From contig JAIXOY010000067.1 in assembly GCA_027486525.1 (NCBI GenBank), positions 1-35,923 of the forward strand: 35,923 nt of DNA, written 5' to 3'. Below the pieces are notes generated by a model. That model did no database searches and was not told the origin of the DNA. It worked only from the letters and a program-made list of their open reading frames with translations. The position numbers and the translations under genes are program-made. This DNA comes from Pseudomonadota bacterium (GTDB lineage Bacteria; Bdellovibrionota; Bacteriovoracia; Bacteriovoracales; Bacteriovoracaceae). How positions within the stretch are numbered: position 1 is the stretch's first letter; each line of letters starts with the position of its first letter. This document shows positions 1 through 35,923 of this stretch, in pieces.

Positions 1-1227
1 GCGCCCGCGGTCGTTACTCCGGCGGCCACGGCCCCAGCTATGACATCGACGGCTCCCATGATCCAGGCCCCGACGGCGGGCAGTGCTCCGGCCTTGGCGA
101 ACCCGAACATCATCGGAGTTTCCCAGGTGGCCCTCGGTGCGAACGTGAACTACCCGATCACCATCGCTGGGAACTCCACGAACTTCGTTCCGGCCCACAT
201 GAACCTCTTGATGTCGGCCGACGTGCCACCCGCAGACGAGATCTCTTGGAACGAGCGCATGGGCAACTTCAAGCAGATGCAGATCGCTTACGAAGAGGCC
301 CTGGAGTTCTCACCGCGCATGGGGCGGATCGAGCAGCTTGAAACGCAGTACAACTTTCCGATGGTCGTCGAGAGCGCGTGGGAAGAGATGGAGCGCTACA
401 ACAATCGCATCTTCAAACTGCGCCAGAAGCACGCGAACCTCAGCCCGAAGCTGAAGCAGTTCCTGACCAACGAAGTGAACCGCACACAGCAGCTAGAACT
501 TTACCTGTGGGATCGCCTCGCTCGCTTCATCCTCGACCAACCGTACGTCATGCTCGACCAAGACCAGGAACAGAAGCGCAACGATTACTACATCGGCCGC
601 TCCTTCGTGTTCATGGAAGAAATGACCCAGGTCCTCGGCTGGCGCTACCCGGATTTCAAGAAGCCGCACGGCTACGAGAAGATCGTACGAGCCGCTGCGA
701 AGTACAAGTCGGAGCGCAAAGAAACCGGCAGCATCATGACCAACCTCAAGGCGAACTCCGATCTGTTCCGTCAGAAGGACCCGTACTCCACAGCTGAATT
801 CCGCTCAACCATGAAGCGTCAGTGGGAGATCCTCTACCTCCAGAACGCCAAAGCGGAAGAAGCGTCGAACAACGGCCTCAACATGTACATCTGGAGCATC
901 CGGAACACCGTGTGGGTCTTGCAATCACTTTACTCGGCCAAGCGCCAAGAGTTGGAGTTGCTGGTCGAGCGTGACGTGAGCAATGGCAATCTTGATGGAA
1001 TGGGACTTGCGGATCTGGCAAAAACTGAGATGCTACAAGAGACCCTTTTCCACAATCTCACCCTGGAATGGGTTGGCGTAAAAGAAGAGATCGGCGCCAA
1101 ACTCGCGAAGGACATCGAGACCGTCCAGCGGCGCGTGGTGATTGAAAATCTGAAAGAGTCGCTTATGGATCGTGCGAAGCTGTTTAACCAACTCAACTCC
1201 AATGCGCAGGCCCAGGCCGGCCGATGA
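1..1227 (+). CDS. Helical protein of unknown function, 5' end outside window
   Basis: The reading frame is open from the first base of the window, so the gene most likely begins upstream; the first in-frame ATG is at 40 but the Ala/Pro-rich stretch continues on both sides of it. After this low-complexity N-terminal part (to about residue 35 from that ATG) the protein is rich in Glu, Gln, Lys, Arg and Leu with many aromatic residues and few Pro or Gly, which suggests a long mostly alpha-helical or coiled-coil domain. No catalytic motif was recognised and I do not know the family. Its TGA overlaps the ATG of the next gene (ATGA at 1224-1227), so the two are probably translated together; the partner is an outer-membrane barrel, which hints at an envelope role. 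Coding is convincing, function is unknown. Confidence 0.8.
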   Translation, partial: APAVVTPAATAPAMTSTAPMIQAPTAGSAPALANPNIIGVSQVALGANVNYPITIAGNSTNFVPAHMNLLMSADVPPADEISWNERMGNFKQMQIAYEEALEFSPRMGRIEQLETQYNFPMVVESAWEEMERYNNRIFKLRQKHANLSPKLKQFLTNEVNRTQQLELYLWDRLARFILDQPYVMLDQDQEQKRNDYYIGRSFVFMEEMTQVLGWRYPDFKKPHGYEKIVRAAAKYKSERKETGSIMTNLKANSDLFRQKDPYSTAEFRSTMKRQWEILYLQNAKAEEASNNGLNMYIWSIRNTVWVLQSLYSAKRQELELLVERDVSNGNLDGMGLADLAKTEMLQETLFHNLTLEWVGVKEEIGAKLAKDIETVQRRVVIENLKESLMDRAKLFNQLNSNAQAQAGR

Positions 1228-2153
1228 AATTTGTTCTTCTTACGGTCGCTCTTCTTTTGGGAGCGACCCCAGCCTTCGCCCAGCGTGACGGCGGCCGTGA
1301 TCAAGGTGCCAACTCCTACGCCGCCTTCACCGCCAACCAGACGCCGATCGGCAACAGTGCTCTCTGGAAAACGCTCACGGAAAAACTCTCCCTCTCCTAC
1401 TACTTCTCTTTGATGGGCCCTTCACCGGGTCTTCCTTCGGATCAAACCTACAACGTCTTCCTCGAGGGAAATGCCCCCTTGCAGACCTTCCACGCCTTGA
1501 ATCTGCGCTGGCAGTTCAATCCCGATTGGGCGATCGGCGCGACGCTTTCGGGCATCCACCATTTCACCGGTCCCGTAGAAACCGATGAAGGATTCATCAA
1601 CGACAACACCGCCGAGCTTTTCAATGCGCGCTTCTACGTGGCGGTGCCTGGGTTCGGTGTGGGTTTTGCGCGGGCCTTCCACACGTTCTCCATCGAGATT
1701 CCGAGCACGCCTGGTTCGCGTAACGATGAACTGAAATTTGGCCTGGTGGCTTCGCAGACGCTGGTGTTTGCTCTGCCACCGTCACGGTTTGTCGCCGGTT
1801 GGACCACGCAAATTATTCGCTACCGGTACGCTCAGGCCACGTTGCCCCCTCCGTTCATCGGCGGCCTGCCGACGCCTTTGCAAACCACCCTGGTCACCAT
1901 GGGCCCTTACGTGAATTTCCAACTTGCTCCGCAGTGGCAGATCGCTTCTTTGATCTCCTTTGACTGGGACCAACGGGGCAATGAGACCGACACCACCGAG
2001 TTCAATAACAATCTTCCCGACCGGGCCCGCTTGGCGCTCAACTACTTCTTCCAGACCGCCCCCTTCACGCACGTGGGCGTTTATACCCAGATGCTCACGA
2101 ACCCCACCACCGATACCACCATCGTTGGCTTCGATTTCTCCCTGAAGTTTTAG
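1224..2153 (+). CDS. Outer-membrane beta-barrel protein
   Basis: This 309-residue protein starts with a clear signal peptide (Lys-Phe, then a Val/Leu-rich core, Ala-X-Ala cleavage near residue 19). The rest alternates polar and hydrophobic residues with many aromatics and Gly/Asn/Thr turns, and it ends in a strand finishing with Phe, the usual C-terminal signal of barrels inserted by BamA. The start is fixed by the ATGA overlap with the preceding gene, so translation is coupled. Substrate or partner is not evident; it could be a porin-like channel or a structural barrel working with the helical protein encoded upstream. A short inverted repeat (CAGGTA/TACCTG, 2155-2176) follows the stop codon but lacks a T-run. 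Confidence 0.75.
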   Translation: MKFVLLTVALLLGATPAFAQRDGGRDQGANSYAAFTANQTPIGNSALWKTLTEKLSLSYYFSLMGPSPGLPSDQTYNVFLEGNAPLQTFHALNLRWQFNPDWAIGATLSGIHHFTGPVETDEGFINDNTAELFNARFYVAVPGFGVGFARAFHTFSIEIPSTPGSRNDELKFGLVASQTLVFALPPSRFVAGWTTQIIRYRYAQATLPPPFIGGLPTPLQTTLVTMGPYVNFQLAPQWQIASLISFDWDQRGNETDTTEFNNNLPDRARLALNYFFQTAPFTHVGVYTQMLTNPTTDTTIVGFDFSLKF

Positions 2154-2197
2154 TCAGGTATTTGTTTGCCTACCTGGTGACCCCTCCCATGACGGCC

Positions 2198-2203
2198 TAA
2201 AAT
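2198..2203 (+). promoter_or_regulatory. Candidate -10 element, leaderless start
   Basis: TAAAAT matches the sigma70 -10 consensus at 5 of 6 bases and ends exactly six bases before the ATG at 2210, the spacing expected when transcription starts at the A of the start codon. No good Shine-Dalgarno sequence lies between. The -35 position (2175-2180, TGGTGA) is a poor match. Prediction only. Confidence 0.4.
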
Positions 2204-2209
2204 ATTGGA

Positions 2210-3346
2210 ATGAAAAAACTCCTACTTATGATGCTTGCCCTTACCCTCGCCGCCTGCCAAGAGAACTCTCCCCAGCGCTCCACGGCCAATCTCATGGAGC
2301 TGCCCGCACCTGAGCTAGGTGAGAGCTGGACGACGAAGAATGAAGACCAGGCCGAAAATATTTTGAACCACACGCGCGACATGGTGAACGAACGCGCGGC
2401 CACGAGTGGTGTGATGAACCGTGATGCGCACCCGAAGGCCCACGGCTGCGTGCGAGCGACCTTCACCATCGACAACAAAAATCTTCCCGCTGCCCAACGC
2501 GTGGGTGTCTTCGGTGACGACCAAAAAACCTTCGATGCGTGGGTGCGCTACTCGAACGGTGATCCCGATGGGGCGAAAAAACCGGATGCGGAAAAAGACG
2601 TGCGCGGCATGGCGGTGAAGCTGATGAACGTGGCGGAAGCCGCGAGCGGCAGCCAAGACTTCTTGATGATCACCGCGAAAGAATTTTTCTCGAAAGACGG
2701 CGATGACTATCTCGCTCTCTTCAAGGGCCTCACCGGCGGCAGCGTTCGTTTGGCGTTGTATGCTCTCACACACCCCCTGAGTGCGAAGCGCCTCTTGGGT
2801 GCGCGCGTGAAGATCGCCAATCCTGTGACGGCCAACTACTTCAGCTCAGTTCCCTACAAGCTCGGCAATCGCTCCATGCGCTTCAAGGCCGAGCCGTGCG
2901 TGGCGCCGACTGACAAGGTGCCGGCCAGTCCGAGTGCGCGCTACCTGCAAGAGGGCCTCGTTAAAACGCTCGCTGCGGGTTCGGCGTGCTACAACTTTTT
3001 CGTGCAACCGAACCTCGATCCAGAACACAATCCTGTGGAGGACCCGCGCGTGATCTGGGATGAGAAGAAATCACCCTACATCAAAGTGGCGACACTCACG
3101 ATCCCTCAGCAGGGCGGCATCACGTCTGTGGAGCAGACGAACTTCTGCGAGAACCTCAGCATGGATCCGTGGCATTCGCATGCGCAGACCCGTCCCTTGG
3201 GGCAGATTAACCGCATGCGGTCACTGATCTACAAAGAAATTTCGCGGATGCGCCATGACGGCAACCGTACGACGGTGCTGGAGCCCGTGAACCACACCCC
3301 GTGTGTGGGGCCGACGGCGGCGCTGTGTGAGACGCCGAAAAAGTAG
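2210..3346 (+). CDS. Catalase-family heme-protein homologue, predicted lipoprotein
   Basis: A 378-residue protein with a lipoprotein signal peptide: hydrophobic core then the lipobox Leu-Ala-Ala-Cys, giving a lipidated Cys16. The body resembles the catalase fold: the HPKAHGC segment near residue 75 corresponds to the HAKG region that carries the distal His of catalases, followed by a VRYSNG strand and DVRGMAVKL, both typical of catalase-related proteins. The C-terminal RPLGQINRMR segment sits where true catalases have the R-x-x-x-Y proximal-Tyr motif; that Tyr motif is not evident, and the protein is shorter than classical catalases (about 480 or more residues). It therefore fits the catalase-like family rather than a verified catalase; peroxidase-type activity on peroxides or lipid hydroperoxides is possible. 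It appears monocistronic. Confidence 0.75.
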   Translation: MKKLLLMMLALTLAACQENSPQRSTANLMELPAPELGESWTTKNEDQAENILNHTRDMVNERAATSGVMNRDAHPKAHGCVRATFTIDNKNLPAAQRVGVFGDDQKTFDAWVRYSNGDPDGAKKPDAEKDVRGMAVKLMNVAEAASGSQDFLMITAKEFFSKDGDDYLALFKGLTGGSVRLALYALTHPLSAKRLLGARVKIANPVTANYFSSVPYKLGNRSMRFKAEPCVAPTDKVPASPSARYLQEGLVKTLAAGSACYNFFVQPNLDPEHNPVEDPRVIWDEKKSPYIKVATLTIPQQGGITSVEQTNFCENLSMDPWHSHAQTRPLGQINRMRSLIYKEISRMRHDGNRTTVLEPVNHTPCVGPTAALCETPKK

Positions 3347-3351
3347 CCGAC

Positions 3352-3374
3352 AAGCGCGCTCGCTTACTTTTTTT
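3352..3374 (+). terminator. Weak candidate terminator
   Basis: AAGCG and CGCTT form a five-base stem with a four-base loop, followed after two bases by seven T residues. It lies directly after the catalase-like gene and before the next start. The stem is short, so termination may be partial. Confidence 0.4.
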
Positions 3375-3389
3375 AAAGCTTAGTCTTCC

Positions 3390-3395
3390 GATAAG
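3390..3395 (+). promoter_or_regulatory. Candidate -10 element, leaderless start
   Basis: GATAAG (4 of 6 consensus) ends exactly six bases before the ATG at 3402, with no clear Shine-Dalgarno sequence in between. It is listed because the same spacing recurs at several other starts in the window; on its own it would be weak. Confidence 0.3.
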
Positions 3396-3401
3396 AAGCT
3401 C

Positions 3402-5867
3402 ATGAAGGGCCTTCTTCTAGCGCTATTGATTATCCATCCGTATTTAGCTCACGCCACAGCAGGCGGGCCGAGCAGCTGTTCCTTCAACCAAGGCCACTGT
3501 CCACTCGATAACCAAGGTCGGGACCACGGCTTCGTGCAAGACTACGGCTATGGTGGCTTGACCTCGACCGCAGCTGCGGCCCTCATACAAGCCTCGAGTC
3601 CCGTCGGGACCTTGGTGCAAGCACTCACGACTGGCCCGTTGAATTCTGAGTGCGTCTGGAGCCTTGGCGCTCACGCGCAAACCGCCGGGGGCGTGGCCTG
3701 GAATGGCAACTGCCGAGACGCCACTCGACAAGAGACCCAAACTCTCCAGTGCGCGGGGGTGGCAGGTCTCGGGTATTCCTACGACGGTAACTTCAACGAC
3801 ATCTTGGCCATCAATGATCAGCTCGATAACGTTCAAGAAGAGCTGGTCTACCAAACGGCGGTCAATGACATTAGAGCTTTTACTCAATGCCAAGACTCCC
3901 TCTTCAACACGTATAAAACCAATGCCGCTGTCCAGGAAGATCTCTTAAAAAATGCCTACGCCCAATTCGCCGCCGTAAAAAATGCGCTGCGTGGACTCAT
4001 GCGGGAGCAGCAGGCCTTGCGCAATCGCCTGGGCGACATCACAGCGGACAACATGATCTGCGGTGACGGTGGCTTTTGTATGATGTCACCGTCACTGTCC
4101 AACGATCCGGAGGTCAAGGCCATCGAAGCCAACATCGATGGACTCACCGGTCGTATCAACATGCTGGTGTCTCGGGTTCCCATGGGCAACCGCGACAGCA
4201 TGGGCAAAGTTTTGCGTGACCTCGTGCTCTCGCCGAATGCCGTAAGCGAAACACAGTTCGGAAATGCTTATCGTGCAGAGATGACCAACATGGCGGAGAA
4301 CGTCACCACCTCGCTAGCGACCATCCGAGCAATGACAGTGGGTCAAGGCAACGGGGACGTGAATTATTGTGTGGACCGCGAGATGAAAAAAAATCTTGTG
4401 CGCTCCGGACAACTGCAAACCACGATCGAACGCATGGGACTTAAAGACTCTCTGTCAGGCTTCACCTGCCGGGCGGAGAATCGCTACGGCGTGGCGGGAG
4501 AAGTCATCACAGAGCTCGCCCTCATTCCCACTTACTTCGTCGGATACGGAGCGGCTCGCCTGGCGCTCAAGGCGGGGGCGAGCACGATTCGGGCAGTGGC
4601 TTCTGCGGGGAGAACGCTCTCGACCGCGACACGGGGTGCGATGCTCGGACTTGAGAGCGCTGATTGGGCCTTCGCCACGGCCGCCGTCATTCGTGACTGC
4701 AACAGCGATGAGTTTTTTGCTCGGGTGCAGGCGCAACAAGGCTGCGATCCCATGAACGAGGTTGGCCAGATGTACGAAGAAGCGAGCCTCGCGCAGTGCC
4801 TCAGTTCGGCGCTCCTACCCGCAGCCTCCGCCATGGTAGGTACGGGAGTTCGGGTGATCAGTTCTCGCCGCCTCGCGGACGCAGTTCCTGTGTCCGCCCT
4901 CGATGAGGTCATCGAGGGCGGGGATTTTGTAGCGACCGCACAGAAACGAGAGTTTTTCATCAACAGAGCCGATTCCGAAACGATCACGAACAGTTTTCGC
5001 CAGCGAAACATCAGCGCGGGTCGTCCCCTCACGGATGCGCAGCTCACTTCGCTGACGCCGAAAGAAAAAGTCTCACTCTTTGAGAGCATGGGGAATCTCG
5101 CACTTTCTCCTGCTCAAGGCCGGCAATTCCTCGACATCATCAATGATGCCGGCGGGCAGCTCGACACGCGGGCGGTGAACCGTTTGACGGAGATGCTCAG
5201 GGGTCTCGATAAAACTGACCAACAGATCAACACCATCCTCCAGCGCGTGCGCACGAATCGTTTGTTCGAGACGCCACGACCAACCCCGCAGGTTGCGATG
5301 GCAGAAGCGAATCGCGAGGCACTTGCGGAAGCACGAACGGCGGGGACACCACCCACCGCCGATGAGTTGCTCGATCTCGCCGACGAAGTGGTTCACACGA
5401 ACCGACGCTTACTCAACCGTGGAACCGTCACACCATCGGACGTGGAGTTCCCTCAGCTCACGATCCAACAACAAAGAGCGACGCTCGATGAGCTCGAGCA
5501 GAGCTGGCGCACGTCCTATCCGTCCGAGCCGTTTCCCAGTGCTGCCTTCGCCCAGGCCCGTCGACGCATTGATGCGGGCGAACTTCGTCCCTCAGTTGCG
5601 ACGCTCGGTGATGGTGCGACTCCGGGGAGCTGGCGAACCGCCGGTTCAGATCTCGACCTCGCACTCGCAGGTCACCCGTTCGAAGCTGAGTGGACCGCCA
5701 CCTTAAATAGCCTCCTCGCGGGCCAACCGCTGCCACTTCCCGCGGCCACCCGTCGTGAACTGCTACTACAGATTTCGAACTCCCGGAATCCCGCGGCCAC
5801 AGCAGCCCAGCGCGAGCAGTGGCGAACCCTGTTGCGCGAAACGAACAGCTGCGAGGTCGCTCCATGA
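3402..5867 (+). CDS. Large exported protein of unknown family
   Basis: An 821-residue protein with an N-terminal signal peptide (hydrophobic stretch to about residue 18, cleavage after His-Ala-Thr-Ala or nearby). Residues 20-120 are rich in Gly, Ser and Cys. Residues about 130-300 look helical with many Gln, Asn and Met. A hydrophobic Ala/Gly-rich region (about 365-425 and again about 467-486) could be membrane-associated or a buried core. The last 250 residues are charged and helical with many Arg, Glu and Leu, and the protein ends with a Cys four residues from the terminus. Several Cys in both halves could form disulfides after export. No known domain or catalytic motif was recognised. Its TGA overlaps the ATG of the next gene, suggesting a stoichiometric or functional pair. 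Confidence 0.8.
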   Translation: MKGLLLALLIIHPYLAHATAGGPSSCSFNQGHCPLDNQGRDHGFVQDYGYGGLTSTAAAALIQASSPVGTLVQALTTGPLNSECVWSLGAHAQTAGGVAWNGNCRDATRQETQTLQCAGVAGLGYSYDGNFNDILAINDQLDNVQEELVYQTAVNDIRAFTQCQDSLFNTYKTNAAVQEDLLKNAYAQFAAVKNALRGLMREQQALRNRLGDITADNMICGDGGFCMMSPSLSNDPEVKAIEANIDGLTGRINMLVSRVPMGNRDSMGKVLRDLVLSPNAVSETQFGNAYRAEMTNMAENVTTSLATIRAMTVGQGNGDVNYCVDREMKKNLVRSGQLQTTIERMGLKDSLSGFTCRAENRYGVAGEVITELALIPTYFVGYGAARLALKAGASTIRAVASAGRTLSTATRGAMLGLESADWAFATAAVIRDCNSDEFFARVQAQQGCDPMNEVGQMYEEASLAQCLSSALLPAASAMVGTGVRVISSRRLADAVPVSALDEVIEGGDFVATAQKREFFINRADSETITNSFRQRNISAGRPLTDAQLTSLTPKEKVSLFESMGNLALSPAQGRQFLDIINDAGGQLDTRAVNRLTEMLRGLDKTDQQINTILQRVRTNRLFETPRPTPQVAMAEANREALAEARTAGTPPTADELLDLADEVVHTNRRLLNRGTVTPSDVEFPQLTIQQQRATLDELEQSWRTSYPSEPFPSAAFAQARRRIDAGELRPSVATLGDGATPGSWRTAGSDLDLALAGHPFEAEWTATLNSLLAGQPLPLPAATRRELLLQISNSRNPAATAAQREQWRTLLRETNSCEVAP

Positions 5868-6838
5868 AGCGCCACCTCCTCCTTCCCCTCCTATTCTTTT
5901 CTACGATCTTCATCAGCGCCGATGCGCAGGCCATCGCGTGCATCGACAACTTCCTCGCCTTGTTTCGTCGCACACCCGCATCTCCGGCCACGCCCGAACA
6001 GGTCGCGGCGGCACAGCTCGACATAACTCCTGCGGTCACCGCCGGAGACGACTGGCGCAACCTTCTGCAGAATCGTGAGTGGCGTGCGACCGCGCCGAGC
6101 CTCACCGTCAACCCGCGCTTTGCTGGCTTACCCCAGGCCGTTCAAGAACGCTTCCGGAACCTCCGCCAGCAAGGCAACAATGCCGGCTTCACGCGAGTCA
6201 CCGCCGCCGTGTTCGATCGCAAGAACCGGCTCACGAACATCAAAAGAAAACGCTTGTCAGAGTTGCTGTCACCGAAGATGCGCGCCCCCCATGCGCGGGC
6301 CATCGAAATGCTCTCCGACACCGGACGCTGGAATGATTACTTCGAAGACACCATGGGTGAAGTCTTCACGCGCATGATGAACTCGGGCGATCCTCGCTTA
6401 GTCGCGGCGGCCGGACGGGGTGAGTTCTCTGAAGCCGTGTTGATGGAGATGTTCCGCGAGCGGTTCGCCCGTCGAGGCGTGAACATTGCAGTCATTGAGC
6501 CGGGGGCGAAGCTGCTTTCATTTAGACAGTTTCGCGCCAAGCTCCGCGAGGGCGTCATCTGGGATCGCGCTTTCGAGGGTAACTACCTCACCTCCCACGG
6601 CCCCTTCCCGCACCTCTTCCAGCTCGACTACGTGCTCGACGATATGGTGCAGGCCAGCGGTGGGCAGGTCACGCGCTCGCAAGAATTTTTTGACTACTGG
6701 GGAGGCTCGAACGAGGGCCTGGCGGTGTGGAACGACATGTTCGATTTGTTCAGCGAAAAAGCGAGCGGCCATCACTCGCTGCGAGATACCTACACTGTGA
6801 CCAACGAATACCTCTCACGCTTTCCGCGTATCCCATAA
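5864..6838 (+). CDS. Exported protein of unknown family, coupled to the preceding gene
   Basis: The chosen start is the ATG at 5864, which overlaps the preceding stop as ATGA and opens directly into a signal peptide (Lys-Arg, Leu/Phe-rich core, Ala-X-Ala near residue 20). An ATG 15 codons earlier exists but would place a charged tail before the signal peptide. The 324-residue product is basic and helical in its first half. The second half contains conserved-looking segments: FRQFRAKL, HGPFPHLFQLDYV and YWGGSNEG, rich in aromatic and acidic residues with several His, that could form an active site, but I recognise no family. It is the last gene of the unit and is followed at once by a strong terminator. 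Confidence 0.8.
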   Translation: MKRHLLLPLLFFSTIFISADAQAIACIDNFLALFRRTPASPATPEQVAAAQLDITPAVTAGDDWRNLLQNREWRATAPSLTVNPRFAGLPQAVQERFRNLRQQGNNAGFTRVTAAVFDRKNRLTNIKRKRLSELLSPKMRAPHARAIEMLSDTGRWNDYFEDTMGEVFTRMMNSGDPRLVAAAGRGEFSEAVLMEMFRERFARRGVNIAVIEPGAKLLSFRQFRAKLREGVIWDRAFEGNYLTSHGPFPHLFQLDYVLDDMVQASGGQVTRSQEFFDYWGGSNEGLAVWNDMFDLFSEKASGHHSLRDTYTVTNEYLSRFPRIP

Positions 6839-6840
6839 AA

Positions 6841-6862
6841 AAAGGCTCCCGAAGGAGCCTTT
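6841..6862. terminator. Bidirectional rho-independent terminator
   Basis: AAAGGCTCC and GGAGCCTTT form a perfect nine-base stem with a CGAA loop, with A residues before and T residues after, so it can work on both strands. It sits between two convergent genes: the rightward unit ending at 6838 and the leftward glutaminase gene ending at 6875. Confidence 0.85.
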
Positions 6863-6874
6863 AACTAGATCTGA

Positions 6875-7741
6875 TTACGGATTGTATCTACGCCAGTTCT
6901 TGAAGGCCTGCCGGCGAGCTTCCGACACTTCATCCAAATTCCAGCCTAGCTCCTGACGACCTTGCGTATCGAGCAACTCGAGGTCCCGCGGAGAGCGGTA
7001 GAACATGTTGGCGCGGATCAGGTAGCAGTACTGCGCTTGTTGGTTCTGGCGGTACTCGGTGTACGTGTTCACGCTCGGGCATGGAGCGTTGTTTTGCATG
7101 AAGTAGTCGGTCCAGTCACGCATCAAGGTCGGGCCATTGGTGAAGCTCACGTCCATGACGTGCTCGACGCTCATGTTGTTGGTCGCAACGAGGACCATCG
7201 GTGCCACGTGGAACCACCACTTGTAGCGGTACTCGCGGATGTAGCGTGACGTGAAGAAAATGAAGATCTTCATCGAATCAACGTTGTAGCGAGTCTTCAT
7301 GTCGTAGGCCCAGCCGTGGGCACGATTGAAGCACTGAGAGTTGCGCTTGGTGCGTCCGTCCATGGCATCGAAGATGGTCTGCGCGGAATTGATATCCAGA
7401 ACAGTTGGATTGAAGTTTTCTTTCTCGTAACCGAAGTCACCTGTCTCTTCGTCTTCAGTCACCACGTCCAAAAGCACCACACCGTTCAAGCGGCCATCAG
7501 CTTCGTTGAAATCAACGCGCACGGTGCGGTCTTGGCTTACGGCTTCTGTCAGCGCGCTCAAGAGAGCTGTGTCGCGGGCATCAACCCACAAAACACGGCC
7601 TTCTCCTTCGGCCATCACCGGGACTTCATTCTCACCGGCCTGAGGTTGACCCACCTGAACGAGACGGGTGGTCAGTTCGGCGGCGTGCAGGCCAGGAACC
7701 AGGATGGCGAGGGCAAAAGCGCCTATAAGTATATTTTTCAC
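6875..7741 (-). CDS. Secreted protein-glutamine glutaminase (protein deamidase) homologue
   Basis: Members of this family deamidate glutamine side chains in folded proteins, giving glutamate and ammonia. The 288-residue product has a signal peptide (cleavage near residue 20), an N-terminal segment of roughly 85-110 residues that fits a pro-region, and a C-terminal catalytic domain. The candidate triad is Cys137 (QCFNRAHGWAYDM), His178 (WWFHVAPMV) and Asp197 (HVMDVSFTNGP). The Cys-His spacing of 41 equals that of the Chryseobacterium enzyme (mature Cys42, His83) as I recall it, and the later FYRSP segment also matches that enzyme. Start is GTG with AAGGAG five bases upstream. It is divergent from the first transglutaminase gene, which acts on the same residue type. 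The family call is from motif memory, not a search. Confidence 0.8.
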   Translation of the reverse strand: MKNILIGAFALAILVPGLHAAELTTRLVQVGQPQAGENEVPVMAEGEGRVLWVDARDTALLSALTEAVSQDRTVRVDFNEADGRLNGVVLLDVVTEDEETGDFGYEKENFNPTVLDINSAQTIFDAMDGRTKRNSQCFNRAHGWAYDMKTRYNVDSMKIFIFFTSRYIREYRYKWWFHVAPMVLVATNNMSVEHVMDVSFTNGPTLMRDWTDYFMQNNAPCPSVNTYTEYRQNQQAQYCYLIRANMFYRSPRDLELLDTQGRQELGWNLDEVSEARRQAFKNWRRYNP

Positions 7742-7931
7742 AGGGTACTCCTTACAGAGGTTGGACGTTTTGCGGCCTTATAACGTGCCAAGCTAGCGCC
7801 TGGCGACATTAAAATGCTTATGGAGTATGAAAAAAGTATAGATTGTTGAAATCTCGACCCCAAATGACCTCGAATCTTGCTATAAACGCAATGCATTAAA
7901 AACTGATTTTTTCACCGTTAGAGGAGACTCT
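7742..7931. promoter_or_regulatory. Divergent promoter region, glutaminase / transglutaminase
   Basis: This 190-base AT-rich gap separates the two divergent genes. For the rightward gene an extended -10 (TG-C-TATAAA, 7878-7886) lies 45 bases before the ATG; its -35 is poor, as is common with extended -10 promoters. The rightward start has GAGGAG as ribosome-binding site. For the leftward gene TATAAG-like sequence (near 7780) is a weak candidate. A shared regulator could act here, but no clear operator was seen. Confidence 0.5.
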
Positions 7932-9536
7932 ATGAAACGCTCGTTAAAACTTTTAGCGCTGGCGACCTGCCTGTCGACAACCGCCGCCCTTGCGCAGGAT
8001 CCATTGCGCGAGATCTACCCTTACAAGCCTTACTCGATCGAGGAAGTCCGCAGCAAGGTCACAAAAATGACCGAAGATGGCCGTCCGTTGATGAACGTCA
8101 TCGAGATGGAACGCCGGGGCCTCATGCAGTCAAACGCAAAAGCCCAACCCTGGGGTGGTTACTTCTGGGCGTTGATCCAAGGGCAAATTGCTAACACCTA
8201 CCAAGACAAAAGCTACTTCGCTTTTTGGGAAATGCTCGGCTGGGAAGGCAACGTGAAGCGCTGGAAGAAGCGTCGTAGCGAAGTGTTGAACAACGTCATG
8301 AACCTCGAAGAGAAAGACCTCGCCGAACTCGCTCCTTCTGAAAAATACGACTTGTTGATGGGAGACACCAACTTCGATCTCACCTCTCGTGTGTGGCAGT
8401 TCGTCGAAGGCTGGGGTAACGGAAAGAAATGGGGCTTCTTGAGCTCGATCGATATTCCTGCCGGCTACCGTTTGCCGAAATCAACGAAGCTCATGGCACT
8501 CTGGGAAGGCATCTGTCACGGCTGGGCCTTGGCAGCGACTGGATACCAACGTCCAGAAAACACCGTCACCATCACGCTTCCTAACGGTAAGCGCATGCCG
8601 TTCTACCCGGATGACATCAAGGCCCTCGTGTCGTTGATGTTCGCGAACTCGATCGTGCAAGACAACGTGGTGGTTGAAGGCCTCCGTTGCCTCGATAAAA
8701 ACGTCGAGACCGATGAGTTCGGTCGTAACGTTGACCGCTTGCCGACCAAAGAAGGCGAAGAAGTCTTGCCTCGTTGCGCTGACGTTCACCCGGCCGTGTG
8801 GCACGCCTCCGTGGTTAACCTGACCGGTATTCAGGGTCGCGCGTTCGTTGTGGAAGTCGACTACCACGCCACGGTGAACAACCACCCGCTCTCTGGCTAC
8901 AAGTACAAGTGGTTCAACCCAAAATCTGGTAGGAACGGAGATCTCTCGAAGTCCGTCATCGACCTCGCCGGCTTCAAAGACGCCTACGCCTCTTCACGGA
9001 GCCCACTTGCCGTGAAGCTCGTCGGAGTCGAGATGGAAATGATCTACACCGACTGGTCGAACCCGAAAGATACCGAAACCAACACGACAGAAGACGATAA
9101 GTTTAAGTCGAAGAAGTTCATGTACGACCTCGAGCTCGATGCCCAGGGCAACATCGTCGGCGGCCAGTGGCGCGCGGAAAAAGTCATTGAGCTCCGTGAC
9201 CGTTACTCAAGAAACGAAGACGAAAGAACATCTCGCATCTTGCAACCCGACTTCTTCTGGGCCCTCCCGAAGAACTTCGCCATGTACTTCAAACCAGTCC
9301 CAGGCCTAGAAGCCTGGAACGGCATCGGCCAGACTCCGAAGAGCTGGACAGCTCCGGCGAAAGCAGCTCACGGCTTCATCTACAACGTGACTCGTGAGTT
9401 CGGCTTCAACGAGAAGTGCACCGTGATTCCGGAAGAAGGCAAGCTCACGAAAGAAGTTCCGTGTGAGTTCAAGTACCCACGCCCACAGCCTTTGATCAAC
9501 GTGGTGAACCAGCTCTTGCAGTTGTCTAAGCGCTAA
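7932..9536 (+). CDS. Secreted transglutaminase, TGase-elicitor type (paralogue 1)
   Basis: The family (Phytophthora GP42/M81-type elicitor transglutaminases and bacterial homologues) forms isopeptide bonds between protein glutamine and lysine. This 534-residue protein has a signal peptide ending at Ala-Leu-Ala (about residue 21). Family-type motifs run in order: ELAPSEKYDLLMGD (131-145), WEGICHGWA (191-199) with candidate nucleophile Cys195, FYPDDIKAL (224-232), GLRC (250-253), His291 in AVWHASVVN and Asp310 in FVVEVD, forming a plausible Cys-His-Asp triad. A later DLELDAQGNIVGG and PDFFWALP pair is shared with the next gene, as is the C-terminal QPL...LS tail. It is followed by a strong terminator. 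Inferred to act outside the cytoplasm on own or foreign proteins. Confidence 0.8.
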   Translation: MKRSLKLLALATCLSTTAALAQDPLREIYPYKPYSIEEVRSKVTKMTEDGRPLMNVIEMERRGLMQSNAKAQPWGGYFWALIQGQIANTYQDKSYFAFWEMLGWEGNVKRWKKRRSEVLNNVMNLEEKDLAELAPSEKYDLLMGDTNFDLTSRVWQFVEGWGNGKKWGFLSSIDIPAGYRLPKSTKLMALWEGICHGWALAATGYQRPENTVTITLPNGKRMPFYPDDIKALVSLMFANSIVQDNVVVEGLRCLDKNVETDEFGRNVDRLPTKEGEEVLPRCADVHPAVWHASVVNLTGIQGRAFVVEVDYHATVNNHPLSGYKYKWFNPKSGRNGDLSKSVIDLAGFKDAYASSRSPLAVKLVGVEMEMIYTDWSNPKDTETNTTEDDKFKSKKFMYDLELDAQGNIVGGQWRAEKVIELRDRYSRNEDERTSRILQPDFFWALPKNFAMYFKPVPGLEAWNGIGQTPKSWTAPAKAAHGFIYNVTREFGFNEKCTVIPEEGKLTKEVPCEFKYPRPQPLINVVNQLLQLSKR

Positions 9537-9543
9537 ACTCAGC

Positions 9544-9572
9544 GAGGGCCCCACTGCGGGCCCTCTTTTTTT
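9544..9572 (+). terminator. Rho-independent terminator between the transglutaminase genes
   Basis: GAGGGCCC and GGGCCCTC form a perfect eight-base stem with a six-base loop, followed by seven T residues. The next gene starts only 18 bases later, leaving no room for a promoter after it, so expression of the second transglutaminase must depend on read-through, a promoter inside the first gene, or RNA-level control. Confidence 0.8.
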
Positions 9573-9590
9573 GCCCCCCGGGAGCCTTCT

Positions 9591-10835
9591 GTGAAACACC
9601 TCGCCCTGCTATCCCTTGTGAGCTTTGCCGCGGTCGCAGGCCCACTCAAAGAGATTCCGAAAGACGAAGACTACACCCGTCTCCTTTCTCTCCCTGCCGC
9701 CACCACCTTGGATCAAGTCGCGGCTCGCGGTTTGAACGCTGGCGAAACAAAACTCGATCTTTGGTCAGGCTCGTATTGGCCGATGTACCAAGGATCTCTG
9801 GCGATCCGCTACCGCAATGCTGCCATTCGCACGCTTTCTGAAAACACGATTAAATATGAAAACTACGTCGCAGCCCACGTTGCTTCCGTGGCCGCTGACG
9901 AGCTCTCTCCGGCAGAAAAATATGATTTGCTCGTAGGTGATTCGCTCAAGACGTTCACCGCCACTCAATGGAAAAACGGCAAAGACAATGGCGGCCTCGG
10001 CGGCGTTCCTACCTGGCGCGGAATCTGCGACGGGTGGGCAGCCGCGGTGATGACCTGGCCTCGCCCGACAAAAGCTGTGACACTCACGGCGGCCAATGGC
10101 TCAGCGGTGACATTCTACCCGGAAGACATCAAGGCGCTCGGTTCTCAGTTGCACGCGAAGGGCATCAAAAAAGTCACGTTCCTGGGTCGCCGCTGTAACG
10201 GATCGACAGGCTACATCACCGGTGCTTGCGACGAAACCAATCCAGGCGCCTTGCACCTGGCGCTCGCGAATCGCGTCGGTGCTGAAGGCAAGAGCTTCGT
10301 GGTGGATGCCTCTCCAGGCAAGGAAGTGTGGAACTACCCTGTTTCAAAGTATGAGTTCATCTACCTGAATCCTCTGACTGGCATGGCGAGCGACAACTGG
10401 CAGAGCGCGCGTGTGCCTCTCGTCGGTAACGAGGACAAATTGGTAAACGGTAAAAAACGGAGCAAGGCCACTGTGTGGGTCGTGAGTGTGCTCGCCAAAG
10501 TTCAAACCATGGACATGCGTGACACGAACTTGCTTGCCTATGACGATGCCTCACAAGATAAAGTGCAAGACCTGAGCTGGAACTATGATTTGGAAATCGA
10601 TGCTCAAGGGAAAGTCATCGGCGGCGAGTGGTTGAAGAAGAATGGCCCCGACTTTATCTGGGCCCCGCGTGAAGACAGCCGTCCACTCTCGGTCGCTGAA
10701 ACTCGCACACGTTTAAGCTTTGATGCTAACCGTGGCGTGACTCCAGCGTTACAAGCGGCCGCTCTGCAAGCGTCTGCCGCTGCTCAGCCCCTGGCCGTGA
10801 TCGTCGATAAACTGTTCGAACTCTCTGCTCAATAA
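9591..10835 (+). CDS. Secreted transglutaminase, TGase-elicitor type (paralogue 2)
   Basis: A 414-residue paralogue of the preceding protein, with a GTG start and signal peptide (cleavage after about residue 16). It keeps the same ordered motifs: ELSPAEKYDLLVGD (104-117), WRGICDGWA (142-150) with Cys146, FYPEDIKAL (175-183), GRRC (199-202), His222 in LHLALANR and Asp239 in FVVDAS, then DLEIDAQGKVIGG and PDFIWAP. The Cys-His distance is 76 residues against 96 in paralogue 1, and inserts present there are missing here, so the copies are old and probably differ in substrate. It ends three bases before the convergent protease gene, with no terminator visible between them. Role as for the family: glutamine-lysine cross-linking, or deamidation when no amine is available. 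Confidence 0.78.
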   Translation: MKHLALLSLVSFAAVAGPLKEIPKDEDYTRLLSLPAATTLDQVAARGLNAGETKLDLWSGSYWPMYQGSLAIRYRNAAIRTLSENTIKYENYVAAHVASVAADELSPAEKYDLLVGDSLKTFTATQWKNGKDNGGLGGVPTWRGICDGWAAAVMTWPRPTKAVTLTAANGSAVTFYPEDIKALGSQLHAKGIKKVTFLGRRCNGSTGYITGACDETNPGALHLALANRVGAEGKSFVVDASPGKEVWNYPVSKYEFIYLNPLTGMASDNWQSARVPLVGNEDKLVNGKKRSKATVWVVSVLAKVQTMDMRDTNLLAYDDASQDKVQDLSWNYDLEIDAQGKVIGGEWLKKNGPDFIWAPREDSRPLSVAETRTRLSFDANRGVTPALQAAALQASAAAQPLAVIVDKLFELSAQ

Positions 10836-10838
10836 TTC

Positions 10839-12023
10839 CTAGCGCGAGCGTTCCTTGGCCAGTCTCACGGCGGCCAAGGCGTTCACTCGCCCCGCACCAT
10901 AGACATTCGCCTCGCCAATCTTATCGGCCGAATCAACGATGATGCTTTCCACTTGCTTCGGTGTGAACTTCGGGTTCACCGAATACACCAAGGCTGCGAC
11001 ACCTGTCGCGACGGGAGCCGCGTACGAAGTCCCGCTGCCGGAGCGGTATCGCTCAGTCGTGGGCTTGGAGTAGACGTTGGTTGAGTAAAGATTGTGGCCC
11101 GGAGCCACCACATCGATGAACTGGCCGTAGTTTGAGCCCCCTGATGAGAACCAGCCCTTGCGGTAGGTCCAGCGCTTGTCTGAGGCATTGGTCGCGCCGA
11201 CCGCAAAGACGTTCGTGTAATCCGGGTAGCTTTTCACGGAGCGATTCTTACCTTGGTTACCAGCGGCGTACACCAAGAGCGCGCCTTTATCAGCAGCGTA
11301 TTTGCCGGCCTCTTGCACGATCTGGCTCTCGATGCCTGTGAAGCTCACGTTGATGACCTTGGCGCCTCTATCGGCGGCCATTTTGATACAATCCGTGATG
11401 AGCTTCATGCTCGTGGAGCCACTGCTATTGGAGATGCGCAGAGGAAGAATTCGCACACCCGCTGCGACACCGGCGCCACCGAGGTCATTGCCCACGTGGG
11501 CGGCGATCAGGCCACCCACGAAAGTTCCGTGGGCCGTGGTGGTGGTGTTGTCGACACGGTTTTCGATCAAGCTCCACCCTGGCAGCACGCGGCCCTTTAA
11601 ATCTTCGTGGTCCACTTGCACGCCCGAGTCACAAACGGCGACGATGACGTCATTGCTACCGACCGTGTAGTCCCAAGCGAGATCCGAAGAAATGGTTCTG
11701 TGGTGCCATTGCGTTTCCGCGTCGGAGGCAGGAAAGCTGGCTTCCTGTTCGACGGTGTTGAATTCGACGAATTTGAAGGCGCCGGTCTTGAGCATGTCTT
11801 GGCGGAGCTGCTCGAGGGTCCCCCGACGGGTCTGCTTGTCGGACGGCTTAAGCACCTCGGCAATGCTCCCGGTGCCACTCTTCAGTTCGAACTGCTTTAC
11901 CAGCCCCGAGCTGGTGTTTTTCGTGTCCTTAAGTTGATAGAGGAGCTCTCCCGTATGGGCTTGGGACGCCGCATGAATTTGAGTTGAAATGAGTGCCAGG
12001 GCCGCCAAATTCCGTTTCAGCAT
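10839..12023 (-). CDS. Secreted subtilisin-like serine protease (S8)
   Basis: The start is set at the ATG at 12023, which has GGGAGA seven bases upstream and opens into a signal peptide; a GTG ten codons earlier gives a charged extension. From that ATG (394 residues) the protein has a signal peptide to about residue 20, a region of about 75 residues resembling an inhibitor-I9-type propeptide, then a peptidase S8 domain with Asp132 (VCDSGVQ), His165 (HGTFVGG), oxyanion Asn256 (AAGNQG) and Ser333 (SGTSYAAPVATG). All catalytic residues are present, so it should be active after self-processing. Facing the two transglutaminase genes and near the glutaminase, it is a reasonable candidate for cutting their pro-regions, or for general extracellular proteolysis. 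Confidence 0.92.
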   Translation of the reverse strand: MLKRNLAALALISTQIHAASQAHTGELLYQLKDTKNTSSGLVKQFELKSGTGSIAEVLKPSDKQTRRGTLEQLRQDMLKTGAFKFVEFNTVEQEASFPASDAETQWHHRTISSDLAWDYTVGSNDVIVAVCDSGVQVDHEDLKGRVLPGWSLIENRVDNTTTTAHGTFVGGLIAAHVGNDLGGAGVAAGVRILPLRISNSSGSTSMKLITDCIKMAADRGAKVINVSFTGIESQIVQEAGKYAADKGALLVYAAGNQGKNRSVKSYPDYTNVFAVGATNASDKRWTYRKGWFSSGGSNYGQFIDVVAPGHNLYSTNVYSKPTTERYRSGSGTSYAAPVATGVAALVYSVNPKFTPKQVESIIVDSADKIGEANVYGAGRVNALAAVRLAKERSR

Positions 12024-12038
12024 GGGTCCATCTCCCTT

Positions 12039-12053
12039 GTGCCTTCCTGGCAC
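12039..12053 (-). other. Small hairpin in the protease leader
   Basis: GTGCC and GGCAC form a five-base perfect stem around a five-base loop, just upstream of the ribosome-binding site of the subtilase gene. It could affect mRNA stability or translation; significance is unclear. Confidence 0.3.
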
Positions 12054-12105
12054 GTTGAGGATCGATCAAAGTCATTTCTTACATTTTGGCACGGAGAGCT
12101 AAAGC

Positions 12106-12138
12106 CACTAAGGGAGGGTAAATCTTACCACCCTAGTG
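12106..12138. promoter_or_regulatory. Imperfect inverted repeat, candidate operator
   Basis: CACTA-GGG-GGTAA is repeated in inverted form as TTACC-CCC-TAGTG around a three-base centre; 13 pairs are interrupted by one single-base bulge and one small internal mismatch. It lies in the 149-base gap between the divergent protease and pyroglutamyl-peptidase genes, and its right arm runs into the -35 hexamer of the latter, a usual place for a repressor site. It lacks a T-run, so it is not a standard terminator. Confidence 0.5.
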
Positions 12139-12164
12139 ACATCAAGTATTTTTTTGGCCATAAG
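12136..12164 (+). promoter_or_regulatory. sigma70-type promoter of the pyroglutamyl-peptidase gene
   Basis: -35 GTGACA (5 of 6) and -10 CATAAG (4 of 6) are separated by 17 bases (12142-12158). The -10 ends eight bases before the ATG at 12173, so the transcript would have a leader of only about two bases. Confidence 0.5.
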
Positions 12165-12172
12165 CAAGCCCT

Positions 12173-12973
12173 ATGAATCGTTGGACTTTATTTTTTGCTG
12201 CATTAAGTCTTTCTACTTTCGCTAATGCGAAAGACGTTGTGTTATTGTCGGGCTTTGACCCTTTTGGCAAACTTTCTGTCAACAACTCCTGGGTGATTGC
12301 GCAGCAAGTTAAATCACAACTTATGGCCTCCCGTGCGGACGTTGAAGTCGTCACCTGCTTACTGCCGACGAGCTACAATCGCGCCATCCCAGCTTTTGAG
12401 AAATGCCTTAATGAGTTGCCAGAAAAACCTACGCTCGTGATCTCTCTCGGTGCAGGGCCCTGCAACGTGAAATGGGAAACCCGTGCGCACAATCTCGACA
12501 GTGATAAGGGCCCAGACAACGATGGCGTCAGTCGTAAGCGGCAAGTGATCACACCCGGTGGCCCGGCCGATATTGGTCTGCGTTTGAACTACGGCGCCAT
12601 GTGGTGCTCGCTCACAGCAGAGGAAAAGAAACTCACGTGGGTTTCAACATCTCCAGAAAATTTTGTGTGTAACAACACCGCCTTTCGTTTCACCGAAAGA
12701 CACCCCGAGCAGATGTACGGCTTCATTCACGTTCCCAACGTGACCTGTGAAAAGAAAGTTCCCGACATCACCACTCGCTCCTCGGCGTTGATTGCTAAGA
12801 TGATTGGCATTCAACTTGATGCCCGCGCTTCGCTGACCTCCAGGATTGAATGGCCGATGGAGTTTAACGACGTTCGGTTACCGGAGACCCGTGACGAAGT
12901 TCGCACGTTGCTGCGTGGTCCGGTGGAGAGTTGCGAAAAAGAATTCCTCGAGCGCTGGCGTAAAGATTTTTAG
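12173..12973 (+). CDS. pcp: Exported pyroglutamyl-peptidase I-like peptidase (C15)
   Basis: Pyroglutamyl-peptidase I removes N-terminal pyroglutamate, the cyclised form of N-terminal glutamine, from peptides. The 266-residue protein carries the family marks: LLSGFDPFGK near residue 25-33, candidate Glu102 (KWETRAHNL), Cys166 (NFVCNNTAF) and His186 (YGFIHVPN), close to the Glu80-Cys143-His167 spacing of classical enzymes. It begins with a signal peptide ending in Ala-Asn-Ala (about residue 19), whereas well-known bacterial members are cytosolic and about 215 residues long. Extra Cys (62, 78, 97, 145, 192) could form disulfides in an oxidising compartment. It is divergent from the subtilase and overlaps the convergent oxidoreductase gene by four bases. 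Confidence 0.8.
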   Translation: MNRWTLFFAALSLSTFANAKDVVLLSGFDPFGKLSVNNSWVIAQQVKSQLMASRADVEVVTCLLPTSYNRAIPAFEKCLNELPEKPTLVISLGAGPCNVKWETRAHNLDSDKGPDNDGVSRKRQVITPGGPADIGLRLNYGAMWCSLTAEEKKLTWVSTSPENFVCNNTAFRFTERHPEQMYGFIHVPNVTCEKKVPDITTRSSALIAKMIGIQLDARASLTSRIEWPMEFNDVRLPETRDEVRTLLRGPVESCEKEFLERWRKDF

Positions 12974-13959
12974 AGCATCGCTGCGAGGCGATCCCCCAGT
13001 GGCCACGCGGTCACCCAGCCTGTTTTATACAACCCACCCACCGCGTACAAGCTTGACCCGATGGGTCCCGCCCAGGGCCGGCGGCCTTTCGTTTGAGCTC
13101 GCAATCCAGTGATGATTAGTGGGTTTTCAGAGGGGAAATTGATATTTACATGGGCGGCGAACTCATCGCGGATGGCGTCGAGTTCAGCGAGGTGAGGAAT
13201 GAACGTCGCATCCCCACTGACACTCGTTGCACCCAAGATCAAGCGCTGAAGATCGGCGTGATAGACGCACACCATGCCTTCCAGGCCAATGACAAAATTC
13301 TTGATCCCGTAATCGGTGTTGTCCCACTGAAAGAAAGAGCCTTGCGTGCTTTTCATGCTCTCCAAAGGAGAACCCACAAAGAGTTCGCGCGTCCACGCAC
13401 TCCACGGCCCGGTGGCCATGACGACCACATCGGCTTCGATCTTGATGCCACCCATGATGCCGACTTGCCACATCTCGCCCACACGTTCCAATGAAGTCAT
13501 GACGGCTTTGAGTTTTTCAACTTTCGGTTGCGGGACACTTCGCAAGAAAGTCGCCGGCTCAATGATCCAACCGGGCTCCGTGGTGATGTAGCGGGGAGAT
13601 TTTTTTGCACTAAAATGTGAAGCAGAAATTTTTTCGAGATGACCGTAACGGCGTTCGGCTTTGTCAGAGTAAACCCACGAGTGCACCGCTGTCTCTTTTA
13701 GGCCACTCCACTGCTCGCGCGCAAACAACGGATGAGTGAAGTTCCACATCTCCACAATTTCATCGCCCAGCGGACTCAAACCAGGTCGGGTGCCTCGAAG
13801 CGCAGCGATGGCGGTGGATCTTAGAGACGTTGCGGGTGCCAAATCGTCGTTTGCGATTTGGATAACAGAAGAGAATTTGTCAACATTGGCCTTCTGCGTG
13901 AGAGCGAAAAGAAACGCTGTCGCCGCCACTCCCTCGCCTATCACCACTAATCGCGCCAT
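12970..13959 (-). CDS. FAD-dependent oxidoreductase, DAO-like
   Basis: The start is set at the ATG at 13959, opening MARLVVIGEGVAATAF, a beta-strand followed by the G-x-G-x-x-A dinucleotide-binding turn. A TTG three codons earlier is a less likely start. Residues 170-180 hold the VVVMATGPWS motif typical of the second FAD contact in D-amino-acid-oxidase/glycine-oxidase type flavoproteins, and the C-terminal part (GRRPWAGPIG, LYAVGGLYKTGWV) resembles the final FAD-binding segment of that group. At about 329 residues it is near the lower end of the family. Substrate is unknown; amino acid or amine oxidation is likely. No signal peptide. Convergent with the pyroglutamyl-peptidase gene. Confidence 0.75.
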   Translation of the reverse strand: MARLVVIGEGVAATAFLFALTQKANVDKFSSVIQIANDDLAPATSLRSTAIAALRGTRPGLSPLGDEIVEMWNFTHPLFAREQWSGLKETAVHSWVYSDKAERRYGHLEKISASHFSAKKSPRYITTEPGWIIEPATFLRSVPQPKVEKLKAVMTSLERVGEMWQVGIMGGIKIEADVVVMATGPWSAWTRELFVGSPLESMKSTQGSFFQWDNTDYGIKNFVIGLEGMVCVYHADLQRLILGATSVSGDATFIPHLAELDAIRDEFAAHVNINFPSENPLIITGLRAQTKGRRPWAGPIGSSLYAVGGLYKTGWVTAWPLGDRLAAML

Positions 13960-14008
13960 GCTGCTCAATCCCCGTTATTTAATTCTGCTCTCATCCTCTC
14001 ACAACTGC

Positions 14009-14036
14009 TTGCCATTGGCACGGGGGGCCCGATAAC
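14009..14036 (+). promoter_or_regulatory. sigma70-type promoter of tex
   Basis: -35 TTGCCA (5 of 6) and -10 GATAAC (4 of 6) with a 16-base spacer. The start codon at 14070 follows with AGGAGA as ribosome-binding site, giving a leader of about 27 bases. Confidence 0.45.
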
Positions 14037-14069
14037 CTTTTTCTCTCGTAAAAATGCCCAGGAGAACTC

Positions 14070-16370
14070 ATGGCTTTGGATTCAGCAGCACTCATTTATG
14101 CCACTCAAAAACTGCAGTTGCCGCCGGCAAAAGTTTTGGCCACCGCCACACTTTTGATCACGGAGCAATGTACCGTTCCCTTCATTGCTCGTTACCGCAA
14201 AGAAGTCACCGGCGGTTTGGATGAAGTGCAGATCCGCGCCATTCACGAAGCCTACGAAGAACACATTGAAATCGAAAAACGCCGCGCCTTCATCCTCGAT
14301 GCTATTACGAAAATGGAGATGATGACTCCGGCCCTAGAAAAACAAATCAAAACCGCTGCCACGCTGAACCAACTTGAAGACCTTTACGCGCCCTACAAGT
14401 CGAAGAAAAAAACCAAGGCGATGATTGCCAAGGAATTTGGACTTGAGCCGGTAGCGAACTTAATTTTGACCGGCAAAGGCACGCTTGAATCACACAAAGC
14501 CGCGCTAGAAGAAATCGTCGCGAAGTCTGGCGGTAAGCTGAAAGACGTCGCCGAAGCCCTGACCGGCGCTTCTGACATCATCATCGAGACCTTCTCCCAC
14601 GACCTCACACTCAAGGAAAAATTACGTCATGAATTCTGGCGCCAAGGCCAGATCAAGACCGTGAAGCGCAAAGATGCGGAGACGATTGAAGAGCATGCCA
14701 AGTTCCGGGACTTCTTTGAATTCTCTGAGCCCCTCTCGAAAATCAAAGAGCCGAAAGCCTCACACCGCTACCTGGCCCTGCGCCGCGGGATGATGCTGAA
14801 AGTTCTCAAGGTCGATGTGGAAATCGATCCGTTGCTGGCCTATGGCATGATCGAAGAGCAGTTCTTCTCAAGCCGCGCGTCTTTGGGTTGCTATGATCAC
14901 CTCAAGAAATGCGCCCAAAAAGCCTACGACCAAGTCATCCAGCCCAGCCTTGATCTCGAGGTAAAGAACGACCTTAAGAAGGCCGCCGATACCGCCGCCA
15001 TCAACATCTTCGGGGTCAACCTCAAAGACCTTCTCTTGCAGCCTTACTTGGGCTCTAGAGCGGTTCTTGGCATCGATCCAGGGGTGCGCACAGGATGCAA
15101 AGTCGTCATCATCGACGCCACCGGTAAGTTCCTGGGTGACCACGTCGTTTATCCCTTCGCTCCCAAGAATGACGTCAAAGGCTCAGCGCAGATTCTCACC
15201 AAGATGATCGATGCCTTCAAAATCGAATACGTCTGTGTGGGCAGCGGAACCTATGGCCGTGAAACCCTGGCCTTCTTGGAAGAACATGTTCCCCAGGTGA
15301 AGAGCGGCGCCACTAAGGCCACTTTGATTTCTGAATCGGGCGCTTCTATTTATTCTGCATCCGACATCGCGCGCGAAGAGTTCCCCGATAAGGACGTCAC
15401 TGTTCGCGGCGCGATCTCCATCGCTCGCCGCTTCCAAGACCCTCTCGCCGAACTCGTGAAAATCGACGCGAAATCTATCGGTGTGGGCCAGTACCAACAC
15501 GATGTGAATCAAATCCAACTCAAGAACTCTCTCGAAGGTGTGGTCGAGTCCTGCGTGAACTTCGTCGGCGTTGACTTGAACACGGCATCAGCACCTTTGC
15601 TGGCGTTTGTCTCGGGCATCGGGCCGACGGTCGCTAAAAATATCGTGACCTACCGCCAGGAGAAAGGCGCGTTCCAATCACGCGCTGACCTCTTGAAAGT
15701 TCCGCGCTTCTCACAAAAAGTGTTTGAACAATGCGCGGGCTTCTTGCGTTTGTACACCTCGACGAACCCATTGGATGCCACCTTCATTCACCCGGAACGT
15801 TACGCTATTCTGGAAACGTGGGCCGCCAAGAAAGGCAAAGCCATTGCTGACCTTGTGAATGACCGTGAATTGCAAAATGCCCTCGAGAAAGACCCGGAAC
15901 TCAAAAAAGAAATTGGTGAGATGACTCTTACTGATATCGCCAAGAGCTTGCGCGCTCCGACCCAAGATCCCCGGACCGTCTTCAAGAGCGTGGAGTTTGC
16001 GAAAGGCATCTCTGATCTGAAAGACCTCAAGATGGGGGAATGGTACCAAGGCGTCGTCACCAACATCACCATGTTCGGCGCCTTCGTTGACATCGGCATC
16101 AAAGAGAACGGTCTCCTGCACATCTCCCAAATTTCAGACACGTTTGTTGAGAACGCGACGGACAAATTGAAAGTCGGCATGGAACTCAAAGTGAAAGTCA
16201 TCGGCGTGGATATGGAACGCAAGCGCGTCTCACTTTCATGCAAGGCCGATGCGCGCCCGGAAGGCGTGCCGACATCAAGCGGGAGCTCAGGTCCGATGCC
16301 GAAGATGCCGGCCCAGCCCGCGTTTAAGAATAATGCCTTCGCCGGCCTTTCAGGATTGAAGGTTAAGTAA
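14070..16370 (+). CDS. tex: Tex, S1-domain RNA-binding transcription accessory protein
   Basis: Tex proteins bind RNA and affect transcription and RNA turnover in the cytoplasm. The 766-residue product has the normal length and domain order: helical Tex N-terminal domain (about 1-200, with PFIARYRKEVTGGLDE), YqgF/RNase H-like domain beginning near residue 330 (LGIDPGVRTG), helix-hairpin-helix region (about 507-560, SGIGPTVAKNIV), and a C-terminal S1 domain (about 657-725, YQGVVTNITMFGAFVDIG). A short Ser/Gly/Pro-rich tail ends the protein. It has its own promoter and AGGAGA ribosome-binding site, and it ends directly against the convergent gene at 16371. Confidence 0.97.
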   Translation: MALDSAALIYATQKLQLPPAKVLATATLLITEQCTVPFIARYRKEVTGGLDEVQIRAIHEAYEEHIEIEKRRAFILDAITKMEMMTPALEKQIKTAATLNQLEDLYAPYKSKKKTKAMIAKEFGLEPVANLILTGKGTLESHKAALEEIVAKSGGKLKDVAEALTGASDIIIETFSHDLTLKEKLRHEFWRQGQIKTVKRKDAETIEEHAKFRDFFEFSEPLSKIKEPKASHRYLALRRGMMLKVLKVDVEIDPLLAYGMIEEQFFSSRASLGCYDHLKKCAQKAYDQVIQPSLDLEVKNDLKKAADTAAINIFGVNLKDLLLQPYLGSRAVLGIDPGVRTGCKVVIIDATGKFLGDHVVYPFAPKNDVKGSAQILTKMIDAFKIEYVCVGSGTYGRETLAFLEEHVPQVKSGATKATLISESGASIYSASDIAREEFPDKDVTVRGAISIARRFQDPLAELVKIDAKSIGVGQYQHDVNQIQLKNSLEGVVESCVNFVGVDLNTASAPLLAFVSGIGPTVAKNIVTYRQEKGAFQSRADLLKVPRFSQKVFEQCAGFLRLYTSTNPLDATFIHPERYAILETWAAKKGKAIADLVNDRELQNALEKDPELKKEIGEMTLTDIAKSLRAPTQDPRTVFKSVEFAKGISDLKDLKMGEWYQGVVTNITMFGAFVDIGIKENGLLHISQISDTFVENATDKLKVGMELKVKVIGVDMERKRVSLSCKADARPEGVPTSSGSSGPMPKMPAQPAFKNNAFAGLSGLKVK

Positions 16371-17312
16371 CTAGCGGCAGCTCTTATTCGCTTCCGTTTC
16401 TAGCGTCACAAAGGCCGCGGGACGCACTTGCCCTGCGGGCGCCCACTCGTGCACCATTTCGCATTGGCGAACGGCTTCACAGCGCTCCTGCATCAGCTCC
16501 GCTGAGGTTTTCAGCTCGGCCTTGTACTTTTGGCCACGGGCCTTGGCATAAGGTTTCGCCCAAGCACCAAAACCGCGCACGCTGGTTTCGGCAATACGGC
16601 AATCTTCATATGATTGTTGGGTGCAAAGTGCGAGTGCCGCTCTCTCAGCTTCGCTGGCGCTTCTGGCCGACGCCTCAAAGTCCTTTGATTCAGCCGCGAG
16701 CTTCGTTTTTTCTATCCGCACCGGGCACCAGATTTGTCCTAAGCGTACTGACAGACTATGCCAAGAATGAAGCAGCAACTCCGCCTTAGACTTGAGTCCT
16801 TGCGCTTCAGCCATGAGCTTAAGAATTTCAAACCGTGGATCGTGGCCAGGAGACAACAGTCCATCGATGGGACTCCAGGCCGCTGCATCGAGGAGAATGA
16901 TCCCTTCGACAGCGATAGATTTGACGGAAAATTCTTCGTTCCCGCGACGAACAGAAAGATTATTCACCGCCACCACACGTCGAATAGTGAGTACGGCTTC
17001 GAGCTTGTTGCGCAGTTCTTTGTTGCCCATTTCTTGGAGCATCTGTTCGCCCAAGAACAAGAACTCCTGCCGCAACTCATCGCCACCGTTGCCGACGTCA
17101 TCGCCGCCTGTGCCACCGCTGCGTGTGCGCAACCGTTGCATGTCAGCAGCTTGCAACTGCTTGCCATCCAAGCGGATGGTTTCGAGTTTGAGCGTCGGCT
17201 CCGCTCTCTGGAGCTCGACCGAAAGCCTCGTTGAGGGGGCGACGTCGAGCGCCTTCGGCACTTCTTGCGCCATGGCAGCAAAACTGAACAACAGGATCAA
17301 GCCGAATTTCAT
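16371..17312 (-). CDS. Exported protein of unknown family with GNGGD motif
   Basis: The start is set at the ATG at 17312: it overlaps the preceding TGA as ATGA and has GGAG six bases upstream. An ATG four codons earlier is possible but badly spaced from any ribosome-binding site. The 313-residue protein has a signal peptide ending in Ala-Met-Ala (about residue 15). Residues near 65-80 hold a Gly/Asp-rich segment with GNGGDELRQEF, a motif I associate with exported Bdellovibrio-type proteins of unknown function. The C-terminal third is Ala/Glu/Lys-rich with five Cys that could pair after export. No enzyme motif recognised. It is the third gene of a leftward operon led by a regulator. Confidence 0.75.
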   Translation of the reverse strand: MKFGLILLFSFAAMAQEVPKALDVAPSTRLSVELQRAEPTLKLETIRLDGKQLQAADMQRLRTRSGGTGGDDVGNGGDELRQEFLFLGEQMLQEMGNKELRNKLEAVLTIRRVVAVNNLSVRRGNEEFSVKSIAVEGIILLDAAAWSPIDGLLSPGHDPRFEILKLMAEAQGLKSKAELLLHSWHSLSVRLGQIWCPVRIEKTKLAAESKDFEASARSASEAERAALALCTQQSYEDCRIAETSVRGFGAWAKPYAKARGQKYKAELKTSAELMQERCEAVRQCEMVHEWAPAGQVRPAAFVTLETEANKSCR

Positions 17313-18136
17313 AAACATCTCCATCTCGCCGTCGTCTTCTCTAGCTCGAGGGCATCTTCATCCTGCAAAGGAGCAATCGCCCCTGCACTCAGAAGATCGC
17401 TGCAAAGCATAGCTTTCTCACAAGCTTCCGCTTTTTGTTGATTCTTGCTCCGACGAACACTGACTTTCTTTATGCAAAGACCTTCGACGACAACTTTCGT
17501 CTCGTTGCGAATGAAGCCGTTGGTGTTTTTCCGTGACATGGAGCTGTAGCTGCTCTCGACAACCACACCGTCAGAAAATCCTTTGGCGCGACATTTCTCA
17601 TTCAGATCGGTCATGGCATTTTCCTGTGCGACCCGCAGAGTGGTTACGCCCATCACGTTGAGCTCTCCGTCGCCCGGAGGACGACCAAATCCTTCACCCG
17701 ACATTCTTTTCGTTTTCTCCTCGAGGCGCGTGCTGGCGACACGCAAGTCACAGTATGGCCTCGCTTCCACGGCCACTCGGCTGTGGGGAATCATGTGGCG
17801 AGACATGAGGTAGTTATCATCATTAATACCGGCCATGCGAAGCAGCTCATGCAACACGAGCAGACGTACGTCGCGGCCTTCTCTTAGGAAAGTGATCCAA
17901 CGCTCTTCTGAGAGTGTCACCTTGCCGGGAACGCCTAGAGCATCCACCAGCGATCCGCCGTTATCTCTGAGCTCACCTTTCACGACGACGATCTCGCCGG
18001 CCGCCAACACGGCTTCGAGTTCGGGAGTCTGGACAACCTTTGCCTGGTCACGGAAGAACGCTTCCACGCGCTGAGCGCGCATGTCTTGTGCTAAAGCTGA
18101 CAGACTGAAGAGAATCAAAAGGGAAAAAAGCTTCAT
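17309..18136 (-). CDS. Exported protein of unknown family with His-Glu-Leu-Leu motif
   Basis: A 275-residue protein with a signal peptide (cleavage after Ala-Leu-Ala, about residue 16). Residues about 97-105 read VLHELLRMAG followed by acidic residues; this resembles the start of a metallopeptidase helix but the second His of HExxH is replaced, so zinc-protease activity cannot be claimed. Four Cys in the C-terminal half may pair. It lies between the regulator upstream and the GNGGD protein downstream, with four-base ATGA overlaps on both sides, so all three are probably made from one mRNA. Function unknown; a joint extracytoplasmic task for the two exported products is inferred. Confidence 0.75.
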   Translation of the reverse strand: MKLFSLLILFSLSALAQDMRAQRVEAFFRDQAKVVQTPELEAVLAAGEIVVVKGELRDNGGSLVDALGVPGKVTLSEERWITFLREGRDVRLLVLHELLRMAGINDDNYLMSRHMIPHSRVAVEARPYCDLRVASTRLEEKTKRMSGEGFGRPPGDGELNVMGVTTLRVAQENAMTDLNEKCRAKGFSDGVVVESSYSSMSRKNTNGFIRNETKVVVEGLCIKKVSVRRSKNQQKAEACEKAMLCSDLLSAGAIAPLQDEDALELEKTTARWRCL

Positions 18137-18927
18137 GACTTTCTCCCCGTCTGCGGGAAGAGCTGGATGTTAAGACTGTAGACCTCGTCGCCATCGCCCT
18201 CACCTAGGAAAGCGGCCATCTCTTTTCTAAAAAGACGTATGCGTTTTTTGGCCTCCGCCAGTTTGGCCTTGTCGGTGGGGATCATGATGGAGGTGATGTC
18301 GCGGTCTTCGACCTCAACGTCATCGATGGAAGCCAGTGCTCGGCGAATGTTTTGCCGATGGAAACTTCGAATCACTTCTGAAGGAACATCGGTGGGCGTT
18401 TCAAGCGGACGGGCGGTGCGAGTCCACTGTCCATCCTGGCAGTCCATGAGCCCCAGTCTTTGCAAACGATCGAGGGCCTGGGTGCATTCATCTTGAGTGA
18501 TGCCAAGGCGCTCACTCATCCAAGCGACGTTGCTCTGGAAATTTTTAAGCTTCACGAGATTCATCAATCCGAAATGCCACCAATCACTGATGATCGAAAA
18601 TTGATCCATCTGGATTTGCACGTACGACATCTGTTCTTCCATCGCGCGTGTGCGGCGGAGGGTGGGATCGAGACGGCCGTTCAGATCTTCCGTCACGGCC
18701 TTCAGCAGTTGCTGACGTTTATCAGTAGAAAACTTTAAACGATCGGCCCAGGAGATCGCCTTCTCGGTCGTAACCGGACGCTTGCCCTGCAGAACCATGG
18801 AGAGCACGGCCGCAGACGTGCCAAGGTCGCGCGCATAAGCACGAAGCGAATAAGCTGAGTTTCGTTCTTGGCGCTGAACCATCTCTGTTTTGAGCAGGTC
18901 CACAACCAGGGCGCGTTCGGGTGTCAT
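18133..18927 (-). CDS. TIGR02147/DUF4423-type regulatory protein
   Basis: A 264-residue cytoplasmic protein. The N-terminal 60 residues carry an HTH-like segment (YSLRAYARDLGTSAAVLSMV then LQGKRPVT) with the arrangement seen in TIGR02147 proteins, a family named from Fibrobacter and Bdellovibrio relatives. Residues about 95-190 contain a winged-helix-like region (ISDWWHFGLMNL, then RLGITQDECTQALDRLQRLG), followed by RSFHRQNIRRAL typical of the same family. It leads a three-gene leftward operon and probably controls it or a wider set of genes. A TACAAT hexamer ends exactly six bases before the ATG and there is no Shine-Dalgarno sequence, suggesting a leaderless transcript. Confidence 0.85.
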   Translation of the reverse strand: MTPERALVVDLLKTEMVQRQERNSAYSLRAYARDLGTSAAVLSMVLQGKRPVTTEKAISWADRLKFSTDKRQQLLKAVTEDLNGRLDPTLRRTRAMEEQMSYVQIQMDQFSIISDWWHFGLMNLVKLKNFQSNVAWMSERLGITQDECTQALDRLQRLGLMDCQDGQWTRTARPLETPTDVPSEVIRSFHRQNIRRALASIDDVEVEDRDITSIMIPTDKAKLAEAKKRIRLFRKEMAAFLGEGDGDEVYSLNIQLFPQTGRKS

Positions 18928-19187
18928 AGCTAGATTGTAGAGGAGATAGGCTTCTCGAAAGTCGGATGATGTAAAAAGTACACACCTCCAAGTCGCTGAT
19001 TCTCCTAAGTTCCGAGCCTCTCCTTATATTTAAACAAGCGCGAAATCCTTACCCGTTACACCCCGGGGCCGTAACAGAACGAGGCCCTCAGAAGGCAAAA
19101 GCGATTGAGAAAAATGCCGCCAGGCAGCATATTCGCTCCAACACAACAACTGCTGATCATTACCGATCACAAAACCAAGGAGCTTCT
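18928..19187. other. Longest intergenic stretch, divergent control region
   Basis: These 260 bases separate the leftward regulator gene from the rightward gene at 19188. They hold the TACAAT -10 candidate for the regulator (18934-18939, minus strand), an inverted repeat GTTAC/GTAAC (19055-19059 and 19071-19075) flanking a CCCCGGGG core, and AAGGAG as ribosome-binding site for the rightward gene. No open reading frame with good coding character and no RNA gene was recognised. Confidence 0.5.
18934..18939 (-). promoter_or_regulatory. Candidate -10 element, leaderless start
   Basis: TACAAT on the minus strand (5 of 6 consensus) ends exactly six bases before the regulator ATG at 18927. The -35 region is poor. 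No ribosome-binding site is visible. Confidence 0.4.
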
Positions 19188-19568
19188 ATGAAGAACTTTA
19201 AGAAAATTGTTAACGCCTCAATGATTGCTGTCACGCTTTGCTTAACCGCAGTTCCTCGTTCGCACGCCGCGGAAATTTCAATGATCGTCGTCGGCGGCAC
19301 CGTCGCAACCGTTGCGATCTACGGCATCGGCTACTCCGGCTACGGTATTGGCGTGGGTCTTCTCATGAGCTCAGGTCAAAACGTTGCCTTCAAGGCCGAT
19401 GACTACCGCCAGGCCCTCGATGTTGTGGCCGCGGGCGACGCTGATCTGATCACTCCAGAACTGGCACGCATTTTGGCGGAGGTCCGCGAGAACGAACCTA
19501 AGTTCGCCAACGCAGACGACCTGGAACTGCTCGAATCTTTGGTCGATGCCATCAACAAAGTACTCTAA
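19188..19568 (+). CDS. Small exported protein with a Gly-rich hydrophobic segment
   Basis: A 126-residue protein with a signal peptide (Lys-rich start, hydrophobic core, cleavage after Ser-His-Ala near residue 27). Residues about 30-62 form a second hydrophobic stretch rich in Gly, Val, Tyr and Ser that may be a membrane span or an aggregating segment. The C-terminal half is acidic and helical. AAGGAG precedes the ATG at normal distance. It is followed by a stable hairpin and then, 45 bases on, by the large two-domain gene, so the two are probably cotranscribed. Function unknown. Confidence 0.7.
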   Translation: MKNFKKIVNASMIAVTLCLTAVPRSHAAEISMIVVGGTVATVAIYGIGYSGYGIGVGLLMSSGQNVAFKADDYRQALDVVAAGDADLITPELARILAEVRENEPKFANADDLELLESLVDAINKVL

Positions 19569-19576
19569 CTCTTCAC

Positions 19577-19595
19577 CGGGGGTCAGAGACCCCCG
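19577..19595 (+). other. Stable GC hairpin between the first two genes of the unit
   Basis: CGGGGGTC and GACCCCCG form a perfect eight-base stem with a three-base loop (AGA). There is no T-run. It is followed by the palindrome CCTCCGGAGG (19599-19608), whose right half is the ribosome-binding site of the next gene. It may protect the 3' end of the upstream mRNA or affect initiation of the downstream gene. Confidence 0.45.
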
Positions 19596-19613
19596 CCCCC
19601 TCCGGAGGTTACC

Positions 19614-21320
19614 ATGCGCTCAGTACTCTTTGCCCTCATGACCACACTTGGATTTTCGAGCGCTTTTGCGGACGTGCGCTTGGTGACCTCTGCCCCCACT
19701 TCAGTTACTGACAAATTTTTTGAGGAAACGTTGAAACTACTCCCCCCGGCGTTTCATCAAGAAATTAACTCCACAGTGAGTGTCGAGTTCGTACAACTCG
19801 ACACTCACCCCTCTTTGCAGGACCCTTGCACACCTCGTGAAAACCACCAGGTGTACGGTAAATTCCAAGGCGGAAAGATCTATCTTAATAGAAACTTTCT
19901 CCCTCACCTTCGTGGCTCAAATGTCACTGGATTTTCTTGTGGACACAAGACCTACAAGAAATTAGCCACTGCGACGCTGCTTCACGAGCTGGCCCACCTA
20001 TTTGACGAAAAGACGCAAATCTCGAAGACCATTCACTTTCGCTCATTGATCGGTGCGGTCACAAAAGAAGGCGGCGTCGGCAAACTCAAGAATCGCGAAA
20101 CATCGCGCTCCGCTGATTCCTATGAACTTAAGAATCCGAGCGAGAGTTTTGCCATCAACACGGAGTTCTTTCTCCTAGACCAAGAGTTCGCTTGTCGACG
20201 TCCCAACCTCAGCTCTTTCCTCGGCTTAATCTATGGGGCAAGGAAGCCATCCTGCAATCCAGCGTCTGAAATCCGGGTGCTCGACGGTGCTGGCAAAACC
20301 TTTCTCACCGACATCAAGCCAGAAAACGTCCGTGAAATTCAATACCTCTTCGCCGGGAAGGGGGCGGCGGTCATGAGCCGCTTCGGCCACGCCATGTTCA
20401 AGATCGTCATGAATCCTCCGGCGCAGGATCTCGTCGCGGGCTTTGTGGGCATGATCGATGACACCGTCATTAACAGCCTCGATGGATTGACGGGCGAATA
20501 CCCGAGCCGCCTTGTGGTTGGTCCCTACACAGAAACGCTTAACAAGTACACGCGTGTTGAAATGCGTGACCTCACCGGGTATCCCATCGCGTTCTCGGCC
20601 CATCAAAAGCGCGTGTTTCTTCAGCAAGTTCTGACACTCTACTGGGAATATGCAGGCCGCTACTTCTTCATATCGAACAACTGCGCAACTGAGGCCATGG
20701 ATCTCTTAAAGACCACTATTGTTACCAACGATTTTCAGAAGAAGCGCCCTCTTACTCCGAAGGGTGTGCTCGAAGCACTCGAAGCGACGGGACTCGTCTC
20801 GAAAGAAAAAGCGATCACGAATGCGTCTCACTGGACAATTATGGAGCGCATCTTTGAACGCACGCAGATCAAGAATCGGTCTTTGAAAGATTACTGGAAG
20901 CTGCCAGCGCTCCAACGCCGCGAATTGATCAACGGCGACAAGACTGCACTTCGCTCTTTTCATGCACTTGAGAAAAGCATTGCCGAACGCGATCTTCGCT
21001 CGATGGAGGGCCGTCTGATGAAGGAAATCCACAAGCTCCCTGAGGGCGACGCCACAAAGACTGCAGCGCTTGAATCTATCCGTTTGAATAGCATCTTGTC
21101 CTTCGGCCACCAGCTCGCCACCGGTTACGGAATCCCCATTCCCCATGATCGCCGCGTGCTCACAGCCACCGAAGAAGGGGACATGGAAACGGCCCTCGCG
21201 AAAGCGCAGCAAGAAATGGGAACCTGGGGCCAGAGCATGTTCGGCGATAGCGAGGAAGCTCTGGAAGCACGCGCCTCGTTTGAAAACGAAACCATTGTGA
21301 GAAAACTTCTAACAAAATAA
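19614..21320 (+). CDS. Exported two-domain protein: HExxH domain plus Lnb/DUF4105-like domain
   Basis: A 568-residue protein with a signal peptide (cleavage after Ala-Phe-Ala, about residue 19). The first domain (about 20-230) has a zinc-protease motif HELAH at 124-128 and a Glu in NPSESFAINTEF (177) at a suitable distance for a third ligand. The second domain (about 235-420) has SRFGHAMFKI (255-264) and YFFISNNCATEAMDLL (350-365): the Gly-His and Asn-Asn-Cys-Ala-Thr pair is typical of DUF4105/Lnb-like proteins, a papain-like fold that includes the Enterococcus lipoprotein N-acyltransferase Lnb; candidate catalytic residues are His259 and Cys357. The last 150 residues are helical. Periplasmic peptidase or acyltransferase activity is inferred. 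GGAGG precedes the ATG. Confidence 0.75.
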   Translation: MRSVLFALMTTLGFSSAFADVRLVTSAPTSVTDKFFEETLKLLPPAFHQEINSTVSVEFVQLDTHPSLQDPCTPRENHQVYGKFQGGKIYLNRNFLPHLRGSNVTGFSCGHKTYKKLATATLLHELAHLFDEKTQISKTIHFRSLIGAVTKEGGVGKLKNRETSRSADSYELKNPSESFAINTEFFLLDQEFACRRPNLSSFLGLIYGARKPSCNPASEIRVLDGAGKTFLTDIKPENVREIQYLFAGKGAAVMSRFGHAMFKIVMNPPAQDLVAGFVGMIDDTVINSLDGLTGEYPSRLVVGPYTETLNKYTRVEMRDLTGYPIAFSAHQKRVFLQQVLTLYWEYAGRYFFISNNCATEAMDLLKTTIVTNDFQKKRPLTPKGVLEALEATGLVSKEKAITNASHWTIMERIFERTQIKNRSLKDYWKLPALQRRELINGDKTALRSFHALEKSIAERDLRSMEGRLMKEIHKLPEGDATKTAALESIRLNSILSFGHQLATGYGIPIPHDRRVLTATEEGDMETALAKAQQEMGTWGQSMFGDSEEALEARASFENETIVRKLLTK

Positions 21321-21347
21321 CACTCTCACTTACACCAAAGGAATTGT

Positions 21348-21776
21348 ATGAAATTTTTTATGTTACTTGCTCTCCTAGTGAGCTTCCAGTCTCAAGCGGC
21401 GACGTGCCGGTTTGACCGCGAAAGGACCCTCGTCGTAGAAAAAGAGTTCGAAGCAAGTTCGAGCTACTTCGTCGGGATCGGCTCCGATACGTCGTGCGAG
21501 AAGGCCTTCAAGAAGTGTAACCGCGACGGCTATCAAAACTGCAGAGTCGTGGGCGGAACGTCGAACACTATCCTCGAAGGCGCCCTGGAAGGCGGCAGCT
21601 GCCGTGTGAAGGGTCAAAAAACGGAGGTCCGCAAACTCTCTACCAAAGAATTCTGCGGCGAACTCAACTCCTGTCTTATCTCGATGCTTGGCGAAGACAG
21701 TGACATCCAGGCGGCAAAGATCGAGCTCGCGACCGCTTTGTTTGATCGTAACAAATGCCACCGCCACCTTGACTAA
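21348..21776 (+). CDS. Small exported Cys-rich protein
   Basis: A 142-residue protein with a signal peptide (cleavage after Ser-Gln-Ala-Ala, about residue 18) and eight Cys in the mature part, in keeping with several disulfides in an extracytoplasmic protein. It lies 27 bases after the two-domain gene with AAAGGAA as ribosome-binding site, so it is likely the last gene of that unit. No family recognised. A long hairpin follows the stop codon. Confidence 0.7.
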   Translation: MKFFMLLALLVSFQSQAATCRFDRERTLVVEKEFEASSSYFVGIGSDTSCEKAFKKCNRDGYQNCRVVGGTSNTILEGALEGGSCRVKGQKTEVRKLSTKEFCGELNSCLISMLGEDSDIQAAKIELATALFDRNKCHRHLD

Positions 21777-21787
21777 GTCATCTAAAG

Positions 21788-21822
21788 AGGAGGCTCCAGT
21801 CGTTACTGGACTGGGGCTTCCT
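21788..21822 (+). terminator. Long hairpin without T-run, possible transcript end
   Basis: AGGAGGCTCCAGTC pairs with GACTGGGGCTTCCT over 14 positions (two G-T pairs) around a seven-base loop. It directly follows the last gene of the unit. The missing T-run argues against efficient intrinsic termination; a processing or stability role is equally possible. Confidence 0.4.
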
Positions 21823-21861
21823 GCACTTCTCCCACCCGACTAAAAGACTCTTTTGCCCATC

Positions 21862-21890
21862 TTGGTCCGACGATCGGCCCGCACGATAAT
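21862..21890 (+). promoter_or_regulatory. sigma70-type promoter of the recombinase gene
   Basis: -35 TTGGTC and -10 GATAAT (5 of 6) are separated by exactly 17 bases. The -10 ends directly before the GTG at 21891 and six bases before the TTG at 21897, so transcription would start at about that TTG, which favours a leaderless TTG start. Confidence 0.5.
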
Positions 21891-22925
21891 GTGTGCTTGG
21901 CACGTTCTGAGGCCCTCAGCATTGTCGCTGTCTCCGCTCTTCCCTCCACTGGTGTAGACGAAAAACTCGCGCGCCAGTTTAAAGAGGCCCGCGAGCGCGG
22001 CATTCACATCGAGGATTTCTTCAACGACTTCCTCGAACGTTTTCTCTCACTCGATACCCGCCGGGCCTACCAGGGCGACCTCGATGCCTTTTTTGCTTTT
22101 CTCAAAAGCGGCGGTGAGCAACTGCGCCACCCGTCGGATCTCAAAGCCTTTCACTTTCAGCTCTACCGCGACAAACTCATCGCTGAAGGCAAGGCCTCGG
22201 CCACCGTCAATCGTCGACTGGTGGCGATCCGCTCTTTCATGAAGTGGGCCGTGGCGGCGAAACTCGTGGACCACAATCCACTGGATGTGGTGAAGCTCCC
22301 CAAGGTGCAGACCGAATCACCCACGCAAGCCTTTGACGATGAAGAAGTCACGCGCATGCTAGCGGCCCCGGACCTCAACACTGTCAGTGGAAATCTCCAT
22401 CGCATCTCCATGGTGCTCTTGTTTCACTTAGGCCTTCGTCGTGCAGAACTCACGGGTTTGCGCCTGATGGATTTTCAACAGCAGCGTGGGCATTTTGTTG
22501 TGCGCGTCCACGGTAAGGGCGACAAGGTTCGCCTGGTCCCAGTGACTGAGACAGTGGCCCAGGAGCTCCATGCCTACTACGCCCGCCTCATGAAGATGGG
22601 AGTTAAGCTCGAGCCCGATGAGTGGCTTTTGCAGACTGACCCGGTGAGGCGCCGAGGGCAACGGGTCGACGGATCCACCGTGTATCGAATCATTGAAAAG
22701 TACGCCCGGGCGCTGGAGATCAATAAGAAGGTTTCGCCGCACTCCTGTCGTGCCACCGTGATCTCACACTTACTAGATACTCAATCAGCACCGATTCGTG
22801 ATGTGGCGATCTTTGCAGGCCACGCCAATGTGACCACCACTGAGCGCTACGATAAGCGCCGGCAGAACCTCGAGAAGAGCGCGGCCTATGCGGTTGATTT
22901 TGAGCTAGAGAAAAAGAAAGCCTAA
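21891..22925 (+). CDS. Tyrosine recombinase (XerC/XerD-like integrase)
   Basis: The 344-residue frame has the N-terminal SAM-like core-binding domain (about 43-130) and the C-terminal catalytic domain. All catalytic residues are present: Arg183 (LGLRRAEL), Lys209 (GKGDKVR), His284 and Arg287 (HSCRATV), His311 (AGHANVTTTE) and nucleophile Tyr320 (ERYDKR). Length and motif spacing suit a Xer-type or small integrase. The start is uncertain: GTG at 21891 is given, but the promoter just upstream would put the mRNA start at the TTG at 21897; no ATG lies before the domain. No attachment repeats or phage genes were seen nearby, so it could be a chromosomal Xer enzyme or a stranded integrase. It overlaps the convergent gene by four bases. 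Confidence 0.9.
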   Translation: MCLARSEALSIVAVSALPSTGVDEKLARQFKEARERGIHIEDFFNDFLERFLSLDTRRAYQGDLDAFFAFLKSGGEQLRHPSDLKAFHFQLYRDKLIAEGKASATVNRRLVAIRSFMKWAVAAKLVDHNPLDVVKLPKVQTESPTQAFDDEEVTRMLAAPDLNTVSGNLHRISMVLLFHLGLRRAELTGLRLMDFQQQRGHFVVRVHGKGDKVRLVPVTETVAQELHAYYARLMKMGVKLEPDEWLLQTDPVRRRGQRVDGSTVYRIIEKYARALEINKKVSPHSCRATVISHLLDTQSAPIRDVAIFAGHANVTTTERYDKRRQNLEKSAAYAVDFELEKKKA

Positions 22926-23860
22926 GCTGATTTGCTCACCAAAAATTGCGTCATGTGCGATCGACCTGTTTTGACAAAACGCGCGAAGTGCTGGGCCATC
23001 AATTGATGCGAACTCTCCAGGGCCTTGTAATCCACGAACAGATACACGTCATGTGTCTGACCAAAATCAAACCGTGAAGCGACTTGGAAGTCGGTGCACG
23101 AGAGCATGAAGGCCTCGAGCTTATTTTGTGTATAGAACGGATTGAGACTCCACTCAGAAATCGCCTGTTGAAAGCCTTCCCAGTTGTTACTACTGTTCGC
23201 ACCATCGAGGGATGAGGTCTTGATGAGGAGACGGAGCTTTCCGTGAGGACGAACCTCGTTGAAGAACAGTGGGGCCGGACATTTAAACAACAGGCCTGTT
23301 GAGGTGATCTGCTGCAAATCAATCAGGCCTGCGCCCGAGAGCCCAGGGCCAAACTCCATGAGCAAGCGACCGGGCACACGTAACCGGAAATCACGCTGCG
23401 GAAGTTTACCTTCGAGCAGAAAGTACTGCACGAAGTCTTGGTAGGTGTGCGAGTTCAAGCAATCAACCACGGCGAACTTCTTGTAAGGGCCGGAGGGTGA
23501 GATGAAAGAGACTTCGCACGGCGCGTGGCTTTCCTGCCCGCACCAGTGACGCTCAAAGATCGCATCCTGGTAAAGCTCATACAAATTTGTCTGAATGATC
23601 TGATTGCTTGGAGTGCGTAACCACACCGGCATGCTACGTAGCTTCTGCAGTTCATTTGTTTTCTGATCGAACTCTGCTTTGAAAATCACGTCGCTCTTCA
23701 AGCGCGCCTGATTGAGCTGACAGGTTTCATGAAAATCGGTCCACTGAAAACTCACCGGGCCACGTGGGTTCAAAACCACGGTTTCGTTCAGGCCACTCCA
23801 GCCAGAAGTCAGAGGTGTCGCAGAGAGATTTTTGTTCGCAGGAATATTTAAAATGCGCAT
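22922..23860 (-). CDS. Protein of unknown function, possibly PilZ-like
   Basis: The start is set at the ATG at 23860; the TTG one codon earlier is less likely. The 312-residue product has no signal peptide or membrane span. Around residues 155-200 the order of Arg residues (RDFRLRVPGRL) followed about 20 residues later by GLIDLQQITSTGLLF recalls the RxxxR and DxSxxG parts of the cyclic-di-GMP-binding PilZ domain, but the second motif is degenerate, so binding is doubtful. No other domain was recognised. It lies 48 bases downstream of the permease gene but has its own -10 candidate (TACACT) ending six bases before the ATG, so it may be transcribed alone. Confidence 0.6.
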   Translation of the reverse strand: MRILNIPANKNLSATPLTSGWSGLNETVVLNPRGPVSFQWTDFHETCQLNQARLKSDVIFKAEFDQKTNELQKLRSMPVWLRTPSNQIIQTNLYELYQDAIFERHWCGQESHAPCEVSFISPSGPYKKFAVVDCLNSHTYQDFVQYFLLEGKLPQRDFRLRVPGRLLMEFGPGLSGAGLIDLQQITSTGLLFKCPAPLFFNEVRPHGKLRLLIKTSSLDGANSSNNWEGFQQAISEWSLNPFYTQNKLEAFMLSCTDFQVASRFDFGQTHDVYLFVDYKALESSHQLMAQHFARFVKTGRSHMTQFLVSKSA

Positions 23861-23866
23861 CAAATC

Positions 23867-23872
23867 AGTGTA
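23867..23872 (-). promoter_or_regulatory. Candidate -10 element, leaderless start
   Basis: TACACT on the minus strand (4 of 6 consensus) ends exactly six bases before the ATG at 23860. TTGTAA, 16 bases further upstream (4 of 6), may serve as -35. No ribosome-binding site is visible. Confidence 0.4.
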
Positions 23873-23911
23873 AGTCAGGTCGCACGAATTACAAGAACGG
23901 TTTTTTTTCCG

Positions 23912-25072
23912 CTACGAACTCTCGCCCGCTCCTCGTACCAGCTGGATAAAACTAGGATTGTCTCGACGAAACTGAATGAAGGAAAACGTTGAAAACACGA
24001 GTGAAACGAGGAAAGGAACGAAAAAAGCAATACTTAGCCCGAGGGCATCAATATGCACGGGAAGACTGCGTTCGACAAAAATATCGGGCATGAGGTTGTG
24101 ACCAAATCGTTCAAGTACAACAAGAAAGACTGTACCCACCGCCACTCCCAAGAAACAACTGACCGCCGCCAGCTGTAAGACGAAGGTGAAAACCAAACGC
24201 TCAATCTTTGGCAGAGATAAACCCAAGAGCCAAAAACTCGCCAGATCAGGACGGATTTTGGTGAAGAAAAGAAACAATCCAGTCGTAATGGCCAGGGCCA
24301 CCAAGAGCGCCATGGCGGTGAACAGGGCCAGCATCACTCGGGTTTCGAGATTCAGCGCCCACACCAAAGTCTGATGCTGATCTTCCCAGGTTTCAAAGCG
24401 GAGTCCTTCCGTGCCACTTAAAAACTCTTTGGCGCGGGCCCAGTCTTCGCGCGCAAAAAATCTCCAACGTTCAGCACCGCGCTGACGAACCAAGTTTTGC
24501 ACCAAGGCCAGCCGTGACCAACCGTGCATGCTATCGAGCTCCGGCACATCGGTTAGAAGGTAGTCACTCACCGACGTTGCTAACTGACGAGGGATCTCCC
24601 CCATCAGCGCTTCCGTGGTCCCTGGAGCGATCAGTAATAAATCAGCAAAAAAAGTTGTGCGCAATTTTTGGGCAAGATCAGCACCGAGAATAATCCCGGT
24701 GACGTCTTTGTCGTCGAGGAATGGTGGCCGCTTGCCGCTGAAATCGATTCCATGCAAAACCAAGGGTGCCACCTGGCCCCCATTGCGAACCAGCACTTCC
24801 GTCTGGCGCTCACGGGCCATGCTCCACCCATTCGAGCGGGCTTTTTCCCACAGCTGCGGTTCGACACTTTCATCTACAAAGCGCACGACTCCGACGCCAT
24901 GATACGACTGGGAACGTGCCACAAGACCACGCTGCAGGCCACCCATGATGCCCTGGATGATCATCAACGCTGACGATGACAAGAACAACCCGGCCAGCGC
25001 CAAGAATAACAATCCCTGGCGCGTGCGGGCGTTAAAAAGGTAAGCGAGGAAATAGCGTTGAAACGCTCCCAT
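23912..25072 (-). CDS. FtsX/LolC-LolE-like ABC transporter permease
   Basis: A 386-residue inner-membrane protein with the four-span layout of the FtsX/LolCE group: one span near the N-terminus (about 21-42, GLLFLALAGLFLSSSALMII), a periplasmic domain of about 200 residues, then three spans at about 248-275, 292-322 and 342-368. LolC/LolE extract lipoproteins from the inner membrane in Gram-negative bacteria. The start overlaps the stop of the upstream fadJ-type gene as TAATG, so it is translated with the beta-oxidation genes, an unusual partner. No ATPase gene (LolD-like) is present in the window, so the complex must use one encoded elsewhere. The family is fairly sure; cargo is unknown. Confidence 0.75.
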   Translation of the reverse strand: MGAFQRYFLAYLFNARTRQGLLFLALAGLFLSSSALMIIQGIMGGLQRGLVARSQSYHGVGVVRFVDESVEPQLWEKARSNGWSMARERQTEVLVRNGGQVAPLVLHGIDFSGKRPPFLDDKDVTGIILGADLAQKLRTTFFADLLLIAPGTTEALMGEIPRQLATSVSDYLLTDVPELDSMHGWSRLALVQNLVRQRGAERWRFFAREDWARAKEFLSGTEGLRFETWEDQHQTLVWALNLETRVMLALFTAMALLVALAITTGLFLFFTKIRPDLASFWLLGLSLPKIERLVFTFVLQLAAVSCFLGVAVGTVFLVVLERFGHNLMPDIFVERSLPVHIDALGLSIAFFVPFLVSLVFSTFSFIQFRRDNPSFIQLVRGAGESS

Positions 25073-27198
25073 TACAGGTCGTAAAACTTACGACGGGATT
25101 GGGCGAGCTCTACTAACAACGGTGCCGGAGCATAACGTTCTGGCGAAATCTCCGCGGCGAATTGTTGCATCATGGCCAGCATGCGATCCGCGCCTTCTGT
25201 ATCGGCCCAACTCAAGAGACCTCCTTTAAAAGGAGGAAAACCGGTGCCGTAGATCATGCCCATGTCCACCGTGGCGGCCTTGTCGATGATCTTGTCTGTC
25301 AGGCAGTATGCGGCTTCGTTCACCATGGGGAGGAACAGGCGCATCTGCAACTGCGTTTCATCCATGGAGATACTCTTAGAGGGTAGCAGGGCTTCGACCT
25401 CAGGATTCTTTCCTATGACTTTGCCCTTCTCGTCGTAGAGGTAGAAGCCCTTATTATTCTTGCGTCCGAGCGCCCCGGTTTGCGTCAGCTTGTGCGACAG
25501 CGGATTCGCGAGCGCACGCACGCCGAGGCCTTGCTGCATGATCTTGCCGACTTTCTCACAGACATCTAAACCCACTTCGTCCATCAACCGGCACGGGCCC
25601 ATGGGCATCCCGAAATTCAGCGCGGCTTGGTCGATGTCCGCAATACTAATGCCGGCCTCAAGCAAGTAAGCGGCTTCATTCAAGTAAGGGGCAAGAATTC
25701 GATTCACCAAAAAGCCGGGGCCATCATTCACAATCACTGGAGTCTTCTTCACATCCAGTGCCCACTTATACAACGTTTGCAGTGTTTGTTGCGAAGCCCC
25801 CGGGTGCGCGATGATTTCCACCAGCGGCATCTTATTCACCGGATTAAAGAAGTGCAAACCCGCGAAGCGCGAAGAGTCTTGCAGCGCTGATGCCATCTCC
25901 GTCACCGACAGCGAGGAAGTATTGGAGGTGAGCAAACAATCCGGACGAACTTTCGTTTCCAGCTCGGCGAAAACTTTCTTCTTCACGTCCATGTTCTCGA
26001 CCACCGCTTCCACCACAAGATCGATGCCCTTGAAGCCTTCAAAACTCGTGGTCGGTGTGATCGAGCGCATTTTTCGATTGAAGTCATCTTCGCTCATGCG
26101 GCGTTTGCGCAAAGCTGAGGCAAAGTTACCTGAAGCTTGCTTAAGTCCCAGTTCAAGCGCCGCTTGGTTGAGGTCTTTCATGATCGGCGCCTGATCACTG
26201 TTGGCAAAGAGCCACGCGATCCCGCCACCCATCACTCCGGCACCCAACACTCCACCGCGCTTCACGGTAGGAAGTTCCTCTTTGTTATCAAGCTTTTTCG
26301 ATTTGTCCGTCAGGAAGAACAGGTGCTGAAGATTCTTCGAGACCACCGTCTGTGAAAGATCACCGAAGGCCTGGGCTTCCATCGCTAAGTACGCATCGCG
26401 ACCTTTGCCGGCACCCGCTTCCAGCACTTCCAAAATTTTCAAAGGCGCTGGGTAGAATCCTTTCGACTGCTCGAGGACTTTTTCGCGAGCTTTTTGAAAC
26501 ACGATTTTACGAGTCAAAAAATTCTCGGTGGCCACGCGCTCAAGCGTTTTCTCAAAGCCGCCCTTCTTAGACGGCACCGGCTTCACCAACAACGCCGGCA
26601 CCAACTCGAGCATGCGCTCCGTCGGCAAGAGGGCCTCGACGAGTCCCATCTTGAACGCCGCTTTGCCTTTCACTTGGCGCCCGGTGAGGATCATATCCAG
26701 TGCGTTCGGAAGACCAACTTTCTTTGGCAAACGATAGGTTCCACCAAAGCCCGGGAGTACCCCGAGCATGACTTCCGGCAACCCCAAAGCCGTCTTCGGA
26801 TTATCCGAGGCGTAAATGCGATCACAGGAAAGTGAAAGCTCCAGACCACCGCCCAAGCACACGCCATCAACTACGGCGGCGGTTGGAATGCGCAGGTCTT
26901 CAATCATGTTATAAAGAAACTGCCCTTGCTCAGCTCCGCGGGCCGCTTCTGCTTCCGACTTCATGGAGTTGATGAGATTCACATCCACACCCGCCAAGAA
27001 GACTCCCGGCTTGTGCGAGAAGAAGATCACTCCTTTGAGTTCTTTCTTTTTTTCGCGCACGCCGATCTCGGTCACGATCTGGCGCAACTCTTCCATGGCA
27101 TCACGCGAGAGCGTGGTCATAGATTTTTTCTCGTACTTACCAAAGCCCACGTAGGCGATGGCATCTTTTACATCAAAGGTGAGTTGAGTGAGCTGCAT
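25072..27198 (-). CDS. fadJ: FadJ/FadB-type enoyl-CoA hydratase / 3-hydroxyacyl-CoA dehydrogenase
   Basis: A 708-residue bifunctional fatty-acid beta-oxidation enzyme of the normal length (E. coli FadJ 714). The N-terminal crotonase domain (about 1-190) holds both catalytic Glu: Glu120 in GGGLELSLS and Glu142 in LGLPEVMLGVLPG. The NAD-binding domain begins near residue 315 with GVLGAGVMGGGIAW, followed by NTSSLSVTEMA and the catalytic His449 in GLHFFNPVNKMPLVE. The C-terminal 3-hydroxyacyl-CoA dehydrogenase repeats follow (GPCRLMDEVGLDV). It lies nine bases after the thiolase gene and overlaps the permease gene downstream. FadJ rather than FadB is preferred because the partner thiolase is FadI-like. 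Confidence 0.95.
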   Translation of the reverse strand: MQLTQLTFDVKDAIAYVGFGKYEKKSMTTLSRDAMEELRQIVTEIGVREKKKELKGVIFFSHKPGVFLAGVDVNLINSMKSEAEAARGAEQGQFLYNMIEDLRIPTAAVVDGVCLGGGLELSLSCDRIYASDNPKTALGLPEVMLGVLPGFGGTYRLPKKVGLPNALDMILTGRQVKGKAAFKMGLVEALLPTERMLELVPALLVKPVPSKKGGFEKTLERVATENFLTRKIVFQKAREKVLEQSKGFYPAPLKILEVLEAGAGKGRDAYLAMEAQAFGDLSQTVVSKNLQHLFFLTDKSKKLDNKEELPTVKRGGVLGAGVMGGGIAWLFANSDQAPIMKDLNQAALELGLKQASGNFASALRKRRMSEDDFNRKMRSITPTTSFEGFKGIDLVVEAVVENMDVKKKVFAELETKVRPDCLLTSNTSSLSVTEMASALQDSSRFAGLHFFNPVNKMPLVEIIAHPGASQQTLQTLYKWALDVKKTPVIVNDGPGFLVNRILAPYLNEAAYLLEAGISIADIDQAALNFGMPMGPCRLMDEVGLDVCEKVGKIMQQGLGVRALANPLSHKLTQTGALGRKNNKGFYLYDEKGKVIGKNPEVEALLPSKSISMDETQLQMRLFLPMVNEAAYCLTDKIIDKAATVDMGMIYGTGFPPFKGGLLSWADTEGADRMLAMMQQFAAEISPERYAPAPLLVELAQSRRKFYDL

Positions 27199-27207
27199 AC
27201 GTATCCC

Positions 27208-28497
27208 TTAATTCTGCAAATTTTCTATAATGGTCGCGCCGCCTTGGCCGCCACCGATACACAACGTCGCTAGACCATACTTCTTCTTACGACGACGAAG
27301 CTCATGAGCGAGTGTCACCACTAAACGGCTACCGGTAGAACCCACCGGGTGTCCAAGGGCGATACCGCCGCCATTCACATTCAACTTATCAGCGGAGATT
27401 TCGCCGATGGCATCTTCGAGCCCCCACTTCGCCGCGAGAGTTTTGTCTTTCATCACACGCTGGCACGCAATCACTTGCGCCGCGAAGGCTTCGTTCAATT
27501 CCACGAGATCCATTTGATCCAGCGTTAAACCTGTGCGCTTCAACACTCCAGCCGTGGCGAGTACTGGGCCCAGGCCCATGCGCTCCGGCTCGAGGCCGTG
27601 GAAGTGGTAATCCACCATGCGCGCCATGGGCTTGAGATTGTATTTCTTCACGGCTTCCTCTGAGCACATCAACCATACCGAACCACCGTCGGTGATCGGA
27701 CAAGCGTTACCGACCGTGACGGTGCCCGTGCCTTTTTCAAAGTACGGCTTCATCTTCCCGAGGCCCTCGACCGTTGAGTTGGCACGCGGGCCCACGTCTT
27801 CAGCGAGAACCTTGTCGAGCTTCGCGCCCATGGTGATCGCCAAGATCTCTTCCGCGAAGCGTCCCTCTTTTTGTGCGGCGACAGCGCGCTGGTGCGAGCG
27901 GTTGGCGAACTCATCCTGTTCCTGGCGAGAGATGCCCAACTCGCGCGCGAGTTTTTCAGCAGTCAGACCCATGTTCAATCCACAGAAAGGATCCGTGAGA
28001 CCTTGCTCAATGGCGATGATCGGCTTCAAGTAATCTGGACGAAAGTGCGAAAGCAGCGCAAGTTTCTGCATGCCGCTTTTCGCTTTCATCAAATCGACGA
28101 AGAGCGCAGTCATTTTTTTACTGAAGAGCAAGGGCATCTGACTCATGCTCTCGGCACCACCGGCAAAGATGATGTCCGAGCGGCCAGAGGCAATTTTAAT
28201 GAAGCCCTGTGAAAGTGCTTCCATGCCCGCGGCGCAGTTGCGGTGAACGGTGTAGCCGGAAGTTTTTTTATCCAGGCCCGCTTCCAAAGCAATCACGCGA
28301 CCGACGTTGGGATACTTCGCGGGTGTTCCCGTGTTACCGATGATGACTTCATCGACGGCATCTGATGGGATGCCATGCTTATCTGCCAAGTGACGGATCA
28401 GATAGTGCGCCAGATAAGGAGCAGCGACATCTTGCAGGTCAGCGCCAGACTTAACTTGGGGAGTGCGTTTGCCTTCAACGAGGTAGACAGGTTTCAT
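27208..28497 (-). CDS. fadI: FadI-type 3-ketoacyl-CoA thiolase
   Basis: A 429-residue thiolase that cleaves 3-ketoacyl-CoA in the last step of beta-oxidation. It has the nucleophile Cys88 (VHRNCAAGME), His383 (ALGHPVGSTG) and the second Cys413 (LCIGGGQGG), plus the NEAFAAQ loop. The SKKMTALFVDLMKAKSG segment near residue 125-141 is shared with the FadI / mitochondrial trifunctional-protein beta-subunit branch and not with FadA. It leads an operon with fadJ and the permease. A TAGAAT -10-like hexamer lies upstream on the minus strand, with AAGGA about 11 bases before the ATG. Confidence 0.95.
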   Translation of the reverse strand: MKPVYLVEGKRTPQVKSGADLQDVAAPYLAHYLIRHLADKHGIPSDAVDEVIIGNTGTPAKYPNVGRVIALEAGLDKKTSGYTVHRNCAAGMEALSQGFIKIASGRSDIIFAGGAESMSQMPLLFSKKMTALFVDLMKAKSGMQKLALLSHFRPDYLKPIIAIEQGLTDPFCGLNMGLTAEKLARELGISRQEQDEFANRSHQRAVAAQKEGRFAEEILAITMGAKLDKVLAEDVGPRANSTVEGLGKMKPYFEKGTGTVTVGNACPITDGGSVWLMCSEEAVKKYNLKPMARMVDYHFHGLEPERMGLGPVLATAGVLKRTGLTLDQMDLVELNEAFAAQVIACQRVMKDKTLAAKWGLEDAIGEISADKLNVNGGGIALGHPVGSTGSRLVVTLAHELRRRKKKYGLATLCIGGGQGGATIIENLQN

Positions 28498-28581
28498 AGG
28501 GAGTTTTCCTTGAAAAGTGGATGCTTTGATTCTACGCAGCCACTCTAATCATGGAAAACATAAAGCAATTTAGTCAGAAAT

Positions 28582-28608
28582 AAAAAGGGCCCCCGAAGGA
28601 GCCCTTTT
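28582..28608 (-). terminator. Rho-independent terminator after the outer-membrane protein gene
   Basis: AAAAGGGC-C-CC and GG-A-GCCCTTTT form an 11-position stem with one C-A mismatch and a CGAA loop; on the minus strand it is followed by a T-run. It closes the leftward gene ending at 28628. The flanking A and T runs also allow function on the other strand. Its loop and upper stem closely resemble those of the terminator at 6841-6862. Confidence 0.8.
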
Positions 28609-28627
28609 GTGAGGATCTAGTCAGGAC

Positions 28628-29782
28628 TTAGAAGATAACGATGGCCCCGGCGAAGATCGAGAGAGCGTTCGCGCCCATGATGTCGTCGCTCAAGTCTTGC
28701 AAGCGGCGTTGGTCTGGAGCGTTGAACGGGTCCACACCGTTGTCCGTGCTGCCTGCGCCGAAGCCACGTGAGTATTGGAACTCGACGTTAAGGCCGAAGC
28801 CGCGGGTGATCAAGATTTCGGTACCGCCCGACAACATCGCGTTGATGTAGCCCGTGGTCAACTCTTCGTCGCCGAAGTTGTTACCAAAGGTGTTACCTTG
28901 GAACTCGTTGTTGTCTGTGTAGGTCAAAGTCATGCGGCTGTAGCCGAGACCAGCACCGACGTACGGACGGAAGCGTTCACCTTTAGTGATGAAGAATTTC
29001 CCGTAGCCTTCTACACCCATGCCGCGGAAGCGGATGTTACGGCCGTTGCCGAAAGTCGTGAAGTAACCAGCGCCGAAGCCTTGGTTATTGTAGTTACCGC
29101 CGAAGTCTTCCGTGTTGAACTGGCCGTAGTTGAAGCCTACGCCAATGCTCAAGCGATCGTTGACGTTACTTTCGACGCGCAAGCCACCCGCAAATTCAGT
29201 TTCAAGCTTCTCAGCGTCGCCCTGGAAATTCGTCACGCCCGCATACGGGAGCAACTTGATTTCTTCAAACGGCTTCAGTGGAGCAGCAGCAACCGGAGCG
29301 TCTGCTTCTACGATCGTCGTTCTTGCCGGAGCCGCTTGCACGGTATTGATTTCCTCGCGCACTTCCGGCTCAGCGCGACGGGACTTTACGTATTTTGCGC
29401 AATCTGGAGAAGTTGATTCCTCCAACAAGCACTTCAGCTTCTTTTCGTTGTCAGCTGATTTACGGTTAAACTCTTTGATCGCCTTTTGCGACTCGATCTT
29501 TGAATCGATGTACTCGTCTTGGCTTTCGAGAAGTTTCTCGGTTTGACCTGACAATTTGCCAAGTTCTTTGGCCTTGTCTTTGTTCAAAACCGTCATGCTC
29601 TTTTGTTTGCCCAACTCTGACTTGATGCCTTCGAGCTCACCGTCAGTTACTGGCTTCTCATGCAGGTACCCGTCGACGTTAATCGGGTCAGAGTTTAAGA
29701 CTTGTTCATCCTGTGCGTACACAGAACCAAAATTGAGACCTACGAGCACGGCGAGTGCGAGGGTCTGTTTTGAGAATTTCAT
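28628..29782 (-). CDS. Outer-membrane beta-barrel protein with N-terminal coiled coil
   Basis: The start is set at the ATG at 29782, which has AGGAGG at ideal distance; a GTG seven codons earlier precedes that site and is rejected. The 384-residue protein has a signal peptide ending in Val-Tyr-Ala (about residue 23), a Lys/Glu/Gln-rich helical region (about 35-110), an Ala/Pro linker (about 135-165) and then alternating Gly/aromatic strands typical of an eight- to ten-stranded barrel of the OmpA/opacity type (GVGFNYGQFN, RPYVGAGLGYSRM). The last strand ends in Ile-Val-Ile-Phe, a barrel-assembly signal. The helical part may reach into the periplasm or bind peptidoglycan. It stands alone with its own terminator. 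Confidence 0.85.
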   Translation of the reverse strand: MKFSKQTLALAVLVGLNFGSVYAQDEQVLNSDPINVDGYLHEKPVTDGELEGIKSELGKQKSMTVLNKDKAKELGKLSGQTEKLLESQDEYIDSKIESQKAIKEFNRKSADNEKKLKCLLEESTSPDCAKYVKSRRAEPEVREEINTVQAAPARTTIVEADAPVAAAPLKPFEEIKLLPYAGVTNFQGDAEKLETEFAGGLRVESNVNDRLSIGVGFNYGQFNTEDFGGNYNNQGFGAGYFTTFGNGRNIRFRGMGVEGYGKFFITKGERFRPYVGAGLGYSRMTLTYTDNNEFQGNTFGNNFGDEELTTGYINAMLSGGTEILITRGFGLNVEFQYSRGFGAGSTDNGVDPFNAPDQRRLQDLSDDIMGANALSIFAGAIVIF

Positions 29783-29838
29783 ACTTCCTCCTGAGAGAGT
29801 CACTTAATTTCTTGAGTCGGGGTTACGCTTTGCGCCAC

Positions 29839-29844
29839 ATCATA
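29839..29844 (-). promoter_or_regulatory. Candidate -10 element of the outer-membrane protein gene
   Basis: TATGAT on the minus strand (5 of 6 consensus), with TCGCCA (4 of 6) 18 bases further upstream. It would give a leader of about 50 bases ending in AGGAGG, in contrast to the leaderless-type starts elsewhere in the window. Confidence 0.4.
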
Positions 29845-29943
29845 GTCAGTTTCGTGTTCTGGTGGCGAAAAACTGCTCCGACGTGTAAAATTGATAGGAT
29901 TTTGCGATTTTTCTCGCGAAATTTTCTTTTGAAAGCGGACCCT

Positions 29944-31119
29944 ATGACCAAGTTTCTCACAGTTATGTTTTTTGGCTTCGTGGCCCTTTCAAACGCCCAG
30001 GCCCAGTGGCGCACGAACACTGTCCTTATAATGAAGGCGCAAACACCTAAAGCGGTGAATCTGAACACACCTGGGCTCGGGACTTTTTGGGGCGGATTCC
30101 GTCGTTACTTACCCATCACTCATAATGACGGTGGGCTGGAAGTCTTGCGCTCGAAGCTCTTCGCGAAGGGCAAGATCGATATCTACGTCTCGGAGAAAAA
30201 AACCAAGGCTCCGCTTTATATCTTCATGCCGGGTATCTTCGGCCAGCCTTCCCGCGGCCTGACTCCTGAAATGATTGATCATCTCGAAGCCATCGGCGGG
30301 CATGTTCTGGTGGTGCCGAACCTGCTGTCTCCATCCTATGTGGCCGCTCATCCACAGTACGGTGAAGACCCGATCGCCCTGGAAATCCAAGTCATGGAAG
30401 AGGCGCTGGATTTTATGCAGCAGCGCTTGGGTAAGCGCCTGGGAAGAGTGCATGTGATTGCGGAAAGTCTCGGCACGGCGATCGGTTCTGCCTGGGCCGC
30501 GTACGATCGTACTCACCTGCGTCGGATTTATGACCTGACACTTTTCTCTCCGCCGCTTGAGCTCCCGCTGGCGATGACCAACTTTGACAAGATCATCGAT
30601 GAGCACCGCCCCGCTGCCGCTCGCTGCAGCTCTGCCTTTAAACTCTGGACCATGCTGCAGAATTTTGTTTTCCAAGAATACCCCGGGCCCGTGAGTGCGA
30701 AAGGCAGAGAGTGTTTAGGTGCTGTCGTTTTAGTGGATGGCTTCGTGAATTCAGCGAAGAAGTCATGGCGCGCCCACGTGAAAGTCACCCAAGCGAAAGG
30801 TGTGGAACCGACGGGTTTTGAATCTTTCTTTCGCCAGTACCGTCCCGAATTATGGACGTTGATTGAAAACAAAGATCAGCGCCTCTACTTGGGACATTGG
30901 ATGGAGATCATCAAGGCCGATAAAAGCTTTCCCATTCGGATCATGACCTCGAGCGATGACTTTCTCAACGCAGGCCTGGATTGGAATGCGTTCCAGAAAA
31001 CATATGGACTCAGCAACGAAGAATTGATCATCGTTCCGTGGGGCGGACATTCTGGGGCCATTGCCGTGCCGGAGTTTCGGGAGATCCTGCGTGAGACGTT
31101 CAGCGCCGAGGGAGATTGA
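29944..31119 (+). CDS. Exported alpha/beta-hydrolase
   Basis: The start is set at the ATG at 29944, which opens into a signal peptide (MTKFLTVMFFGFVALSNAQA); the frame is open further upstream but that part has no protein-like pattern. The 391-residue product has the alpha/beta-hydrolase order: strand with FMPGIFGQP (oxyanion-loop region, about 94-102), nucleophile elbow VIAESLGTA with Ser175, acid Asp338 or Asp339 in MTSSDDFLNAG and His369 in WGGHSGA. The elbow reads A-E-S-L-G, so the first Gly of the usual G-x-S-x-G is Ala, which is tolerated in some lipases. It may be an extracytoplasmic esterase, lipase or thioesterase; substrate unknown. It is divergent from the barrel gene and overlaps the convergent pilin gene by 20 bases. 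Confidence 0.75.
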   Translation: MTKFLTVMFFGFVALSNAQAQWRTNTVLIMKAQTPKAVNLNTPGLGTFWGGFRRYLPITHNDGGLEVLRSKLFAKGKIDIYVSEKKTKAPLYIFMPGIFGQPSRGLTPEMIDHLEAIGGHVLVVPNLLSPSYVAAHPQYGEDPIALEIQVMEEALDFMQQRLGKRLGRVHVIAESLGTAIGSAWAAYDRTHLRRIYDLTLFSPPLELPLAMTNFDKIIDEHRPAAARCSSAFKLWTMLQNFVFQEYPGPVSAKGRECLGAVVLVDGFVNSAKKSWRAHVKVTQAKGVEPTGFESFFRQYRPELWTLIENKDQRLYLGHWMEIIKADKSFPIRIMTSSDDFLNAGLDWNAFQKTYGLSNEELIIVPWGGHSGAIAVPEFREILRETFSAEGD

Positions 31120-31321
31120 ATCGCTTGTAGTTAGCGCTCACGCCTGCTGAGTCGGAGGATCCGAAGACATTGCGAAACCCACCGAGGTAGCGGTTCACGA
31201 TGCTGTCGGGATTGTCGATGATGAAGTCATTCACCTTGTTAAAAAACGTAATGCTCAGTGAGATCATCACCACTAAGAGCAGTATGTATTCAACGGATGT
31301 TTGGCCCTTTTCGTTTTTCAC
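31100..31321 (-). CDS. Flp/TadE-like pseudopilin
   Basis: A 73-residue protein with a class III (prepilin) signal: a short charged leader ending in Lys-Gly, then QTSVEYILLLVVMISLSITF. Cleavage after Gly6 places Glu at mature position +5, as prepilin peptidases prefer, and the hydrophobic stretch would form the filament core or membrane anchor. Flp and TadE-type pilins share this layout; the mature length of 67 suits Flp. No tad/flp secretion genes are in the window, so the assembly machine must be encoded elsewhere. Start is GTG, with a perfect TATAAT ending six bases upstream. The 3' end overlaps the hydrolase gene. Confidence 0.75.
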   Translation of the reverse strand: MKNEKGQTSVEYILLLVVMISLSITFFNKVNDFIIDNPDSIVNRYLGGFRNVFGSSDSAGVSANYKRFNLPRR

Positions 31322-31327
31322 TCTCTC

Positions 31328-31333
31328 ATTATA
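31328..31333 (-). promoter_or_regulatory. Perfect -10 element, leaderless start of the pilin gene
   Basis: TATAAT on the minus strand (6 of 6) ends exactly six bases before the GTG start at 31321. The intervening GAGAGA is a poor ribosome-binding site. The -35 region (TTTGTG at 17 bases, or TTGTGC at 16) is weak. Confidence 0.5.
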
Positions 31334-31367
31334 GCGCGAGTGTCCGCCGGCACAAAGGCCCGGTAAA

Positions 31368-32732
31368 TCAGACCAAATCCCAGCGCAATTCAGTCAGATA
31401 CCCCAGCACACCAAAGCGCTGATTCATCAGCGGCCCCCAGTACTGCACGCCACTGAGTTCTTCCTGGCGTTCACGATCCACAATCTTGATCTTGCGTTTT
31501 TCATGGAGTGCCAGCGGTCCCTTAAGAGGTGCTGCTAAAACTGATTCTTCGACCCAGACATCCCAGGCCGGTCCAGGTTTCGCGGTCTCCCACCATTCAG
31601 GTGCGCGATGCAGGGCCTCGCTTAGAAAAGGACGGGCCACATCACTCGCCTCTTGGCGGTAGAATTCAGGCTTCGCGCCTGGACGCTCTTCCACTAAAAC
31701 CTGCAGGTGGGTGGAACGCGGGCCCACTTCCAAAAGCATCATCGGAATGTCGGTGCCCATCAAACGCGCACCGGTCAAACACGTGACCTCCGCACGCGGC
31801 TCTTCGAGAACTCCGGTTTCCACATGGGGCCAGATGGTTTCAAGACCACGGAAAACTTTTTCATTGAAGACACATTGCAGGGCCCCGGTCGCTGGCGGGA
31901 ATCCGTACATCAAGAGGCGCTCATACCCGATCACACCTTCATAGCTATCTAAGAGGGCGGCCTCAACACGGCCTTGACCCAACTGCCAGGACTGAATACC
32001 GGCGCGTTTAAAGTGTGCTCCCTTCCCTTGTAACTCGCGGAGCAGTTCGCGTTCAAACCAGCGTACGTCTAGTTCCCAGAGCGGTGAGAGTAGACGGGTC
32101 GCCATGTAGGCCGCTTCATGGGGAGAAAAAGTTGCTTTCACCACTTGCCCGGTGGCACTGCTGAAGCCGGCCACCAGTTGCGCCAGCGCGCCGTCCTGCG
32201 GATCGCGATAGGCACGCGTGAGTTCGTCCGTGAGAACTTTTTGAAACTCCACGAACCACGGGACACCCGCGGCGACGAAGGCCGGAGTGCTGCGATGACG
32301 CACTTGTTGTGAACGGAACCATTCGAGAAAAGATTTCTGAACTTTCTGCAAGTCTGCCGTGATGTCATGTTGCTCCAGCGCCTGCAGCAGCACAGGCGTT
32401 TGGAACACGGGAAACTTGCGGATGAACTCGCGCAAATTATCTCGGGCGTTCAGGCAGGTGACCCATTGGAACTGCGGCGTTTGAACTTTGACACGAGCGG
32501 GCCGAAGAAATGAATCCAACGCCAACAAAGGCTCGATCTGAAATTTCTCTCCCAGCTCTTGGAGCGCTCCCATCTCAAGACCCGTGAGCCAACGGTGACC
32601 ACCCGACGCGGTGGAAAGGGACTGGTCATCGATCACTAGCACTTCGCGATCTTTCAGGCGCCACAAAAGGGCATGCAACAAACTCCACGGAGTCTTTCCC
32701 CAGAACACAGCATGGTAGCGACTCTTTAACAT
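31368..32732 (-). CDS. Protein of unknown family in the hemB-LPS operon
   Basis: A 454-residue protein without signal peptide. The N-terminal 60 residues could be a Rossmann-type start: a hydrophobic strand (YHAVFWGKTPWSLL) followed by a helix and a second strand ending in acid (EVLVIDDQ), and then SGGHRWLTG, an arrangement recalling FAD/NAD-binding amine-oxidase-like proteins, but the first Gly-rich loop is not canonical. No other motif recognised. Its ATG lies within the last codons of the Kdo transferase gene (seven-base overlap), so it depends on translation of that gene, and a role in envelope sugar or cofactor metabolism is inferred only from position. Confidence 0.65.
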   Translation of the reverse strand: MLKSRYHAVFWGKTPWSLLHALLWRLKDREVLVIDDQSLSTASGGHRWLTGLEMGALQELGEKFQIEPLLALDSFLRPARVKVQTPQFQWVTCLNARDNLREFIRKFPVFQTPVLLQALEQHDITADLQKVQKSFLEWFRSQQVRHRSTPAFVAAGVPWFVEFQKVLTDELTRAYRDPQDGALAQLVAGFSSATGQVVKATFSPHEAAYMATRLLSPLWELDVRWFERELLRELQGKGAHFKRAGIQSWQLGQGRVEAALLDSYEGVIGYERLLMYGFPPATGALQCVFNEKVFRGLETIWPHVETGVLEEPRAEVTCLTGARLMGTDIPMMLLEVGPRSTHLQVLVEERPGAKPEFYRQEASDVARPFLSEALHRAPEWWETAKPGPAWDVWVEESVLAAPLKGPLALHEKRKIKIVDRERQEELSGVQYWGPLMNQRFGVLGYLTELRWDLV

Positions 32733-33979
32733 TTTTCTACCTCGACAAGATTGAGCAGCAATCGTTTCTCTTGCCCCGCAAGCCAGTCCTGGCGGCGCTG
32801 GTAATCCGGGGGATCGTGCTGCACGTTTGAGTAGGCGCGCTCGAGAGCGGCCTCATCGGCCACCACCATGATTCCTTGGGGCGATACTTTTGAAATCAAC
32901 TCTACTTCTGTTGACCGAGTTACCTTCGGTCCACACACCACGCGGGCGCCGCCCACGAAAGGCTCCATCACCGAATGTACCGAGCGCCCGAAGCCGCCAC
33001 CGACGTAGACAAAGTTGGCCTCGGGATAGAGTTCACACAAAATGCCTTTGAGCTTCAACACCACCAGCCCGACACCCGGATCACGACCATCCCAGGTCTC
33101 ATCGATCACATGCACCGGCATGCCATAGGGTGCGAGCAGAGCTCTCCAGTCGCCATCGAGTTTGTGGGGCACCAGCATGACGAGCGATTCTCCGTTCTTC
33201 ACTTGCGTTTGCAGCTCGGCGTTTTTGAGAAACGCGAGATCCTCAGGCCAGCAACTCCCCATGATCCAGCGCTGCTCACAAGGGGCCCGCCGCAGGAGTG
33301 CTTGAAATTTTTCCCAATGGGGAAAACGATTCATCAACGTTTCTTGCCGAAGACTGAGACGTTTGATGATCTGCGGAACCCGCATCTCACTGTAAGGCAG
33401 CACACGCACATTGCCGAGCCGATCAAACAGATCCACATCCGTCGGAGTCGCAGGCACGACCCACGCAAAAACACTATAGAGGCAGCGATAGAAAAAACGC
33501 CAAGGTCCCTTTTCAAAGCGCTCACGTTTATTGGTGAAGCTCGCCCAGACCACTCCGGCCTTCACTCCCGCCACCGAAGCTCGTGCCATCAGGGATGGAA
33601 AAAAATCATAGCGGCACATCACTAAGCGCGGTGCGCTCAGTTCACGCACCAAAAGCCACGGTGTGTGAGTCAACAGTGGCAAAGGAAACAGCCGAAGCTG
33701 GCTCGGGTAATGACTTGCGAGGAACGTGACGGTTTTCTCTACGCTCGGCGAGGCATAGATCAGTTCGATCTTTTCACCGCGATCAAGAATCATCTGCACC
33801 CATGGACGCACCTGCTCGAACTCTCCCTCACTAGAGACTTCGAAGGTCCACTGCGCTTCAATGCTTGGCCCTCGAGCGCTCTCAAAGCGCACACGCTCCC
33901 GTCCCCACTGCGTGAATCGCAGAGGGTAACAAAGCAGAGCGAGCAGCGCGTGCAGCAGATCAATCAATCGCCAGATCAT
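32726..33979 (-). CDS. waaA: 3-deoxy-D-manno-octulosonic acid transferase (KdtA/WaaA-like)
   Basis: The enzyme adds Kdo to lipid A precursor at the inner membrane. The start is set at the ATG at 33979, which overlaps the preceding TGA as ATGA and opens with an N-terminal hydrophobic anchor (WRLIDLLHALLALLCYPL); the frame extends 28 codons further upstream inside the neighbour. The 417-residue protein keeps family features: SSEGEFEQVRPW near residue 50, matching the S-x-G-E site with the catalytic Glu; GSCWPED (about 240), matching the GST-xx-EE motif; LVPHK; and VGGGFGRSVHSVMEPFVGG near residue 340, matching the VGGSL...HN-EP sugar-nucleotide motif. It is more divergent than usual, so substrate detail is open. 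Confidence 0.8.
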   Translation of the reverse strand: MIWRLIDLLHALLALLCYPLRFTQWGRERVRFESARGPSIEAQWTFEVSSEGEFEQVRPWVQMILDRGEKIELIYASPSVEKTVTFLASHYPSQLRLFPLPLLTHTPWLLVRELSAPRLVMCRYDFFPSLMARASVAGVKAGVVWASFTNKRERFEKGPWRFFYRCLYSVFAWVVPATPTDVDLFDRLGNVRVLPYSEMRVPQIIKRLSLRQETLMNRFPHWEKFQALLRRAPCEQRWIMGSCWPEDLAFLKNAELQTQVKNGESLVMLVPHKLDGDWRALLAPYGMPVHVIDETWDGRDPGVGLVVLKLKGILCELYPEANFVYVGGGFGRSVHSVMEPFVGGARVVCGPKVTRSTEVELISKVSPQGIMVVADEAALERAYSNVQHDPPDYQRRQDWLAGQEKRLLLNLVEVEKC

Positions 33980-35019
33980 GCGCTCACCAACTTCTGCTCG
34001 AGTACAGACCACACGCGCTCGGGCGTGAGTTGGGTCATACAAACTTGTTCGTGACGAAAACATCTACGCGCACCCGTGGCGGAGCATGGACGACACCACA
34101 CATTCACTGACATCGCCGTCGAGGTGGGTAAGTGCGGAGCAAAACCAAAACCTTCATGCGTGGGACCAAACAGCGTGATCACCGGCACGTTGGCCGCTTC
34201 AGCGATGTGATTCATGCCGGAGTCGTTGCCGACCACCACTCGCGCTTCCTGCATCCAGGCGATGGATTCTTTGAGTTTCGTTTTGCCTTGCAGATTCAAC
34301 AGGCGCGGATCATGAATCACATTCAGGGCCTCGCAGTGCTTGTCCGCAGGACCAGCGACAATGACCAAGTCATAACTCTTCCAGCGCTCGTCGTTCAAAA
34401 ATTTCTGAGCGAGAGTGACGAAGTAATCCATCGGCCAGCGTTTGGACTCGAATGATGCTACCGGGGCAAAAACCACATAGGGTTTTTTATGATGGATGCG
34501 ATCCACCGGAGGCGTTTCGGTCAAAGGGCGATTCCCGCGCTTAAACCGCGCCATGAGAATCCCCTGCCAGTCTCTGGGCGTGCGCTCGACTTGCGCCTCA
34601 AGGCCAAACATTTTCCAGCGCGTCCACCCTTTCCACCCCGGCAGACGCACGAGAAAGAATCTCTCGACACGACGCTTGTCCACCACAAGGCGTGGCAACG
34701 TGGGAAGCATGAGGCGCAACAACGTCGAACGCGTCGTGGAGTGAAGATCAAGCACAAGCGTAATGGGATCTTTTGCATGCAGCTCGCGAAGCTTGCGCGC
34801 CAGCCCCGAGAGTTTTTCACCCGAGCGACGATCGAAGGTCAGCACGCGCTGAATGTCGGGATGATCCGTGACGAGATCTTTAAATTCATGAGAAGTGACA
34901 AACGTCACTTTGAGTTCACGGGCATAGGTCTGCTTCAACCACGTGATCACAGACGTCTGCAGGACCACGTCCCCCAGACTTGAAAAGCGCAGGATCACGA
35001 AATGAAGCGTGGGCTTCAT
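33976..35019 (-). CDS. Glycosyltransferase family 9, heptosyltransferase type
   Basis: A 347-residue GT9 protein that would add heptose to the lipopolysaccharide inner core in the cytoplasm, next to the Kdo transferase. It opens with VILRFSSLGDVVLQTSV, the GT9 N-terminal motif (the family usually has I-x-x-x-x-G-D). The C-terminal domain carries VVFAPVASFESKRWP, then VIVAGPADK and VVVGNDSGMNHIAEAANVPVITLFGPT, the most characteristic GT9 signature with the Asp-Ser-Gly acceptor/donor loop. Four Cys near the C-terminus (CRPCSA, CFRHEQVC) resemble the WaaF-type tail. WaaF is more likely than WaaC or WaaQ but is not proven. ATGA overlap with hemB upstream and with waaA downstream. Confidence 0.88.
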   Translation of the reverse strand: MKPTLHFVILRFSSLGDVVLQTSVITWLKQTYARELKVTFVTSHEFKDLVTDHPDIQRVLTFDRRSGEKLSGLARKLRELHAKDPITLVLDLHSTTRSTLLRLMLPTLPRLVVDKRRVERFFLVRLPGWKGWTRWKMFGLEAQVERTPRDWQGILMARFKRGNRPLTETPPVDRIHHKKPYVVFAPVASFESKRWPMDYFVTLAQKFLNDERWKSYDLVIVAGPADKHCEALNVIHDPRLLNLQGKTKLKESIAWMQEARVVVGNDSGMNHIAEAANVPVITLFGPTHEGFGFAPHLPTSTAMSVNVWCRPCSATGARRCFRHEQVCMTQLTPERVWSVLEQKLVSA

Positions 35020-35923
35020 CCTTGTAAAAGCCTGGCCGCGTCTTTGGCAAAATAGGTGAGCACAATATCAGCACCAGCGCGTTTAAATGACGTCAGGACT
35101 TCCATCATGACTTTGTCACCATCGATCCAGCCCTTCTCCGCGGCGGCCTTCACCATGGCATACTCACCCGACACGTTATAAGCGGCAATCGGCAGCGTAC
35201 TCGCTTGGCGTAAGCGATAGATCACATCCAGGTACGGCAGCCCTGGCTTCACCATCAAAATGTCGGCGCCTTCCGCTTCATCCAGGGCCGCCTCACGAAG
35301 GGCCTCGCGACCGTTGGCCGGATCCATCTGGTATGTTTTTTTATCGCCCTTCTTCGGCGCACTGGCGAGAGCATCACGGAACGGGCCATAAAACGCTGAC
35401 GCGTATTTTGCGGTGTAGCTCATGATCAACGTGCGCTCGAAGCCTTCTCCGTCAAGTGCTGAGCGCATGGCCCCCACACGGCCATCCATCATGTCGGAGG
35501 GGCCCAGGATCTCAAAGCCCGCTTTCGCCGAAGCGATGGATTGCTTGATCAACGCTTCGATGCTGGCGTCATTTAAGATCTCGCCCGACCTTGGGTCGAC
35601 GATGCCGTCATGGCCATCGCTGGAGTACGGATCCAGGGCGATGTCACCCATCAAGAGCAAGTCAGGCAACGCTTCCTTGAGTGCCCGAGCAGCACGCAGA
35701 TTGAGATTCTCCGGGTTCCAGGCTTCGCGCGCGTCGCTGGTTTTCTTTGTGTCATCAATCGCCGGAAAAAGCGCGACAGAGCGTACACCGAGAGCAAACA
35801 GTTCGCGGGCCTCTTTGATCAACTCGTCAATGCTCAAGCGCGCGTGGCCGGGCATGGAAGCGATCGCTGTGCGCTCCGCCTTCCCTTCGCGCACAAACAA
35901 CGGTGCGATGAAATCTTCGGGAC
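35016..35923 (-). CDS. hemB: Delta-aminolevulinic acid dehydratase HemB, 5' end outside window
   Basis: HemB condenses two 5-aminolevulinate molecules into porphobilinogen for heme synthesis. The frame is open to the window edge; the visible N-terminus (PEDFIAPLFVREG) is the usual beginning of the barrel, so only some tens of residues are missing. Active-site parts are present: the Lys in SYTAKYASAFYGPFRDA and the Schiff-base Lys in LMVKPGLPYLD. The metal region reads ALDPYSSDGHDGIV, Asp-rich and without the Cys-x-Cys-x-Cys of zinc enzymes, so this is the magnesium-type form. The stop overlaps the GT9 start as ATGA, linking heme synthesis and lipopolysaccharide genes in one transcript. Confidence 0.95.
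   Translation of the reverse strand, partial: PEDFIAPLFVREGKAERTAIASMPGHARLSIDELIKEARELFALGVRSVALFPAIDDTKKTSDAREAWNPENLNLRAARALKEALPDLLLMGDIALDPYSSDGHDGIVDPRSGEILNDASIEALIKQSIASAKAGFEILGPSDMMDGRVGAMRSALDGEGFERTLIMSYTAKYASAFYGPFRDALASAPKKGDKKTYQMDPANGREALREAALDEAEGADILMVKPGLPYLDVIYRLRQASTLPIAAYNVSGEYAMVKAAAEKGWIDGDKVMMEVLTSFKRAGADIVLTYFAKDAARLLQG

Follow-up and report, generated by a model that had tools for sequence, protein, structure and literature searches.

Gene content of the locus

The window, the whole stretch of 35,923 nucleotides analysed here, is an entire contig (C261) of a draft genome of 3.49 Mb that is 91% complete. The nearest named relatives are the Bacteriovoracaceae MAGs JAKFUR010000025.1 and JAIEMA010000016.1. 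Five neighbouring genes had originally been predicted to encode exported enzymes that all act on protein glutamine or its products, and the open reading frame list confirms that all five are real. On the reverse strand, 6875 to 7741 encodes a protein-glutaminase homologue, DEAM (Pfam PF18626 Gln_deamidase_2, 1.8e-13). A divergent intergenic region of 190 bp (7742 to 7931, from the ORF positions), a candidate shared promoter region, separates it from two forward-strand genes for TGase_elicitor proteins, TG1 (7932 to 9536; 534 aa; PF16683, 1.5e-22) and TG2 (9591 to 10835; 414 aa; PF16683, 1.1e-35). A subtilase gene lies tail-to-tail with TG2 on the reverse strand (10839 to 12053; PF00082 Peptidase_S8, 6e-49), and the forward-strand gene for a pyroglutamyl-peptidase-like protein, C15, follows (12173 to 12973; PF01470 Peptidase_C15, 1.5e-18). 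The guessed families are thereby borne out by Pfam; NCBIfam profiles name none of the glutamine enzymes. Only TG1 and TG2 form an operon-like pair, DEAM and the protease being on the opposite strand. Beyond C15 lie genes for a DAO-type oxidoreductase (12970 to 13968, reverse; Pfam DAO for 12973 to 13968) and a Tex/S1 RNA-binding protein (14070 to 16370, forward; Tex recognised from sequence).

Export was also anticipated, and all five proteins do have signal-peptide-like N-termini, as called by a simple home-made rule with predicted cleavage sites. Carriers of the module are uncultured relatives of predatory Bacteriovorax and fall into two genera, that of this genome (g1) and a second (g24). 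The material consists of MAGs with contig breaks.

The deamidase, the exported C15 and the protease slot

DEAM is laid out as a signal (residues 1-20), a pro-domain (about 21-110) and a catalytic domain with C137, H178 and D197, a triad that is invariant in an alignment of 18 homologue sequences. It scores 51 bits against PF18626 (curated cut-off 25), and the deamidase family profile matches PDB 8z3i (1.7e-21) and 3a56/3a54 (2e-15). As a single sequence DEAM gave no phmmer hit and is therefore a remote homologue. With the Chryseobacterium protein-glutaminase (3a54/3a56/2zk9, PF18626) it shares the profile, the Cys-His-Asp triad and the succession of signal, pro-domain and catalytic domain. It differs from that enzyme in its C-terminal region, in adjoining transglutaminases and a protease, and in belonging to a family of 10 copies per genome. 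Protein-glutaminase carries a 114-aa pro-sequence before the 185-aa mature enzyme (PMC6132073). The profile alignment with 3a56 spans the pro-region, from profile position 40, and because this pro-domain is kept, DEAM is probably a zymogen. Predicted structures, built on shallow alignments, were poor (mean pLDDT 44 for TG2 and 49 for DEAM).

The C15 family acts on N-terminal pyroglutamate. The E102/C166/H186 triad of the exported protein is invariant in an alignment of 17 sequences, and the protein matches PDB 3lac (2e-14). Its score against the NCBIfam equivalog TIGR00504, 74.9 bits, lies below the cut-off of 201.75, making it a C15-family relative rather than an equivalog. Family and triad are common to it and pyroglutamyl peptidase I (3lac, 1aug), to which the exported protein adds a signal peptide, a C-terminal extension and six cysteines. 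These cysteines are conserved throughout the exported clade and missing from the cytosolic-length paralogue, a separate gene on contig C234; they fit an oxidising location. The claim that all five proteins act on glutamine or its products has to be narrowed, as the subtilase falls outside it and pyroglutamate is assigned to C15 from family knowledge. Four M28 proteins were considered as glutaminyl cyclases; L230, the one that was read, resembles an ordinary aminopeptidase, and the candidate was set aside. No plant-type glutaminyl cyclase was found as a partner for C15. Most exported proteins in Bacteroidota are pyroglutamate-capped and hence stabilised, presumably against aminopeptidases (PMC10653852), and one may therefore speculate that an exported C15 would be of service in attacking prey of this kind.

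The subtilase matches its profile over positions 2-288 of 288, has the D-H-S motifs DSG, HGT and GTSYAAP in its translation, and is better started at an internal Met, codon 11 (window position 12023). Orthologues occur in G001, G002 and G004. In the slot between the transglutaminases and C15, the gene runs against its neighbours in every case. It encodes a subtilase in four loci (the window, L036, L096 and L146). In 22 others (including L151 and L152), from G003 and g24, the slot is filled by an unrelated exported HExxHxxGFxH protein, and L149 and L157 have a transglutaminase with neither protease type in the slot. The slot protein of the relatives carries an invariant HEWxHKxGFxH, a zinc-protease-like signature, and its family reaches 10 copies per genome; it matches no Pfam family above the cut-off and has no significant PDB relative. 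Two unrelated protease-like proteins in one slot, over 26 loci, are the strongest hint that the protease belongs to the function of the module.

Conservation and clustering of the gene order

The order DEAM, TG1, TG2, protease and exported C15 recurs in all five same-genus genomes analysed, contigs permitting. G001 (L096) has all five genes in identical order and orientations, and G002 (L146/L174) and G004 (L098/L099) have the same order spread over contig breaks. In G003 (L037), DEAM, TG2 and C15 are accompanied by two TG1 genes in tandem, and a 239-aa exported-type protein occupies the subtilase slot. In g24, a transglutaminase adjoins the exported C15 in 20 of the 22 loci examined, in the order TG1-(TG2)-C15. 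The exceptions are L152, which lies close to the end of its contig, and L151. The cluster is conserved in relatives; no Cys enzyme was assigned to an unrelated family, and the genes are not scattered in all relatives. An additional, more distant long C15 in one g24 genome (L172) has no transglutaminase nearby, nor do four loci with long C15 proteins from other genera (L162, L166, L170, L181). Compared pairwise with G004, all five genes have dN/dS values of 0.04-0.12, indicating purifying selection.

In g1, the loci uncut by contig ends have DEAM next to TG1 in divergent orientation; in g24 only L158 and L161 do. L096, L098, L158 and L161 all keep this layout. With DEAM at only two g24 loci, the TG1-C15 block, which is the more widely distributed, cannot have antagonism between deamidation and cross-linking as its core function, and DEAM is a core component in this genus only.

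This genome has 10 TGase_elicitor, 10 Gln_deamidase_2, 14 S8 and 2 C15 proteins, a background large enough that clustering needs a statistical test. Across 59 related genomes, a deamidase lies within 3 kb of a transglutaminase 7 times among the matches listed, against 0.85 expected under a uniform model, an expectation slightly underestimated because it rests on the transglutaminase matches listed, which are the stronger ones. The independent cases come to about four: of the seven pairs, four are orthologues of this locus and three are others (L100, convergent; L101, same strand, with 69 bp between the genes; L102, divergent). In this genome an S8 gene lies within 4.5 kb of 3/10 deamidases (0.36 expected). 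Chance clustering is rejected by the excess of deamidase-transglutaminase pairs among the matches listed, together with the recurrent gene order.

The flanks are syntenic too. DAO and Tex stand beside C15 in the same order in both genera, and are probably conserved neighbours rather than part of the function; upstream, an operon of ATP-grasp, about 750-aa and barrel-like proteins is also conserved. Vertical inheritance of a stable region therefore explains part of the conservation. The poly-Gln tail of the ATP-grasp protein was considered as a link to the transglutaminases and set aside, as further genera have such a tail too and no export of the protein is known. It is possible, if doubtful, that the neighbours have no common task at all, a stable stretch of chromosome having gathered secreted hydrolases that each act alone. 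Such a history would agree with the conserved flanks, with the gain and loss of DEAM and TG2 between loci, and with most transglutaminase and deamidase copies of the genome being unclustered. It sits poorly with the deamidase-transglutaminase pairs found elsewhere and with a protease slot that is refilled with another protease type, not lost.

A tandem of putative transglutaminases

TG1 and TG2 score 80 and 124 bits against PF16683 (cut-off 25) and match PDB 3tw5 at 1.3e-11 and 6e-22. Both have the active-site Cys in a GIC motif, which in TG1 reads GICHGW (Cys-His, as in GP42) and in TG2 GICDGW (Cys-Asp). The aligned stretch of the 3tw5 chain is GISHAW, whose Ser we take to be an engineered replacement of the active Cys. 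The prediction of intact catalytic residues therefore stands for DEAM, C15, the subtilase and TG1, but TG2 has Cys-Asp instead of Cys-His. TG2 carries a Pep-13-like segment, VWNYPVSKYEFIY, with both the Trp and the Pro (VWNYPV), whereas TG1 has VNNHPL, without the Trp. The predicted mature N-terminus of TG1 is Gln. The core domain, active Cys and helix Asp of the GP42 transglutaminase of Phytophthora sojae (3tw5, PF16683) are common to both proteins, and its Pep-13 segment has a counterpart in TG2. They depart from GP42 in the missing Pep-13 Trp (TG1), in Asp for the Cys-adjacent His (TG2), and in being bacterial, in tandem and accompanied by an exported C15.

GP42 is described as using the His directly after the Cys, the CH motif (PMC10318531). 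Among 83 relatives that residue is H in 60, D in 16, N in 6 and Y in 1. The same 83 members keep the Cys in 82, the helix Asp in 83 and a His in the FH segment in 80, so that a canonical Cys-His-Asp site is possible in TG1 and TG2 alike. Because the Cys-adjacent position varies and the FH His is kept, the alignment suggests that either TG2-like proteins are no longer active or catalysis in much of the family relies on the FH His.

We think it unlikely that the TGase_elicitor proteins here are cysteine peptidases or amidases, or that TG2 is a pseudoenzyme. The family has a papain-like fold, TG2 lacks the Cys-adjacent His to which catalysis is ascribed in GP42 (PMC10318531) and TG1 lacks the Pep-13 Trp, all of which would suit such a reading; set against this are the near-universal Cys, Asp and FH His, and, for a pseudoenzyme, the strong purifying selection on TG2 (dN/dS 0.04), whose orthologues are also Cys-Asp. 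TG1 orthologues occur in two genera. Where the contig reaches, each intact Cys-Asp TG2 at the locus is paired with a Cys-His TG1, and nine loci have TG1 but no TG2. An improbable extension would make TG1 and TG2 a diverged pair in which TG2 acts only with TG1, as a two-subunit or sequential glutamine enzyme. The pair would belong to a secreted proteolytic activation module in which a protease of one family can replace an unrelated one as the activator.

A proposed secreted module for extracellular protein

The reading we prefer, to which we give about an even chance, is a vertically inherited, secreted, protease-activated module that modifies and digests protein outside the cell. By analogy, DEAM would be exported in an inactive pro-form and cleaved by the protease encoded next to it, the subtilase here and the metalloprotease-like protein in relatives. 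TG1 would be the main transglutaminase, cross-linking or deamidating, and TG2 would either partner it or be a variant that differs in specificity. Both kinds of glutamine enzyme would alter side chains of their targets, from Gln to Glu or into Gln-Lys cross-links. The exported C15 would strip N-terminal pyroglutamate, from N-termini made by the protease or capped beforehand, and so open them to aminopeptidases. Streptomyces mobaraense secretes a pro-transglutaminase that is activated by secreted proteases. That system and this one would share a design in which a secreted zymogen that acts on glutamine comes with a secreted activating protease; the S. mobaraense enzyme belongs to a different family, and the likeness is in logic alone. 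Some observations count against the module: part of the synteny may be general gene-order stability, DEAM is missing at most g24 loci, and only TG1 and TG2 are operon-like.

Foreign proteins or those of dead cells would be the likeliest targets: as in a feeding or attack secretome, the families are large, their copy number varies, and relatives can do without them. TGase_elicitor copies range from 0 to at least 18 per genome among the matches listed, and several near-complete genomes within the family have none among those matches; such numbers suggest a variable secretome more than a structural system. This bears on whether the transglutaminases instead act on the cell itself, cross-linking outer proteins of its coat, cyst or matrix, with the deamidase limiting them and C15 and the protease trimming, which we regard as quite improbable. 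The module proteins are exported, their neighbours include an outer-membrane-barrel-like protein as well as YkuD_2 L,D-transpeptidases, and exported proteins of this genome often begin with Gln, as such a coat would have it. Large variable expansions and full absence in near-complete relatives, among the matches listed, would be unusual for a structural system, and no coat or cyst protein was identified near the locus.

What is new in the module is the exchangeable protease slot, the pro-domain of DEAM, the six extra cysteines of C15 and a Cys-Asp TG2 beside TG1. Our literature search found no paper joining protein-glutaminases and GP42-type transglutaminases in one locus, and no report of transglutaminases in Bdellovibrio-type predators. 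Protein-glutaminase and transglutaminase are industrial enzymes, and if the module works as inferred, it would be of use in enzyme discovery. It would also offer a natural set of opposing glutamine-modifying enzymes with their own protease, and thus a model for the control of secreted cross-linking. For the GP42 family, TG1 and TG2 offer a way to test directly which His carries out catalysis.

Genes flanking the module

Upstream of the module lies a gene for a circularly permuted ATP-grasp protein of 1248 aa (L096:11663-15409 and L028:6655-10401, plus orthologues). Its C-terminal tail, ...SYNQTQQ(QQ), is conserved, and SYNQTQQ is kept in seven of the eight ATP-grasp genes sampled from other genera. 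On the far side of this gene, a second Gln_deamidase_2 gene is encoded divergently (L028, on contig C130 of the source genome; L096:15638-16432; L097:18947-19501), and the ATP-grasp operon is therefore flanked by two deamidases in the window's genus. At its start, the window contig is probably contiguous with C130.

Window 3402-6838, which separates the upstream operon from the module deamidase, encodes two exported-looking proteins of 821 and 339 aa, neither of which has a homologue in any syntenic locus; the second has a weak Pfam match to DUF5636. The protein at window 2210-3346, whose match to Catalase is marginal (7e-6, barely past the cut-off), is conserved only in the same-genus genomes G003 and G004. 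Downstream of the module, a tyrosine recombinase/phage integrase family gene (window 21891-22925) may be of the XerC/D type or may belong to a mobile element.

In the second genus, g24, the place adjoining TG1, held by the deamidase in the window, is often occupied by a YkuD_2 L,D-transpeptidase (L112:4038-5702; L161:2271-4247; L163:11132-13093; and L151:10001-11977, the last counted from sequence likeness only).

Glutamine at predicted mature N-termini

We surveyed the predicted mature +1 residue of exported proteins in the window and source-genome loci L019-L035, counting per protein family. Glutamine occupies this position in approximately 10 of 31 families of predicted signal-peptidase substrates (32%), against a background of 3.6%. 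A matched E. coli K-12 control gave 0/16. The Q-rule has been described as exclusive to Bacteroidetes (PMC10653852). Judged from predicted cleavage sites, the glutamine-rich mature +1 position in the source genome resembles this rule.
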